NCBI RefSeq assembly: GCF_003865075.1
Contig: NZ_BHWB01000017.1
Location: 1 to 64,000, forward strand
DNA: 64,000 nt
Reading direction: 5' to 3'
Source: Bacteroides faecalis
GTDB lineage: Bacteria; Bacteroidota; Bacteroidia; Bacteroidales; Bacteroidaceae
Below, piece after piece: positions 1 through 64,000 of this stretch. Made by a program: the position numbers and the translations under genes. A model generated the notes under the pieces. The model did no database searches. It was not told the DNA's origin and saw only the letters and a program-made list of their open reading frames with translations. Each line of letters begins with the position of its first letter. Positions within the stretch are counted from its first letter, which is position 1.

Positions 1-92
1 GGGACAGCAGTGAAGTTACTTACACTTTGACTTTCATAGCATTTAATGTAAAAACTGCTACTATACTACTTATTGCGTTATCTATATATAAT

Positions 93-158
93 AGAAAAGT
101 TACTCTTCTCTAGTAGAAAACTTTCTTTTCTCAAATAGAAAACTTACCTTTGCTTAAT
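93..158. repeat. Three 22-base imperfect tandem repeats
   Basis: Units at 93-114, 115-136 and 137-158 each begin AGAAAA(G/C)TT and continue with a pyrimidine-rich half. No spacer separates the units and no open reading frame crosses them. They lie upstream of the degenerate HU-like gene, and two further arrays follow at 173-256 and 267-332. The function is unknown. Confidence 0.75.
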
Positions 159-172
159 ACTAATCTATAATT

Positions 173-256
173 GCAAGTTTTGATTATATAAACGCAAGTT
201 GCAATTATATAAACGCAACTTGCATTTATAAAAACAGAACTTGCATTTATAATTTA
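173..256. repeat. Four 21-base imperfect tandem repeats
   Basis: Units at 173-193, 194-214, 215-235 and 236-256 share the pattern GCAA(G/C)TTGCAnTTATAnAAAC. The second and third units contain the short dyad GCAAGTTGC / GCAACTTGC. The first two units differ at only two bases and the last two are nearly as close. The 21-base period equals two turns of B-DNA. Confidence 0.8.
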
Positions 257-266
257 CTTTTAAGGG

Positions 267-332
267 AGAAAAACTTTCCTATTAGGAGAGACGAAGTTTT
301 CTATTAGATGCAAGAAAGTTTTTCTTTAATAC
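267..332. repeat. Three further 22-base imperfect tandem repeats
   Basis: Units at 267-288, 289-310 and 311-332 share AAnTTTnCTATTAGnnG in register. The whole stretch 93-332 is therefore ten units of 21-22 bases in three sequence families, with only short joints between them. Confidence 0.7.
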
Positions 333-384
333 AACAGGAGATATTTATTAATACTTAAGATACAGATAGTATGGCACGATAATT

Positions 385-1017
385 ATGGAAGAGATGCCCG
401 ATATACATAAGACGGGCAAAAAAGTTAACTTATCCGAAGTTTGCCCGGATAGAAAATATGAGTACTAAAGAATTGGCAAAGAGAATTGAAGATGTCAGCG
501 GATTCAGTGCCGGAGACATAGAGGGAATATTTCTTCAGGCATCTATAGAAATGGCATATCTAATGGCAAATGGATATTCTGTGAAATAGATGGAATAGGA
601 ACATTCACTCCGTCCCTCACTCTATGCGAAGGTAAAGAGAGGGAAGATGCAGAAGAGGGAGGTAAACACCGTAACGCACAGAGTATTGTAGTGGGAAAGG
701 TGAACTTCCGGGTAGATAGAACAATGATAAGAAACATTAATTCAAGATGCCATCTGGAGAGAGCACCATGGAAAAGACAAAGTTCATCACAAAAATACAC
801 CACAGAACAACGACTAGCATTAGCTCTAAAATATCTCGATAATCATGCTTTCCTGACAGTTCGGGAATACCGAAGACTAACCGGTTTGTTACAGACCGCA
901 GCTACCAATGAATTGAGACAATGGGCACATCAACCGGATTCCGGAATAGGGATTGACGGGATAGGATCGCACCGAGTTTATATAAAAAGGAATCAACAAG
1001 ATAGTGGTGATAGGTGA
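385..1017 (+). pseudogene. HU-like DNA-binding protein gene, frameshifted
   Basis: Three reading frames must be joined to give one HU-family protein of the long Bacteroides type. The first piece (385-468) starts MEEMPDIHKTGKK. The second (458-589) reads STKELAKRIEDVSGF and ends SVK-stop. The third (from about 587 to 1017) begins IDGIGTFTPSL, the HU motif that should follow SVK directly, and continues into a second domain of about 70 residues (TVREYRRLTGLL, GSHRVYIKR). The break at 584-590 (GTGAAATAG) is repaired by one added A. The break near 445-458 is less certain. I infer a pseudogene, because two breaks in one short gene are unlikely to be programmed; a sequencing error or a -1 slip at the A run is the alternative. 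The 3' part from 691 could still be translated as a 108-residue protein. Confidence 0.7.
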
Positions 1018-1110
1018 TAGAGAAAGTGATAGGTTACTTTACAACCTATCACCTCTTGTAAACCCGATGAATAAAGGGATACAGAAGTATGGTGATAGGT
1101 TGATAGAGAA
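1006..1110. repeat. GTGATAGG direct and inverted repeats
   Basis: GGTGATAGGTGATAGAGAAA at 1006-1025 overlaps the stop of the HU-like gene. It recurs with one added T at 1091-1111. Between them lie GTGATAGGTT (1026-1035) and its exact inverse AACCTATCAC (1043-1052), which can form a 10-base-pair hairpin. It may act as a terminator for the HU-like gene, but no T run follows. Confidence 0.5.
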
Positions 1111-1171
1111 AAACGCCTTTTTTCTATTGTATGCATACAAATAATTTAAATAAGATTAGACTAATAGTATA

Positions 1172-1179
1172 TACATTTG
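1172..1179 (+). promoter_or_regulatory. Bacteroides -7 box TACATTTG
   Basis: This is an exact match to TAnnTTTG, 22 bases before the cupin start codon. The -33 region has TTTA (1145-1148) rather than TTTG, at a 23-base spacing. Confidence 0.5.
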
Positions 1180-1201
1180 TAAACCAGACATATAAAGCAT
1201 T

Positions 1202-1768
1202 ATGAAGAACCATGAAAAACAGCACGCTGCATATTGGATTGCTCATCTGAAAATGACACCTCATCCGGAAGGCGGCTACTATCGAGAGGCATATCGGTCA
1301 GAGAAGTGGGCATCAATGGAAGGATGGGGAGCCAAGCGACGAGTCATGACAACCATTCATTATTTATTAGAGAGAAATGATTTCTCAGCTTTTCATCGGA
1401 TCAAGTCACCTGAGAGTTGGTTCTTTCATAAAGGTGCACCTCTATTGATATATTCCTTTGAGAAAGGGGGATTAGTGTGTCGGGAATTATCTGATCAAGA
1501 CAGTGGGGTATTGCAAGTGACAATAGAACCGGGAGTTTGGTTTGCTGCCCGATTGAAAGAGCCAAGTACGTTTGCCTTGGTTAGTTGTGCTGTAGCACCG
1601 GGATTCGAATATGAAGACTTTGAGTTGGCAAATAGAGACTTATTACTTTCCGAATATCCTGATTACAAAAAAGAAATAATGGGATTGACAAGAAAGCAAT
1701 TGAAGCAGTATTATCTAAGACTAATATTGCGAGCCACTCTAACACCGTTTTCTGTAAAGCAACCATAA
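1202..1768 (+). CDS. Cupin_5 (DUF985) family protein
   Basis: This 188-residue cytoplasmic protein shows the DUF985/Cupin_5 signature. Near the N-terminus it has MTPHPEGGYYREAYRS, followed by TTIHYLLE and SAFHRIKSPESWFFHKG, where the histidines would line the cupin barrel. Later come EPGVWFAA and CAVAPGFEYEDFELA, also characteristic of the family. Members are small beta-barrel proteins related to yeast YML079w; their substrate is not firmly established, although sugar or nucleotide-like ligands have been proposed. The family assignment is strong and the function is not. The protein ends about 20 residues past the usual barrel with a basic tail. It stands alone, with its own -7 box upstream. 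Confidence 0.85.
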   Translation: MKNHEKQHAAYWIAHLKMTPHPEGGYYREAYRSEKWASMEGWGAKRRVMTTIHYLLERNDFSAFHRIKSPESWFFHKGAPLLIYSFEKGGLVCRELSDQDSGVLQVTIEPGVWFAARLKEPSTFALVSCAVAPGFEYEDFELANRDLLLSEYPDYKKEIMGLTRKQLKQYYLRLILRATLTPFSVKQP

Positions 1769-1796
1769 ACCTATATTCAATCCATAACCACAAAAG

Positions 1797-1851
1797 ATAG
1801 CTCCTATTACCCTATTCTTTAGTGATTCTGCATTATTAAGGAGGGAGCTAT
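1797..1851 (+). terminator. Possible hairpin after the cupin gene
   Basis: ATAGCTCC (1797-1804) pairs perfectly with GGAGCTAT (1844-1851), which is followed by TTTAAATT. The loop is long (39 bases), so the call is weak. The rest of the 1769-2169 gap is AT-rich; apart from a -7 box at 2066, nothing else was recognised in it. Confidence 0.35.
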
Positions 1852-2065
1852 TTAAATTCACACAAATATACTAATTTTCAAATATTATTAAATAATCTCA
1901 TCTAAATTTCCATAAGTTCACCAACGCTATTTTTACTAATATAATAACATCCTATCATGATTTTGAAGGTCTCGAAACAAGCCGCTTAATCCCCTTTCTT
2001 TTGCTCAAAATCCTTAAACATGTGCATTTTTTATGCAGTTTTCTTGTCAGAACCAAGTGTTTGCG

Positions 2066-2073
2066 TAAATTTG
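2066..2073 (+). promoter_or_regulatory. -7 box TAAATTTG of the etf operon
   Basis: This is an exact TAnnTTTG match about 100 bases before etfB. The -33 region (around 2038-2042) reads TTTTC. The long leader up to 2170 has no obvious fold. Confidence 0.45.
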
Positions 2074-2169
2074 CACACTGATAGTTAACCGGATAGTTTT
2101 GATAGCAAGACATTACTACTTGACTACTGGCTACTAACTTGTAGAAGTACTAATACTAAAATTAATAAC

Positions 2170-3042
2170 ATGAGTTTGAAAATTGTTGTATTGGCTAAAC
2201 AAGTTCCCGACACACGTAACGTTGGGAAAGATGCCATGAAAGCCGACGGAACGATTAACCGTGCGGCACTCCCTGCCATCTTCAATCCCGAAGACCTGAA
2301 TGCTCTTGAGCAAGCTCTTCGACTGAAAGATGCTCATCCGGGCTCCACCGTTACCATTCTGACAATGGGACCGGGACGTGCAGCCGATATTATTCGTGAA
2401 GGACTTTTCCGCGGTGCAGATAATGGATATTTACTAACCGACCGCGCTTTTGCCGGTGCAGATACACTGGCTACTTCTTACGCACTTGCTACTGCTATCC
2501 GTAAAATTGGTGAATGCGATATTATTATCGGCGGACGTCAGGCTATTGACGGTGATACTGCACAAGTAGGTCCACAAGTAGCGGAGAAGTTAGGTTTGAC
2601 GCAAATTACATACGCAGAAGAAATTCTGGAAGTAGGCGAAGGTAAAATCAAAGTGAAACGTCATATCGACGGTGGTGTGGAAACTGTAGAAGGCCCTCTA
2701 CCTATCGTTATTACTGTAAATGGCTCTGCTACTCCCTGCCGTCCACGTAATGCAAAATTAGTACAGAAGTACAAACATGCTAAGACCGTTACGGAAAAGC
2801 AACAAGGTAATCTTGATTACACTGACCTGTACGACAAGCGTGATTACTTAAATCTGACCGAATGGAGTGTATCCGATGTAAACGGAGATCTTGTTCAATG
2901 TGGTCTTTCAGGTTCACCAACCAAAGTAAAAGCTATTCAGAACATCGTGTTCCAGGCTAAAGAGAGCAAAACCATCAGCGACAGCGACCGCGATGTGGAA
3001 GACTTAATTGTTGAATTATTAGCTAACCACACTATTGGATAA
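2170..3042 (+). CDS. etfB: Electron transfer flavoprotein beta subunit
   Basis: EtfB (290 residues) binds AMP or a second FAD and pairs with EtfA to move electrons between a flavin dehydrogenase and a carrier. The N-terminus MSLKIVVLAKQVPDT is the classic EtfB start. It is followed by NPEDLNALEQALRLKD and the nucleotide-binding segments VTILTMGPG and CDIIIGGRQAIDGDTAQVGP. Length is slightly above the usual 250-260, owing to a C-terminal extension. It is the first gene of etfB-etfA-acyl-CoA dehydrogenase, with a 47-base gap to etfA. The operon supports a role with the dehydrogenase downstream. Whether this pair can bifurcate electrons to ferredoxin and NADH cannot be told from sequence by eye. 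Confidence 0.95.
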   Translation: MSLKIVVLAKQVPDTRNVGKDAMKADGTINRAALPAIFNPEDLNALEQALRLKDAHPGSTVTILTMGPGRAADIIREGLFRGADNGYLLTDRAFAGADTLATSYALATAIRKIGECDIIIGGRQAIDGDTAQVGPQVAEKLGLTQITYAEEILEVGEGKIKVKRHIDGGVETVEGPLPIVITVNGSATPCRPRNAKLVQKYKHAKTVTEKQQGNLDYTDLYDKRDYLNLTEWSVSDVNGDLVQCGLSGSPTKVKAIQNIVFQAKESKTISDSDRDVEDLIVELLANHTIG

Positions 3043-3089
3043 AGTAATTAAGTAGTGCCACTACTTAACTACCAAAAAACATTAATAAT

Positions 3090-4109
3090 ATGAATAACTT
3101 ATTTGTATATTGCGAAATAGAAGAAGGCATTGTCGCAGACGTTAGCCTGGAACTTCTGACCAAAGGTCGTTCGTTAGCCAACCAACTAAACTGCCAACTC
3201 GAAGCAGTGGTTGCCGGAACCAACCTCAAAGATATCGAAAAACAAATCCTTCCTTATGGAGTAGATAAACTCCATGTTTTTGATGGTGAAGGACTTTATC
3301 CTTATACTTCTCTTCCTCATACTTCTATCCTGGTGAATCTTTTCAAAGAAGAACAACCGCAAATTTGTCTGATGGGTGCTACCGTTATTGGTCGTGACCT
3401 CGGTCCACGTGTTTCTTCTGCATTGACCAGTGGTCTGACTGCCGATTGCACTTCATTGGAAATCGGTGATCATGAAGACAAAAAAGAAGGTAAGACTTAC
3501 AAAAACCTCTTGTATCAGATTCGTCCGGCATTTGGCGGTAATATCGTTGCTACCATTGTCAATCCTGAACACCGTCCACAGATGGCAACGGTTCGTGAAG
3601 GCGTGATGAAAAAAGAGATCCTTTCGCCAAATTACAATGGAGAAGTGATTCGCCATGATGTGAAGAAATATGTAGCCGATACAGACTATGTAGTAAAAGT
3701 GATCGAACGTCATGTGGAGAAAGCCAAAAACAATCTGAAAGGTTCACCAATTGTCATATCTGGTGGTTACGGTGTAGGTTCTAAAGAAAACTTTAATTTA
3801 CTGTTCGACCTTGCAAAAGAACTTCATGCAGAAGTAGGCGCCAGTCGTGCTGCCGTTGATGCAGGTTTTGCAGATCATGACCGTCAGATTGGGCAGACTG
3901 GTGTTACTGTTCGCCCCAAACTTTATATTGCTTGTGGTATCTCGGGACAAATCCAGCATATCGCCGGTATGCAGGAAAGTGGTATTATCATCTCTATCAA
4001 CAATGATCCGGATGCTCCGATCAATTCGATTGCTGATTACGTAATCAATGGGACCGTCGAAGAGGTTGTACCGAAGATGATTAAGTATTATAAACAAAAT
4101 AGCAAGTAA
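3090..4109 (+). CDS. etfA: Electron transfer flavoprotein alpha subunit
   Basis: EtfA (339 residues) carries the redox-active FAD of the Etf heterodimer. The N-terminal half is the EtfA/EtfB fold (VEAVV-like strands and GATVIGRDLGPRVSS). The C-terminal half is the FAD domain, seen in GGYGVGSKENFNLLFDLA, GASRAAVDAGF, the Q-x-GQTG motif in RQIGQTGVTVRPKLYIA, CGISGQIQHIAGM and INNDPDAPI. Order and spacing of these match the family well. Only 6 bases separate its stop from the next start, so translation of EtfA and the acyl-CoA dehydrogenase is likely coupled. Confidence 0.95.
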   Translation: MNNLFVYCEIEEGIVADVSLELLTKGRSLANQLNCQLEAVVAGTNLKDIEKQILPYGVDKLHVFDGEGLYPYTSLPHTSILVNLFKEEQPQICLMGATVIGRDLGPRVSSALTSGLTADCTSLEIGDHEDKKEGKTYKNLLYQIRPAFGGNIVATIVNPEHRPQMATVREGVMKKEILSPNYNGEVIRHDVKKYVADTDYVVKVIERHVEKAKNNLKGSPIVISGGYGVGSKENFNLLFDLAKELHAEVGASRAAVDAGFADHDRQIGQTGVTVRPKLYIACGISGQIQHIAGMQESGIIISINNDPDAPINSIADYVINGTVEEVVPKMIKYYKQNSK

Positions 4110-4115
4110 GGAAAG

Positions 4116-5822
4116 ATGGCTAACTTTTATACAGAAATACCGGAACTCAAGTATCACTTGAACAATCCGATGATGAAACGTATTTGCGAACTCAAAGAAC
4201 GCAATTACAGAGATAAAGATGAATTTGACTATGCTCCGATCGATTTCGAAGATGCTATAGACTCTTATGATAAAGTATTGGAAATCACAGGAGAGATTAC
4301 TGGCGAAATCATTGCTCCCAATGCTGAAGGCGTAGATGAAGAAGGTCCTCATTGTGCAAATGGCCGTGTAGAATATGCATCAGGAACTAAGCAGAATTTG
4401 GACGCTATGGTAAAAGCAGGATTGAACGGTATGACTATGCCCCGTCAATTCGGTGGCTTGAACTTCCCGATTACTCCTTATACTATGTGTGCGGAAATTG
4501 TAGCAGCTGCAGATGCCGGTTTCGGAAATATCTGGTCTTTGCAAGACTGTATCGAAACATTGTATGAATTCGGTAATCCAGATCAGCACAGCCGTTTCAT
4601 TCCACGTATTTGTGAAGGTGAAACGATGTCTATGGACTTGACAGAACCGGATGCAGGGTCTGACCTTCAATCGGTTATGTTGAAAGCTACTTATAGCGAA
4701 AAGGATGGTTGCTGGCTGCTGAACGGTGTAAAACGTTTTATCACAAATGGTGACGCTGACATTCATTTGGTATTGGCACGTTCGGAAGAAGGAACTAGAG
4801 ATGGTCGTGGACTGTCTATGTTCATCTATGATAAACGGCAAGGTGGTGTAGATGTTCGTCGTATCGAAAACAAACTCGGTATCCATGGATCTCCTACTTG
4901 CGAATTAGTATATAAGAATGCAAAAGCTGAACTTTGTGGTGATCGCAAACTCGGTTTGATCAAATACGTTATGGCACTGATGAACGGTGCACGTTTGGGT
5001 ATTGCCGCACAATCTGTAGGTCTGAGCCAAGCTGCATATAACGAAGGATTAGCTTATGCTAAAGACCGTAAACAGTTTGGCAAAGCAATTATTGAATTCC
5101 CGGCTGTATATGATATGCTTGCTATCATGAAAGGTAAATTGGATGCAGGACGTGCACTATTGTATCAAACAGCCCGCTATGTAGATATCTACAAAGCATT
5201 AGACGACATTGCCCGCGAACGCAAACTTACTCCGGAAGAACGCCAGGAACAGAAGAAATATGCAAAATTGGCTGATAGCTTTACTCCATTAGCAAAAGGT
5301 ATGAACTCGGAATATGCCAATCAAAACGGATACGACTGTATCCAAATTCATGGTGGTTCAGGTTTCATGATGGAATATGCTTGCCAACGCATTTATCGTG
5401 ATGCACGTATTACAAGTATCTATGAAGGTACAACTCAGTTACAGACAGTTGCCGCTATCCGTTACGTGACAAATGGTTCTTATATTTCAACGATCCGCGA
5501 ATTTGAGGCTATTCCTTGTTCACCGGAGATGGAACCGTTAATGTCTCGTCTGAAAAAGATGGCTGACAAATTTGAAGCTTGCACCAATCTCGTAAAAGGA
5601 ACTCAAAATCAGGAATTACTTGACTTCACTGCTCGCAGACTTATGGAAATGGCGGCAGACTGTATTATGTGCCACTTATTAATCCAAGATGCAAGTAAAG
5701 CACCGGAATTATTTACTAAATCTGCACACGTATATTTGAACTATGCTGAAGCAGAAATAGAGAAACATGACAACTTTATCAAAAACTTCGATCAGGAAGA
5801 ACTAGCTTTCTACAAGAAATAA
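4116..5822 (+). CDS. Acyl-CoA dehydrogenase, long form
   Basis: This flavoprotein (568 residues) oxidises an acyl-CoA to the enoyl-CoA and passes electrons to the Etf encoded just upstream. MDLTEPDAGSDL (about 173-184) and the FAD/substrate segment GARLGIAAQSVGLSQ (291-305) are typical. KDRKQFGKAI follows, and the catalytic base is probably Glu437 in RITSIYEGTTQLQ. The protein is some 180 residues longer than short-chain dehydrogenases. The extra C-terminal helical part resembles the Acyl-CoA_dh_C type also found in large family members. The substrate is not readable from sequence; in an anaerobe it may run in the reductive direction (for example crotonyl-CoA to butyryl-CoA or related acids), which is inference. 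Confidence 0.9.
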   Translation: MANFYTEIPELKYHLNNPMMKRICELKERNYRDKDEFDYAPIDFEDAIDSYDKVLEITGEITGEIIAPNAEGVDEEGPHCANGRVEYASGTKQNLDAMVKAGLNGMTMPRQFGGLNFPITPYTMCAEIVAAADAGFGNIWSLQDCIETLYEFGNPDQHSRFIPRICEGETMSMDLTEPDAGSDLQSVMLKATYSEKDGCWLLNGVKRFITNGDADIHLVLARSEEGTRDGRGLSMFIYDKRQGGVDVRRIENKLGIHGSPTCELVYKNAKAELCGDRKLGLIKYVMALMNGARLGIAAQSVGLSQAAYNEGLAYAKDRKQFGKAIIEFPAVYDMLAIMKGKLDAGRALLYQTARYVDIYKALDDIARERKLTPEERQEQKKYAKLADSFTPLAKGMNSEYANQNGYDCIQIHGGSGFMMEYACQRIYRDARITSIYEGTTQLQTVAAIRYVTNGSYISTIREFEAIPCSPEMEPLMSRLKKMADKFEACTNLVKGTQNQELLDFTARRLMEMAADCIMCHLLIQDASKAPELFTKSAHVYLNYAEAEIEKHDNFIKNFDQEELAFYKK

Positions 5823-5843
5823 TCGAAAATAGATAAACAATCT

Positions 5844-5879
5844 AAAAAGCATCCCTTCTTATGAAGCGGATGCTTTTTT
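5844..5879 (+). terminator. Rho-independent terminator of the etf operon
   Basis: AAAAAGCATCC (5844-5854) pairs with GGATGCTTTTT (5868-5878), an 11-base-pair stem ending in a T run, 21 bases after the dehydrogenase stop. Confidence 0.85.
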
Positions 5880-6031
5880 ATATCCCTTTTCCAGTAGGAA
5901 CCAAATAGTCTCTAACCAAAAATCAACAGATAGAACACTAATTGAAAATTAATGATTGTGTATAGCACGAGCATAGTTGCTACAGAGTAAAATATACCTT
6001 TCTATTTCTATCATGTTTCACTATTATTCTT

Positions 6032-6039
6032 TACTTTTG
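6032..6039 (+). promoter_or_regulatory. -7 box TACTTTTG of msrC
   Basis: This is an exact TAnnTTTG match 86 bases before the start codon. No good -33 TTTG lies at the right distance. It and the terminator above are the only recognisable elements in the 5823-6125 gap. Confidence 0.4.
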
Positions 6040-6125
6040 TGTGAAGAAAAATAATACGATTTTATCTATGGTCCAAATATCTAAATAAAGATATCCTTAA
6101 CCGTAAAAAGAAGTAAATTAAGAAT

Positions 6126-6596
6126 ATGGCAGAAAATTTATTCATCAATACAGGAAGTAAAGAAGAGAAATACCGGGAATTACTTCCACAACTATATTCG
6201 TTAGTGAGTACGGAAACAGATAGAGTAGCTAACCTCGCAAACATGGCAGCCGGGTTAAAACAGACTTTCGATTTCTTCTGGGTAGGCTTTTATATGATAA
6301 AAGAAGATGAACTTGTACTTGGTCCCTTTCAAGGTCCTATAGCTTGTACACGCATCCGTTACGGCAAAGGAGTCTGTGGTACTGCTTGGAAAGAAGTCCG
6401 TACACTAATTGTACCTGACGTAGACCAATTCCCCGGCCACATTGCTTGTAGTTCCGAATCCAAATCAGAAATAGTAATACCGATTATCAAGGAAGGAAAG
6501 GTCATTGGAGTACTCGATATCGATAGTAATAAGCTAAATAGTTTCGATGAAACAGATGCACGCTATTTGGAAGAAATATGTACATACATCAACTAA
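6126..6596 (+). CDS. msrC: Free methionine-R-sulfoxide reductase (GAF domain)
   Basis: This 156-residue GAF-domain enzyme reduces free (not protein-bound) methionine-R-sulfoxide. The three cysteines of the family are Cys74 (PIACTRIRYG), Cys84 (KGVCGTAW) and Cys108 (GHIACSSESKSE). Their spacing of 10 and 24 residues equals that of the E. coli enzyme. WVGFYMI near residue 52 and IGVLDIDSNKL near 127 complete the GAF core. It is a single-gene unit converging on cbpM. A role in repair after oxygen exposure is the family's known function, not shown here. Confidence 0.9.
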   Translation: MAENLFINTGSKEEKYRELLPQLYSLVSTETDRVANLANMAAGLKQTFDFFWVGFYMIKEDELVLGPFQGPIACTRIRYGKGVCGTAWKEVRTLIVPDVDQFPGHIACSSESKSEIVIPIIKEGKVIGVLDIDSNKLNSFDETDARYLEEICTYIN

Positions 6597-6624
6597 TTAA
6601 CGGGTACAAGAACAAATACAAAAA

Positions 6625-6712
6625 AACAGAGGTTCCATTCAAATGAATCAGAGCCTCTGTTTACTATAAATAGAACCTCCGTTTCTATCAAACAGAGGCT
6701 TCATTTTATCAC
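6625..6712. repeat. Four 22-base repeats forming two hairpins between convergent genes
   Basis: Units at 6625-6646, 6647-6668, 6669-6690 and 6691-6712 all begin A-A/T-C/T-AGA and share T at column 10 and TT at columns 14-15. Unit 1 pairs with unit 2 (AACAGAGG with CCTCTGTT) and unit 3 with unit 4 (AACCTCCGTTT with AAACAGAGGCT). The block thus looks like a double bidirectional terminator between msrC and cbpM. The last unit runs into the cbpM stop codon at 6709. Confidence 0.75.
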
Positions 6713-7032
6713 CAATCCATATCTTCGATTTCACGTCCTCGATACAGCAAAAGTTGTTTATGAAGTGAATCTAGTTCACGTCTCATATCTTCCATTCTTT
6801 CCAGCAAGTGATGAATAGCGTCAATACCTTCCATATTAATGGACAAGTCATAATACATCCGACTATAACGCTCCACTTCAGGAAGTTGTGACACGAGCAG
6901 ATAATGCTCGCCACCTTCGGCACGTACTTCAATCAAACCACCTTCTTCCAACAAATCTATAAATGAAGGCTCAATATGACATTTGTGACAGTATTCACTG
7001 ACAATAATTAATTCGGTCTGCATAGTGCTCAT
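6709..7032 (-). CDS. cbpM: Chaperone modulator CbpM-like protein
   Basis: This 107-residue protein follows the cbpA-type dnaJ gene by 5 bases. Its pattern fits CbpM. A MerR-like N-terminal region ends in FIDLLEEGGLIEV, a middle part follows with YYDLSINMEGIDAIHHLLERM, and a C-terminal coiled coil reads EDMRRELDSLHKQL. CbpM binds the J domain of CbpA and restrains its co-chaperone action. Start choice: ATG at 7032 or the Met at position 4 (7023) are both possible. Identification rests on context plus this layout. Confidence 0.8.
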   Translation of the reverse strand: MSTMQTELIIVSEYCHKCHIEPSFIDLLEEGGLIEVRAEGGEHYLLVSQLPEVERYSRMYYDLSINMEGIDAIHHLLERMEDMRRELDSLHKQLLLYRGREIEDMDW

Positions 7033-7037
7033 TCATT

Positions 7038-8003
7038 TTAGTTCATACTCTGTAATTGACGGAACAATTCTTTCTGTTTATCTGTCAAGTTTGTAGGAAT
7101 CTTAACAGAATAGGTCACAATCAAGTCACCAAACTGTCCTTCTTTCTTATAGACCGGAAATCCTTTACCTTTCAAACGAACTTTCGTTCCATTCTGAGTT
7201 TCCGGTTTAATCTTTAATTTCACCTTTCCATCCAATGTACCAATCAGTTTTTCACCACCTAATACGGCTGTGTAAAGGTCTACCTCCACATCAACATACA
7301 GGTCATCTCCCAACCGTTTGAATACAGGATCTTCGGCAATCACAAATGTGATGTACAGATCTCCTGCAGGTCCGCCATTGACACCTTCACCACCGTAACC
7401 TTTCAGTTTAATGACTTGTCCATCGGCTACACCGGCAGGAATAGTAATACGCACTTGTTTTCCATTAACGGTCAAAATCTGTTTATGAGTTTGAGCCGCA
7501 TCACGAAGCGCTAGATGAAGTTCAGCATTGAAGTCCCGTCCACGGAATCCGGCATTACTACCTTGCCCTCTGCCCCGTTGCCCAAACATCGATTCAAAGA
7601 AGTCGGAGAATCCACTGGCATTACCACCAGAAAAGCCATCACCACCAGACGAATACCAATAGCTTCCATCACCATCAGTGAAACCTTGTCCGGCACCACC
7701 GAATCCGCCAAAGCCATGTCCACCACCAAAGCCTCCCGCTTGTTGTCGTGCCTTCTTCTGTGCTTCAAACTCATCAGCATGTTTCCAATGTTCGCCATAC
7801 TCATCGTATTTCTTACGTTTTTCCGGATCGCTTAGTACTTCATTGGCTTCATTGATTTGCTGAAACTTATCCTTTGCACTTGGGTCATTAGGATTCAGGT
7901 CAGGATGATACTTCCTGGCTAACTTGCGGTAGGCCTTCTTAATATCATCCTGAGAAGCACTCTTATCCACCCCAAGAATCTGATAATAATCTATATAAGC
8001 CAT
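7038..8003 (-). CDS. cbpA: DnaJ-class co-chaperone, CbpA type
   Basis: This 321-residue protein stimulates DnaK ATPase activity. The J domain (residues 4-70) holds the HPD motif at 33-35 in [10 protein letters not shown]. It is followed by a Gly/Phe-rich linker (about 90-150, with [19 protein letters not shown]) and two beta-rich substrate-binding domains ([16 protein letters not shown] and [20 protein letters not shown]). There is no CxxCxGxG zinc finger, which separates it from canonical DnaJ and supports the CbpA label, as does the cbpM gene directly downstream. It probably forms a two-gene operon with cbpM. Confidence 0.92.
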
Positions 8004-8086
8004 GTTTTATGAATTTAATCGTTTATTATTCATACCGCAAATAACACACCAACAGGTCTTTTTGATGTCTATTTTAGCACAATTTA

Positions 8087-9790
8087 TCAGTAGTTAATAT
8101 CCTTCTGTTCCAACATCCGGAAGTCCTGCTTTTTCATACCCAAATCATCCAAAGGACGAGGTTCATTGTGATCGTTCAGATATACCCTCGGTTTCATCGT
8201 ATAAAGTGGACTCGCCACTGATTGCGAATCATCCCGATAAGCAGTCTCCACTCCTCCTAAATACAACATTGTAGGGAAGAAAGAACTGCTGGAAGAAACG
8301 TTTTCATTCTGATTCTTTGTAAGCCCTTCCCAATGTTCCGGATATGTTGTCCGATAACTTTCGGACATCCAGACTAGAAAAGGTACATGAAGTTGATAAT
8401 AAGAAGGAACAGGTGAAGCGTGCAAAAACAAATGGCGGGAATCATCAAAAATATCTTCCCCATGATCGGAAGTATAGATCATGGCCGCATTCACTTGCTG
8501 CTTTTCTAACAGACCAATCAGTCGTGCCAGAAAGCCATCCGTATAACGAATCGAATTATCATACGCATTTATTAAATTATCCCTATACTTTCGTTCTGCA
8601 TCAGCAGGATAATCCGGAGTAAAATAGGCACTCTCTGATGGATAGCGTTCGCGATAATTGAAATGTGAGCCATACGTATGGAGTACAATAAACTGTTTAT
8701 TCACCCCTTTGGCTAATTCCTGCTCTACCAACTTCAACAATTCGTCATCAGAAGGATTATACGTTAAGCTAACGGAATCCTCTTTAATAAAATCAGAGGT
8801 ATCAGCTTCCATTCCGAAGAAATCAATAAAAGAACGGTTATAACGTTGATTAGAGAAAAAAGCAGTTTGAAAACCTGCCTCTTTAAAAGCGGTTATGATT
8901 CCTTTCTGATGATAAATGGAATCATAGTTACAGGCTGTTATATTTGATAACAGCATTGGTACACTTTTGTGGGTAGTATTCGATTCTGTCAGCACTTTTG
9001 GAAAAGCAATTAGCCCCGACTGCTTTGACAGCTTCGGATTCGTCTCCCTTTCATATCCGTATAGTTGCCAATTCAAGGTACGGGAGGTTTCACCTACTAC
9101 CATAACATACACTTCTCGTTCATTCTCCGGATGTGTACTCCGAGCGTGAAATGAGAAATCTTTTGATGTCTCATGATAACTTTGAGTTAATGCATTCCGT
9201 TGAATGGCTAATGCTACATTATAGCACACATTCACCGGATACAAATCTGATTTCGGTTCATAACGGGAATCTTGTATATAAGCTCCCACAAGACTAATAA
9301 GTGAAATACCCAAAACTATAAAAGCCCTTTTCCGTTCCCTACGTATAAATTCCAAAGAAAGCCTTCGTTTCTTAATGATTAAAATCATACCCAACACCAA
9401 TGCCGGAACATAAAGAACAAACACTATAATAACAGCAGGAATCAGATTATCAAGTAATTCCAGTGCCTCACTAGAATTGGTTGTTACCAAATTCAGAAAC
9501 ATATCGACAGCGATAATCGACTGACCGAATAAGTAAAGCAATACGATCTGAAAAGCTCCGAAAAAAACAAATAAGAACAAAATCCATAACATTTTCCCAC
9601 AATTCCGGGATAAAGTCATCAACAGATAATAACAAGCAAAAGGCAATAACACATTGCACACTTTTGCCATCAACGGTAACGGCTCTGTAAAACAGAGAAC
9701 AACGTTAGGTACTATCAATATAACCAAGAACATATAAAATAGGTGTTCCTGGTTTTCTAACCATTTCTTTATATTCTTAAAAAGCTTCAT
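8087..9790 (-). CDS. EptA-type phosphoethanolamine transferase
   Basis: This 567-residue inner-membrane enzyme has about five N-terminal membrane segments (roughly 17-165) and a periplasmic sulfatase-fold domain. The fold and metal motifs match lipid A phosphoethanolamine transferases: VVGETSR (Glu234), the nucleophile candidate Thr273 in NTTHKSVPML, and IYTSDHGED with HLFLHASP for zinc. GYERETNPKL is also typical. Bacteroides lipid A is known to carry phosphoethanolamine on its single phosphate, so lipid A is the likely acceptor, but other envelope glycans cannot be excluded. The start overlaps the end of the upstream barrel gene by 14 bases, so the two are translated together. Confidence 0.85.
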   Translation of the reverse strand: MKLFKNIKKWLENQEHLFYMFLVILIVPNVVLCFTEPLPLMAKVCNVLLPFACYYLLMTLSRNCGKMLWILFLFVFFGAFQIVLLYLFGQSIIAVDMFLNLVTTNSSEALELLDNLIPAVIIVFVLYVPALVLGMILIIKKRRLSLEFIRRERKRAFIVLGISLISLVGAYIQDSRYEPKSDLYPVNVCYNVALAIQRNALTQSYHETSKDFSFHARSTHPENEREVYVMVVGETSRTLNWQLYGYERETNPKLSKQSGLIAFPKVLTESNTTHKSVPMLLSNITACNYDSIYHQKGIITAFKEAGFQTAFFSNQRYNRSFIDFFGMEADTSDFIKEDSVSLTYNPSDDELLKLVEQELAKGVNKQFIVLHTYGSHFNYRERYPSESAYFTPDYPADAERKYRDNLINAYDNSIRYTDGFLARLIGLLEKQQVNAAMIYTSDHGEDIFDDSRHLFLHASPVPSYYQLHVPFLVWMSESYRTTYPEHWEGLTKNQNENVSSSSSFFPTMLYLGGVETAYRDDSQSVASPLYTMKPRVYLNDHNEPRPLDDLGMKKQDFRMLEQKDINY

Positions 9791-10967
9791 TTATATTAAA
9801 AATAAATCCGGTCTGGTGTTTACCAAAACCTAAATCCAAACGTACATTTACTCTTTTCTTAAACTCCCAACGATAACCAAAGCCGTAATTAGGAAGAATA
9901 TGTTTTGAGGTGAAGCCAGAAAATTTAGGAAATATCGTTCCCGCTCCTGCCCATACAGCCACCCCATTCCTTTTCCACACGTGCTGCCGGAGTTCTATTT
10001 GAGCGTCCATCGCACACTTATCACGATAACGTCCTTCATAATAGCCACGCATTGAATAAGAGCTTCCCAAAGTTGCCATTAGTCCCCAAGGAGGATTACC
10101 ATAATTCAATAAAGCGTGGAACTGTCCAGCTAATACTCCACCTTTCCATACCGTATGGTAATAACTGGTAGTCAATTCGGTACTACTAAAAGCGTATTTA
10201 TTACCCAAAAATGACGGACTAAACCGTTGGTCAATTCTTAAATAATATCCTCGATAAGCATTAGTCAGGAAATCACGTGAATCATAAAGTAAAGAAAAAC
10301 CCAAACTAACATTAGTCGTCCGCGCTGCCATCCCTTCCCAGAGTTCCGGCTTTTCAAAATCATGCCCGTCAATATAGTCAAATACTGCCATTGGTCCCAC
10401 ATACAGATTCTTGGCAATACGGATCATAAAGTCTGCTTTCACCTGAGCCTGAAAACGTTTATAGTCACTCTTGTTGTCCGGATTTGCTCCATTATCATAT
10501 CCTTGTCCCCAATAAAAACTGGGAAATGAATAAAAATAAAGATTATAATTCAAGCGATATTTCTCTTGAGGAAACAAATGATTCCCCCGTATCCCTAACA
10601 GATAAAAACCAACTGTAGAGACATCTCCGTAAAGAGAAATATTGGAAGGAGGTAAAATTGTATCATTCCGGTCAGTACGGTACAAACCTGCGGCTACCAA
10701 CCCCAAACCAAACTTGGTATCACTGGAATAATGAGGACCACCTATCACACTAAAGTCAAACTTCTTATCTTTCTTTTCTTTATTGGCATCATTGAAGTAA
10801 TCAAGAAATTTTTTAAAAAAGCTCCGACTAACCGGAATAGAATCGGCAACAGATACAACAGAGTCTATCGGTTGTTCTAATGGAGTAGAATTTATTTGTG
10901 CGCTTAAAGTCGTTTGTTTGAATAATAGCAGCACTAAAAATATATATCTGTTCAGCCTAGTGTTCAT
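9777..10967 (-). CDS. Omp85/BamA-like outer-membrane barrel without POTRA domains
   Basis: This 396-residue protein has a signal peptide (YIFLVLLLFKQTTLSAQ) and a short polar linker. The rest is alternating beta strands ending in an aromatic residue (NINEAF). Segments such as SLGFSLLYDSRDFLTNAYRGYYLRI fit the surface-antigen / Omp85 C-terminal barrel family. Typical members carry POTRA domains or a patatin domain before the barrel; here only about 45 residues precede it. Cargo or partner is unknown. Its 14-base overlap with the phosphoethanolamine transferase gene suggests a shared role in the outer membrane, which is inference. A -7 box (TAACTTTG, minus strand) lies at 10999-11006. Confidence 0.75.
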   Translation of the reverse strand: MNTRLNRYIFLVLLLFKQTTLSAQINSTPLEQPIDSVVSVADSIPVSRSFFKKFLDYFNDANKEKKDKKFDFSVIGGPHYSSDTKFGLGLVAAGLYRTDRNDTILPPSNISLYGDVSTVGFYLLGIRGNHLFPQEKYRLNYNLYFYSFPSFYWGQGYDNGANPDNKSDYKRFQAQVKADFMIRIAKNLYVGPMAVFDYIDGHDFEKPELWEGMAARTTNVSLGFSLLYDSRDFLTNAYRGYYLRIDQRFSPSFLGNKYAFSSTELTTSYYHTVWKGGVLAGQFHALLNYGNPPWGLMATLGSSYSMRGYYEGRYRDKCAMDAQIELRQHVWKRNGVAVWAGAGTIFPKFSGFTSKHILPNYGFGYRWEFKKRVNVRLDLGFGKHQTGFIFNINEAF

Positions 10968-10998
10968 ATATAATAATAAGAAGAAGGAAAGTCCGGGA

Positions 10999-11006
10999 CA
11001 AAGTTA
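10999..11006 (-). promoter_or_regulatory. -7 box TAACTTTG before the barrel gene
   Basis: CAAAGTTA on the plus strand is an exact TAnnTTTG match reading leftward, 32 bases before the ATG at 10967. A TTTG (11036-11039) is present but too far for a normal -33 box. Confidence 0.4.
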
Positions 11007-11065
11007 ATTCTAAACTTTTTATTAAAACACGATTACAAAGGCTTTTGTTGTTCTATTTTTCTCTT

Positions 11066-12079
11066 TTAACGTTTAAAAAGTCGTATAAATTCAGCCACAT
11101 CTTCGTCAGTTGTATCATAAGATGTCACCAGACGAATTTCATTCTTTTCTTCATTCCAGAAATAGAAAAAGTAAGATTGTAACATTCGGTCAATAAGAGG
11201 GCGGGGCATTGTCAGGAACAACTGATTACTTTCAGCTTTTTGCGTAAAAATAACATCCGGACACTTCTTCAATTCCTGATAAAGTTTTGCTGCCATAGCA
11301 TTAGCATGAGTTGCATTTTTTAACCAAAGGTCATCAGTCAGATATGCAGTAAACTGGCAAGAAAGATAACGCATCTTTGAAGCCAATTGCGCTGACTGTT
11401 TCCGAATAAAACGAGCATCCCGATGCAAATCCTTATTAAACACAATAACACACTCACCCATCATCAAACCATTCTTAGTGCCACCAAAACTAAGAACATC
11501 CACTCCACAATCTACGGTCAATTCTCGAAGAGAAAGATTCAGTGCAGCACAGGCATTCGCTATTCTTGCTCCATCCATATGGACATACATACCATTCAGA
11601 TGGGCAAAGTCCGTCAGCCGTTTTAATTCTTCAGGAGTATAAATTGTTCCGAGTTCAGTACATTGAGATATATAAAGAGCTTTGGGTTGTGAATGATGTT
11701 GATCACCGAAACCATGAAGATAAGGTTGCATGAGTTCAGGAGTCAGTTTTCCATCAACTGTTATGATAGGACGAATCTGACAACCTGTCATCTTTACTGG
11801 AGAACCACATTCGTCTACATAAATATGGGCAGTTTCAGCACAGAAAATAGAATGATACGGACGAGTCATTAACTGTAATGCAACCACATTACTACCTGTC
11901 CCATTAAAAACAAACAACGGTTCACAATCGGAAGTGAAAACTTCCTTTATCTTGCGGACAGCTTCTTCTGTCCATTTGTCATCACCATAACCCAATGCAT
12001 GGTCCACATTCGCCCGGTTCAGTGCATCCATTACCATCGGGTGTACTCCGGAATTATTATCAGAGGCAAAACTTCTCAT
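11066..12079 (-). CDS. ltaE: Low-specificity L-threonine aldolase
   Basis: This 337-residue PLP enzyme splits L-threonine or L-allo-threonine to glycine and acetaldehyde. The fold-type I motifs are clear: SFASDNNSGVHPMVMDAL at the start, VFNGTGSNVVAL, HMDGARIANA (Asp169 contacts the PLP ring nitrogen) and SFGGTKNG, with Lys202 forming the Schiff base. Length is as usual for the family. The gene stands alone, with 60 bases to the next gene. Confidence 0.92.
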   Translation of the reverse strand: MRSFASDNNSGVHPMVMDALNRANVDHALGYGDDKWTEEAVRKIKEVFTSDCEPLFVFNGTGSNVVALQLMTRPYHSIFCAETAHIYVDECGSPVKMTGCQIRPIITVDGKLTPELMQPYLHGFGDQHHSQPKALYISQCTELGTIYTPEELKRLTDFAHLNGMYVHMDGARIANACAALNLSLRELTVDCGVDVLSFGGTKNGLMMGECVIVFNKDLHRDARFIRKQSAQLASKMRYLSCQFTAYLTDDLWLKNATHANAMAAKLYQELKKCPDVIFTQKAESNQLFLTMPRPLIDRMLQSYFFYFWNEEKNEIRLVTSYDTTDEDVAEFIRLFKR

Positions 12080-12139
12080 TGTTACTTCGCTTTTTAATCG
12101 GAATGCAAAGTAACAGAATTATTTTCAGATATGCTTCTT

Positions 12140-12358
12140 TTATCCTATATAAACATTCACGCAGAGATAAACATATAGTTCATCATTACATTGGTCAAAC
12201 TCTATTTTATTTTCTCTGGACAACCAGCCTAAGGCGGCACCTAATTCCTTATCTTTTAGCCCAGACTTTCTTTTCAGAACTCCATAGCCCCATTTCTCAT
12301 TATTACTTAACAACTGCCAAACCTTACCTGCATTCAGTCCAATTTCTTTTTTATCCAT
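12140..12358 (-). CDS. Small winged helix-turn-helix protein (DUF2582)
   Basis: This 72-residue protein has an N-terminal helix (NAGKVWQLLS), a recognition-helix-like part (YGVLKRKSGLKDKELGAALGWLSRENKI) and a wing ending in strands. The pattern matches the DUF2582 winged-helix proteins common in Bacteroidales. The role is unknown; DNA binding is expected from the fold. It sits divergently from poxB, 237 bases from its start, so it could act on that promoter, but nothing in the sequence proves it. Confidence 0.75.
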   Translation of the reverse strand: MDKKEIGLNAGKVWQLLSNNEKWGYGVLKRKSGLKDKELGAALGWLSRENKIEFDQCNDELYVYLCVNVYIG

Positions 12359-12495
12359 TTTACACTAAAAATTTTATAGGTTAAAACATTAAGTTACAAT
12401 TTCACCTGTAAAAATAACCAATTGATATTGCAATTGTTTATTCGTTTTTACTAAAATACTGTTACAAAACTCCTTTTAACACAAAAACAGTGTTC

Positions 12496-12503
12496 TACTT
12501 TCG
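12496..12503 (+). promoter_or_regulatory. Candidate -7 box TACTTTCG of poxB
   Basis: One mismatch to TAnnTTTG, with TTTT at 12474-12477 as a -33 candidate (18-base spacing). It lies inside the extended open frame that begins at 12490, so the upstream ATG would be outside the transcript. This supports translation from 12595. Confidence 0.4.
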
Positions 12504-12594
12504 CAAAATAGGTTCACCAGCATACGTTAAAGTTGAACTTTTCTTAATAAACATCTGTTATTATTCCAATTATCCATCAATAATCAATAAAGAT

Positions 12595-14334
12595 ATGGCA
12601 AAGAAAATAGCAGATCAGCTGATTGAAACATTAGCAGCTACCGGTATAGAACGAATTTACGCAGTTACCGGAGACAGTTTGAATGAAGTAAATGAAGCAG
12701 TTAGGAAAAACGATAAGATAAAGTGGATACACGTTCGGCACGAAGAAACCGGAGCTTACGCCGCAGGAGCAGAGGCACAGCTTACAGGTCGCCCAGGATG
12801 TTGTGCCGGAAGCAGTGGACCTGGACATGTCCATCTGATTAATGGGCTTTATGACGCACAACGATCAGGTGCACCTGTTATTGCTATTGCCTCAACAATT
12901 CCCACCAATGAATTTGGAACCGAATATTTCCAAGAGACCAATACAATCAAACTATTCAATGATTGCAGTTATTACAATGAAGTAGCAACTACCCCAAAAC
13001 AATTTCCCCGTATGCTTCAATCGGCTATACAAACAGCCATTACGCGTAAAGGAGTTTCAGTGATCGGACTTCCCGGAGATTTGGCTAAAGCTTCTTCCGT
13101 CTCTGTAGACTCTTCCACCCATGCTTATCCCACAAAATCTGAAATTTGTCCTGCGGAGGAAGATTTGGCACAATTAGCCGATTTACTAAATAAACATGAG
13201 AAAATCACTCTTTTCTGTGGTATCGGCTGTCGGGGTGCACATGAAGAAGTGATTGCTCTTTCCGAAAAGTTGAACGCACCAGTTGCATATACTTTCAAAG
13301 GGAAAATGGATGTACAATACGAAAATCCCTATGAGGTGGGAATGACAGGATTATTGGGAATGCCTTCAGGATATTACAGTATGCATGAGGCTGAAGTACT
13401 TGTGATGTTAGGTACTGACTTCCCTTACTCAGCTTTCCTTCCCGATGACATCAAAATAGTACAGATTGATATCAAACCTGAACGTCTGGGGCGTCGTGCC
13501 AAATTAGCAATCGGGCTTTGTGGAGATGTTAAAATGACTATCCAGGCATTATTACGTATGCTAAACCCTAAAACCAACGATTCATTCCTTGTAAAACAGC
13601 TAAAGCGGTATGAAGGAGTAAAAAAAGATTTAGCTGCCTACACAAAAGATAAAGGAGAAATTAATAAGATTCATCCGGAATATGTGATGTCAGAGATTGA
13701 TAAACTGGCTTCGGATGACGCAATATTCACTGTAGACACAGGAATGACTTGTGTATGGGGAGCACGTTACTTACAGGCAACGGGTAAACGTCATATGTTG
13801 GGTTCATTCAATCATGGTTCTATGGCAAATGCTCTGCCACAAGCTATTGGAGCAGCTTTAGCTTGCCCCGAACGACAGGTTATAGCATTATGTGGAGACG
13901 GTGGATTATCAATGACATTAGGAGACTTGCAAACTGTTGTCCAATATAAATTACCTATCAAAATCATTGTATTCAATAACCGCTCTTTGGGTATGGTCAA
14001 ATTAGAGATGGAAGTAGATGGCCTACCGGACTGGCAAACAGATATGCTGAATCCAAACTTTGCACAAGTGGCAGAAGCAATGGGAATGACAGGGTTCAAT
14101 GTTAGTGATCCGGAAGAAGTATTAACTACTTTATATAATGCTTTCGAAATTGACGGTCCGGTACTGATCAATATTATGACAGACCCGAACGCACTTGCTA
14201 TGCCTCCTAAAATTGAATTAGGGCAAATGGTCGGTTTTGCACAATCGATGTATAAGCTACTGATTAACGGACGGACACAAGAAGTCATTGATACGATTAA
14301 TTCAAATTATAAACATATCAGAGAAGTATTTTAA
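12595..14334 (+). CDS. poxB: Pyruvate:quinone oxidoreductase (pyruvate oxidase)
   Basis: This 579-residue thiamine-diphosphate flavoenzyme oxidises pyruvate to acetate and CO2, passing electrons to quinone. It resembles E. coli PoxB throughout: IERIYAVTGDSLNEVNEAV, IKWIHVRHEETGAYAAGAEA (the Glu activating ThDP), SSGPGHVHLINGLYDA, EYFQETN, and the ThDP/Mg site CGDGGLSMTLGDLQTVVQ with NN about 26 residues later. The C-terminus LLINGRTQEVIDTINSNY parallels the lipid-activated tail of PoxB. I start at the Met of MAKKIADQ; an in-frame ATG at 12490 would add 35 unlikely residues and precede the candidate promoter. Acetolactate synthase relatives are the main alternative, but the tail and FAD region favour PoxB. 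Confidence 0.88.
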   Translation: MAKKIADQLIETLAATGIERIYAVTGDSLNEVNEAVRKNDKIKWIHVRHEETGAYAAGAEAQLTGRPGCCAGSSGPGHVHLINGLYDAQRSGAPVIAIASTIPTNEFGTEYFQETNTIKLFNDCSYYNEVATTPKQFPRMLQSAIQTAITRKGVSVIGLPGDLAKASSVSVDSSTHAYPTKSEICPAEEDLAQLADLLNKHEKITLFCGIGCRGAHEEVIALSEKLNAPVAYTFKGKMDVQYENPYEVGMTGLLGMPSGYYSMHEAEVLVMLGTDFPYSAFLPDDIKIVQIDIKPERLGRRAKLAIGLCGDVKMTIQALLRMLNPKTNDSFLVKQLKRYEGVKKDLAAYTKDKGEINKIHPEYVMSEIDKLASDDAIFTVDTGMTCVWGARYLQATGKRHMLGSFNHGSMANALPQAIGAALACPERQVIALCGDGGLSMTLGDLQTVVQYKLPIKIIVFNNRSLGMVKLEMEVDGLPDWQTDMLNPNFAQVAEAMGMTGFNVSDPEEVLTTLYNAFEIDGPVLINIMTDPNALAMPPKIELGQMVGFAQSMYKLLINGRTQEVIDTINSNYKHIREVF

Positions 14335-14363
14335 AGGAGAAGCGATTTACCATTTGTTTAATT

Positions 14364-14416
14364 AAGGTATAGTTTGCCTGATGTTTCATTTACCATCAAG
14401 TAGATTATACCTTTTT
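14364..14416 (+). terminator. Probable terminator of poxB
   Basis: AAGGTATA (14364-14371) pairs with TATACCTT (14406-14413), followed by TTT. An inner CTGATG/CATCA pairing can extend the stem. It lies 30 bases after the poxB stop. Confidence 0.6.
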
Positions 14417-14425
14417 ACATGCTTC

Positions 14426-14458
14426 TTTGCATAAAATCATTTTATTTTCTTATGTTTG
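14426..14458 (+). promoter_or_regulatory. Full Bacteroides promoter (TTTG-N21-TATGTTTG)
   Basis: TTTG at 14426-14429 and TATGTTTG at 14451-14458 are separated by 21 bases and match the consensus exactly. Transcription should begin just upstream of the ATG at 14483, which rules out the in-frame TTG at 14456 as start. Confidence 0.75.
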
Positions 14459-14482
14459 TATAATCATCAAAAAGAGAAACAC

Positions 14483-15400
14483 ATGGAAAAACCGGACTTT
14501 TCATCCCCCTTCCGCCAATCGATGTACGCAAATAAAAAAGAATGGAATCAACTTCTTTCCATCTTTTTACTAGCTGCCGGCACTGGCTTCACTATAGCAG
14601 GTATTATTTTTTTCTTTGCCTATAACTGGGATGCTTTATCCAAATTTGCTAAATTGGGAATCATAGAAGTGCTATTAACAGTCTCTGTCTTACTGGCTGT
14701 TTTTACCCGATGGAATATACTCATTAAACAGATCTTACTTACTGGAGCTACATTTCTTATAGGTACTCTTTTTGCCGTATTCGGGCAAATCTATCAAACA
14801 GGAGCTAATGCGTACGATCTTTTTCTAGGATGGACACTTTTTACACTCCTTTGGGCAATCGCCATCCGTTTCGCACCACTTTGGTTCACCTTTCTGGGAT
14901 TATTTTGTGTCACCTTATGGCTATATGCCCTGCAAATAGTTCCCAATCAGATTCTCGAAGTAGCCCTACTGACCAATGCCGTTACATGGATATGCGCTTT
15001 GGCTACAATACTGGCCGAATGGATGAAAATGAAAGGAAAACTAGGAGCACATAATGACTGGTTTATCCGACTATTATCCGTAGCCACCATCATCCATGCC
15101 AGTTATCAAATAATCATTGCCATAGACAACAGCGAAAACATGATCATCTTTCCTTTAATCAGCGCTCTCCTTCTATTCCCAATCGGACTATGTTTTGGCT
15201 GGAAACAGAAGAATCTGTTCTATCTCTCTGCCATCCCTTTTGCCATACTGATGATTTTATTATTCCTATTTATAATCCGCAGTAATTTATATAGTGAATC
15301 AGCACTATTTTTTCTGAGTGGACTTATAGTTATTACCGGAACTACCCTACTTATATATACAGTACTCAACTTAAAAAAGAAATGGTATGGCACAAAATAA
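14483..15400 (+). CDS. DUF2157 multi-pass membrane protein
   Basis: This 305-residue inner-membrane protein has about nine hydrophobic segments. The N-terminal block WNQLLSIFLLAAGTGFTIAG, followed by FFFAYNWDALSKFAKLGIIE, is the DUF2157 hallmark. The biochemical function of the family is unknown. It is the first gene of a three-gene operon: its end overlaps the DUF4401 gene by 14 bases, and that gene overlaps the GDYXXLXY gene by 14. The three families recur together in many bacteria, which suggests a membrane complex. The start is the ATG of MEKPDF, 25 bases after the -7 box. Confidence 0.85.
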   Translation: MEKPDFSSPFRQSMYANKKEWNQLLSIFLLAAGTGFTIAGIIFFFAYNWDALSKFAKLGIIEVLLTVSVLLAVFTRWNILIKQILLTGATFLIGTLFAVFGQIYQTGANAYDLFLGWTLFTLLWAIAIRFAPLWFTFLGLFCVTLWLYALQIVPNQILEVALLTNAVTWICALATILAEWMKMKGKLGAHNDWFIRLLSVATIIHASYQIIIAIDNSENMIIFPLISALLLFPIGLCFGWKQKNLFYLSAIPFAILMILLFLFIIRSNLYSESALFFLSGLIVITGTTLLIYTVLNLKKKWYGTK

Positions 15401-16346
15401 TAGCCTGACAATCCAAGCCCTGTCAATCATAGGAGGAATCCTGACTGCTATATTCTTACTAGGCTTTATGTTTGTATCCTCAATTATTGATACGGAACTA
15501 TCTGCAATGATAACAGGAGTAATACTAATAGTTGCTACACTGTTTATCAACCGAAGTTCTACAGCTTCTTTTCTAGACGCCATGAACATCACCCTCTATG
15601 TAGCTGGAACTATGCTATTAGGCTACGGCCTATTCCAAAACTTGGTACTCCTTTTTATCACTCTGATGATAATCAGTGTCCTTACCTTCCTATTCTCGAA
15701 AAATTTCATCCTCCCCTTCCTCTCAATTATCCTGTTCGCTTTTGCATTCCTTGGAGAAATAGCCCAGCTAACTTTCTCATGGGCACTATTGCAAATAGGT
15801 ATGATACTTATATTAGCAGCTTTTCTTCTGACAAATATATACGAAACAAAAGTCTCTCTCGTATTTAAGAATCACCTTGCCAAATACAGACCGTTTCATG
15901 CTGGATTATTTGTCTCCTGCGTTGCATCATTAGTCATATTATCCATCTGTTCCCGGATGATCGATATCGACTTTTTCTGGATATCATCTGTTGCCATTTG
16001 GATAGGATTTTTTATCATTGTCCGCAAAATTATGGAAGTGATGGAAATAAAGCCGATAGCCAAACAAGCAGGAGTTTATGCTCTTTGCCTCATCATCTGC
16101 CTGCCTACCCTGTTTGCTCCCTATCTGTCAGGTAGTCTGCTTCTCATCCTGATTTGTTTCTATTATGGCTACCGGACTGAGTGTGCCACCGCACTCTTGC
16201 TATTCATCTATGCTATTTCGAAATACTATTATGATTTGAATCTAAATCTACTCCTGAAGTCAATCACTCTCTTCTTCACAGGAGTTGCTTTACTAGTAGC
16301 TTGGTATTACTTCACCCAAAAAAGAACGAAACATGAAAAAATATAG
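15387..16346 (+). CDS. DUF4401 multi-pass membrane protein
   Basis: This 319-residue protein is almost entirely hydrophobic, with some ten membrane segments and a short basic C-terminus (FTQKRTKHEKI). Placement between DUF2157 and GDYXXLXY genes, and the pattern of paired helices with KFFYDL-like text (YAISKYYYDLNLNLLLKSI) near the C-terminus, match DUF4401. The protein has no known activity. Overlaps of 14 bases on both sides imply translational coupling, so equal or ordered synthesis of the three products is likely. Confidence 0.8.
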   Translation: MAQNNSLTIQALSIIGGILTAIFLLGFMFVSSIIDTELSAMITGVILIVATLFINRSSTASFLDAMNITLYVAGTMLLGYGLFQNLVLLFITLMIISVLTFLFSKNFILPFLSIILFAFAFLGEIAQLTFSWALLQIGMILILAAFLLTNIYETKVSLVFKNHLAKYRPFHAGLFVSCVASLVILSICSRMIDIDFFWISSVAIWIGFFIIVRKIMEVMEIKPIAKQAGVYALCLIICLPTLFAPYLSGSLLLILICFYYGYRTECATALLLFIYAISKYYYDLNLNLLLKSITLFFTGVALLVAWYYFTQKRTKHEKI

Positions 16347-16836
16347 CCGGATACTGATTATCGCAAACCTAATCCTTCTATTGGGTTATTTCAATTGGTC
16401 TATTTATCAGAAGGAAAAGATACTGGAAAACGGGCAACTGGTGTTATTGCAACTAGCTCCGGTCGATCCCCGTTCCCTGATGCAAGGAGATTATATGCGG
16501 CTCAGTTACCAGGAAGCAAGATCGGGACTGTTACAGGAGAATACACCGACACATGGATACGCTATTCTGAAAACAGACAGTAACCAAGTGGGACAAGTCA
16601 TTCGCCTGCAAGAAAATCTGGAGCCTATATCAGAAAATGAGCTGGCTATCAAATATAAAGTAGTTGATTCCCAGTTATTCTTCGGAGCAGAATCTTTCTT
16701 TTTTGAAGAAGGACAAGCCGATGTCTATGAAAACGCCGTTTATGGAGGATTGAAAGTAGACGGAAAAGGAGAAAGCTTACTGATCGGATTGTACAACGAG
16801 AAATTTCAGCTGATTCAGCCGGAGCCGGATAAATAG
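16333..16836 (+). CDS. GDYXXLXY-motif protein
   Basis: This 167-residue protein has one N-terminal membrane anchor (ILIIANLILLLGYFNWSIY) and an extracytoplasmic domain carrying the defining motif GDYMRLSY. The family is named for that motif and occurs with DUF2157/DUF4401 proteins. LQLAPVDPRSLMQ just before the motif and SFFFEEGQADVYENAVYGGL later are also typical. The function is unknown; the anchored domain probably sits on the periplasmic side beside its two membrane partners. Transcription likely ends at the hairpin at 16898-16946. Confidence 0.88.
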   Translation: MKKYSRILIIANLILLLGYFNWSIYQKEKILENGQLVLLQLAPVDPRSLMQGDYMRLSYQEARSGLLQENTPTHGYAILKTDSNQVGQVIRLQENLEPISENELAIKYKVVDSQLFFGAESFFFEEGQADVYENAVYGGLKVDGKGESLLIGLYNEKFQLIQPEPDK

Positions 16837-16897
16837 TTATCCATCAAAAAAGCACGATTACCTATCCACAGATAGCCACAACATCATTATAAAAGAC

Positions 16898-16987
16898 TGA
16901 CGGTATATGGTCAGGATAATGTCACCATCCTAACCATATACCGTCAATCTTTTATTGAGATACCGTCACTATCCTGAAAAGGTTCTT
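16898..16987. repeat. Long hairpin plus 22-base tandem units between convergent genes
   Basis: TGACGGTATATGGTCAGGAT (16898-16917) and its near-perfect inverse (16927-16946, one mismatch) form a 20-base stem with a 9-base loop, followed by ATCTTTTATT; this should terminate transcription from both sides. In addition, three direct units of 22 bases (16922-16943, 16944-16965, 16966-16987) each begin TCA. The first two end ATACCG and the first and third share ATCCT. Confidence 0.75.
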
Positions 16988-17049
16988 CTTACTCTTTTCA
17001 GTGATGTCAGATACTGCATTTACATTTACAATATGTAAGCATACATTGC

Positions 17050-19857
17050 TTATTTCTCTGTTAAGAACATAGGCCGCAATACCTGCAAATCTATTTCTTG
17101 TTGAGGTTTAAATTTGTCTGAAGCCATATATTCCAAAATGCTCTGTTTAAACTGAGCAGCAGATAATCTGATATCCAAATCTGTATCCAGATCAATGCTA
17201 CAAACCATCAAATTACCCTTACCTACTTTACCTTCAAAAAGCACACCCAGTTTTCGGTTCTTGAACCAGTCATCAATGATATAAACCAATGGTCTGAAAT
17301 CGTGAGAAAAATCATCCATTATCATAGCATTGCAATTTACAGCAAGATCTTTCCATTGAAAATCCGAGTAACCATCGTTCGGGAAAGAAGCAAAGACGTC
17401 ATGTTTAGGATCGCATAAGAAACCTAAAGTCTGAGGAGGAGCATTGTTGGTCCAGGCTGTATTCCAAAAAATAGGAGAAAAGGCAGTTTTAATATCTCCA
17501 CCTTTTTCCGGTGTAACCTTATCATAAGAAAGGAATAACACATTTTCACCTTGATTCAACTTCTCTATGGCTTTATTATCCAGATCATACGTGATATAAG
17601 GCATCTTTTGTATTTCTTTCTTTTCGGAAGGATATACCCATACATGCCAACTGTTAGCGATCTTAGTATTTTCTATATTCACTTTCAATGTCAGCTGAGT
17701 AGGATCAGTGAAAGTATTCAAAGGTAATTCGATGCTACCCACTTCTATCAAGTTTCCTATAGGAAGATCAGTTTTGAAAGAACCTGATTTTACAACATTA
17801 CCCTCCTTTGTTTCAATATTCCACACAACAGTTACATCATTCAAAGGTTTCTCTCCAAAATGAGCAAACTCTATATCTGCTGTCAATTGTTCGTTATTGT
17901 TCCAGATCAGTTTGGACATTCTTGCCAATGGTACGGTTTGATTACAGAAGGTACTAAACTCTTTATCGTCCACATACCCTTTGCTTTCCCAAAAAGGATT
18001 CAGCACTCCCACTAAGGCAGTCCCCTGACCGGGAAAATCATGTAAGTCCAATAGTTGGAATCCGGCAAAGCCTGGAGTCCGCAGAGCAGCTTCTATGTCC
18101 ATTTTATAGCACAAGGTTTGTAAACGACCGGAAGCATACAAATACTTCTCAGCCATATCCCCCAATCCTTTTTCATTTAAGGTTTCTCTAAAGATTTCAA
18201 AATTTTTGGCTTTCAATACACCTGTATATTTATCAATTTCCTTAAAGTCGGGATATACACACCACTGACCAACCTCATGACTTACCGTCGGCATATCTTT
18301 CTCTATGCGTTCTCTAAAGTCATAGTCAGTACGGGGAGTATACACATTCAGAATATTTTCTATACGCCCAATTCCTCCGATACGTGGGTGATCCGTATTA
18401 AAATAATCCGCATCTTTCACTTTAGGCCACCCAGCAGCACTGGTATATAATCTTCTACCGTCAGTCTGTTTCCAATGAACTACGAGATCATTCAAATAAC
18501 TTCCTTGATTATCCCCTCCCGGCTCATTTCCATAAGCCAACAAACAGAAAGACGGATGATTTCCATACTCTTTCACAATGCGGTCACTCTCCTTTTTCAA
18601 CCATTCATCCTGCGGATTGCCATCTCCTACCCAAGTCCATCCACCACACTCAACCTGAAGATATACTCCCATGCTATCAGCTACATGAAATGCAGCAGCA
18701 GGAGGACACCAGGAATGAAAACGAACATGATTCAAACCATAGCTCTTACACGTACTATAGATTTTTGTCCAATATTCATTATCCATTGCCGGATAACCTG
18801 TCTTCGGGAAAATACAGCATTCCAATGTTCCACGAAGGAAAAGAGGCCGACCGTTTATATCAAAACGAGTTCCATTTACGGTAAGATCACGAAATCCGAA
18901 ATTGAGTTCTTTCTCGCTAGCTCCATCTGGAGAAGATAAAACAGCTTGTAACCGATAAACATTCGGAGTAAACTCAGACCATAACTTTACGCTATCTTCC
19001 CATTCAAGGGTGGTTTCTACATAATCACCCGCAGTAGATGCAATCTCTATCTCTTTTTTCAATACCGGACGACCTTCAAAAAGAACTTTCAGTGCCAGAC
19101 GAGAATCTTCAGACTTCCCATTCAAGTAGACTTTAATGTTCGCCTTCTTTGCTTTCGCATCAGGGTACACTTGTATATGATCAATAGCCATAGCGGGAAG
19201 AGTCTTCATATTTATCGTGCCTATCACTCCATTCCAGTTTGACTGAGTGTGATCTGAAACACTATGAGCATTGGAACCGACATCAATGTGCATTCTATTA
19301 TCAACTCTCAAAGTCAATAGATGCTTGCCGGGAGTCAAAGAACTGACTACATATCTATGAGGAACTTGCAAAGCATCCTGATGATCTATTTTCTTTCCGT
19401 CAATATATAATGAAGTCTCCCAATGAGTACGTTCAAATTCAAACTGAATCCGTTTGTTGTTCCATCCTTCCGGTATCTCTATTTCTTTTTGATACCAGGC
19501 AACACCTACATAATGTTTATCAGGATTTAACCAAAACGGCACTTTGACATTTCCCGGTTTCCGATATTTTGCATATTCGGCTGCTTCGTACCATGATTTA
19601 TCATTCACCGACCCTGTCCATCGTGTATGGACACTCACATCATGTCCTTTCCCCTGCTCCTGTAAGGATCCCGGCAACTTAACACGTTCCGAAAGAGATT
19701 TCGTAGCCCAGTTCTCTTTTTCGCCAACATCATTACTATCCAAAGCAAAATTCCACTCTCCTGCCAAGGAATGAGCCAGATTTTTATTCGTCTGGCAAGC
19801 ATATATTACACACAAAAGAGCTATAAAAACGCTCCAATTTACTATACTTCTTTTCAT
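17050..19857 (-). CDS. GH2 family glycosidase, lipoprotein (paralogue 1)
   Basis: This 935-residue exo-acting beta-glycosidase has a lipoprotein signal peptide (lipobox VIYAC, Cys21). It is followed by the GH2 jelly-roll domain (about 30-215, with GVAWYQKEIEIPEGW), an Ig-like domain and a TIM barrel with the NE motif AYGNEP (acid/base Glu445). The nucleophile is probably Glu528 in TVSHEVGQW. A further 350 residues form C-terminal beta domains. GH2 includes beta-galactosidases, -mannosidases, -glucuronidases and others; the active-site loops do not let me choose. It is the last gene of the PUL, 88 bases after its paralogue, with which it is roughly three quarters identical by eye, so it arose by tandem duplication. 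Confidence 0.88.
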   Translation of the reverse strand: MKRSIVNWSVFIALLCVIYACQTNKNLAHSLAGEWNFALDSNDVGEKENWATKSLSERVKLPGSLQEQGKGHDVSVHTRWTGSVNDKSWYEAAEYAKYRKPGNVKVPFWLNPDKHYVGVAWYQKEIEIPEGWNNKRIQFEFERTHWETSLYIDGKKIDHQDALQVPHRYVVSSLTPGKHLLTLRVDNRMHIDVGSNAHSVSDHTQSNWNGVIGTINMKTLPAMAIDHIQVYPDAKAKKANIKVYLNGKSEDSRLALKVLFEGRPVLKKEIEIASTAGDYVETTLEWEDSVKLWSEFTPNVYRLQAVLSSPDGASEKELNFGFRDLTVNGTRFDINGRPLFLRGTLECCIFPKTGYPAMDNEYWTKIYSTCKSYGLNHVRFHSWCPPAAAFHVADSMGVYLQVECGGWTWVGDGNPQDEWLKKESDRIVKEYGNHPSFCLLAYGNEPGGDNQGSYLNDLVVHWKQTDGRRLYTSAAGWPKVKDADYFNTDHPRIGGIGRIENILNVYTPRTDYDFRERIEKDMPTVSHEVGQWCVYPDFKEIDKYTGVLKAKNFEIFRETLNEKGLGDMAEKYLYASGRLQTLCYKMDIEAALRTPGFAGFQLLDLHDFPGQGTALVGVLNPFWESKGYVDDKEFSTFCNQTVPLARMSKLIWNNNEQLTADIEFAHFGEKPLNDVTVVWNIETKEGNVVKSGSFKTDLPIGNLIEVGSIELPLNTFTDPTQLTLKVNIENTKIANSWHVWVYPSEKKEIQKMPYITYDLDNKAIEKLNQGENVLFLSYDKVTPEKGGDIKTAFSPIFWNTAWTNNAPPQTLGFLCDPKHDVFASFPNDGYSDFQWKDLAVNCNAMIMDDFSHDFRPLVYIIDDWFKNRKLGVLFEGKVGKGNLMVCSIDLDTDLDIRLSAAQFKQSILEYMASDKFKPQQEIDLQVLRPMFLTEK

Positions 19858-19945
19858 GGATTGATTTCTTTTTATTAATTAGGAAACTAATTTAGTACAT
19901 TTCATTTAACTATGTTTGTTTTTCTTCTGATAAATTTCTTTCTTC

Positions 19946-22738
19946 TCATTTAAAAATATTCTTCAATATCTTTACGTCTACCTCATTTTGAGGATTGAAT
20001 TTGTCGGAAGCCATATATTCCAGAATACTTTGTTTAAACTGAACAACAGATAATCTGTTTTCCAGATCGGTATCTAAATCGGCACTACAAACCATCAGAT
20101 TACCTTTACCTACCTTACCTTCAAAGAGCATACCCAGTTTCCGGTTTTCAAACCAATCATCTATGATGTATACCAACGGGCGAAACTCATGTGGAAATTC
20201 ATCCATTATCATGGCATTACATTTCACAGCTAGATCTTTCCATTGAAAATCCGAATAACCATCGTTCGGGAAAGAGGCGAAAGCAGGATGATTCGGATCA
20301 CACAAGAGCCCCAATGTATGAGGAGGAGTATGACCATTCCAGGCTGTATTCCAGAAAACTGGGGTAAACGCAACGCCGATATTTCCTCCCTTTTCCGGAG
20401 CTACTTTTCCATAAGAAAGGAATAATACGTTTTCTCCTCGGTTCAGTCTGTCAATGGCTGCACCATTCAGATCATATGTGATATACGGCATCTTTTCGAT
20501 AGCCTTCTTTTCAGCAGGATATACCCAGACATGCCAATTATTGGTAATCTCCGTATTCTCTATACCAGCTTTCAACGTCAGCTGTGCAGGAGTGGAGAAA
20601 GAATTCAGAGGGCATTCAATACTGCCTGCCTTCATACCACCACCAATCGGAAGATCACATTTGAAAGAACCTGATTTTACAACATCACCTTTCTTATTTT
20701 CAAGACTCCATACCACGTTCACGTCAGTCAATGGGTTCTCTCCATATTGAGCAAATTCAATGTCAGCTTTCAGTGTATCGTTGTTGGTCAATATTTGCTT
20801 AGGCATTCTTGCAAGAGGAACAACTTGGTTACAGAACATACTGTATTCCTTTTCGTCTACGTATCCTTTACTTTCCCAAAAAGGATTCAGTACTCCTACT
20901 AAAGCAGTTCCCTGTCCCGGGAAATCATGCAGGTCGAGCAATTGAAAACCTCCTAACTTCTCTGTTCTCAAAGCCATTTCTATTTCGGCTTTATAACATA
21001 AAGTCTGTAAACGTCCGGAAGCAAACAGGAACTTATCTCCCATGTCTTCCATTCCTGCTTCCTTCAGAGTCTCTCTGAAAATCTCGAAGTTCTTAGCTTT
21101 CAGGAAACCAGTATATTTATCAATCTCTTTAAAGTCAGGATATACACAATATTGGCCTATTTCATGACTTACCGTCGGCATTTCTTTGCCAATAAGTCTC
21201 TGATGATCATAATCTGTGCGGGGAACAGAAGTATTGAGAATGCTATTCATAGCTCCTCCGATACGAGGTATAGGCGTATTAAAATAATCCGCATTATCCA
21301 CATAAGGCCATCCTGCGGCACTTGTGTACAATCTTCTATTGTCTTTTTGTTGCCAATGATCGATCAGACCACGCAAGTAACTTGCCTGTTTACCTCCTGC
21401 CGGTTCGTTCCCGTAACCCATCATACAGAAGGACGGATGGTTTCCGTATTCTTTCAGTATCCGGTCGCCCTCTTTTTTGAACCACTGGTCCTGCATATAG
21501 GCATCGCCTATTAAAGCCCATCCCCCACATTCAACCTGAAGGTATATACCTAAACTATCAGCTACATGGAAAGCAGCGGCAGGTGGACACCAGGAATGGA
21601 AGCGGACATGATTCAAACCATATTTCTTGCAGGTAGAATAGATTTTAGCCCAATAATCGTTGTCCATAGCAGGATAACCGGTCATCGGAAAAATACAGCA
21701 TTCCAATGTTCCACGAAGGAAAGTCGGGCGATCGTTAATTTCGAAATGAGTGCCTGCCGTCTTGAAATCGCGGAATCCAAAATTTACTTCTTTTTCACTA
21801 ACACCGTCTTTTGAATCCAGAACGGCTTGTAGTCGATAAACGTTAGGAGTAAATTCAGACCATAATTTTACATCATTATCCCATACAAGAGTTGTCTCCA
21901 CACAATCCCCATCATCCGGAGTAACTTCTATATCCTTCTTCAGTACAGACTTGCCTTCGAAAAGAACGTTCAATGCCAAACGAGTGTTTTCCGGCTTTCC
22001 ATCCAAATAAACTTTCACGATTGCTTTCGAATCTTTCGCATCAGGATAGATTTGTATATTGTCGATAGAGAAAGAAGAAAGTGCCTGCATATTCATTTTG
22101 CCAATTACTCCATTCCAGTTTGTCTGTGTATGGTCCGAAACACTGTGTGCATTCGAACCTACGTCCACATGCATCCGGTTATCAACTCTTAACGACAATA
22201 AATGCCTTCCGGGAGTCAAAGAGCTGAGTACATATCTGTGAGGAACATGCAGTGTATTCAAATGCCCAATTTTCTTTCCATCCACATAGAGTGAGGTTTC
22301 CCAATGAGTGCGTTCAAATTCAAATTGAACTCTCTTGTTCTTCCATGATTCGGGTATTTCAATCTCTTTCTGATACCATGCGACACCCACGTAATGTTTA
22401 TCGGGAGTTAGCCAAAACGGTACCTTAACATTTCCAGGTTCACGATACTTGGCGTACTCTTCCTCGGTATACCAGGATTTGTCTGCTACATTTCCGGTCC
22501 ATTGGGTATTGACACTTACATCATACCCTTTTCCCTGTTCCTGTAAAGAGCCCGGTAATTTGACCTGTTCTTGGAAAGACTTCATGGCCCAGTTCTCTTT
22601 TTCGCCAACATCAGTACTATCCAGTGCAAAATTCCATTCTCCCGACAAAGAACGATATGTATCGTTTTTCGTCTGGCAAGCGTACACTCCGCATAGCAGG
22701 AGCATAAAAGCACTTATTTTAATCAAACTTCTTTTCAT
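19946..22738 (-). CDS. GH2 family glycosidase, lipoprotein (paralogue 2)
   Basis: This 930-residue protein has the same domain order as the gene downstream. It carries a signal peptide with Cys21, a jelly-roll sugar-binding domain, an Ig-like domain, and a barrel with GYGNEP (Glu445 acid/base) and TVSHEIGQY (Glu526, likely nucleophile). The two copies diverge most where the barrel loops follow QVECGGW (WALIGDAYMQDQW here, WTWVGDGNPQDEW in the other) and just after the acid/base (GNEPAGGKQAS against GNEPGGDNQGS). These loops border the pocket, so linkage or aglycone preference may differ. It lies 24 bases or so after the SGNH gene and is probably co-transcribed with it. Confidence 0.88.
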   Translation of the reverse strand: MKRSLIKISAFMLLLCGVYACQTKNDTYRSLSGEWNFALDSTDVGEKENWAMKSFQEQVKLPGSLQEQGKGYDVSVNTQWTGNVADKSWYTEEEYAKYREPGNVKVPFWLTPDKHYVGVAWYQKEIEIPESWKNKRVQFEFERTHWETSLYVDGKKIGHLNTLHVPHRYVLSSLTPGRHLLSLRVDNRMHVDVGSNAHSVSDHTQTNWNGVIGKMNMQALSSFSIDNIQIYPDAKDSKAIVKVYLDGKPENTRLALNVLFEGKSVLKKDIEVTPDDGDCVETTLVWDNDVKLWSEFTPNVYRLQAVLDSKDGVSEKEVNFGFRDFKTAGTHFEINDRPTFLRGTLECCIFPMTGYPAMDNDYWAKIYSTCKKYGLNHVRFHSWCPPAAAFHVADSLGIYLQVECGGWALIGDAYMQDQWFKKEGDRILKEYGNHPSFCMMGYGNEPAGGKQASYLRGLIDHWQQKDNRRLYTSAAGWPYVDNADYFNTPIPRIGGAMNSILNTSVPRTDYDHQRLIGKEMPTVSHEIGQYCVYPDFKEIDKYTGFLKAKNFEIFRETLKEAGMEDMGDKFLFASGRLQTLCYKAEIEMALRTEKLGGFQLLDLHDFPGQGTALVGVLNPFWESKGYVDEKEYSMFCNQVVPLARMPKQILTNNDTLKADIEFAQYGENPLTDVNVVWSLENKKGDVVKSGSFKCDLPIGGGMKAGSIECPLNSFSTPAQLTLKAGIENTEITNNWHVWVYPAEKKAIEKMPYITYDLNGAAIDRLNRGENVLFLSYGKVAPEKGGNIGVAFTPVFWNTAWNGHTPPHTLGLLCDPNHPAFASFPNDGYSDFQWKDLAVKCNAMIMDEFPHEFRPLVYIIDDWFENRKLGMLFEGKVGKGNLMVCSADLDTDLENRLSVVQFKQSILEYMASDKFNPQNEVDVKILKNIFK

Positions 22739-22762
22739 TGGGATAAATAGTTATGTTATATT

Positions 22763-24295
22763 TTATTTCTTCAATTTTAATGTAACAACCAGTTCTAACC
22801 GACAACCGGCAACATTAGTAAAAGTTCCGACGTATTTTCCTGCTTTCTCTGCACTGAAGTTAAGTACAGATGCATCCCGCCGATCGGAAGTAAAGCCCGC
22901 AGGACCTTCCCAATGCCAGTTACCATTCATGGGATGAGGACCAAAAGTCACATTGTCGCCAGCTTTTAGCTCCATTTCTGTTACTTGCTGCCAACCACTG
23001 CCACTATTAAGATAAGACACAAGGTCAGGACAAACCACCTCTCCTTCTACCTTCACCGTAAAAGTCGTGCTTCTTTGACGACCGTATCTATCGGTACAAG
23101 AAGCTGTATATTCACCACCTTGATTGACCATCACCGGTGACAAGGTAACATCCCGCGTTCCGGCAAAGAAACCATCCGGACCAGTCCAACTCCAACTTAA
23201 CTCACCGATAGCATCGGCCTGTACATCTAAAGTAATAGTTCCCCCCGGATTGACACGAATAAATTTACTTCTTAGCCATTTACCATCCATATCCCTGACA
23301 CTAGATATTAAAATCGGTCCTTCCTCTCCTTTGACAGAAACCAGAAAGTTAGCCACACTTCGATATCCGGCCTCATTGGTATAAATAGCTGTATAAATAC
23401 CTCCCTGTTTTATATTCTCCAGTTTCAATACACGCTCATTAAATGTGAAACCATCCGGTCCCTCCCAACGCCAGCTACCATTTTCAGGAAGTGGGTCAAG
23501 AGTCACAGTTCCTCCTTTTTCAACTATAGCAATACTTTCTTTCTCCACCTCTCCTTTGCTTACAGAAAGGTGAGGTTGTATCACTTGCATCTCTTTTATT
23601 CTCTGAGAAGCTATTTCTGCCATTAATGCAGCTCCCGAATCGTCAGGATGTACATCATCCGGGAATCCCTTATTTGCTCCCAGTAAAGGTTGGTGATAGT
23701 CAATAACTTGAGCCCCTATTTCTTTTGCAATCTGTTTCAAAACTGGAATCAATTCTTCTTCCACCACCTTATTCTGATCGGCTTTTGCCGGACCTAACAA
23801 AGGAGGAGGAAGACAAACATAAATAACCGGATCTTTTCCTCCTTGACGGAATTCATTCACCATTGCCAAATAATCCGACTTAAATTCCTGCTTCAACTTA
23901 TTCCAACGTGATGGATGAGCATCATTCGTTCCTAAAGCAATAATCAGAATTTGCGGATTGGCTTCTTTAGCTCTTTTAAAATTGGAAGTAGCCCAATAAG
24001 GAGCCTCACTGTTTTTAAACATAGTAGTTCCGCTGACTCCACAGTTAAATACTGCATAGCCGTTTCCCAGCAGTTTATTGGTTTGAGCGGGCCATGCTTT
24101 TTCCTGACTTGTGTTTCCGTAGCCTTCGGTAATGCTGTTACCCACACAAACAACTCTTACCGGTGGGAGTTGTTTCACCACTGTTCTTGCTGCCGGAGCA
24201 GATACCTCACCCTCCATACTCCCATTTTCATTCTTACCACATGCCGTAAGAGAAAGAAAAAAGGCAAAACCTAATAATAAAATTATTCTTTTCAT
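22763..24295 (-). CDS. SGNH/GDSL hydrolase with three Ig-like repeats, lipoprotein
   Basis: This 510-residue lipoprotein (lipobox LTAC, Cys19) has two parts. Residues 45-245 are an SGNH esterase: block I VGNSITEGYG (Ser54; GNS in place of GDS), an oxyanion Gly in FNCGVSG, block III ALGTNDAH and block V DDVHPDD with the catalytic Asp/His. Three repeats of about 80-90 residues follow, each with W-x-W-x-GP-x-GF and a GGxYTA/GKYVGTFTN strand, typical of Ig-like modules. It probably removes acetyl or similar esters from the PUL's glycan, which is inference. The frame opens at a TTG (24316), but the ATG at 24295 gives the proper signal peptide. Confidence 0.85.
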   Translation of the reverse strand: MKRIILLLGFAFFLSLTACGKNENGSMEGEVSAPAARTVVKQLPPVRVVCVGNSITEGYGNTSQEKAWPAQTNKLLGNGYAVFNCGVSGTTMFKNSEAPYWATSNFKRAKEANPQILIIALGTNDAHPSRWNKLKQEFKSDYLAMVNEFRQGGKDPVIYVCLPPPLLGPAKADQNKVVEEELIPVLKQIAKEIGAQVIDYHQPLLGANKGFPDDVHPDDSGAALMAEIASQRIKEMQVIQPHLSVSKGEVEKESIAIVEKGGTVTLDPLPENGSWRWEGPDGFTFNERVLKLENIKQGGIYTAIYTNEAGYRSVANFLVSVKGEEGPILISSVRDMDGKWLRSKFIRVNPGGTITLDVQADAIGELSWSWTGPDGFFAGTRDVTLSPVMVNQGGEYTASCTDRYGRQRSTTFTVKVEGEVVCPDLVSYLNSGSGWQQVTEMELKAGDNVTFGPHPMNGNWHWEGPAGFTSDRRDASVLNFSAEKAGKYVGTFTNVAGCRLELVVTLKLKK

Positions 24296-24398
24296 TTTCA
24301 ATAAAATAACAGTCAATTTTCAGTTGTAAACTTTGGGCTTATCACTTCTCATTTATTCAATTTTCACAAGTATCTTTTCTAATATATAGCCCTATTGA

Positions 24399-24486
24399 GG
24401 AGTATTCAGACCCTATTTCCAGACTATTAATAACTGACAAATAGACTATTAATACCTGTCAAATAGCCCATTAATACTCTACAAAC
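24399..24486. repeat. Four 22-base tandem repeats in the gap inside the PUL
   Basis: Units at 24399-24420, 24421-24442, 24443-24464 and 24465-24486. The middle two differ at two positions only. All share GA/GC-x-x-ATT-x-A in register. The 338-base gap 24317-24654, between GH76 and the SGNH gene on the same strand, holds nothing else that I recognise, so a secondary promoter or RNA-processing site for SGNH-GH2-GH2 could be here. Confidence 0.8.
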
Positions 24487-24654
24487 ATAGAAATAAAAGC
24501 CTTCTGAAGCACCTAAAACCACTTGCGAAAATTAAATTATATATTTAATACCTATTTATTCAATACCTTTCTATTTACTTAACCTATTTTCCTTCTGTCC
24601 TGAAAGCAACAGGTCACCCATCTATTCAATCTTCCGGACATGCTTCACTCTTCT

Positions 24655-25947
24655 TTATTCCCCGAATGTTCCCATTGGGTTAGTCTCCGGAGTAACCTGA
24701 TTCATCACTACCATACTTACCATTTCCAATGCTGACCATACCTTTCTTTTCAAAGGAGCATCTACAGGTGCATCAGGTGTCCGTACCGCCCATTCATTCC
24801 ATGTAAGATTATCATTATTACGTCTTTTCCAAGAAAGCGTTGCATTGAGTTTCATCCATTCATAATAAGTGATCGGTTTCCGGTCTTTTGTATAAGTAGT
24901 CTCATAATTCCACAAGTTATTTTCATGTACGAAAAGCCCCATACCACGCGAAAATTCAGACTCCCAACTACCATCATAACGGTGAGCAGACATTATTCCT
25001 TCATTAGTTACACACTCCGTCATCACATATTTGATACATTGTTTGGCAGTTTCGGCATAAATAGGCTCTTTAGTAATCTGATATAATGCATTACATGCTT
25101 CGACAAAAGCCCCTATATTATATACATTGTACGAATTGGTCAGTTTTCCGGGTTCAGGACCGGAAATATTTTCATCAACTCCTCCCGTAGGCTGATACAA
25201 ATGTGTATAAAGCCATTCAAAGAGTTCTTTGGCTCTTTGCAGGTATATTTCTTTACCGGTTGCTTCATAGAGGTAGCAAGCCATGGATACAGCAGGATTA
25301 TTGCTCAAACCGGACTTACTCTCTTTATTAACGCTCCACCAGAGTCCCCCTCCATAGGTATTGTCATAGGCCTGCTTATAGAGATGATTCCAATCCCATT
25401 CTGCCTGTTCCAAGAAACGGGGTTCACCGGTAATCTGATACCCACGAATAAATGCTAATCCGGCCCAAAGTAGGTCATCAGTAAAGATGTTCCACGTCCA
25501 GTCGTGCGTATCGTTTGTTGCAGGATTCTTTTCGTGTTCCAAAAAAGAATAAAGTAATTCCGATAGCAATGGCTTTACAGATTCGTCCCCCACACATTGA
25601 TAACGGTCTTCCACCATCAATATAATCAATGCATGATTCCAATAATAAGACCAGTCTTTAGTTCCCTGCTGATGACGATAGTAGATTCTTCCATCCTTGC
25701 TGTTCAGACGATCCAGAAGAAAAGCCCTGTTATAATAACAGAAAGCACTATCTGCCAAAGTAGGAGGAATTTCTTCGGTTCCCCACCATTTCGGATCAAC
25801 CGGTGTTGCCGGTTGCTCTGTGCCTCCACCATTATTTCCACCGCCATTTGGATCCTCATCATCAATAATAGGTTTATCGTCACCTCCGCAGGATATGAAT
25901 AGTGGTATAACAAAACAACTAATCAATAAGCTTTTCAATATATTCAT
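24655..25947 (-). CDS. GH76 alpha-1,6-mannanase-like lipoprotein
   Basis: This 430-residue surface or periplasmic enzyme has lipobox FISC (Cys20) and a Gly/Asn-rich tether (about 30-50) that suggests display on the cell surface. The (alpha/alpha)6 barrel carries the GH76 twin aspartates, Asp157-Asp158, in NIFTDDLLWAGLAF. GGGLWWSVNKESK, NPAVSMACYLYEATG and RGMGLFVHENNLW also fit. GH76 members cleave the alpha-1,6-mannose backbone of yeast-type or bacterial mannans. It is the only clear endo-enzyme of the locus and so the best clue to the substrate. It directly follows the DUF1735 gene in the same operon. Confidence 0.85.
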   Translation of the reverse strand: MNILKSLLISCFVIPLFISCGGDDKPIIDDEDPNGGGNNGGGTEQPATPVDPKWWGTEEIPPTLADSAFCYYNRAFLLDRLNSKDGRIYYRHQQGTKDWSYYWNHALIILMVEDRYQCVGDESVKPLLSELLYSFLEHEKNPATNDTHDWTWNIFTDDLLWAGLAFIRGYQITGEPRFLEQAEWDWNHLYKQAYDNTYGGGLWWSVNKESKSGLSNNPAVSMACYLYEATGKEIYLQRAKELFEWLYTHLYQPTGGVDENISGPEPGKLTNSYNVYNIGAFVEACNALYQITKEPIYAETAKQCIKYVMTECVTNEGIMSAHRYDGSWESEFSRGMGLFVHENNLWNYETTYTKDRKPITYYEWMKLNATLSWKRRNNDNLTWNEWAVRTPDAPVDAPLKRKVWSALEMVSMVVMNQVTPETNPMGTFGE

Positions 25948-26045
25948 ATGACAAATATAATTTGATGAATAAAAGGGAGCACCTTCGATAGATATTCTTT
26001 ATCCCTCTCTCAGGACACTCCCTATTTATGTTATTTACAAGATAA

Positions 26046-27386
26046 TTAGTTTATACCATATAGATAAACTTCAGAAAAGGCTGCACAGTTATTGTTATTG
26101 TTACTTTCTGTAACTTCTATCTTAACATAACGTCCCTTTGTTGGAGTTATACTGAATGTCTGTACAGCATCCTGATTTTCCATTGTAAATGTTCCGACCT
26201 CCTGCCAGGATTCACCCGTATCACTTACATAGAAGTGCCCCAAACGTGCATAGTCATATCCTAACCTACGTTGTAAGGAGATCTGGGTAAACTCGTGCGT
26301 GGTTTCAGTATCAATGACCAAGTCATGTGGTAACGGAGGATATCCATTATCCCATTTAGAATGCCAATAGGTATTGATATTATCATCAAATATATTAGAA
26401 GCTGCACCGTTACCGTTTCCTTCCACCGTTTGTGAACTGGCTACAACAGTCCATCCTGTTCTACTCAGTTGAGTTCCCATGATACGGAATGTCAAAGGAT
26501 AAACATCTTCACCCTCTTTCGGTAAGAATAAAGAGGTATTACTTATTTTAATAGGCAACATATAGTCTCCCGGCTCCAGATTAGCTCCTTCAATAGTCAC
26601 TACCAACGGAGTTTCTGTTGTTCCTTTCGACAATACCATCTGCTCGGCAAATGAATAATGAGCATCCAATAGCTTATATGTAGTTTTATGTTCTGTGTTG
26701 TAATTATTCACATATTCGTCATCTATCGTAAAGCTACAAGTAATATCCCAAGATATATTCTCTACATCAAGTTTAAACAAAGCTTCCTGTGTAAATGTCC
26801 CTACCAGGCCATACTGCTTTGTGATCATACTAACTCTTGTATTAGAGAATTGCACAGCAGGCTTTAGTATCTTTGTAAATTGCAGAAACAGATTGTTTTT
26901 ATCTGTATTGATAGAGTCTACCTCACTCGTAGCATATAAAGGTAATACCCATACTGCAGTAGGGTCTGCCTCCATAGCTGTTTGTACCTTTGTCGGATCC
27001 ACAGACACAATCACATTCTGATATCGATCTTGTGAAGCAAATTCCATATGTGAATTCCCCAATGAATAGGCATCTCCGGGCAAGATTTTATAATTGACGC
27101 CTTCTAATTCACCGTATCGTTCATCTAATTCCTGTTGAGTCAGCACCTTTAAATCCGCAGTAGCAGTGAGTGTTGGTTCACTTCCACTTTTGATAACAGC
27201 ATAAGTAAACGTGTTGTTTTCTCCTGTATCATACAGCGTCAGCTCCTGTTTACCGGTGGTTTGCAAATACAATATCTTATTATATCGCTCCGGTATCTGA
27301 TTTTCAAGGTCATATTCCGAGCTGTTGCAAGCACCCAGAGACACCAAGCACCCTGCAAACATTGATAAGTATACTATCTTTTTCAT
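26046..27386 (-). CDS. DUF1735 / discoidin-domain lipoprotein (surface glycan binding)
   Basis: This 446-residue lipoprotein has lipobox LGAC (Cys20). Two DUF1735 Ig-like domains occupy about 35-300 (NILYLQTTG-like start, YAVIKSG, VTIEGANLEPGDYMLPIKIS). An F5/8 type C (discoidin) domain follows at about 310-446 (TGWTVVASSQTVEGNG, NIFDDNINTYWHSKW, FYVSDTGESWQEVG). Proteins of this layout occupy the SusE/F position of PULs and bind glycan at the cell surface. It lies directly after susD in transcription order. Confidence 0.85.
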   Translation of the reverse strand: MKKIVYLSMFAGCLVSLGACNSSEYDLENQIPERYNKILYLQTTGKQELTLYDTGENNTFTYAVIKSGSEPTLTATADLKVLTQQELDERYGELEGVNYKILPGDAYSLGNSHMEFASQDRYQNVIVSVDPTKVQTAMEADPTAVWVLPLYATSEVDSINTDKNNLFLQFTKILKPAVQFSNTRVSMITKQYGLVGTFTQEALFKLDVENISWDITCSFTIDDEYVNNYNTEHKTTYKLLDAHYSFAEQMVLSKGTTETPLVVTIEGANLEPGDYMLPIKISNTSLFLPKEGEDVYPLTFRIMGTQLSRTGWTVVASSQTVEGNGNGAASNIFDDNINTYWHSKWDNGYPPLPHDLVIDTETTHEFTQISLQRRLGYDYARLGHFYVSDTGESWQEVGTFTMENQDAVQTFSITPTKGRYVKIEVTESNNNNNCAAFSEVYLYGIN

Positions 27387-27409
27387 TTCTATTACTATTA
27401 AGGTTATTA

Positions 27410-29368
27410 TTAATATCCCGGAGCTTGAACTAATTGCGGATCATTAGAAATCTCAGTCCATGCGATAGGCCATAAATACATACGGTTATCCCATTGGAAC
27501 GGTTGGTTGATAACCGTCCGTTTATTAAACGCTTCGAACGTCGGATCTTTTCCTGCGCCTAACATGTTCAGACCTTCACGTGCACCGGCTTTCAACTGTT
27601 GTGGAGCCAACAGCCAACGACGCACATCATAATAGCGATGTCCTTCACCCCAAAGTTCAATGAAACGTTCGTTACGTACCCAGTCAGTAATACTCATTCC
27701 GGAAGCGGCAACTTCTGACTCTGTCAATCCCTGAAGTCCGGCACGTTCGCGAATCCGGTTCAGATAGATTAAAGCATTTCCTACATCTCCCTTTGCTGCG
27801 TAGCATTCGGCAACGTTCAGATAAAGTTCTGCAAGACGGAATAACGGCTTTGCATAATTCTTACTATCAGTTGCTCCGTCAATAGAAGAATAGCGTACAC
27901 TAGGAGAAATATATTTCTTAGTGAGGTATCCGCCTTCGATATAGTTACGTCCATTCTGGTCCCAGCCATAACCTTGTGCCTTGCTGCTAAGCATATTGAT
28001 AGTTAATGGCTCACCGTCTTTCATAATCGGTGAATAATCATCTCCGTCAAATGAAAACATTGCATAGAAGCGAGGCTCTCTATTAGTATTCAGCTTAATT
28101 ACATTTTCATGACCTTTAACTAAGATACCTGCTCTCTCGAAACGTTCATCCCCTTTTGGGAAACTTGGATCAAGATCAGGTAATTTTCCATTCTTTGTAT
28201 AAAAATGTTCTATAGAATAAAGCGTTGGATTGATAGCCCCCCAACCATCTGCCCATCTATTATCCGCTTCATTGAAACAAAGGATACGAGGAGGACATTG
28301 TGCAAAAGTCATCCATGCGTTACTACCTTGCAAAAATACTCCCCAAATAATTTCCTTATTACCATCATCTTCGTTTGAAGAAGTAATGGTACGAAGCATT
28401 AATACTCTTTTGGCAAACTCTTTACCCTCAACTGTTGAAGTATCAACTCCTGCAATATAAGGAATAGGCACATCACGTATATTACTAGGCACATTATCCA
28501 TGTCTACCAGTTTACGTTCACCCACACTTTCAGCAGCTTTCAGTGCCGCTAAGTTGGCTTCCAAGGCACGATCCCATTTGCCCATATCTTCTTGACGGCT
28601 CACTAGTTCAGTACCGTACCCCGGAGTCTCATAGTTTGTATTTTTCCAATCCGGATAAGGGAACTTACCATTCCACAATGGAGAAGCGGCATACAGTAAT
28701 ACGCGTCCTTTCAACGCTAATGCAGCGATAGAAGTAGCACGTCCCCATTCTTGTGCATTTGTTACATCTGGAAGAGCGTTAATGGTCTCATCATTCAGCT
28801 TTTGGTTACAAATGTAATCGACTACATAATCAAAATGTGAACGTCCGGGGAACTCTCCGGGCAAAGTAGATTGAGGCATACGATCATCTACAATGGGAAT
28901 AGGTCCATACATTTCCAGCAACCGAAAGTGGTAATATGCTTTCAGGAATTGTGCTTCTGCTTTCCAACGTGCCTTATCCTCTTCCGTAGCTCCTGTCGGA
29001 TTGTTATACTGCTCCAACAGATTTAAAAACATATGGCAATGTCCGATATAATTATAGCAAGCATTCCACCAACCGGCAGCATTTGTATCCGAATAAAGAT
29101 TCCAAGCGGCCTTTTGGCTGTCTTCGCTCCACTGTCCCGAATGTACAGATTCATCCGAAGACCATTCATAGTTTTTATATGGAAAAGGAGTTGTCGATTC
29201 TACAGCTATGTAACAAGAATTAATAAAGCCGTTAGCACTATTCCTGTCCTTCATCGTATCAGAGGTAGTTGCCTGTTCGGGTGGAACTACGTCCAAATAA
29301 TCGCATGATACTAGTACTCCAAAGGATAGGGAAAATCCCAATGCGATATTTTTAATATTATATTTCAT
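27410..29368 (-). CDS. SusD/RagB family outer-membrane lipoprotein
   Basis: This 652-residue lipoprotein (lipobox VLVSC, Cys22) forms the lid over the SusC transporter and captures oligosaccharide. N-terminal SusD features are DYLDVVPPEQATT and the TPR-type helices (AEAQFLKAYYHFRLLEMYGPIPIVDD). C-terminal features are FRLAELYLNVAECYAAKGD, LIYLNRIRERAGL and WVRNERFIELWGEGHRYYDVRRW. All are standard for the family. It starts 23 bases after the SusC stop. Confidence 0.95.
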   Translation of the reverse strand: MKYNIKNIALGFSLSFGVLVSCDYLDVVPPEQATTSDTMKDRNSANGFINSCYIAVESTTPFPYKNYEWSSDESVHSGQWSEDSQKAAWNLYSDTNAAGWWNACYNYIGHCHMFLNLLEQYNNPTGATEEDKARWKAEAQFLKAYYHFRLLEMYGPIPIVDDRMPQSTLPGEFPGRSHFDYVVDYICNQKLNDETINALPDVTNAQEWGRATSIAALALKGRVLLYAASPLWNGKFPYPDWKNTNYETPGYGTELVSRQEDMGKWDRALEANLAALKAAESVGERKLVDMDNVPSNIRDVPIPYIAGVDTSTVEGKEFAKRVLMLRTITSSNEDDGNKEIIWGVFLQGSNAWMTFAQCPPRILCFNEADNRWADGWGAINPTLYSIEHFYTKNGKLPDLDPSFPKGDERFERAGILVKGHENVIKLNTNREPRFYAMFSFDGDDYSPIMKDGEPLTINMLSSKAQGYGWDQNGRNYIEGGYLTKKYISPSVRYSSIDGATDSKNYAKPLFRLAELYLNVAECYAAKGDVGNALIYLNRIRERAGLQGLTESEVAASGMSITDWVRNERFIELWGEGHRYYDVRRWLLAPQQLKAGAREGLNMLGAGKDPTFEAFNKRTVINQPFQWDNRMYLWPIAWTEISNDPQLVQAPGY

Positions 29369-29391
29369 AATTCAGTCTGTTTTTACATTGA

Positions 29392-32300
29392 TTAGATATT
29401 AACTTGTACACCTAGGTTAAATGTGCGTTGCATCGGGTAAGTATTCCATCCCAACTCTGGGTCCCACAACTTGAAAGGACTCCATACTGCAAGGTTATCA
29501 CCACTGAAGTAAACGCGGCAATGTGGGAAAGAATATCCCAACTCTAGTGTCTTGAAACGGATAAAGTTACCATTACGTATCCAATGGCTGCTACTCTGGT
29601 TATTGTTGGCAATATCAGTGTTTCTCAAACCAAGTCTCGGGAACTGAGCATTCGGATTTGGATTATCTATTGACCAGTGGTCATCTGCAATCCATTTCAT
29701 CACGTTGTTATTTCGTTCACCAAACGCAATCATAGTACCGTTAATCATGATATTTCGTTGAGCCGAACCGTTGAAGAATACGCCAAAATCTAAATTCTTA
29801 TAGATTACATTTAATCCCAAACCGTATTGAATACGAGGCATAGAACCATAGGGAGACAACATAATTCCATCGGAAGAGTTGATAACACCGTCACCGTTTA
29901 TATCACGATATTTCAGGTCACCCGGCTTAGGTTGGCTTCCCAATCCAGATTGATCTGGCCAATGCTTGATTTCATCTTCACTGGTGAAGTAACCTTCTGA
30001 AACAAATCCCCACATATAACTCAATGGCAATCCAGCTTTTCTTGTCCACTCTGTTTCGTATTGAGGTTCATCGTAGTACTTAAATTTATTTTTATTATAA
30101 GTAAAGTTACCACGAAGATCCACTCTTAAATCTTTGATTACTTCTTTTTTCCAGTTCACACTCAATTCGAGTCCCTGGTTATCTACCTTACCGACATTAC
30201 TCCACGGTGTCGCTCCAAAATATCCAAGCAATGTAGGCCAAGAGCCACGTTTCATAAAGATTTTATGACGATGATCGTAGAACCAGTCAAAAGTAATACT
30301 CAGTTGGTTGAACAATTCCATGTCCACACCAATATTCAACTTATTCACACGTTCCCAACAAGCACCTTCAACGGCTAAAGTATTAAAGCCAGGACCATTA
30401 TAACTGTACTCACCATCGTAACCGGTGTGATAACCACCACCATTCAAGATTACATTGTCTACATACAAGAAGTGTCCGGCACCTTCGTCCATTTCATCAT
30501 TACCCACAACACCATACGAGCCACGGATCTTGAAAAAGTTAACGTAATCCTGTAATGGTTCCCAGAAATCTTCACCACTTGGAACCCATCCTATAGACAT
30601 AGCCGGGAAAAACTCAAAACGATCACCTTTCGCCAGACGTTCTGTACCATTATAACCGAAGTTGAATTCTGCCAGATATTTGTGTTTATAGTCGTAAGTA
30701 AAACGACCGGAGAATCCTTGCAAACGATTCGGACGAACACCACTACGATATTCACGTTGCATATACATCAACATTCCCGATACGCCATGATATCCGAATG
30801 TACGGCTATAATCCAAACGTGCATCAAAATAGAAAGTCTGGTTGGAACCGTATCCATTATCATGTTCATTGATATAGTCTGTACCAGAGTTTCCTACACG
30901 TTCCAAATCAAATACATCCGGATTGTTTAAATCCCATGTATTCTTTATCATACGATAGTAGTAAGGATCGATAGAACGGGTATAGTTGGTAGTAGACCAG
31001 TTTTTGAAGTTTACCAATGCGGTTGCCTTTAGTCCTTTGGTAATAAAATCAAGTTTCTGCTCAATATTCATGGCTGTATTCAGGGTATTATAATTTTCTT
31101 CCTTGAAACTACTTAACATTTTAGCATAAGGGTTCGTATATAAATCATTGTTGGAAACAACCCAATCGTTACCAAAGCGGATATGTTCATCACCATCACG
31201 AGCGGGGAAAGTGGCAGGAAAAGCTGTCGGATTGGTAGCACGCGTTGCATCAAACAATTCCCAAGTGGAATATCCCGGACCTTTCAGGTTACCAATCTGA
31301 GCATTCATTCTTAATCCCAGTTTCGTCGTTGATGTCAATTGATAAGTCAGGTTGTTTTGGAAGATGTAATTCCAACGGTTGATGTTGTTATTATACGAAT
31401 ATGTCTTTGGGATATCCAGCATACCGGTATCATGGTTTGCCTGCAAACTCATATAATAGGTGATACGTGAACCACCACCGGATATATTGATATTGGCTCG
31501 TTGGTTCCAGGTAGACTTCTTAAACATAACATCCTGCCAGTCTACATCCGGATAACGGTACGGATACAAATGGCTGCGAGTCATTTCAATATCTTCATCT
31601 GAATATTGAGCCTTCCCACCACGTGCAATTGAAGCTTCGTTATATGTTTCCATCCAACGTGCACCGTTTACATAGTCTACAAATTGCATCGGCTGTTGCA
31701 TGGAAGCTTCGAAAGTCACGTTGATTCTTGCTTTTTGGTTCAGTTCTCCGTTCTTGGTTGTTACCAACATTACGCCATTAGCACCACGTGCACCGTAAAT
31801 AGCTGTAGCAGAGGCATCTTTCAATAAAGAAAAACCATCGATATTTTCAGCAGGGATACGGTCTAAGTCTCCACTTGAAATTTCCACACCGTCCAACAGG
31901 ATCAATGGAGTTGTACGTCCTGCAAAACTTCCGATACCGCGGATATAGAAACCTGAAGTAGACCCCGGCTCACCACTAGTACTGTAAGCAACAATACCAG
32001 CCAGTTTACCGGCAAGGCTATTAGTCAATGAAGAAGTAGGTGTTCTCAAGTCCGACCCCTTGATAGTAGTGATAGCTCCTGTCACAGAAACCTTTTTTTG
32101 TGTACCGGCTCCTACAACTATAACTTCATCCAACATTTCATTATCTGATACCATTTTCACATTTACTTCACCTTGATCGGTGATAAATATAGTCTGTGTC
32201 TGGTAACCGATATAACTGATTTCCAATACTGTCTCTTTTCCCCTTGGTACTTGAATAGAAAAGCGACCCTCTTCATCAGTGATTACTCCAATTTTCTTAT

Positions 32301-32538
32301 CTTTAATTTTTATATTTGCACCGATAACAGGCATATTATCGGATTTATCAACAACTGTACCTACCACTGTACGTGTTTCTACTTTTTGCTGCGTAGTTTC
32401 AAGTATCTCTGTGTTTTTCATACTTGTCTGTGTTGCTACGTTATCGGCAACAATTACAGAAACAGGGCAAGTCAATAATAAACAGAATAAAGGTCGCTTC
32501 AGCCAAGCTGTTCTGTCAAGCAAACAATTTTTTCCCAT
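29392..32538 (-). CDS. SusC/RagA family TonB-dependent transporter
   Basis: This 1048-residue outer-membrane barrel imports the oligosaccharide captured by the SusD partner. Order: signal peptide, carboxypeptidase-D-like domain (VVGTVVDKSDNMPVIGANI...ISYIGYQTQ), TonB box region (DEVIVVGAGTQKK), plug (TITTIKGSDL-like start, LLDGVEISSGDLDRIP, ATAIYGARGANGVMLVTT) and a 22-strand barrel ending FNLGVQVNI. There is no STN domain, so it is unlikely to signal to an anti-sigma factor. Together with the absence of a hybrid two-component sensor nearby, this leaves the AraC protein at 37790 as the only regulator in the locus. Confidence 0.95.
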   Translation of the reverse strand: MGKNCLLDRTAWLKRPLFCLLLTCPVSVIVADNVATQTSMKNTEILETTQQKVETRTVVGTVVDKSDNMPVIGANIKIKDKKIGVITDEEGRFSIQVPRGKETVLEISYIGYQTQTIFITDQGEVNVKMVSDNEMLDEVIVVGAGTQKKVSVTGAITTIKGSDLRTPTSSLTNSLAGKLAGIVAYSTSGEPGSTSGFYIRGIGSFAGRTTPLILLDGVEISSGDLDRIPAENIDGFSLLKDASATAIYGARGANGVMLVTTKNGELNQKARINVTFEASMQQPMQFVDYVNGARWMETYNEASIARGGKAQYSDEDIEMTRSHLYPYRYPDVDWQDVMFKKSTWNQRANINISGGGSRITYYMSLQANHDTGMLDIPKTYSYNNNINRWNYIFQNNLTYQLTSTTKLGLRMNAQIGNLKGPGYSTWELFDATRATNPTAFPATFPARDGDEHIRFGNDWVVSNNDLYTNPYAKMLSSFKEENYNTLNTAMNIEQKLDFITKGLKATALVNFKNWSTTNYTRSIDPYYYRMIKNTWDLNNPDVFDLERVGNSGTDYINEHDNGYGSNQTFYFDARLDYSRTFGYHGVSGMLMYMQREYRSGVRPNRLQGFSGRFTYDYKHKYLAEFNFGYNGTERLAKGDRFEFFPAMSIGWVPSGEDFWEPLQDYVNFFKIRGSYGVVGNDEMDEGAGHFLYVDNVILNGGGYHTGYDGEYSYNGPGFNTLAVEGACWERVNKLNIGVDMELFNQLSITFDWFYDHRHKIFMKRGSWPTLLGYFGATPWSNVGKVDNQGLELSVNWKKEVIKDLRVDLRGNFTYNKNKFKYYDEPQYETEWTRKAGLPLSYMWGFVSEGYFTSEDEIKHWPDQSGLGSQPKPGDLKYRDINGDGVINSSDGIMLSPYGSMPRIQYGLGLNVIYKNLDFGVFFNGSAQRNIMINGTMIAFGERNNNVMKWIADDHWSIDNPNPNAQFPRLGLRNTDIANNNQSSSHWIRNGNFIRFKTLELGYSFPHCRVYFSGDNLAVWSPFKLWDPELGWNTYPMQRTFNLGVQVNI

Positions 32539-32571
32539 GTTTTCATTTTGAATTAGACATTTATTTTTGAT

Positions 32572-32591
32572 TGTCCACTATTTAATGGACA
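32572..32591. promoter_or_regulatory. Inverted repeat in the susC leader
   Basis: TGTCCA and TGGACA flank an 8-base AT-rich centre, 34 bases before the SusC start. It could be an operator half-site pair or an mRNA hairpin. The 186-base gap to the DUF5107 gene shows no exact -7 box on the minus strand. Confidence 0.4.
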
Positions 32592-32724
32592 TAATTGTAT
32601 TTCAATGTTTATTAGATTTAATCTAAGAACTTAAAACATTCATACTTTACGGAGGAACCATATTTACATTATAAGACATAAGCATTCTTTTTATTAGATT
32701 CTCATATTCAGCACATTCACTCTA

Positions 32725-35700
32725 TCACACAGCCGAGCACTGATTTATCAAGTTACATATAGCCAAAATCCCCTGATGGTTTATATCCATTCTTGTTATC
32801 TCGTCCAGAAGCCCAATACATTTTTCCTCTCGTTGCAATCCCCAATACCCCAATGCCATCATGTATTTACAATGAATCATATTGCGAATCTCCAAGTCAT
32901 CTTCCCAAATCAATAGATCAGGTAAGGATACGGCAAAATAATCCATCTTTATTTTATCAAACAGATGTTTTTCACCGTAAGAAATCAACTTATAAAAACG
33001 TCCGTTAGCTTCATCCTTGCGTCCTAATTTCAACAAGGCTAGTCCTTGATAAAATATCTTATCGGGCTTTGCATCGTTATAGTACAAAGCTGCTGCAGGT
33101 TCAGTAGGACCTATGACAGCTTGCTCCCAACAAGTAATAGCTCTTTCTTTTTTACCTAAAGCTTCATAAGCACATCCCATGAAATAATAAAAATCATTTT
33201 CCTGAGCACCGTACAGCTTACCTTCGCCCAAATGACATGGATATTCCAGACATTCTTCCAGCAATGCGATAGCAACCTCATATTTACCCGTTGCTAATGC
33301 TTTCTTTGCCAATTCTACACGTGCAAACTGATACTGGGCGGCAACCTTTCCTTCTCCACCTTCCCATGGGTGAAAAATATGATCATCAAGAAGTTCTTTG
33401 GCTTTCTCATATTCACCTATCTGATTCAACAAGGTTATTTCTTCTAATACCAAATCATCACGTTGCATAATTAATTCGGGATACTGCTCCAAGAATGCCA
33501 AGCGTTCCGCGTGTGGACGACACATACGTTTATACAGCTGATCAAGTTCCATTAAAATACGTGCATCAGCCGGATTCAATTGAAAAGCACGTTCCATATA
33601 TTCCATTGCTTTTGCCTTTTCATCCTTTTTATTGAAATAAGCCAAAGCTAAATTACGCCATACGGTCGGAAACTTATCATCCAATTTGATAGAAGTTTCC
33701 CATGCTTCGATAGCTAGACTATATTGCCTTTTGTCATAATATAAATTACCCAAATAGTAAGGAGCTTTTGCATCACATGGATTCTCTTTCATAGCACATC
33801 GCAAGGCAAGAATTGCCTCCAGACGGTTAGGGAAACAATAGTCCGGACATACATTGGCTGCATCTGCAAATGCTTGTTGTACACCATCAAATCCCCCTTG
33901 TAACAGACTCCATCCTAGATAATAATAAGTCATCGGAGTGATAGCAGCCTCATCAATCGCTACTTTCCACAAAGAAACCGCTTCCGTCCAGCAACCAGCT
34001 CCAGAGTAATCAAGTGCTATTTCATCATAGTTGTGAGCTTCCTTGCGCAACATTTTTTTCAAAATAGCCAGATCTTCAGAAGTATTAGTAACCAAATACT
34101 TCTCGTAATAACAAGCAAAATTGAATTTATCAATCGACAATGAGTCTTTAATCCATTGTATGGCTTCTTCTCTCCTATCCATCCGGCGGAGAATCGTTAT
34201 TTTCAAAGCGCGGGCTTTATGGTTATGCCAATTACGAACCAACGAATGATTTATTTCATCCAAAGCATCTTCTAAACGTCCTTGCATCACAGAAATCTGG
34301 GCACATGCAAAATAACCGGCGTCTTGCCAGGCGGCATTCCAGCATGACTTGTAGAAGCAATCATAAGCCTCGCTTATTTTCCCCTGATACTTCAATGCAA
34401 GTCCCAGATTATAAATTGGCTCTCCATCATAAGGATTCGGATTACGTTTCTGCAAAGTTTTTACGGCTGTCCGTAAATACTGTTCGGCTTTATCAAAACA
34501 TCCTTTGCGGATATACCACAAACCAAGTGCATTATTGTTGCGAACATCAATCGGATCACGACGTAGAGCTTCTTCATAGTAATCTACCGGATTATAAGTA
34601 GCATGTCTGTACTGTTCCAAATGTAAACCTGTCAGATAAAGCTGCTCCGTTGTTTTTATTTCTTCCGGTAACAGTGCAGCTTCTGCCGCGTCGGGAATAG
34701 GTTTCACTTCATCCGGCTCTGTATGCCATGATAGCAATTCTATTCCATCTCCAAATATTCCAAGTGTCAATTCACTAAAATCTTCTTCCCCTGTACTTAC
34801 GGTCTCATCCAGCAAATTTTCCGGAGTAATAGTAACCTCTTTATTGAAATAAACTTCGCCGTCTTTTCCTTTCAAAACCACTGTCACAGTCTGGTTGGAA
34901 GTAGCAAATATTTTAAATCTCACTTGATGTTCATCTACCGGATCAATATTCATCAGTAAGTCTTTACTTACATTTTTTACAATTCCTAACTCTCGGTATG
35001 GCAAAAAGTATTGTACAAAACTCTTTTCTTCATAAGGTTGTAACCATGTAAAATCCGGTTGGTTCTCGGTATATACACCCGCCATAAGCTCAATGTAAGG
35101 CCCATCTTCATCAGTCAGGTTACGATCCCATGCCTGACCAAAATCACCATTGCCCCATGTCCATTGCTTTTTACCCGGAGATATATGATGGTTGGCTACG
35201 TGCAGCATGCCTGCACGAGTATCATTTTCATAACCGCCCACAAAGTTAAAACGAGAATTAACGGCCATATAAGAAGTAGGGACTTTAATATTCTTATAAT
35301 TAGAAATATCCACACCTGCCGAATAGTCCATCTTATAATAAGTTCCCGTAGCAATCGGAAAGCTTGACACAGCACGTTTACCATGATCAAACACAGCATT
35401 AATATCGGGGGGAAATACACTTTGATAATAGTCATTCACTGCTACTGCCGGATTTGCCCACCACAAAAATGTCTGTGGTATCTCTGTACGATTATAAAGG
35501 ACTCCTTTAATCTCAAGATAAGCATGTCCGGGACGAAGTGTAAAACCTGCCATTCCTTTCTGGTGAAACATACGTTCCATTTCACTTACCCATATCGTAA
35601 CACTACCATCTTCATTCTCTTCAATAGCTACATCTACCGGCATAAAGGTGCTGGGACGATGATGTTGGGGCCAATTAAACTCAATACCTCCTGAAATCCA

Positions 35701-36021
35701 TGGGCCGGCCAATCCCACCAACGCTGGTTTTATCACATGATTATAATAAATAAAATGACGTTGTTTGATTTTATCGTATGCCATCTGTACACGTCCACCC
35801 AATTCGGGCAGTATCATCACTTTAATATATTCGTTTTCCAGAAAATACGCGTCATACTCTTTATCAACCTTCTCATTGGAGATTGATTCAATGACGGGAT
35901 AGGGATAAACAACCCCGCTACTACCTTGATAAACGCGCTTCTCTAAGAAAATCGGATTCTTTTCCGGTTTCCCGATTTCATAGGTAGGAATTACCTTTTT
36001 TTCTTTCCATGCTCTTACCAT
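32725..36021 (-). CDS. DUF5107 protein with mutarotase-like domain and TPR array
   Basis: This 1098-residue protein has no signal peptide and is therefore cytoplasmic. The first 340 or so residues are the DUF5107 domain, whose text (ENEYIKVMILPELGGRVQMA, GLAGPWISGGIEFNWPQH) has the feel of the galactose-mutarotase beta-sandwich. A connecting domain follows, then from about 460 onward many tetratricopeptide units (RDPIDVRNNNALGLWYIRKG, PYYLGNLYYDKRQYSLAIEA). Such proteins often sit beside sugar transporters. I infer action on, or sensing of, the imported sugar. The enzymatic activity is not known to me. It lies between the sugar porter and susC on one strand. Confidence 0.8.
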   Translation of the reverse strand: MVRAWKEKKVIPTYEIGKPEKNPIFLEKRVYQGSSGVVYPYPVIESISNEKVDKEYDAYFLENEYIKVMILPELGGRVQMAYDKIKQRHFIYYNHVIKPALVGLAGPWISGGIEFNWPQHHRPSTFMPVDVAIEENEDGSVTIWVSEMERMFHQKGMAGFTLRPGHAYLEIKGVLYNRTEIPQTFLWWANPAVAVNDYYQSVFPPDINAVFDHGKRAVSSFPIATGTYYKMDYSAGVDISNYKNIKVPTSYMAVNSRFNFVGGYENDTRAGMLHVANHHISPGKKQWTWGNGDFGQAWDRNLTDEDGPYIELMAGVYTENQPDFTWLQPYEEKSFVQYFLPYRELGIVKNVSKDLLMNIDPVDEHQVRFKIFATSNQTVTVVLKGKDGEVYFNKEVTITPENLLDETVSTGEEDFSELTLGIFGDGIELLSWHTEPDEVKPIPDAAEAALLPEEIKTTEQLYLTGLHLEQYRHATYNPVDYYEEALRRDPIDVRNNNALGLWYIRKGCFDKAEQYLRTAVKTLQKRNPNPYDGEPIYNLGLALKYQGKISEAYDCFYKSCWNAAWQDAGYFACAQISVMQGRLEDALDEINHSLVRNWHNHKARALKITILRRMDRREEAIQWIKDSLSIDKFNFACYYEKYLVTNTSEDLAILKKMLRKEAHNYDEIALDYSGAGCWTEAVSLWKVAIDEAAITPMTYYYLGWSLLQGGFDGVQQAFADAANVCPDYCFPNRLEAILALRCAMKENPCDAKAPYYLGNLYYDKRQYSLAIEAWETSIKLDDKFPTVWRNLALAYFNKKDEKAKAMEYMERAFQLNPADARILMELDQLYKRMCRPHAERLAFLEQYPELIMQRDDLVLEEITLLNQIGEYEKAKELLDDHIFHPWEGGEGKVAAQYQFARVELAKKALATGKYEVAIALLEECLEYPCHLGEGKLYGAQENDFYYFMGCAYEALGKKERAITCWEQAVIGPTEPAAALYYNDAKPDKIFYQGLALLKLGRKDEANGRFYKLISYGEKHLFDKIKMDYFAVSLPDLLIWEDDLEIRNMIHCKYMMALGYWGLQREEKCIGLLDEITRMDINHQGILAICNLINQCSAV

Positions 36022-36050
36022 ACTATCAATTATTGCTATTCATTAACGTA

Positions 36051-36075
36051 ATTCTGAAATGCCATATTTCAGAAT
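36051..36075. promoter_or_regulatory. 10-base perfect inverted repeat upstream of the DUF5107 gene
   Basis: ATTCTGAAAT and ATTTCAGAAT are separated by 5 bases, 30 bases before the start codon. Size and spacing fit an operator or a leader hairpin. No T run follows in either direction. Confidence 0.5.
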
Positions 36076-36113
36076 TTCATATTTTCAATTTTCTAATCGT
36101 TTGATAACTAAAC

Positions 36114-36146
36114 AGATAAAGAGTCCCCACGACAAGGATTATCTGC
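36114..36146 (-). terminator. Weak hairpin between MFS and DUF5107 genes
   Basis: CAGATAA (36114-36120) pairs with TTATCTG (36140-36146). On the minus strand the stem is followed by TTTAG. It may cause partial termination after the sugar porter gene; the rest of the 36022-36226 gap is featureless. Confidence 0.35.
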
Positions 36147-36226
36147 TTTTCCCTGCCTTATCTATTTACCAAACTTGTATAAATCTTATTTAATCAGCCT
36201 GCGATATACGAAGCTTTATTTTTTAA

Positions 36227-37609
36227 TTATTTTATTAATTCTTTTTCCAATGCCTCCAACGATTTCCCTTTTGTTTCAGGAAGTCTGCGAAGGAACCAAA
36301 AACCGGCTATACAAATCAAACCATAGATCCAGAACGTACCACTGCTTCCCAGGAAGCTATTTAATAAAGGAAATGTATATGTCAAAATGAAACTAGCTAC
36401 CCATAATGCAAATGTACAGGTAGCCATAGCCACAGCACGTATACGATTGGGGAATATTTCAGCAAGCAATACCCAGGTGATAGGTCCTAAAGACATAGCA
36501 TAACATGCTATTGCCATTACTACCAGTACTATCATGAAAAAGCCGCTGACTTGAAAGAAATAACATGTACCTAGAATCAGATAAATGCCAGCCAATCCGC
36601 CGGCACCGATAAGCATGAGTGCGCGACGTCCTAAGCGTTCCACTGTATAGATAGCCACGAAGGTAAAAATTACATTCGCCACCCCTGTTATCACAATATT
36701 GAAAAGTACATCACCCAGCGAGTATCCTGCGGACTGGAATATTTCCTGGGCATAATTAAAAATCACATTTGTACCGCACCACTGTTGAAATACAGCTATG
36801 ACAATACCAAATATCAATACCTTACGATACGGCCGGCTGAATAATAACCGTAATCCACCTCCATTTTTTCCGGTAGCAGTTGTCGCTTGCAACAAACGAA
36901 GTTCTTGTTCCGCATAACTTTGCCCTCCTATTTTATAAAGTATATTTTCAGCCTTTTTCTCCTTATCTTTCATGGCCAACCAACGGGGACTTTCAGGAAT
37001 GAAACATGTAAGTAATAAGAATAGTGCTGCCGGAAAAGCAGCTCCCCAAAACATCCATCGCCATCCCATTTGTCCATTCCAGGATGCAGCAATGTCCGCA
37101 CTGGTAAAGTCTGCCGGAATAGGATCGGCAATCAGCCAATTGGCTATTTGCGCTCCAAGAATACCTAATACTATAGTCAGTTGATTCAATGAAACCAATT
37201 TACCGCGAATTGAAGTCGGAGCCACCTCTGCAATATACATAGGTGAAAGACCTGAAGCAATACCGATGCCTATACCTCCCAAAAAACGAGCTATCAAAAA
37301 CCAACTAAATACAGAAAAAGCTCCGGTGGCATAAGCGGAAACCAAAAATATAATAGCTGAAACCATCAAAAGAGATTTTCGTCCGTAACGGTCGGCTAAC
37401 ATACCACTTAACATCGCACCGATCAGACACCCCAACAATGCTACACTCATAGCCAATCCTTGCATTGTAGGTATATCGGCAATATCAAAGTAAAGTTCAT
37501 AGAAAGGTTTTGCACCTCCAATCACTACCCAATCATACCCAAACAACAGTCCTCCCATTGCTGAGACCAGACAGATAAAATAAACGAACTTCTTATTATA
37601 ATTCTTCAT
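36227..37609 (-). CDS. MFS sugar porter (XylE/GlcP type)
   Basis: This 460-residue inner-membrane symporter has 12 membrane segments. Sugar-porter signatures are all present: GGLLFGYDWVVIGG in helix 1, GMLADRYGRKS in loop 2-3, RFLGGIGIGIASGLSPMYIAEVAP, PESPRWLAMK, QQWCGTNVIFNYA in helix 7 and PETKGKSLE at the end. The substrate is a monosaccharide, probably the one released by the PUL. I start at the ATG of MKNYNKKFVY; the longer frame to 37657 overlaps the promoter boxes. It is the first gene of the minus-strand locus and divergent from the AraC gene. Confidence 0.92.
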   Translation of the reverse strand: MKNYNKKFVYFICLVSAMGGLLFGYDWVVIGGAKPFYELYFDIADIPTMQGLAMSVALLGCLIGAMLSGMLADRYGRKSLLMVSAIIFLVSAYATGAFSVFSWFLIARFLGGIGIGIASGLSPMYIAEVAPTSIRGKLVSLNQLTIVLGILGAQIANWLIADPIPADFTSADIAASWNGQMGWRWMFWGAAFPAALFLLLTCFIPESPRWLAMKDKEKKAENILYKIGGQSYAEQELRLLQATTATGKNGGGLRLLFSRPYRKVLIFGIVIAVFQQWCGTNVIFNYAQEIFQSAGYSLGDVLFNIVITGVANVIFTFVAIYTVERLGRRALMLIGAGGLAGIYLILGTCYFFQVSGFFMIVLVVMAIACYAMSLGPITWVLLAEIFPNRIRAVAMATCTFALWVASFILTYTFPLLNSFLGSSGTFWIYGLICIAGFWFLRRLPETKGKSLEALEKELIK

Positions 37610-37638
37610 ATCACTAGAACTTAGATTAATTAACGCTG

Positions 37639-37646
37639 CAAAAATA
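37639..37646 (-). promoter_or_regulatory. -7 box TATTTTTG of the MFS gene
   Basis: CAAAAATA on the plus strand is an exact match reading leftward, 29 bases before the ATG at 37609. A second exact copy lies at 37655-37662. No clear -33 TTTG accompanies either, which fits a promoter that needs an activator. Confidence 0.5.
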
Positions 37647-37753
37647 ATATGAATCAAAAATAGAAAAAATAGAGTATCATCTTATAAAGATGGACTATTT
37701 TATTTTTCCACATATTTTCCCAGACAGGACTTGATAAATAGTTTTCGATGTTA

Positions 37754-37761
37754 TATATTTG
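37754..37761 (+). promoter_or_regulatory. -7 box TATATTTG of the araC-type gene
   Basis: An exact TAnnTTTG with CTTG (37730-37733) as an imperfect -33 box at 20-base spacing. It lies downstream of the in-frame ATG at 37748, so translation must begin later, at 37790. Confidence 0.6.
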
Positions 37762-37789
37762 TGGAGCACGACCATTTAAATTAAAAGCT

Positions 37790-38677
37790 ATGATAAAACT
37801 AAAAGATGGATTTTCAGGAGAAAGGGCACTAGTTATTCCCCGTATGATTATCGACTTAATGGAAGAAGATCCTTTGGTATCTATGCTACATATAACCGAC
37901 ATAGGTTATTACCCAAAAGCCAAACATCACTTTCGTGAACGTAATGAACCTATCAATCAATACGTATTCATTTATTGTATAGATGGAGCCGGATGGTACC
38001 GGGTAGGTAATCAAGAATATACTATTTCTGCCAATCAGTATTTTATACTTCCCGCCGGAGTACCCCACGCCTATGCTTCCGACAAATCTTTCCCATGGAC
38101 TATTTACTGGATTCACTTTAAAGGTACGTTAGCACCATTCTATGCCAAAGAAGCCAACCGTCCGATGGACATAAAGCCTATACAACACTCGCGTATCAAT
38201 ACCCGAATTGATTTATTCGAGGAAATATTCAATACTTTAAAGAATAGTTATAACCTTGAAAACCTGAGGTATGCTTTCTCCATGTTCCATTTCTATTTAG
38301 GAACATTACGTTATATACAACAATATCGCAATGCAACGAATAATAGTCCGGATAATGAGAATATTGAAGAAATAACCATTCATTATATGAAAGAAAACAT
38401 CGAAAAGCATTTAAGTCTGGAAGATATTGCCAGACAAATAGGTTATTCTCCTTCTCACTTTTCTATGTTATTCAAGAAACAGACGGGCCATAGCCCGCTA
38501 ACCTATTTCAATTTACTCAAAATACAGCAAGCTTGCCTGTTACTCGATACAACAGATATGAAGATCAACCAAATATGCTATAAAATAGGCATTGAAGATA
38601 CTTATTATTTTTCTCGTTTATTTAGCAAAATAATGGGAATGTCTCCAAGAGAATACCGTAAATCAAAGAAAGGATAA
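37790..38677 (+). CDS. AraC-family regulator with cupin sensor domain
   Basis: This 295-residue protein has an N-terminal cupin sugar-binding domain (about 30-150; RERNEPINQYVFIYCIDG, ISANQYFILPAGVPHAYASD). The C-terminal part carries two helix-turn-helix motifs (LSLEDIARQIGYSPSHFSMLFKKQTG and KINQICYKIGIEDTYYFSRLFSKIMGMSPREYR, the second holding the family signature). AraC proteins of this layout bind a sugar and switch on adjacent catabolic genes. It diverges from the MFS gene across about 180 bases, so control of MFS-DUF5107, and perhaps susCD, is likely. No HTCS or sigma/anti-sigma pair lies in the window. Confidence 0.9.
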   Translation: MIKLKDGFSGERALVIPRMIIDLMEEDPLVSMLHITDIGYYPKAKHHFRERNEPINQYVFIYCIDGAGWYRVGNQEYTISANQYFILPAGVPHAYASDKSFPWTIYWIHFKGTLAPFYAKEANRPMDIKPIQHSRINTRIDLFEEIFNTLKNSYNLENLRYAFSMFHFYLGTLRYIQQYRNATNNSPDNENIEEITIHYMKENIEKHLSLEDIARQIGYSPSHFSMLFKKQTGHSPLTYFNLLKIQQACLLLDTTDMKINQICYKIGIEDTYYFSRLFSKIMGMSPREYRKSKKG

Positions 38678-38707
38678 ACTTCGCCAACGAATATTACCTA
38701 CAAAAAA

Positions 38708-38738
38708 GAACCGCTTCCTTTTACAAGGAAAGCGGTTC
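38708..38738. terminator. Bidirectional terminator between the araC-type gene and groEL
   Basis: GAACCGCTTCCTT (38708-38720) pairs with AAGGAAAGCGGTTC (38725-38738) with one bulged base and a 4-base loop. A-rich and T-containing flanks suit use from both sides. Confidence 0.8.
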
Positions 38739-38774
38739 TAACTCTTTTATATGTTATTCTAAAGAAGAACGATA

Positions 38775-40427
<1,653 letters not shown>

Positions 40428-40454
40428 TTAAAAATTTATAGTTTACTATTTTAA

Positions 40455-40727
40455 TTAACCCCAAACAGCGACAACATCGCTCTGACGCATAATCAGGTAT
40501 TTTGTACCTTCAACTTCGAGTTCTGTTCCGGCATATTTGCCATAAAGAACTGTATCGCCTACTTTCAACACCATTTCTTCGTCTTTTGTTCCCTGACCTA
40601 CTGCCACAACTTCACCTTTCAAAGGTTTTTCTTTTGCTGTATCAGGAATAATAATACCACCAATTGTTTTTTCTTCTGCAGGGGCAGGGAGGATAAGCAC
40701 TCTGTCTGCTAACGGTTTAATGTTCAT
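40455..40727 (-). CDS. groS: Co-chaperonin GroES
   Basis: This 90-residue lid of the GroEL chamber has the mobile-loop region [21 protein letters not shown], followed by [19 protein letters not shown] and the conserved end [12 protein letters not shown]. It is the first gene of groES-groEL. Its leader (40728 upward) contains a GC-rich hairpin at 40773-40793. Confidence 0.98.
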
Positions 40728-40772
40728 AGTTTTTTTGATTTTATATTGTTATACATTTATAATTAAAAGTCA

Positions 40773-40793
40773 CCCGCCTTTTTAACGGGCGGG
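40773..40793 (-). promoter_or_regulatory. GC-rich hairpin in the groES leader
   Basis: CCCGCC (40773-40778) pairs with GGCGGG (40788-40793) around a short AT-rich loop, 46 bases before the groES start. It could influence heat-dependent translation or mRNA stability. A loose -7-like TATACTTTG on the minus strand lies near 40821-40829. Confidence 0.4.
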
Positions 40794-40888
40794 ACGCTAA
40801 AGACATTGCGAAAAGTGTGCCAAAGTATAATAATGTTTGTTTGGCAGAAACGGACTGACAAAATGACCGTCCATTCGGTTCAACTGGC

Positions 40889-40915
40889 AAAAAGTATATT
40901 TGTTCTATACTTTTT
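40889..40915. promoter_or_regulatory. Perfect inverted repeat overlapping a -7 box
   Basis: AAAAAGTATA and TATACTTTTT flank 7 bases in the divergent gap between groES and the L,D-transpeptidase gene. The exact -7 box TATATTTG (40895-40902, plus strand) lies within it, so the repeat may be an operator for the transpeptidase gene; it also resembles a terminator stem. Confidence 0.45.
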
Positions 40916-40987
40916 AAACAAAAGATGTGGATTATTCCTTATAATAACATATATTCGTGAACGAGTTTATAAATGCACTGTATGATT

Positions 40988-42004
40988 ATGAAGAAAATAA
41001 GAATCGGCATATTCATTGCCCTCTGCGTACTCTACTCCTGTACTTCTCGGACAGGAGATGTTTCTACTGTCGAGATACCACCGACTGATTCTGTGAAACA
41101 GGACACCATTGAAATACCTGTCATCAAGAAAATTACCGCAGAAGATATCCATATCAGCAAAGAATTATTGTATGACAAATATACACTGGAAGATACGTAT
41201 CCTTATAAAGATACAACTCGTGACTTTCAGTGGGATAAAATCAAAGAACGACTTGCTTTGCTCGAAACGATACAGTTACAACCGTCACGATGGGCTATTC
41301 TTCAAAATTATAAAAATAGGAACGGTGAAGCACCGCTCGTAAAAAACTATAAAAGAAATGCTTACAAACGTATTGCAGATACGCTGGGAGTAGAGCGTTA
41401 CCAATCCATACCTCTTTATCTGCTGACAGATACGCTTATCCCCGAACGTTACGGACAGGACGGCGAATTAGCACGTTTTCTGGAAGATGGAGAAAATTTT
41501 GTCAAAGTAGAACCCATATTCACAGGAGATGAATGGATGGTTCCTAAAAAGTATGTAAAAGTGATCGGTGATACGATTGTATTTAATAAAGCTATTTTCG
41601 TGGACCGCCACAATCAGAATATCGCTACTCTAGAACGTACAGGAGAAGGACAATGGCTGATCCGTAGTATGAACCCTTCTACCACAGGACTCCATCGCCC
41701 ACCGTATGCACAGGAGACTCCTTTAGGAATGTTTGTACTACAAGAAAAGAAGGTTAAAATGATATTCCTGAAAGATGGTTCGATAGAAACAGGAGGATAT
41801 GCCCCCTATGCCAGCCGTTTCACTGACGGAGCTTATATTCACGGAGTACCTGTCAATGCACCACGCACTACTCAAATAGAATATAGTTGGTCGTTGGGAA
41901 CCACTCCAAGATCACATATGTGTGTACGAAATGCGACCTCACATGCCAAGTTTATTTTTGACTGGGCCCCTGTAAATGAGACGATTATTTTTGTATTGGA
42001 ATAA
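40988..42004 (+). CDS. L,D-transpeptidase (YkuD family), lipoprotein
   Basis: This 338-residue periplasmic enzyme has lipobox VLYSC (Cys18 from the chosen start). YkuD enzymes make 3-3 crosslinks in peptidoglycan or attach proteins to it. The catalytic block shows DGAYIHGVPV (His) and, about 30 residues on, SHMCVRNATSHAKFIFDW with the nucleophilic Cys; family members usually read SHGC(I/V)R, so the Gly is Met here. The N-terminal 200 residues have no clear match. Three ATGs lie in frame (40973, 40982, 40988); I chose the last because it gives the best signal peptide. Confidence 0.82.
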   Translation: MKKIRIGIFIALCVLYSCTSRTGDVSTVEIPPTDSVKQDTIEIPVIKKITAEDIHISKELLYDKYTLEDTYPYKDTTRDFQWDKIKERLALLETIQLQPSRWAILQNYKNRNGEAPLVKNYKRNAYKRIADTLGVERYQSIPLYLLTDTLIPERYGQDGELARFLEDGENFVKVEPIFTGDEWMVPKKYVKVIGDTIVFNKAIFVDRHNQNIATLERTGEGQWLIRSMNPSTTGLHRPPYAQETPLGMFVLQEKKVKMIFLKDGSIETGGYAPYASRFTDGAYIHGVPVNAPRTTQIEYSWSLGTTPRSHMCVRNATSHAKFIFDWAPVNETIIFVLE

Positions 42005-42019
42005 ATTTTCCTATATTTG
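41990..42019 (+). promoter_or_regulatory. Promoter TTTG-N18-TATATTTG inside the end of the preceding gene
   Basis: TTTG (41990-41993) overlaps the last codons of the YkuD gene, and TATATTTG (42012-42019) follows its stop. The second transpeptidase gene thus has its own promoter, and its start lies at the ATG 42048. Confidence 0.65.
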
Positions 42020-42047
42020 CCACATCGTTTTTTATAGAATATCTATC

Positions 42048-42767
42048 ATGTTTCAGAAAATCGTATTAAGTTGTTTACTTCTTTTTTTCCCGATCAGCCA
42101 TATTTCTAACACAAATAGGGAAGATAATTCTGTACTTTCTTCTCTTCCCGTATCGGAATTGGCAGCAGGCGAACAGCTTTACGAAGAAATGGGATTGGCA
42201 GGTACAGTCAATTTTATCGCCTTTCGTCAAGCAGTAGCAGGTTACAACCGAATTCAAGGAAAGAAAAAACCGATACTGACACTGATCGATTTCTCTAAAC
42301 CTTCCACTGAAAAAAGACTTTATGTTTTCGACATTGACAAGAAAGAGCTTCTGTATAGTTCTGTTGTCTCTCATGGAAAAAATAGTGGAGACAATTATGC
42401 TACTTCTTTCTCCAATCAAACCGGTTCTTACAAAAGTTCATTGGGCTTTTATCTGACAGAAAACACTTATCAGGGAAAAAACGGATATTCACTTATTCTC
42501 AACGGATTGGAAAAAGGTATTAATGATAAGGCAAAAGAACGTGCAATTGTAGTGCATGGGGCTGCTTATGCCGATCCTTCTGTGATTGCTTCCGGGCGTT
42601 TGGGAAGAAGTTTCGGATGTCCCGCGCTTCCGCAGACTTTGACAAAGCCTATTATTAATACAATTAAAGACGGGAGTGTCATGTTTATCTATGCAAACAA
42701 TGCCAATTATCTGGCCCAAAGCAACTTTTTGAAAACAACGACTCGTAGCAACTCATCAAACTTATAG
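42048..42767 (+). CDS. Murein L,D-transpeptidase catalytic domain protein (YkuD_2)
   Basis: This exported protein of 239 residues has signal peptide MFQKIVLSCLLLFFPIS. It belongs to the YkuD_2 type, distinct from the gene upstream: SSVVSHGKNSGDNYATSFSN, then ERAIVVHGAAYA (His) and GRLGRSFGCPALP (catalytic Cys). The longer frame from 41976 overlaps the previous gene and its promoter, so I start at 42048. Two adjacent transpeptidases of different subfamilies suggest linked wall remodelling roles. Confidence 0.85.
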   Translation: MFQKIVLSCLLLFFPISHISNTNREDNSVLSSLPVSELAAGEQLYEEMGLAGTVNFIAFRQAVAGYNRIQGKKKPILTLIDFSKPSTEKRLYVFDIDKKELLYSSVVSHGKNSGDNYATSFSNQTGSYKSSLGFYLTENTYQGKNGYSLILNGLEKGINDKAKERAIVVHGAAYADPSVIASGRLGRSFGCPALPQTLTKPIINTIKDGSVMFIYANNANYLAQSNFLKTTTRSNSSNL

Positions 42768-42802
42768 TTCAATTCGTAACTTATATACGGTCAATCGAAT
42801 AG

Positions 42803-42934
42803 TTTCAAGCGTACAAACTAAGTGTTTCAACCCATGAAACTTTTAGTTCCAACGCTTGAAACACTTTGTTTCATGCCTTGAAACTATGTGTTCATCGTAT
42901 TGGAACAGAATGTTTCAAGTATTAAAAATATCCT
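42803..42934. repeat. Six 22-base imperfect tandem repeats with internal dyads
   Basis: Units start at 42803, 42825, 42847, 42869, 42891 and 42913, exactly 22 bases apart. Consensus is TTTCAAnnnnTTGAAAC followed by 3-4 variable bases and TG. Units 2-4 hold the dyad TTTCA/TGAAA most clearly, and unit 1 (TTTCAAGCGT) is the inverse of part of unit 3 (ACGCTTGAAA). The array sits between convergent genes. Confidence 0.85.
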
Positions 42935-43035
42935 GAAACAATATCGAAAAGGAAACAACGCAATAACGAAGTCTTCAATAAGTGATACAAGAATTATTAA
43001 GTTTAACCAGACAACCCAAATAAGGACGATACAAA

Positions 43036-43132
43036 GTGTGCAAGATAAACGATCTTACACCAATCTGCAACAGCATCTTACACACTATTAAACCATTATA
43101 TATCAAATAGATATATGCAGATTGTGTAAGAT
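43036..43132. repeat. ATCTTACAC direct and inverted repeats
   Basis: ATCTTACAC occurs at 43052 and 43075, and in inverse form at 43124-43132 (GTGTAAGAT) and, imperfectly, at 43036-43046. TGCAGATTGTGTAAG (43116-43130) is the near-perfect inverse of CTTACACCAATCTGCA (43054-43069). Long-range pairing is possible across the end of the 42768-43211 gap. Confidence 0.6.
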
Positions 43133-43211
43133 GGCAGATAAATTTCTTTTTTTAAACAGGGAGAGTTAAAGCATAGAGAGAGAATTCATAAAAATCCAAT
43201 ATGAATGTAAA

Positions 43212-43763
43212 TTATATATTGGCCATATATTTCCAAAGTGGAGCAGCATTCAATGCCTGCATTATTTCATTATTCTCGAGCAGTGTTTTTACTTCTTCCA
43301 GGGTCAGTAAATGTACAGTCAAATCTTCCGTAGCTTCCAGATGTTGATGATCAATCAACTCCACATCCGTAGCGAGAAAACAATGTGTCAAATTAGTATG
43401 TGTGCTTGGATTAGCGGAAATCACCATATATTCTTGCCAGTTTCCTTTTCCGTATCCAGTTTCTTCCCATAATTCACGTTGTGCAGATTCCAATGGAGAA
43501 GAATCTTCTTTTTCGCAAACTCCCGCACAAAGTTCATAACAATATCTCCCAATTCCCGGACGATATTGTCGAACCATAATAAATTTACCATCCTTAGTTA
43601 GAGCAATAGTATTTACCCAATCAGGATACTCCAGAATATAATATTCAGGAATATGATTTCCATTAGGGAGCAACATATCTTCACAGCGTACAGTCAGCCA
43701 AGGATAGCGGAATAGATATTTGCTACTGACTGTTTTCCAGGGTCTTTCTTTTTCTTCCATCAT
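43212..43763 (-). CDS. NUDIX hydrolase
   Basis: This 183-residue enzyme probably cleaves ADP-ribose or another nucleoside diphosphate derivative. WLTVRCEDMLLPNG and EYPDWVNTIALTKDGKFIMVRQYRPGI are typical of the ADP-sugar pyrophosphatase branch. The NUDIX box runs CEKEDSSPLESAQRELWEE with TGYG after it. Compared with GX5EX7REUXEEXGU it has one extra residue between the Gly and REL. It is a single gene with a good promoter of its own. Confidence 0.88.
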   Translation of the reverse strand: MMEEKERPWKTVSSKYLFRYPWLTVRCEDMLLPNGNHIPEYYILEYPDWVNTIALTKDGKFIMVRQYRPGIGRYCYELCAGVCEKEDSSPLESAQRELWEETGYGKGNWQEYMVISANPSTHTNLTHCFLATDVELIDHQHLEATEDLTVHLLTLEEVKTLLENNEIMQALNAAPLWKYMANI

Positions 43764-43783
43764 CTTTTTGATTTATCATTAGG

Positions 43784-43815
43784 CAAAAATAATGATTTTC
43801 CGTCCTACTAACAAA
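43784..43815 (-). promoter_or_regulatory. Promoter of the NUDIX gene (TTTG-N20-TATTTTTG)
   Basis: On the minus strand TTTG (43815-43812) and TATTTTTG (43791-43784) are 20 bases apart, an exact consensus pair. The -7 box is only 20 bases from the start codon, so the leader is very short. Confidence 0.7.
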
Positions 43816-43862
43816 ACAATAGAATGAATTATAGATAGAAAAACTTACCTACTTAATAACAA

Positions 43863-44024
43863 TTATTGGCAAGTTATCTCTATCCCTTGTACCTGTTCCA
43901 GATATTTCTTCGTTGCGCTGACCATTGAACTGCCTATATAGAATAAAAATATAAGGCTAATAATGATCATTAATGCTCCAATCATAGCATATCGATTTCT
44001 CTGTTCTAAAAGACCGTCATCCAT
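43863..44024 (-). CDS. Small membrane protein, 53 residues
   Basis: An open frame of 53 codons starts MDDGLLEQRNRYAMIGALMI. It has one membrane helix (about 14-35, including IGALMIIISLIFLFYIG) and a polar C-terminus ending GIEITCQ. A strong, unusual-for-Bacteroides ribosome binding site AGGAGGAAGAGG lies just before the ATG, which is the main reason to call it. It follows the flippase-like gene by 83 bases on the same strand and may be its last operon member. No family is recognised. Confidence 0.65.
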   Translation of the reverse strand: MDDGLLEQRNRYAMIGALMIIISLIFLFYIGSSMVSATKKYLEQVQGIEITCQ

Positions 44025-44107
44025 ACCTCTTCCTCCTTTTATTTTTTACTTACTACAAAGATAACGCATGTAAGCTACAAAAAATTTTCAAGAATATTTC
44101 AAAAATC

Positions 44108-45127
44108 TTAAAAATTGAACTTCTTTAACCATCCCGGAATAATACAAACCCCAACAATCAGGTACATATAATAAGTAATGATACGCCAGACAAAAGCAAC
44201 GACCAGCGCCATTCCTGAAACAGAGAAAAAGTCTGCATAATATACCTGAAACATATATTCGCTAATTCCACTTCCACCGGGAGTAGGACTGACAGTCATC
44301 ACAATCCACAAAATAAGCTGACGAACGAAAGCAACTAATTGACTACCATTCGTAGTAAAAGCAAACAATAACGCATTCACCACCAAGTAACGGGAAACCC
44401 AGGCACAACAAGTCAACCCGAACGCCTTCAACCAGAATACAAAAGGTTTGCCGCTGATTTGATGAGAACTTTCCACTAAATTATCCGTCAATTCTTCAAC
44501 TACTTTCTTCCAACGACGAAGTAGCGGCAAACGAAAAACACTAATCAGCAAATGCTTTACCCATTCGGGACGATGGAATAATGCCAGATATAATAAAATG
44601 GTCCAAATTGTTACCACTCCATACACAATAAAGAATAGTAATTTGATACTTTCCGAGAAAACGGATACAGTTCCAAATAACTCGGAAAACGGAAAGAACA
44701 ACAATGCCAGCGGACAAGCTATCACCAGAAACAATTCATCTAAAAAGAGACAGGAAATCATCAATGCAGTGCTTCGCCCGGCATTAATTCCTTCTTTATT
44801 CAGAAAAAGAACAATCAAGCTACTCCCTCCCACCGCAGATGGTGTTACCGCCGAAGTAAATTCACAAAGCATATTGACGTTGAATGCTTTCCGCCACGAA
44901 AGAGTATTTTCAGAAAGATAACGAAACCGAGTTATCAGTCCGCCATCCCGCCCAAACATAAATAGAAAGGCAAGCAACAGACCGCCCAACAATCTCCAGG
45001 AAAAATGAATATCCGAGAATAATTGAGGATTGAATTCCTTCCAAAACAGCCACCCTACTACCGAAAGACCGATTACGACAGGAATAATCACATAAGAAAA
45101 TCTAAAAGGTTTCTTTATCGCTTCCAC
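44108..45127 (-). CDS. Lysylphosphatidylglycerol synthase TM-region / YbhN-type membrane protein
   Basis: This inner-membrane protein has about eight helices and belongs to the UPF0104/YbhN family. Marks are FTSAVTPSAVGGSSLIVLFLNKEG, SCLFLDELFLVIACP and MTVSPTPGGSGISEYMF, the last being the most conserved family block. No synthase domain is attached, so lipid flipping or glycolipid transport is the usual guess. The frame is open to a TTG at 45190, but it has no ATG before the first helix. I prefer the GTG at 45127 (339 residues), which overlaps the end of the glycosyltransferase gene by 13 bases; the 45190 start would give 360. It is translationally coupled to the GT4 gene. Confidence 0.8.
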   Translation of the reverse strand: MEAIKKPFRFSYVIIPVVIGLSVVGWLFWKEFNPQLFSDIHFSWRLLGGLLLAFLFMFGRDGGLITRFRYLSENTLSWRKAFNVNMLCEFTSAVTPSAVGGSSLIVLFLNKEGINAGRSTALMISCLFLDELFLVIACPLALLFFPFSELFGTVSVFSESIKLLFFIVYGVVTIWTILLYLALFHRPEWVKHLLISVFRLPLLRRWKKVVEELTDNLVESSHQISGKPFVFWLKAFGLTCCAWVSRYLVVNALLFAFTTNGSQLVAFVRQLILWIVMTVSPTPGGSGISEYMFQVYYADFFSVSGMALVVAFVWRIITYYMYLIVGVCIIPGWLKKFNF

Positions 45128-46272
45128 AGTTTCTTCCGTATCATTAGGTTCATATACCGGTCGTAAACTTCTTCTGCCACATTCTCCCAAGAACGGGCGA
45201 TGGTTCGCGAAGCCTCATCTCCTACTCTGGTAATCAGACGGGGTTGCCGAATTAATTCAGTAATCCGTTCAGCATAAGCATTTACGTTGTTTGCACTCAG
45301 AAAGCCGTTTGAAGAATCCGAGATGATTTCAGCTGCTGTAGAGTTCCTAATCATCAATGAAGGAGTATGTAAAGCAGCAGCTTCACGCACTACCAACGGT
45401 GCATTATCATACAATGAAGGAAAGAGGAACAGATCGGCAGCAGCATAATACTGTTTCAATCGTTCACGTTCAGTTATATTTCCCACAAAAGTTGTTTTCT
45501 CCATGAGTGATAGCTCACGTGCCTTTTGTTTGATTTCCGAAGCGGCGTATCCTGTACCAATAAAATACATTCGAAACGATTGTTCTTTTATTTGCGCCAG
45601 TACATCCAACAAAAAAGAAAGATTCTTTTCCCAAATATGTTGTCCAACAAACAGGAACATCATTTCATCATCGCCCAACTTCAACATTTCTCTCGCCACA
45701 CGTCTTAACTCTGCTATGGGTGCTCCATCAGCAAAATCATTACCATTATCCACTACCTCGACTTTCCCTTTATATCCATATTCACGCAAAGTCTCTTCAA
45801 CAGAAGCTTGAGGAATCCAAACCTCGTCTGCCATTTCATAGAAACGAACCACATTACGAATCAGATAATCGACTATACTTTTACAGGGGATAGCCCGTTC
45901 AAAATCAGAACGATACTTGGAATGGAATGTAGCCACAAGAGGAATATGCTGTGACTTGGCAATACGCATTGCCAACGATCCGGAAGAAAAAGGGCAATGA
46001 GCGTGTACCAAATCGAAAGAAAGCTTATGAATACGGGCATGAAAAGGCCAATCAATGCGTGGAAAACCCAATCGATAAGGCTTACGCATCGGAATAGGAA
46101 TAGAAGAATAACGATATACCGGATAAGTTCCCTCATCCTTGGCATCGGGCGCACTTGGAGTTACCACACATACGTTACCGGCTTTTTTATTCAGCCAATA
46201 AGCATAATTTTGTGTCGTCAATGAAACTCCGTCCATAATCGGCGGAAAGCAATCGTTGAATAAACCTATCAT
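45115..46272 (-). CDS. GT4-family glycosyltransferase
   Basis: This 385-residue cytoplasmic enzyme has two Rossmann-like domains. The N-terminal domain shows NDCFPPIMDGVSLTTQNYA, VHAHCPFSSGSLAMR and TFHSKYRSDF. The C-terminal domain shows VDNGND, FVGQHIWEKNLSFLLDVLA and the nucleotide-sugar site LFLFPSLYDNAPLVVREAAALHTP (the E-x7-E type motif). The pattern resembles alpha-mannosyl or glucosyl transferases that modify diacylglycerol or phosphatidylinositol. With the adjacent flippase-like gene it may build and move a glycolipid, which is inference. Confidence 0.88.
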   Translation of the reverse strand: MIGLFNDCFPPIMDGVSLTTQNYAYWLNKKAGNVCVVTPSAPDAKDEGTYPVYRYSSIPIPMRKPYRLGFPRIDWPFHARIHKLSFDLVHAHCPFSSGSLAMRIAKSQHIPLVATFHSKYRSDFERAIPCKSIVDYLIRNVVRFYEMADEVWIPQASVEETLREYGYKGKVEVVDNGNDFADGAPIAELRRVAREMLKLGDDEMMFLFVGQHIWEKNLSFLLDVLAQIKEQSFRMYFIGTGYAASEIKQKARELSLMEKTTFVGNITERERLKQYYAAADLFLFPSLYDNAPLVVREAAALHTPSLMIRNSTAAEIISDSSNGFLSANNVNAYAERITELIRQPRLITRVGDEASRTIARSWENVAEEVYDRYMNLMIRKKLWKR

Positions 46273-46434
46273 TATCTTTTATTAATATGATTGCAAAGGA
46301 ACAACTCAGACATTACATTTGTTTGAAGAAGATGTTACATTCAATAAGAGTTTTAAGCCCGGAATTTTACAACACAAACTCCCCACCAGCGAATATTTCA
46401 TAAATAAAGATTCAAAATTCAGAATTAAAAGAAT

Positions 46435-46442
46435 TATCTTTG
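46435..46442 (+). promoter_or_regulatory. -7 box TATCTTTG of the hydrogenase operon
   Basis: An exact TAnnTTTG match 30 bases before the ATG at 46472. It lies inside the longer open frame beginning at 46319, so that upstream start is not used. Confidence 0.55.
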
Positions 46443-46471
46443 CAGACACTAACAACCCCTTTAAACACAAT

Positions 46472-47941
46472 ATGGCATTTACGAATAATATTATGATTGT
46501 CCGGCACAAATTGCTGGCTGAACTTGTAAGGCTCTGGAAAACTGACCAGTTAGTGGAAAAAATCGATCGTCTTCCTATTGAACTGAGTCCGCGCAAATCG
46601 AAACCAATGGGACGCTGCTGTGTACACAAAGAACGTGCAGTTTGGAAATATAAAACATTCCCACTAATGGGATTCGACATGACGGATGAACATGACGAAC
46701 TAACTCCACTCTCTGATTATGCAAAAATGGCATTGAACCGTCCGGAACCAGTCAAGGAAAATATCATGTGCGTTATTGATGAGGCCTGCTCTTCTTGTGT
46801 ACAGATCAATTATGAAATAAGCAATCTTTGTCGCGGATGTGTAGCTCGTAGTTGCTATATCAACTGTCCGAAAGATGCGATACGCTTCAAGAAAAACGGG
46901 CAAGCAATGATTGATCACGATACTTGTATCAGTTGTGGCATCTGCCATAAGAGTTGTCCTTATCATGCAATTGTATATATCCCTGTTCCCTGCGAAGAAG
47001 CTTGTCCCGTAAAAGCGATCAGCAAAGACGAACATGGCATTGAACATATTGACGAAAGTAAATGTATCTACTGCGGAAAATGTATGAATGCATGTCCGTT
47101 CGGTGCTATCTTCGAAATCTCACAAACGTTTGATGTATTGCAACGTATCCGTAAAGGTGAGAAGATGGTAGCTATCATTGCTCCATCTATTCTCGGCCAG
47201 TTCCATACTTCCATCGATCGGGTATACGGAGCTTTCAAGGAAATAGGATTTACTGATATTATTGAAGTGGCCGAAGGGGCAATGATGACCACTAGTAACG
47301 AAGCACATGAATTATTGGAAAAACTGGAAGAAGGACAGTCATTTATGACTACTTCGTGCTGCCCATCATACATTGAACTAGTAGAAAAACATATTCCCGG
47401 CATGAAACCTTATGTTTCAAGCACCAGTTCGCCCATGTACTATGCAGCGAGAATTGCTAAAGAAAAATATCCGGATGCAAAAATCGTATTCGTCGGTCCT
47501 TGTGTTGCCAAAAGAAAAGAAGTACGCCGCGATGAAGCCGTAGATTTTATCCTCACTTTTGAAGAGGTTGGTTCGATTCTTGACGGACTGGATATTCAGT
47601 TGGAAGAAGTTCAAGCGTTCTCTGTCGTTCAGACTTCTGTTCGTGAGGCGCATGGCTTTGCTCAGGCTGGTGGTGTAATGGGAGCAGTCAAGGCGTATCT
47701 GAAAGAGGAAGCAGATAAGATCAATGCAATTCAGATTTCAGATATCAACAAGAAACATATTGCAGTACTTCGTGGTGCTGCCAAGACAGGAAAGATAGCC
47801 GGACAATTTGTGGAAGTGATGGCGTGCGAAGGTGGATGTATCACCGGTCCTAGCACACATAATGACATTGTTTCGGGACGTCGCCAGTTGGCACAAGAGT
47901 TGCTCAAGCGGAAAGAAAGCTATGAGACAATGGATCGATAA
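46472..47941 (+). CDS. hydA: [FeFe] hydrogenase, monomeric, group-B-like
   Basis: This 489-residue enzyme interconverts protons and H2, oxidising or reducing ferredoxin. Several 4Fe-4S sites precede the H domain: Cys106-Cys132 region, CISCGICHKSCP (152-163) and CIYCGKCMNACP (198-209). H-cluster ligands sit in L1 TTSCCPSY (about 293-300), L2 VGPCVAKRKE (about 341-350) and L3 VMACEGGCITGP (about 449-460). The variants (SCCPSY not SCCPAW, GPC not MPC, GGCITGP not GGCxxGGG) point to group B rather than the classical bidirectional group A. It is the first gene of hydA-hydE-hydG-hydF. Confidence 0.92.
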   Translation: MAFTNNIMIVRHKLLAELVRLWKTDQLVEKIDRLPIELSPRKSKPMGRCCVHKERAVWKYKTFPLMGFDMTDEHDELTPLSDYAKMALNRPEPVKENIMCVIDEACSSCVQINYEISNLCRGCVARSCYINCPKDAIRFKKNGQAMIDHDTCISCGICHKSCPYHAIVYIPVPCEEACPVKAISKDEHGIEHIDESKCIYCGKCMNACPFGAIFEISQTFDVLQRIRKGEKMVAIIAPSILGQFHTSIDRVYGAFKEIGFTDIIEVAEGAMMTTSNEAHELLEKLEEGQSFMTTSCCPSYIELVEKHIPGMKPYVSSTSSPMYYAARIAKEKYPDAKIVFVGPCVAKRKEVRRDEAVDFILTFEEVGSILDGLDIQLEEVQAFSVVQTSVREAHGFAQAGGVMGAVKAYLKEEADKINAIQISDINKKHIAVLRGAAKTGKIAGQFVEVMACEGGCITGPSTHNDIVSGRRQLAQELLKRKESYETMDR

Positions 47942-48965
47942 ATTAAGACAGAAAAAAACTCTCCAACCGGAAGAATTTCGACAGTTACTAACTAAATGTG
48001 ACGCGGAAACTCTGCGTCACATCAATAAGCAGGCACAAGAGGTCAGCCTACAGCATTTCAGCAACAAAATTTATATCCGCGGGCTGATTGAAGTCAGCAA
48101 TTGTTGCCGGAATAACTGTTTCTATTGCGGTATCCGAAAAGGAAATCCTCATATTAAACGTTATCGATTGAGTATGGAAAGCATACTTGATTGCTGTAAA
48201 GAAGGATATGCACTTGGATTCCGGACCTTCGTGCTGCAAGGTGGAGAAGATCCCGGTTTGACAGATGAGCGGATAGAAACCATTGTAGCGGCGATCCGAA
48301 AACAGTATCCCGATTGTGCCATCACCTTATCGCTCGGTGAAAAACCGTATGAAGCCTACCAACGTTTCTTCCAAGCAGGGGCAAACCGGTATCTTTTACG
48401 GCATGAGACTTATGATGAAATTCATTACAGTCAATTACATCCTGCTGAAATGTCTTGTAAACATCGGCTACAATGTTTGCGGGATTTAAAAGAAATCGGT
48501 TATCAAACCGGAACAGGAATCATGGTCGGCAGTCCGGGACAGACGGTAGAACATCTTATACAGGATATTTTATTCATCGAAAAGTTATGTCCGGAAATGA
48601 TCGGTATCGGACCTTTCCTGCCACATCATGATACACCTTTTGCACAATTTCCAAATGGAACAGTGGAACAAACATTGCTTTTATTGTCTATCTTCCGACT
48701 TATGCACCCTTCAGCACTGATTCCAGCAACGACAGCGCTTGCCACTCTTGCTCCCGACGGACGGGAAAGAGGTATCTTAGCAGGTGCTAATGTAGTCATG
48801 CCCAACCTATCGCCACGCGAAGAACGGGAAAAATATGAGTTATACAACAACAAGGCTTCTCTGGGAGCTGAATCGGCCGAAGGATTAATACTCTTGCAAA
48901 AACAATTGCAATCCATCGGCTATGAAATTTCGACTGACAGAGGAGACTTCAACGTGAGAGGTTGA
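47922..48965 (+). CDS. hydE: [FeFe] hydrogenase maturase HydE (radical SAM)
   Basis: This 347-residue radical SAM enzyme acts in building the 2Fe subcluster. The CX3CX2C cluster motif is in SNCCRNNCFYCGIRKGN near residue 60. TFVLQGGEDPGLTDERI, RYLLRHETYDEIHY and GIGPFLPHHDTPF are characteristic of HydE. The start lies inside the end of hydA (20-base overlap), showing tight coupling; the frame is open further upstream but only within hydA. BioB-like proteins are the nearest alternative, ruled out by context. Confidence 0.93.
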   Translation: MRQWIDKLRQKKTLQPEEFRQLLTKCDAETLRHINKQAQEVSLQHFSNKIYIRGLIEVSNCCRNNCFYCGIRKGNPHIKRYRLSMESILDCCKEGYALGFRTFVLQGGEDPGLTDERIETIVAAIRKQYPDCAITLSLGEKPYEAYQRFFQAGANRYLLRHETYDEIHYSQLHPAEMSCKHRLQCLRDLKEIGYQTGTGIMVGSPGQTVEHLIQDILFIEKLCPEMIGIGPFLPHHDTPFAQFPNGTVEQTLLLLSIFRLMHPSALIPATTALATLAPDGRERGILAGANVVMPNLSPREEREKYELYNNKASLGAESAEGLILLQKQLQSIGYEISTDRGDFNVRG

Positions 48966-48997
48966 GAAACGAGAGTTGAAAATTTAAATAGAAAATT

Positions 48998-50419
48998 ATG
49001 ATATACCAAGCAGATTCATCAAAAGCAGAAGAGTTTATCAACCACGAAGAAATTCTGGCAACTTTGGAATATGCACAGGCTAATAAAAATAACCGCGTTT
49101 TGATAGAGCAACTTATCGAAAAAGCTGCTCTCTACAAAGGACTGACTCACAAGGAGGCAGCTTTACTATTGGAGTGTGATCAGCCTGACCTAATAGAAAG
49201 AATTTTTCATCTTGCCAAAGAAATCAAACAAAAGTTTTATGGCAATCGTATTGTGATGTTTGCCCCACTTTATTTGTCTAATTATTGTGTCAATGGTTGC
49301 GTCTATTGTCCGTATCATGCTAAGAATAAAACAATTGCCCGTAAAAAACTAACGCAAGAGGAAATCTGCAAAGAAGTAATCGCGCTACAGGATATGGGAC
49401 ATAAACGTCTGGCACTTGAAGCTGGAGAACATCCCTCATTAAATCCGATAGAATATATTCTGGAATCCATTCAAACGATTTACAGCATCAAGCATAAAAA
49501 CGGGGCAATCCGACGGGTTAATGTGAATATCGCCGCTACTACGGTAGAAAATTACCGCCGTCTGAAAGAAGCGGGAATCGGCACGTATATTCTATTCCAG
49601 GAAACCTACCACAAAGAAAACTATGAAAATCTCCATCCCACCGGTCCGAAAAGCAATTACGCTTACCATACGGAGGCAATGGATCGTGCCATGGAAGGAG
49701 GAATCGACGATGTAGGAATGGGAGTACTTTTTGGTCTAAATACGTTCCGATATGATTTTGTAGGATTGCTAATGCACGCCGAACATTTGGAAGCCCGATT
49801 CGGAGTTGGTCCGCATACTATCAGCGTGCCCCGTATTTGTTCGGCAGATGATATAAATGCGGAAGATTTTCCTAATGCTATCTCTGACGAGATATTCAGT
49901 AAAATCGTAGCTGTCATCCGAATTGCTGTTCCTTATACGGGAATGATAATCTCAACTCGTGAATCACAAGAATCTCGTAGAAAGGTGCTGGAACTAGGAA
50001 TTTCACAGATAAGTGGCGGTTCCCGTACCAGTGTCGGCGGATATGCAGAAACAGAACTTCCGACAAATAATTCAGCTCAGTTCGATGTAAGTGATACCCG
50101 GTCATTGGATGAGGTAGTAAATTGGTTACTCAAACTGGGATATATTCCTAGTTTCTGTACTGCCTGTTATCGGGAAGGACGAACCGGAGACCGTTTTATG
50201 TCATTGGTCAAATCCGGTCAGATAGCTAATTGCTGCGGACCAAATGCTTTAATGACTCTGAAAGAATATCTGGAAGATTATGCCTCAGAAGATACTCGAA
50301 AGAAAGGAGTTTCTTTGATTCAGAAGGAAACGGAAGGAATACCGAACCCTAAGATCAGAGAAATAGCAATTAGGAACTTAAAAGAGATAGCTGAAGGCAA
50401 AAGGGATTTTCGATTCTAA
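48998..50419 (+). CDS. hydG: [FeFe] hydrogenase maturase HydG (radical SAM tyrosine lyase)
   Basis: This 473-residue enzyme splits tyrosine to give the CO and CN ligands of the H-cluster. The radical SAM motif is YCVNGCVYCPYHAKN (CX3CX2C). The C-terminal auxiliary cluster shows SFCTACYREGRTGDRFM and NCCGPNALMTLKEYLEDYA. These separate it from ThiH, which lacks that tail. It lies 32 bases after hydE. Confidence 0.95.
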   Translation: MIYQADSSKAEEFINHEEILATLEYAQANKNNRVLIEQLIEKAALYKGLTHKEAALLLECDQPDLIERIFHLAKEIKQKFYGNRIVMFAPLYLSNYCVNGCVYCPYHAKNKTIARKKLTQEEICKEVIALQDMGHKRLALEAGEHPSLNPIEYILESIQTIYSIKHKNGAIRRVNVNIAATTVENYRRLKEAGIGTYILFQETYHKENYENLHPTGPKSNYAYHTEAMDRAMEGGIDDVGMGVLFGLNTFRYDFVGLLMHAEHLEARFGVGPHTISVPRICSADDINAEDFPNAISDEIFSKIVAVIRIAVPYTGMIISTRESQESRRKVLELGISQISGGSRTSVGGYAETELPTNNSAQFDVSDTRSLDEVVNWLLKLGYIPSFCTACYREGRTGDRFMSLVKSGQIANCCGPNALMTLKEYLEDYASEDTRKKGVSLIQKETEGIPNPKIREIAIRNLKEIAEGKRDFRF

Positions 50420-50471
50420 ATAATAAAATGTAGTTTTGTAGCAATAATAAATTTCATATCCATCCTAAATT

Positions 50472-51680
50472 ATGAGTTTATCAGATACTCCAAATGCCAA
50501 CCGGTTACATATAACTCTCTTCGGGAAACGTAATAGCGGAAAATCATCGCTCATTAACGCATTGACAGGACAAGAGGTAGCTCTTGTCTCCGACACTCCG
50601 GGTACTACGACTGATCCTGTATCGAAAGCAATGGAAATTCAGGGAATAGGTCCTTGTTTATTTATCGATACACCAGGATTTGATGATGAAGGGGAATTGG
50701 GAAAGATGCGCATTGAAAAAACAAAAAAGGCAATAGAGAAAACAGATATCGCTATTATGATTTGTGGAGGTGACGCTACAGAAGAAGAACCAGAGCTAAA
50801 AGAGGAACTCTATTGGTATGAACAACTGAAAGAAAAGAACATTCCGATTATTTTTCTAATCAACAAAACGGATATTCGGAAAACGACAAAATCTCTTGCC
50901 AAACGTATAAGAGAGCTTTTAGGAAATAACCCTATTTTAGTCAGCACCAAAGAATGGACGGGTATCGAACAGATTCGTCCGGCTATTCTTGAGAAGCTAC
51001 CTACAGAGTTTGAAGAGCAAAGTATCACTGGTAAACTTGTGACTGAAAACGATCTTGTATTACTTGTTATGCCTCAAGACATTCAGGCTCCCAAAGGCAG
51101 ACTGATCTTGCCACAAGTACAAACGATCCGTGAATTACTGGACAAGAAGTGCCTCGTTGTGACATGTACTACCGACAAACTGGCGGAAACATTAAAAGTA
51201 CTTACCCGTCCTCCCAAATTAATTATTACGGACTCACAAGTTTTCAAAACAGTTTATGAACAGAAGCCGGAAGAGAGTAAACTCACATCCTTTTCCATTC
51301 TTTTTGCCGGTTATAAGGGAGATATCCATTTCTATATCGAAAGTGCTGCCGTTATTGAAAGTCTGACAGAAGCATCACGTGTGTTAATAGCCGAAGCATG
51401 TACCCATGCTCCACTTTCCGAGGATATAGGAAGAGTAAAACTCCCACGATTATTGCGAAAAAGAATTGGTGAGAAGTTATCCATCGATATTGTTTCGGGC
51501 ACTGACTTTCCGGAGAATTTAACTCCATATTCGTTAGTCATACATTGCGGAGCTTGCATGTTCAACCGCAAGTATGTACTCAACCGTATTGAACGCGCCC
51601 GAGAACAAAAGATACCTATGACAAATTATGGAGTAGCTATCGCTTTTTTAAACGGAATATTGGAACACATCGAATACTAA
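50472..51680 (+). CDS. hydF: [FeFe] hydrogenase maturation GTPase HydF
   Basis: This 402-residue scaffold protein receives the 2Fe precursor from HydE/HydG and loads it into HydA. The N-terminal GTPase has Walker A GKRNSGKSS (18-26), switch TPGTTTDPV, DTPGFDDEGELG and NKTD. The C-terminal part has the iron-sulfur ligands CTHAPLSEDIGR and, some 50 residues later, HCGACMFNRKYVL. This completes a full maturation set in one operon. Confidence 0.95.
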   Translation: MSLSDTPNANRLHITLFGKRNSGKSSLINALTGQEVALVSDTPGTTTDPVSKAMEIQGIGPCLFIDTPGFDDEGELGKMRIEKTKKAIEKTDIAIMICGGDATEEEPELKEELYWYEQLKEKNIPIIFLINKTDIRKTTKSLAKRIRELLGNNPILVSTKEWTGIEQIRPAILEKLPTEFEEQSITGKLVTENDLVLLVMPQDIQAPKGRLILPQVQTIRELLDKKCLVVTCTTDKLAETLKVLTRPPKLIITDSQVFKTVYEQKPEESKLTSFSILFAGYKGDIHFYIESAAVIESLTEASRVLIAEACTHAPLSEDIGRVKLPRLLRKRIGEKLSIDIVSGTDFPENLTPYSLVIHCGACMFNRKYVLNRIERAREQKIPMTNYGVAIAFLNGILEHIEY

Positions 51681-51702
51681 TACTTATTAAAATACACTGC
51701 AC

Positions 51703-54240
51703 ATGAAAAAGAAAGGAATGATTTTAGCCATTTTTCTGGCAACCGGCGTTATTCTCCAAGCACAGGACAGATTGACGCAATACCAAGTTCGTAATGCAAT
51801 TGATGTACGTACTCCTATTATGAACGACAGTATCAATCCTAAAGGAGAAAAATATGCAACTAAAATGTTACTTCAGACTCCGGTAGTATTGGAGTTGCCC
51901 GATGCACCTATGCAAACGCTAGCTGTAGACACCGCTGGATTTCTGAAATTAACGAAAGCGGAGAAAGACAGTAAAATCTATTTAGTCAAGACTCAAATTA
52001 GAGCAGAGCGCTTTGTTAAAGGTAAGCTGAAAGTCACTTCTCCTGTACGCTGGGAAGCTTTTATTGACGGAGTTTCTAAACACAAAAAAGAAAATGCCGA
52101 AGATAGCATCACTTCTGCCTCTTCCCATGAGATTGCTATCAATCTGGAACCGGAACGAGATTACGAAATTACATTCAAACTTCTTTCTACTTCCGAAGAT
52201 AAAGCTATACCTACGTTAAAAAGTGAATTTATAAAAGACAAGCAATTCAAAGATATCGCCTGCACTTTGGACCCGAATGCCAAAAAACGTTTTGCTCTTG
52301 ACAATACGGTCTACGGAAACAAGGTTATTGCCGTATCTATCTCTCCCAGTGGAAAATATCTATTAACCCGTTATTGGAACAACCACTCTGCCAAACGTTC
52401 GCGCATCTATTGCGAACTCACTGAACTGAAAACCGGAAAAGTTATTTTAGAAAATGTAAAGGATGGCATGCGCTGGATGCCGAAAAGCGATAAGTTGTAT
52501 TACACTGCTACTGCTTCTAGCGGAAATGATGTACTTACATTCGATCCTGCTACATTACAGGAAGAAACAATTCTGAAAGGAATTCCCGAACAGAATTTCA
52601 CTTGGTCGCCTACTGAGGAGTATCTTATCTATTATCCTTACGAGGAAGGAGAAAAGGAAGCAGGGAATTTACGCCGTATTGTCAGCCCAGCAGACCGCAT
52701 CCCAAATACTCGTGGACGCAGTTTCCTTGCTAAGTATAATATAACCGATGGAGTTTCCGAACGTTTAACTTATGGCAATCACAGTACCTATTTACAAGAT
52801 ATTTCTCCAGACGGTAGATATCTGATATACAGTACTTCAAAGGAGAACATCACCCAACGTCCTTACTCACTGTCTTCTCTTTATCTCGTTGATTTGGAAA
52901 CATTGAAAGTAGATACTCTTTTCCACGAAGAACGATTTCTGGGAGGAGCCAATTATTCTCCGGATGGGAAAAAACTATTGCTGACTGCAAGTCCCGAAGC
53001 TTTTGGGGGAATTGGAAAGAATTGTGGCGATCATCCTATTGCCAATGATTACGACACTCAGGCATTTATTATGGATTTGGCTACCCGTAAGATAGAGCCG
53101 ATCACCAAAAATTTCAATCCTACCGTCAGTCTTTTGCAATGGAATCGAGGAGATGGATGTATCTACTTCAACACGGATGATGGTGACTGCAAAAACATTT
53201 ACCGCTATTCTCCCAAAAACAATAACTTTGAAAAGTTGAATTTAGAAACAGATGTTACCGGGTCTTTCACTTTAGCAGAAAACAATCCATGGATAGCTGC
53301 TTATATCGGTCAATCGGATCATAATGCAGGCGTTGCCTACCTATATGATATGAAAAAGAAAACGTCCCGATTGTTGGCAGATCCGATGAAACCAATTCTG
53401 GAAAAAATTGAATTAGGAAAAACTGAACCTTGGAACTTTACAGCTTCGGACGGAACAGTAATCACAGGAAAAATGTGTTTACCCCCCAATTTTGATCCGA
53501 ATAAGAAATATCCGATGATTGTATATTATTACGGTGGAACGACTCCTACAACCCGCGGTATCAGTAGTCCGTATTGTGCACAGTTATTTGCCTCGAGAGA
53601 TTATGTAGTATATGTTATCCAACCTAGCGGCACAATCGGTTTCGGACAGGAGTTTTCTGCACGTCACGTCAATGCCTGGGGAAAGCGTACTGCCGATGAT
53701 ATAATTGAAGGTACAAAGCAATTCTGTAAAGAACATCCGTTTGTGGACAAGAAACGAATCGGATGTATTGGTGCTTCTTATGGTGGATTTATGACTCAGT
53801 ATTTGCAGACTCAAACAGACATTTTTGCTGCCGCTGTATCACACGCAGGTATCAGCAATGTAACCAGTTATTGGGGAGAAGGTTATTGGGGCTATGGATA
53901 TAATTCTATTGCTGCCGCTGATAGCTATCCATGGAATAATTCCGAACTGTTTACCAAACAAGGTTCTCTGTTCAATGCAGACAAAATCAACACTCCATTG
54001 CTGCTATTGCATGGAACTGTCGATACGAATGTACCTATCGGTGAAAGTATTCAGCTTTTCAATGCTCTCAAAATATTAGGTAAAACAGTAGAATTTATCA
54101 CCGTAGATGGAGAGAACCACTTTATTTCGGATTACGACAAACGCATCAAATGGCATAATTCTATCATGGCTTGGTTTGCACGATGGCTGCAAGAACGACC
54201 GGAATGGTGGAATGAAATGTATCCGGAACGACATTTATAA
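51703..54240 (+). CDS. S9 family prolyl oligopeptidase / dipeptidyl peptidase
   Basis: This 845-residue exported serine peptidase has signal peptide MKKKGMILAIFLATGVILQAQ. A long seven-bladed-propeller-like region precedes the alpha/beta-hydrolase domain (from about 580). The catalytic Ser is in GCIGASYGGFMTQY, the Asp in HGTVDTNVPIGE and the His in DGENHFI. Such enzymes cut short peptides after proline or similar residues in the periplasm. It lies 22 bases after hydF on the same strand, so read-through from the hyd operon is likely, but a functional link is not evident. Confidence 0.9.
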   Translation: MKKKGMILAIFLATGVILQAQDRLTQYQVRNAIDVRTPIMNDSINPKGEKYATKMLLQTPVVLELPDAPMQTLAVDTAGFLKLTKAEKDSKIYLVKTQIRAERFVKGKLKVTSPVRWEAFIDGVSKHKKENAEDSITSASSHEIAINLEPERDYEITFKLLSTSEDKAIPTLKSEFIKDKQFKDIACTLDPNAKKRFALDNTVYGNKVIAVSISPSGKYLLTRYWNNHSAKRSRIYCELTELKTGKVILENVKDGMRWMPKSDKLYYTATASSGNDVLTFDPATLQEETILKGIPEQNFTWSPTEEYLIYYPYEEGEKEAGNLRRIVSPADRIPNTRGRSFLAKYNITDGVSERLTYGNHSTYLQDISPDGRYLIYSTSKENITQRPYSLSSLYLVDLETLKVDTLFHEERFLGGANYSPDGKKLLLTASPEAFGGIGKNCGDHPIANDYDTQAFIMDLATRKIEPITKNFNPTVSLLQWNRGDGCIYFNTDDGDCKNIYRYSPKNNNFEKLNLETDVTGSFTLAENNPWIAAYIGQSDHNAGVAYLYDMKKKTSRLLADPMKPILEKIELGKTEPWNFTASDGTVITGKMCLPPNFDPNKKYPMIVYYYGGTTPTTRGISSPYCAQLFASRDYVVYVIQPSGTIGFGQEFSARHVNAWGKRTADDIIEGTKQFCKEHPFVDKKRIGCIGASYGGFMTQYLQTQTDIFAAAVSHAGISNVTSYWGEGYWGYGYNSIAAADSYPWNNSELFTKQGSLFNADKINTPLLLLHGTVDTNVPIGESIQLFNALKILGKTVEFITVDGENHFISDYDKRIKWHNSIMAWFARWLQERPEWWNEMYPERHL

Positions 54241-54246
54241 AAAATA

Positions 54247-54283
54247 TAGGAGGTATGCAAAATAGTTCTTAGCATACCTCCTA
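54247..54283. terminator. Bidirectional terminator between the S9 peptidase and hisS
   Basis: TAGGAGGTATGC (54247-54258) pairs perfectly with GCATACCTCCTA (54272-54283), followed by TTCTTT. Confidence 0.85.
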
Positions 54284-54313
54284 TTCTTTACAGATTCGTT
54301 ACAGAAAGATATT

Positions 54314-55678
54314 TTATTTGCGCAAAATAGCAGTCAGTTCTTCTGCTGAAACAAGACTTTGTTCTCCTGTTTCCATATTCTTAAGCATAACTTTACCTTC
54401 ATTCATCTCATTCTCTCCAACGATAGCAACAAAAGGAATATTTTTAGCATTTGCATAGCTCATCTGCTTTTTCATCTTAGCTGCATCCGGGAATATTTCA
54501 GCACGTATACCTACTGTACGAACTTTAGCTAATATTCCGATAGCAAACGCTGCTTCTTTCTCACCAAAATTCACAAACAATACTTCCGTACTATTTACTG
54601 CTTCTTTCGGATACAGTTCCAACTGATTCAACACGTCAAAAATACGATCGGCACCAAAAGAAATACCAACACCGGAAACACCGGACATCCCGAATACTCC
54701 TGTCAAATTATCATAACGGCCTCCACCCGTAATACTGCCAATCTGTACATCCAATGCTTTCACTTCAAAGATGGCACCTGTATAATAGTTCAGTCCGCGA
54801 GCCAATGTCAAATCCAACTCTATTTCATTCTTCAATCCCATTGTTTCCAAAGTATTCAGAATGAATTCACTTTCTTCCACTCCTTTCATTCCTACTTCGC
54901 TTGCAGCTAATAGATTTTTCAAAGTAGCGAGCTTTTCAGCATTGGTTCCACTCAATAGAATAATCGGTTGTAACTTAGCAATCGCTTCATCACTGATTCC
55001 TTTTTCTTTCAGTTCGGCATTCACATTCTCCAAACCGATCTTATCTAATTTATCGATTGCAACTGTAATATCTATTATCTTATCAGCTTCGCCAATAATC
55101 TCTGCAATCCCAGAAAGTATTTTGCGGTTATTGATTTTAATGCATACGCGAATCCCAAACCGGCTGAACACCGTATCTACAATCTGCATTAACTCAACCT
55201 CATTCAGTAATGAATCGCTACCTACTACATCAGCGTCACACTGATAGAATTCACGATAACGTCCCTTCTGTGGACGATCTGCTCTCCAAACCGGTTGAAT
55301 CTGATAACGTTTGAACGGGAAAGTGATTTCATCACGATGCATCACCACATAACGAGCAAAAGGCACAGTCAAGTCATAACGAAGTCCTTTTTCACAGAAC
55401 TTGCTTGCCAGTTTAGTAGCATTACGACTCAACAGTTCTTCGTCAGTAATCCCGGAAAAATAATCACCTGAATTCTGAATCTTAAAAAGAAGCTTATCCC
55501 CTTCATCACCGTATTTACCCATCAATGTAGAAAGCATCTCCATCGCAGGAGTCTCTATCTGCTGGAAACCATACAGATGATATACATCACGAATTATATT
55601 GAATATATAGTTACGCTTCGCCATTTCTACCGGCGAAAAGTCACGAGTTCCTTTAGGAATACTTGGTTTTGCTGCCAT
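54314..55678 (-). CDS. hisS: Histidyl-tRNA synthetase
   Basis: This 454-residue class II synthetase has [19 protein letters not shown] at the start, motif 2 RYEDLT-type text ([14 protein letters not shown] and [29 protein letters not shown]), the histidine A motif [10 protein letters not shown] and motif 3 [10 protein letters not shown] with [11 protein letters not shown]-terminal anticodon-binding domain follows. Length is as usual. Minus-strand -7 box TAAATTTG lies at 55707-55714. Confidence 0.97.
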
Positions 55679-55706
55679 AATATTACTGTTTATAGTTTTA
55701 ATTGCG

Positions 55707-55714
55707 CAAATTTA
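55707..55714 (-). promoter_or_regulatory. -7 box TAAATTTG of hisS
   Basis: CAAATTTA on the plus strand is an exact match reading leftward, 29 bases before the hisS start. No clear -33 TTTG was found. Confidence 0.5.
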
Positions 55715-55872
55715 CAGCAAATTATTGAAAATCTCGACTAACTAAAACTTTAAATAAACTCACTTTTATAAATAAAAATAAGGTAGATGAAATAAGCATT
55801 AGAATATTTGTTCTTATCACAATAAATGACGAACTTTGTAGCGAAATATATTCTACTTTAAACTATAAGTGC

Positions 55873-57987
55873 ATGAACAAACGACATCTCCTCCATCAAA
55901 TTATTATTTGCTTTTTGCTTTTCACTGGACATATTCTTCAAGTACAAAGCCAAATTCAGAATAATTACACTGACAAACTCATTAAATTAGGTTCTAATGA
56001 TTCTTTCTTTGAAATATGGAAACTACATAATGATTCTGCCGCTTATTTTGAACCTAGTATGAGATTTTATGCGCAAATGTGTATCGGCAACGCATTCAAC
56101 CGCCCAGAATTACTTATTAAAAGTATCGACTCATTGTACACATATTATGCTTCTGAAGATTATCCTCCTAAATATAAATACTTAAAAGCTAAAGCCCTTT
56201 TTGAACTAGGAAAATATAATGAATTGGCAGTCTATTGCAAAAGCATTGAAAAAGATTCTCTTTCCCAGACGGGGCCTGAATTTGCCTGGATAGAATCTGT
56301 AGCCCGTCAATTAGACGGGACACCTGATAGTAGAATAGATTTTAATAAAGAAATTTGCACGATCCCGATTCCGCAGGACTTTCCGCTTCGAATACCTGTT
56401 CAGATAAATGACATTGAAATACCGAATGTCATTATCGATACAGGAGCACCATTTACCTTTCTCTCTTATGCTACAGCAGAAAAGTGCAATGTTCACATGC
56501 TAAGAGATACAGTTATTGTTGGCAGTTATTTGGGAGATATAAAAGCCGTTACTGGAATAATAGATAAAATGCAAGTAGGAAACATTGTATATCACAATAT
56601 CAATGTTCAAATAGCATCTCCACAAGCTCCGGATTACTTTTCTCAAAGTAACACTTTGGGAATGCAGGAATTAATGAAATTATCATCCATCGAATTTTCA
56701 CCGGGCAAAGTCACTTTTAGGAAAAACGCTCAAAAGAAAGTTCTTCAACCGAATGTATGTTTCAGAGACGGACATCCCTATATCCAACATCTAAACAATA
56801 ATAAGAAGGAAGAATATATGTTTGATACAGGATATGACAGCAATCTTATTTATACAAATAACTCTATCCAGGAGAATTCTCTGGAATGGCACTCTATTCT
56901 TGAAAATCCTGTTCAGTTCCTTACCAGACAAGGACACAATGATATAGCAGGTACTTGTGAAGGGTTATTGGGATTCCCGTATACTTCAAGCTTTGAATCC
57001 TGTATTTTAGATCTTGATCAAATGACATTCAGTGGTAAAGGCTACCGGACGCACCCTCTTCATTATTCTATTTGTATTAATAACGGTGACTTTATCCGCT
57101 TGGATGCAAATCGTAAATGGTTTGAAGCAACAACAGATGAAAAGGGACGCTGGATCATCCGTATGTTTTTAGAATTTCTAAAAGAACGATCAGAAATATG
57201 TATTCAATATACAGATTCATTATTAACTAAGTATGAAAAGCAACTGGTAGAAGAAGGATCAAAAACTACAATTTTAAATATACGAGCCGCCGCTTTTGCA
57301 GCTATCGGAGATTATACATCAGCTATAAAAGTTACAAAGAGCTTTATAGAAACAGCTCCTGATCTAAAAGGAGGATTAAATAAATGTATTGCTTTAGAAC
57401 CAATAGGAAAACCAAACATAGACTGGCACAGTTCTGAATCTATTCTCCCCGCAACTTTAACAGACAACGGATTATGTGTAAATGCTAAAATCAACAAAAC
57501 AACATCTGAAGTTTACTTCTCACCCGATAAAAAAGAATGTCAGATTTCGTCAAAAGACGCGACTAAATATCAAATGAAGATCATTGAATTTGAAGACGAT
57601 TCTATGACAAATAGAAAAATTGCTATTGCTGAAGAATTGATATTAGGAAATACGACTGTTCGTAATGTACAGTTTTTTATTAATGATGAAGTAGACAATA
57701 TCTGTTTAGGCAACAATTTATTACGGCTAATTCCACAATATAGTATGGGAACTAATCAAATCACGTTATCCGATCAGACCATTAATACAGACAAAAAAGG
57801 AATCGAATATCCTCTACTAAATATACAAAACATCTTATGCTACTATCGCCCTACAAATAATGATGTAGAAAGCTTCGCTATTGGTAACACACTTCCCGGA
57901 ATGCAAACAATTACCTTAAAAGAATTATTGGAACAAAATAAGAAAGTGACAATTAATATTCGAAATATGCACATACAACTCAAATAA
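55873..57987 (+). CDS. Exported retropepsin-like aspartic protease with two DTG sites
   Basis: This 704-residue protein has a signal peptide (IIICFLLFTGHILQVQS). A helical TPR-like region (about 35-145) is followed by two retropepsin-type halves: IIDTGAPFTFLS (Asp189) and MFDTGYDSNLIY (Asp318). Each is followed by a hydrophobic-Gly segment (NTLGMQELMKL, EGLLGFPY). A second helical stretch and a third beta domain (ICLGNNLLRLIP) follow. Retropepsins normally dimerise; two DTG sites in one chain suggest a self-contained enzyme as in pepsin. The substrate is unknown. Confidence 0.75.
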   Translation: MNKRHLLHQIIICFLLFTGHILQVQSQIQNNYTDKLIKLGSNDSFFEIWKLHNDSAAYFEPSMRFYAQMCIGNAFNRPELLIKSIDSLYTYYASEDYPPKYKYLKAKALFELGKYNELAVYCKSIEKDSLSQTGPEFAWIESVARQLDGTPDSRIDFNKEICTIPIPQDFPLRIPVQINDIEIPNVIIDTGAPFTFLSYATAEKCNVHMLRDTVIVGSYLGDIKAVTGIIDKMQVGNIVYHNINVQIASPQAPDYFSQSNTLGMQELMKLSSIEFSPGKVTFRKNAQKKVLQPNVCFRDGHPYIQHLNNNKKEEYMFDTGYDSNLIYTNNSIQENSLEWHSILENPVQFLTRQGHNDIAGTCEGLLGFPYTSSFESCILDLDQMTFSGKGYRTHPLHYSICINNGDFIRLDANRKWFEATTDEKGRWIIRMFLEFLKERSEICIQYTDSLLTKYEKQLVEEGSKTTILNIRAAAFAAIGDYTSAIKVTKSFIETAPDLKGGLNKCIALEPIGKPNIDWHSSESILPATLTDNGLCVNAKINKTTSEVYFSPDKKECQISSKDATKYQMKIIEFEDDSMTNRKIAIAEELILGNTTVRNVQFFINDEVDNICLGNNLLRLIPQYSMGTNQITLSDQTINTDKKGIEYPLLNIQNILCYYRPTNNDVESFAIGNTLPGMQTITLKELLEQNKKVTINIRNMHIQLK

Positions 57988-58070
57988 ATCAAGGCTTGCA
58001 GACACAAACACTCTCAACACAATACCATAATAAAATTTAAAGAGAGGCAAAAATCCGACAGTTACACCAT

Positions 58071-58155
58071 TCTGTCATTCAAGGAGCTTAGCAGAGAATC
58101 TCTCCTTGTGATGTAGCAAGAGAGAGCCTTCGGCTCTACTTCCTTAGATGACAGA
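58071..58155. repeat. Palindromic multi-stem element (REP/MITE-like)
   Basis: TCTGTCATTCAAGGA (58071-58085) pairs with TCCTTAGATGACAGA (58141-58155) apart from a few bases. Two inner hairpins lie between: GGAG...CTCC around AGAGAATCTCT, and AGAGCC-TTC-GGCTCT. The layout and the GTCATTC...GAATCTC wording recall short mobile palindromic repeats of Bacteroidetes. It lies between convergent genes and could also end transcription. Confidence 0.6.
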
Positions 58156-58200
58156 GCAAAGTGATAGTTCATTTTACTTTTGGCTCATTAAAAAAGTCAA

Positions 58201-59802
58201 TTATTGATTCAGATATGTATTAATAAAACGATAATTGACCAGTACATTCCCGAAAATATTATTTGTTCGGAAACCTGAATAATGATCATCTTTCAATAAA
58301 TGGTCTCCTATCCGCACATTATCAAAAAGGATATTGGTAAGCTTCTTTTGCGAAGTACCCTCTTTTTGCCAACCATAGAGCCAAATTTCGTTTGCAATAG
58401 AGCTTCCACTATTTTTCTCACAGGTAATATTACGAAAAATCACATTATCAATCCCTCCGCAATAACTTTGATTCCCTTGAATCGAGCCAAACCAAAAATC
58501 GTTTTTAAAGCCCATGCCAATCAATCTTTCGCACCTGTTTACTCGTATATCTTGAAATAGTATATTTTTAAAATAAGTACCTTGCAATGCACAAATATTC
58601 ATAGCAGAACGTTCGTCAAGTTCCGTATGATGATGTGGGTCATCGTACGAATAGAGAATTTCACTATCCAGCAATTGTATGTTTTCATATACGGAAGCAC
58701 GTGTTTCAGCTCCTATACCAAAGGCATTATTACAATCATTCCACAATTGCATCTTCCGGAATATCAGGTTTTTATTGGGAAGGCAATCAGCTGGAGCCTG
58801 CGTTTCCGGAGCCAGTCCTTTAATAGCTATGGCATCATCACAACTCCTCACAAATACATTGTCAAACTCACAATCCGAGCAATTAATAATATCAATGCCA
58901 TCTGTACTCGCATACCGGGTAGTCAGTACTTTTATGTTTGAAAAATTAACATTTGAACTTTTTGACATTGTAGTACACCAGCATTGTGCCCTATGTCCAT
59001 GAATAATAATGCCTTCTACATTACAACTTCCAAGAGAGTTATCTATCGAAAGTACAATCTCTGGTTTCGCATTCATCACCATACCACGCCCATAGATTTT
59101 CGCTCCTTTCCCGTTACTCACTCTTAACTGTCCTTCAAGTACAGCACCGCCGGAAACATATATCTTTTGATCTCCGGAAATCGAAAGTGTTCCATTCGGA
59201 AAATAATTAGCTAACTTATGAAAACCCGGTCCAAAATAGTAAAGTTTTTGTTTTGAATCATATGTATATCCGCTTGAATCAGAAACTAAAGGAGCTATCG
59301 AATCTATGCTATTACAAAACAAATGAAGTACATCTCCCTGATATTCCCCGTTTATCACAAATGTCAAGGGTTGATCAGTTTTCTTTAGCTTTAAAGAAAT
59401 GCTATTAGCAGAAGATTGTTGTATATTTGTAAATATCGCGTTTCTAGGCAAAACCTCAAAAGAGTTGATCGAATCTTTAAAAGCTATTTCTATTTCAACT
59501 TCTTTTCCATTCTCAAAATCAAACGAAGCGAAAGTGACACATTTTCCCCAAACATTTTTATCTGTATAAAGTCCTATATAAGAATGATTAACAGAAACAT
59601 TAAATGGTGAATGTTCCTCCAGATAAGGGTAATCTTTCGGAACCGAATACGTCCTGAAAACATTATTTGTATCTATAGAATCCTGTCCCTCTACATAACA
59701 ACGATTCCACTTACTAAATGAATCTTGTGCATGAATACAATCCGGAAAGATTAATACGATGGATATGTATAATACATAAAAATGAAGATTCAGAGTTTTC
59801 AT
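58201..59802 (-). CDS. Right-handed beta-helix glycosidase, GH28-like
   Basis: This 533-residue exported protein has signal peptide LYISIVLIFPDCIHAQ. A beta-sandwich-like N-terminal part (about 30-200) precedes a parallel beta-helix. The helix shows TTRYASTDGIDIINCSDCEF (Asp301) and VRSCDDAIAIKG (Asp322-Asp323), which parallel the NTDG and DD catalytic motifs of GH28 polygalacturonases. GH28's G/SHG and RIK motifs are not clear here, although GIGAETR and HHHTELDERS could substitute. It may therefore belong to a neighbouring family such as GH49 or GH110-like proteins. It may cooperate with the fucosidase nearby. Confidence 0.65.
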   Translation of the reverse strand: MKTLNLHFYVLYISIVLIFPDCIHAQDSFSKWNRCYVEGQDSIDTNNVFRTYSVPKDYPYLEEHSPFNVSVNHSYIGLYTDKNVWGKCVTFASFDFENGKEVEIEIAFKDSINSFEVLPRNAIFTNIQQSSANSISLKLKKTDQPLTFVINGEYQGDVLHLFCNSIDSIAPLVSDSSGYTYDSKQKLYYFGPGFHKLANYFPNGTLSISGDQKIYVSGGAVLEGQLRVSNGKGAKIYGRGMVMNAKPEIVLSIDNSLGSCNVEGIIIHGHRAQCWCTTMSKSSNVNFSNIKVLTTRYASTDGIDIINCSDCEFDNVFVRSCDDAIAIKGLAPETQAPADCLPNKNLIFRKMQLWNDCNNAFGIGAETRASVYENIQLLDSEILYSYDDPHHHTELDERSAMNICALQGTYFKNILFQDIRVNRCERLIGMGFKNDFWFGSIQGNQSYCGGIDNVIFRNITCEKNSGSSIANEIWLYGWQKEGTSQKKLTNILFDNVRIGDHLLKDDHYSGFRTNNIFGNVLVNYRFINTYLNQ

Positions 59803-59844
59803 AATCTTAAATATTTCCTATAATACTCTCGATAAAACAATAAA

Positions 59845-59878
59845 CGCCTCCATAGCAACTAAAAAAACTAAGGAGGCG
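59845..59878. terminator. Terminator between the zinc peptidase and beta-helix genes
   Basis: CGCCTCC (59845-59851) pairs with GGAGGCG (59872-59878). On the minus strand the stem is followed by TTTATTGTTTTA, fitting termination of the zinc peptidase transcript. Confidence 0.65.
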
Positions 59879-59903
59879 CTTAATTATATCTTATAAAAGA
59901 AGT

Positions 59904-60584
59904 TTAGTTTCTTCTTCCCATTGCGATCATAACATAATAAATCAAAGTTGCCAATGAACCCAAAGCAGCTACTACATATGTATAAGCAGCTGAGCGAAGA
60001 GCATCTTCCGCCTGCGAATGATTATATGAATTAGTTATACCAGATGAATTCAACCAAACGAGTGCACGTTTACTTGCATTTATTTCCACCGGTAAAGTGA
60101 TAAAACTAAATAACGTTGTCGTAGCAAACAAAATAATACCAATCCACAATAATTGAGGGAATGTATTTAACATCAAAATACCACCTAATAAAACCCATGT
60201 AACAATAGAAGACGAAAAATTCACAATCGGAACTAATGCACTACGCATCTTTAAGGGAGCATACATACGTGCGTGCTGAACAGCATGTCCGCATTCGTGT
60301 GCTGCCACTGCAGCAGCCATAATACTATTGCTCTCATATACTCCTTCACTCAAATTCACTGTCTTATTGGCAGGATTATAATGATCGGTCAATTGTCCGG
60401 GAGTATGTGTCACTTTTACATCATAAATTCCATTGTCGTGTAACATCTTCAAAGCCACATCACGACCTGTCATCCCGTTTCCGGTAGGTATCTTTGAATA
60501 CTTCTTGAACTTGTTTTGCAAATTCATCTGTACTAGCCAGCTAACAACAGCAATTCCAATAAATAATACCCAAGGTGAAATCAT
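59904..60584 (-). CDS. YugP-type zinc metallopeptidase
   Basis: This 226-residue membrane protein has an N-terminal helix, the zinc site AAHECGHAVQHA (His96, Glu97, His100) and three or four C-terminal helices with VEINASKRALVWL. The family is Zn_peptidase_2 (YugP). The physiological substrate is unknown. An exact -7 box (TATTTTTG, minus strand) lies at 60637-60644. Confidence 0.92.
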   Translation of the reverse strand: MISPWVLFIGIAVVSWLVQMNLQNKFKKYSKIPTGNGMTGRDVALKMLHDNGIYDVKVTHTPGQLTDHYNPANKTVNLSEGVYESNSIMAAAVAAHECGHAVQHARMYAPLKMRSALVPIVNFSSSIVTWVLLGGILMLNTFPQLLWIGIILFATTTLFSFITLPVEINASKRALVWLNSSGITNSYNHSQAEDALRSAAYTYVVAALGSLATLIYYVMIAMGRRN

Positions 60585-60704
60585 ACTTTATTCTTTTTAA
60601 AATTATTACTCAATACTATATAAACAAATAGTTTGCCAAAAATAAGAGTAAACGATCAATGTAAGAATAGTTTTCCCTCGCTTTTAGGAAGAATTATCTA
60701 AAAA

Positions 60705-62009
60705 TTAGTCAATTGTAAGTTCAACAATGTAATCAACATCTCCCGGAAGCTCTGATAGTTCGAGCGAAACACCTTCTTTCGTTTTGGTAAATCGGACTGG
60801 AGATTTATCCTTAAATAAAACGGCTTTCTTTACCTTTTTATTAGTTAGAGGTAAGAATAAAGTCTTATCTTTCAAATCAAGGATATGCACATATAGTTTA
60901 TCTCCTTTCTGTGTGGTAACTCCCCAGTCTTGAGGAGCAATAATCCCCCCTCTTGTCTCATAAATAGTTTCACTATACTGATTCATCCAATCACCTATTT
61001 CTTTCAACCGTTGTACAGCCACCTCCGGAAGTTCTCCATTCGGCTGAGGACCGATATTCATCAAAAGGTTTGCATTCCTACCAGCGGCTTTTACCAAATA
61101 GTGAATCAAGGTTTTAGTCGATTTATAATTCTGATCAGTAATTTTGTATCCCCACATTCCATTCATTGTCTCACAAGTTTCCAATGGCAATTGACTAACG
61201 TCCTGTCCGGAAAGCCCAGTAGTATTCTCTCCAGGCAGATCACGCTCAAAAATCTGAATGTCTTCACCTTGAAAAGGTACTTGATGATGATTATTGCCAA
61301 CCAAACATCCCGGTTGAAGTTTATGAATCAATGCGTATTGCTCCGGAAGTTCCCAATCAAAGCTCGGATTCTGATCCTGATCCCACCATCCATCAAACCA
61401 AATAGCACCTACCGGACCATAATTCGTCAGTAATTCTGTCAGCTGATTATTCATAAACTGATAATAACTCTTCCAATCACCTTGCGCATTTGGACGTCCG
61501 GTACCACGCCCTGTACGTCCCCATGGATAGTCTTCTCGCGACCAATCAAGATGAGAGTAGTAAAAATGAAGCTTGATCCCTTGTTTAGCACAAGCGGCAG
61601 CTAATTCTTTTATAATATCTCTCTTAAAAGGAGTAGCCTTGACTACATTAAAATCAGAATATTTCGTATCGAACATAGAAAAACCTTCATGATGACGACT
61701 AGTGAAACAAATGTACTTTGCTCCTGAAGCTTTAATAGCTGCCACCCACTTCTCAGCGTCAAATTTAGACGGGTCAAAGCCACCTGCCAGTTTGGCATAC
61801 TCTTTATAATTCAGATTATTGTTTGTCATTGTCCACTCACCGGTAGCAAGCATAGCATACAACCCCCAATGAAGGAAAATACCAAATTTATTATCCTGAA
61901 ACTCCTGACGTGCTTTTAAATTCTCCTGAGAAGGTTGATAAGAAGGCTGAGCAGATATCCCTAAACTCATACCTAATAACAATAGGAAAGAAATAAGATG
62001 TGTTTTCAT
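60705..62009 (-). CDS. Alpha-L-fucosidase, GH29
   Basis: This 434-residue exported enzyme has signal peptide ISFLLLLGMSLGISAQ. It releases L-fucose from glycan ends. Motifs: KFGIFLHWGLYAMLATGEWT, SRHHEGFSMFDTKYSDFNVV and GAIWFDGWWDQ (nucleophile Asp206). The chain stops at about the end of the catalytic barrel and a small C-terminal beta domain. Host mucin or plant glycans are likely sources. It is not in a PUL here; its neighbours are purA and a zinc peptidase gene. Confidence 0.93.
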   Translation of the reverse strand: MKTHLISFLLLLGMSLGISAQPSYQPSQENLKARQEFQDNKFGIFLHWGLYAMLATGEWTMTNNNLNYKEYAKLAGGFDPSKFDAEKWVAAIKASGAKYICFTSRHHEGFSMFDTKYSDFNVVKATPFKRDIIKELAAACAKQGIKLHFYYSHLDWSREDYPWGRTGRGTGRPNAQGDWKSYYQFMNNQLTELLTNYGPVGAIWFDGWWDQDQNPSFDWELPEQYALIHKLQPGCLVGNNHHQVPFQGEDIQIFERDLPGENTTGLSGQDVSQLPLETCETMNGMWGYKITDQNYKSTKTLIHYLVKAAGRNANLLMNIGPQPNGELPEVAVQRLKEIGDWMNQYSETIYETRGGIIAPQDWGVTTQKGDKLYVHILDLKDKTLFLPLTNKKVKKAVLFKDKSPVRFTKTKEGVSLELSELPGDVDYIVELTID

Positions 62010-62047
62010 AAGGCATTATTAAAATAAGAATTAAAACAATAAATAAA

Positions 62048-62076
62048 AAAGGCGGAGCTCTTATACCTCCGCCTTT
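62048..62076. terminator. Terminator after purA
   Basis: AAAGGCGGAG (62048-62057) pairs with CTCCGCCTTT (62067-62076), and A/T runs follow on both sides. It lies 20 bases past the purA stop on the minus strand. Confidence 0.85.
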
Positions 62077-62095
62077 CTCCAAAAAATTATATTTT

Positions 62096-63367
62096 TTATT
62101 CTTCAGTATAACGTTCAATCGTTTGAGCTCTATCAGGCCCAACAGAAACAATCTTGATTTGTACTCCAAGTTGTTCTTCTAAAAAGTTCAGATAAGCATT
62201 GAATTCTTCAGGAAACTCATCCTCGCTCTGCATCTTAGTCATATCTGTTTTCCAACCTGGAAGTTCAGCTAATATAGGTTCTACACCTTCTGTGATATCA
62301 TAAGGGAAATAATCAATTTCTTCACCATTCAATTTATAAGCTACACAAGCTTTGATGGTATCGAAGGTATCAAGCACATCACTCTTCATCATGATCAGTT
62401 TAGTGACACCATTAATCATTACCGAATATTTCAATGCTACTAAGTCAATCCAACCACAACGACGTTTACGACCTGTCACTGCACCAAACTCATGTCCCAG
62501 CGCACCTATTTTATCTCCAGTCTCGTCAAACAATTCTGTTGGGAAAGGACCTGCACCCACACGTGTACAATATGCTTTGAAAATACCATATACTTCACCG
62601 ATACGATTAGGACCCAGTCCTAAACCTGTACAAGCACCGGCACATATAGTATTAGAAGAAGTAACGAATGGATAAGAACCAAAATCAACATCTAACATAG
62701 TTCCCTGAGCACCTTCGCAAAGTACACTCTTTCCATCGTTCAACAGATTATTGATTTCATGTTCGCTGTCTACAAGATGGAATTGTTTCAGATATTCAAT
62801 CCCTTCCATCCATGCTTTTTCAAGCTCGGTCAAGTCATATTCATAATTCAAATCCTTCAGGATTTGCTCATGACGAGCTTTTGCAGCTGCATATTTCTGT
62901 TCGAAATTATGAAGGATATCCCCTACACGGACACCATTACGGCTTACTTTATCCGTATAAGTAGGACCAATGCCCTTACCAGTAGTACCTACTTTCGCAT
63001 CTCCTTTAGCTGCTTCATAAGCTGCATCCAGAATACGATGTGTCGGAAGAATAAGGTGAGCTTTCTTTGAGATATGCAAGCGTTCTTTCAACGGGTGACC
63101 TGATGCTTCAAGAGCTTCGGCTTCGGCTTTGAACAGTGCCGGATCAAGTACTACACCATTACCAATAATGTTTACTTTATCACCCTGAAAAATACCGGAA
63201 GGGATGGAACGAAGTACATATTTTTGTCCTTCGAACTCAAGTGTATGACCTGCATTCGGACCGCCCTGGAAACGAGCAACCACATCATACTTAGGTGTTA
63301 ATACATCGACTACTTTTCCTTTACCTTCGTCGCCCCATTGTAATCCTAATAGAACATCTACTTTCAT
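62096..63367 (-). CDS. purA: Adenylosuccinate synthetase
   Basis: This 423-residue enzyme joins IMP and aspartate using GTP in AMP synthesis. GLQWGDEGKGKVVDVL at the N-terminus, GGPNAGHT, STGKGIGPTYTDK-type text (GTTGKGIGPTYTDK), EGAQGTMLDVDFGSYPFVTSSN and the C-terminal VSVGPDRAQTI are all conserved. The start codon overlaps the stop of the Fur-family gene (ATGA, 63364-63367), so the two are co-transcribed. Confidence 0.98.
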   Translation of the reverse strand: MKVDVLLGLQWGDEGKGKVVDVLTPKYDVVARFQGGPNAGHTLEFEGQKYVLRSIPSGIFQGDKVNIIGNGVVLDPALFKAEAEALEASGHPLKERLHISKKAHLILPTHRILDAAYEAAKGDAKVGTTGKGIGPTYTDKVSRNGVRVGDILHNFEQKYAAAKARHEQILKDLNYEYDLTELEKAWMEGIEYLKQFHLVDSEHEINNLLNDGKSVLCEGAQGTMLDVDFGSYPFVTSSNTICAGACTGLGLGPNRIGEVYGIFKAYCTRVGAGPFPTELFDETGDKIGALGHEFGAVTGRKRRCGWIDLVALKYSVMINGVTKLIMMKSDVLDTFDTIKACVAYKLNGEEIDYFPYDITEGVEPILAELPGWKTDMTKMQSEDEFPEEFNAYLNFLEEQLGVQIKIVSVGPDRAQTIERYTEE

Positions 63368-63852
63368 TTTTCTTTTTTATTGTTGTTATTTACTTTTTTT
63401 CGCTTATTCGCTCTGTCGCATTTGCTACACAATCCATATATATATAAGGAGTAATGAGAAAGTTGAAAGCGGCTTAACTTCGTATTCTCAATGGCATGCT
63501 GCAATTCCTCATTTTGAAACTCAGTCACTTTACCACATTGGGTACATATCTGATGATGATGCGTTTCACGATTATATGATTTTTCATATTGAGAGGAAGT
63601 TCCAAACTGATGCTTGATGACCAATCGCGCATTGATAAGCAGAATAATAGTATTGTAGAGAGTTGCCCGACTCACCCGAAAATTTTCCTGATCCATCATC
63701 CGTGAATAGAGCATATCAATATCGAAATGTCCTTCGATGGAGTAGATAGTTTCGAGTATGGCATAACGTTCGGGAGTCTTACGATGCCCGTTTACAGTAA
63801 GATATTCGGTGAATATCTGCCGTACCGTATCTTTCACATTTTGAGTTTCCAT
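63364..63852 (-). CDS. Fur-family transcriptional regulator
   Basis: This 162-residue metal- or peroxide-responsive repressor has an N-terminal winged helix (RKTPERYAILETIYSIEGHFDIDMLYSRM, RVSRATLYNTIILLINARLV). A dimerisation/metal domain follows with ETHHHQICTQCGKVTEF and YGLCSKCDRANKRKK (two CxxC pairs for structural zinc). Fur, PerR and Zur cannot be separated by eye. The basic Lys/Asn tail is unusual. In-frame starts are GTG 63861, ATG 63855 and ATG 63852; I chose the last. The leader from its promoter is very short. Confidence 0.92.
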   Translation of the reverse strand: METQNVKDTVRQIFTEYLTVNGHRKTPERYAILETIYSIEGHFDIDMLYSRMMDQENFRVSRATLYNTIILLINARLVIKHQFGTSSQYEKSYNRETHHHQICTQCGKVTEFQNEELQHAIENTKLSRFQLSHYSLYIYGLCSKCDRANKRKKVNNNNKKEK

Positions 63853-63875
63853 CATCAGCACAAAATTAGCGCGAA

Positions 63876-63905
63876 CAAAGTTAAGCCTTTTTTGCGGAAA
63901 GCAAA
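63876..63905 (-). promoter_or_regulatory. Promoter of fur-like/purA (TTTG-N18-TAACTTTG)
   Basis: On the minus strand TTTG (63905-63902) and TAACTTTG (63883-63876) are 18 bases apart. The -7 box ends 24 bases before the ATG at 63852. Confidence 0.65.
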
Positions 63906-63963
63906 AGATTTTCTGTGATATTTGTATGAAGGATAATTTATGAGTTAAGCAACAAGTAAACTA

Positions 63964-64000
63964 TCACTCACCCAATTCTTCTTTCACCATATAATACAAC
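63964..64000 (-). CDS. Possible C-terminal end of an upstream gene (partial)
   Basis: Reading leftward from the window edge, one frame gives LYYMVKEELGE and a stop at 63964-63966, about 100 bases before the Fur-family gene. Eleven residues are too few to name the product. Confidence 0.3.
   Translation of the reverse strand, partial: LYYMVKEELGE

Follow-up and report, generated by a model that had tools for sequence, protein, structure and literature searches.

We found that a six-unit tandem array of inverted half-sites in Bacteroides faecalis belongs to a real and widespread family of repeat arrays, which is under constraint as DNA and is linked to a gene family. The array lies in a stretch of 64,000 nucleotides of this genome (hereafter the window; contig NZ_BHWB01000017.1, positions 1 to 64,000), and we regard it as probably a non-coding copy, one of those dispersed through the genome, of the cis-element that serves a DNA-binding system. 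Because arrays of this kind often stand right behind genes for DUF6078 (PF19555) proteins, these proteins are a testable suspect as the reader of the arrays and, as far as the sequences can tell, our best lead.

Table 1 The array of the window and the features around it
Feature	Positions	Strand	Evidence
Six-unit array, GTTTCA-N5-TGAAAC plus 5-bp linker	42802..42934	none	Dyad pattern search and TRF
Perfect dyad unit GTTTCAACCCATGAAAC	42824..42840	none	Pattern search
Perfect dyad unit GTTTCATGCCTTGAAAC	42868..42884	none	Pattern search
L,D-transpeptidase (YkuD, PF03734)	40973..42004	+	Pfam
L,D-transpeptidase (YkuD_2, PF13645)	41976..42767	+	Pfam; array begins 34 bp past its stop
F1 element	43036..43141	-	BLAST, 74% over 108 aligned bases, E 7e-15
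NUDIX protein (PF00293), convergent neighbour	43212..43763	-	Pfam

The unit of the window array is a 17-bp dyad, GTTTCA-N5-TGAAAC, followed by a 5-bp linker, and half-sites therefore alternate about every 11 bp. The first-pass annotation had described six units at exact 22-base steps between convergent genes, and both points were borne out: the units begin at 42802, 42824, 42846, 42868, 42890, and 42912, TRF detected the array independently, and the host gap (intergenic, 42768-43211) separates the second L,D-transpeptidase gene from the NUDIX gene. The motif given there, TTTCAA-N4-TTGAAAC, was off by one base; it has zero exact matches in the window and 2 or 3 mismatches within the array, and with 45 found versus 53 expected it is no commoner in the window than chance. 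Single units of the corrected pattern with up to 3 mismatches were slightly enriched in the window (64 versus 47±7.5, a count reached by 1 of 100 shuffles). An inverted repeat in every unit was likewise only part of the picture, as two units are perfect dyads and the others have 1-4 mismatches (2, 0, 1, 0, 4, and 2 in 12 positions along the array), which means that some units are poor dyads. The placement of all six sites on one helix face is approximate: the DNA helix has 10.5 bp per turn, each 22-bp step thus drifts by about 34 degrees, and units one and six would by this arithmetic stand about 170 degrees apart. The gap also contains a copy of the F1 element, whose source is the sequence past the stop of an F1-type DUF6078 gene of this genome (G000:C41:7612-8043), so that the gap holds two pieces of DUF6078-linked repeats.

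According to the first-pass annotation, its reading would be refuted by a lack of other occurrences and of a binding protein, with the array missing from sister strains. The array does occur elsewhere, namely in the same genome, in other genomes, and in Bacteroidales contigs, and its loss from relatives is true in part: sister species G046 has the array adjoining the NUDIX gene, with a couple of kilobases of other DNA between array and transpeptidase, and the same gap in G001 holds a different array with a 21-bp period. For two units spaced 22 bp apart, with up to 3 mismatches allowed, the 5.77-Mb genome gave 52 forward matches, and the reversed control gave 0. These 52 matches fall in at least 21 clusters, three of which are duplicates with identical flanks (C1:239275/C1:320316, C2:387955/C17:87725, and C6:5501/C46:6822 of G000); the first pair adjoins an ORF that reads like a putative transposase. 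Exact single dyads (N5 or N6) numbered 65 genome-wide versus 1 for the control. With up to 2 mismatches, the pattern matched 9 of 41 genomes (this one included), all of one genus, and 0 of 16 genomes from other families of the same order. An exact scan of genome contigs returned at least 113 stretches, mostly from Bacteroidales and mainly from Bacteroides, Prevotella, Paraprevotella, Mediterranea, and Alloprevotella; among the matches listed were a few metagenome bins labelled Treponema, Spirochaetaceae, or Clostridiales. Viral contigs held only 1 stretch with the array pattern, on which ground a phage origin was rejected.

The anatomy of the units was derived from 131 distinct arrays with 600 units. 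The spacer has 5 bases in 508 units and 6 in 92, and the linker has 5 bases in 456 cases and 4 in 13. Half-site positions carry 1.4 to 2.0 bits of information and spacer or linker positions at most 0.41. Most arrays terminate in complete dyads, an extra half-site (up to 1 mismatch) lying beyond 17 of 128 left ends and 13 of 130 right ends. In the sister species G046, whose aligned loci are mostly 92-96% identical, 12 orthologous arrays differed, after removal of gapped columns, at 29 of 694 half-site positions (4.2%, a conservation partly inflated because arrays were picked by their half-sites), versus 84 of 302 spacer positions (27.8%), 55 of 228 linker positions (24.1%), and 420 of 5199 flank positions (8.1%). 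Half-sites have thus been kept while spacers and linkers diverged, which suggests recognition at the DNA level. Replacement takes whole words at a time: changes of at least 3 bases occurred in 12 of 49 spacers and in 10 of 42 linkers, versus 8 of 985 flank 5-mers. Spacers are identical in 10.2% of pairs within arrays versus 1.0% between arrays, and reverse complements make up 1.4% of pairs within and 1.0% between, which shows that arrays grow by direct tandem duplication of units. As reverse-complement spacers are barely enriched inside arrays, a long cruciform was rejected, and so was frequent segment inversion, because 3 of 22 strongly changed words fit the reverse complement (4-5 of 5 positions) with about 2.1 expected. 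By eye, one two-unit block seems to be inverted between sister species (L031 4031-4091 compared with L226). Some arrays adjoin the same genes in distant species, with fresh spacers. Shared flanks turned up as well, contrary to an earlier view of the flanks as unrelated.

The link to a gene family came from clustering the genes adjacent to arrays, in which DUF6078 recurs across genera. The at least 113 pattern loci include six DUF6078 genes, and all six have an array 6-108 bp behind the stop. A search of 21 genomes gave 53 DUF6078 matches in 17 of them. Of the first 30 genes, 23 are followed by an array with lag 22 (20 genes) or lag 23 (3 genes), defined as a self-match of at least 38 of 60 within 330 bp downstream, compared with 20 of 822 control genes; lags of 15-19 and 25-29 gave no array behind the 30 genes. 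When 20 loci were added, 35 of 50 DUF6078 genes carried an array within 330 bp downstream (two short matches and one copy with stops are excluded from the set). Ten of the remaining 15 are followed by another recurrent element, a call made by eye and for two by BLAST, and five by neither at the threshold. Arrays and proteins also vary together: array similarity climbs with protein identity, the 553 pairs below 80% identity giving a rho of 0.29 and a Mantel test over 34 arrays giving P 0.0005, and paralogues within one genome have unlike arrays (mean score 9.9 versus a shuffled baseline of 8.0). Like dyads group in several clades of the protein tree, but the GTTTCA label itself requires 7 changes on it, compared with a shuffled mean of 10.2 and with 11 of 500 shuffles as low (row L379 is labelled GTTTCA despite an F1 element between gene and array).

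The distribution among genomes points the same way in part. DUF6078 was sought in eight of the 9 array-bearing genomes and gave 3-5 matches in each, and likewise in G046, in which a GTTTCA array lies directly behind a DUF6078 gene. Among five array-free genomes searched, two (G003 and G014) have no DUF6078, one has two stop-bearing copies, and two have DUF6078. Three genomes (G022, G024, and G011) have DUF6078 matches yet no GTTTCA arrays, and most DUF6078 genes there have an array of another dyad behind them. Behind the GTTTCA-type DUF6078 gene of the present genome (C5:222313) come an F3 element and a VapE-like gene; the array lies beyond them, about 2.4 kb off. Dispersed relatives of gene-linked tails were found as well: the tail of L398 in G021 matches a dispersed array in L245, and this genome has dispersed copies that match the tails of L376 and L420. 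At L420 (1362-3452), L376, L374, and L400, a VapE-like gene faces a DUF6078 gene in convergent orientation, and a recurrent element separates the two. The F elements accompany the arrays, being found beside 19 of 262 array sides versus 2 of 1434 control pieces, where the 19 include the F2 query itself and some orthologous cases. Their orientation is constant in 11 of 11 DUF6078 tails and in 8 of 8 F2 copies (7 of 7 without the query). F2 and F3 also occur away from arrays in this genome; by our own count, 7 of 19 F2 and 7 of 9 F3 matches have a GTTTCA array or dyad no more than about 400 bp away.

The protein itself offers modest clues. In AlphaFold models of six DUF6078 sequences, the C-terminal domain is confident (residues 71-120 have block means over 90) and the Cys-rich N-terminus is poor. 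A Foldseek search at E 0.001 returned no significant fold match, and the PDB contains no meaningful sequence match. In a further fold comparison, against the families on the VIA list, the top two rows were helix-turn-helix (HTH) proteins, the controller C.Kpn2I (Z 4.4, 62 residues, 3.1 A) and the C-terminal domain of MqsA (Z 3.4), both scores being too low to trust, and the value of 4.4 may reflect just a common arrangement. The C-terminus is perhaps an HTH domain, weakly similar in fold to regulators of the controller and MqsA type, which have operators of their own. MqsA has a Cys-rich N-terminus, and so have the DUF6078 proteins. In Pfam at E 0.01, DUF6078 was the sole match in three partner proteins and in L114, and the name DUF6078 was not found in the literature searched.

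The position of the arrays relative to genes bears on two other readings, in which they act on their neighbours as DNA or as RNA. Gene contexts came from a crude ORF caller, and duplicated and orthologous arrays were kept in the counts. Of 134 array rows, 97 lie in gaps with both flanking genes, 10 overlap an ORF, and 27 are at locus ends. The 97 gaps comprise 32 convergent, 14 divergent, and 51 tandem pairs, compared with 32, 69, and 88 in 189 control gaps of at least 150 bp, so that divergent pairs are depleted (Fisher P 1e-4) and convergent pairs enriched (P 0.003). In tandem pairs, 34 of 49 arrays are nearer the upstream stop, with a median distance, over the 49 cases, of 66 bp from that stop and of 186 bp from the start codon downstream. 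Because they are rare between divergent genes and lie close to stop codons, the arrays are unlikely to be operators of neighbouring promoters. The genes that adjoin them are many and unrelated, and exact dyads outside the known clusters number two among the places listed, one of them inside a decayed array, for which reason a regulon of solitary operators was rejected. Although inverted half-sites that are better conserved than their spacers would suit it, a classical array of transcription-factor operators for the adjoining genes is therefore highly improbable. Of the protein operator proposed by the first-pass annotation, the part that is supported is a putative protein-binding array of inverted half-sites; a role as operator of the peptidoglycan genes is not supported. 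An RNA element, in which the transcribed array forms hairpins that end transcription or shield the 3' end, would fit the nearness to upstream stops, and the window array does fold better than shuffles (z -7.65) and slightly better than word-replaced versions (z -1.86). However, 123 arrays whose spacers and linkers were swapped for the words of other arrays revealed no extra folding (mean z 0.09, s.e. 0.11). Stem pair 6 has two-sided changes in 8 units versus 4.3 expected, a slight excess, but the most variable, stem pair 4, has them in 4 units versus 5.8 expected and the other four pairs in none, and changes in paired half-sites are mostly uncoupled. There is no strand bias of G-U wobbles (15 wobble-type and 19 mismatch-type changes on the sense strand), and Rfam gave zero matches at the gathering score. 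Neither compensatory stem changes nor folding beyond the half-sites emerged from these tests of stem covariation, spacer pairing, wobble, and folding, and an RNA hairpin array was rejected as the main reading; we consider it improbable.

The main rival as binder is the HU-HIG family (PF18291), DNA binders of the HU superfamily with 9-41 matches per genome, which might read the arrays while DUF6078 is a mere neighbour. Arrays with a period of 20-24 or 42-46 bp accompany 18 of 40 HU-HIG loci (the best matches of four genomes) versus 24 of 240 control windows, and in the present genome a lag test (36 of 60) placed an array upstream of 8 of 22 HU-HIG genes and downstream of none. In G042, where DUF6078 was not found, seven of 20 random stretches contain arrays that match the one upstream of an HU-HIG gene, and BT4734-like or VapE-like genes stand beside one HU-HIG gene, the BT4734-like gene at L347, as well as four DUF6078 genes. 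DUF6078 is therefore not the sole family tied to such arrays. Against this reading, no HU-HIG gene was found near GTTTCA arrays except a broken copy in the window, 42 kb off, and 0 of 24 HU-HIG matches checked in this genome have a GTTTCA array within 500 bp upstream; HU-HIG copy number tracks arrays but also genome size (partial rho 0.53, P 0.06 in 13 genomes). HU-HIG was thus rejected as the binder of GTTTCA arrays by its absence beside them and is retained as an unlikely rival. Somewhat less unlikely, though still doubtful, is a selfish minisatellite or MITE without host function, whose half-sites persist since copying needs them. Block replacement of spacers between sister species, tandem duplication, companion elements in fixed orientation, and the three arrays duplicated together with their flanks all accord with it, and BrickBuilt of Porphyromonas gingivalis is a published example (PMC4596501). 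It is harder to reconcile with arrays that are retained by the same genes in distant Bacteroides with half-sites intact, as beside a GH3-type gene (L024, L129, L140, and L143).

In the reading that we prefer, DUF6078 proteins would occupy their cognate half-sites next to one another along the array, and copies dispersed elsewhere would be non-autonomous offspring of the gene-linked array, like the REP/BIME sequences of RAYT genes. What dispersed arrays do is a guess; most likely they would form a protein-coated block at gene ends, as a transcription boundary or a nucleoid anchor. REP/BIME sequences with their RAYT are dispersed extragenic palindromes that cluster 3' of genes and are related to the palindromes flanking a dedicated gene, which encodes a Y1 (HUH) tyrosine transposase. 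The arrays resemble them in that dispersed repeats are related to those by the partner gene, but their units are 22-bp tandem dyads, and no Y1 transposase model fits the DUF6078 proteins tested; we read the arrays as candidate REP/BIME-like binding arrays with a new partner protein. Tentatively, and with slightly more doubt than confidence, we propose that DUF6078 proteins are small sequence-specific DNA binders, each of which evolves together with a 22-23 bp dyad array behind its gene and with a set of copies dispersed over the chromosome, as in a REPtron without the transposase, and that they explain at least part of the constant-size repeats discussed below. BrickBuilt, from a host of the same order as the present one, consists of 23-nt imperfect repeats in 19 dispersed and always intergenic copies, with gain and loss of units and with leader and tail modules, and it has IS5-like terminal inverted repeats (PMC4596501).

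Constant-size repeats were described by Subirana and Messeguer as tandem repeats of a constant 20-23 nt with variable sequence and several families per species, with at least four regular repeats required by the program SATFIND; no obvious function is given, and polymerising nucleoid proteins or small RNAs are proposed, with the partner unnamed (PMC8161180). The window array has six steps, but its units have diverged. Our period counts, which include overlapping TRF rows and coding rows, agree with one size, many sequences, and several families per genome: random 400-kb samples gave 7/4/2 (G021), 3/12/4 (G042), and 3/7/10 (G056) repeats of period 21/22/23, versus 1/0/0 in 400 kb of E. coli K-12, other repeats in 1.08 Mb of array loci cluster at period 21-22 by TRF, and the sequences of 21-23-bp repeats vary by species. 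Dyads are only part of this repeat class, since in the random samples few rows of period 20-24 (2 of 15, 4 of 21, and 4 of 21) reach P 0.05 when their consensus is put through a simple test for palindromes. To the published description, in which a term search found no mention of Bacteroides or palindromes (PMC8161180), the present work adds dyad half-sites, spacer turnover, a 3' location, and a linked gene family. DUF6078 would thereby be a concrete candidate reader for constant-size, variable-sequence repeats in common gut bacteria; if this is true, the repeats form a system that spreads and diverges along with the protein that reads its DNA, and a family of proteins whose function has been unknown gains a role.

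Several other arrays of similar period were observed along the way. HU-HIG genes at L347-L361 and L307-L346 have an upstream 22/23-bp array with differing dyads, and several of these loci have near the array a TATCTTTG box, which we take to be a Bacteroides promoter element. Positions 89-159 and 184-252 of the window hold dyad arrays (period 22 and 21) upstream of the broken HU-HIG gene; its two pieces, at 383-586 and 490-1014, match PF18291 in different frames, and the latter piece falls short of the curated cut-off. Four units, counted by eye, of another 22-bp dyad, AAACAGAG-N-CTCTGTTT, occupy 6624-6711 of the window (6649-6696 by TRF), and a 22-bp array centred on TATTAATA lies at 24421-24485, with similar arrays near GTTTCA arrays in L024, L027, and L035.
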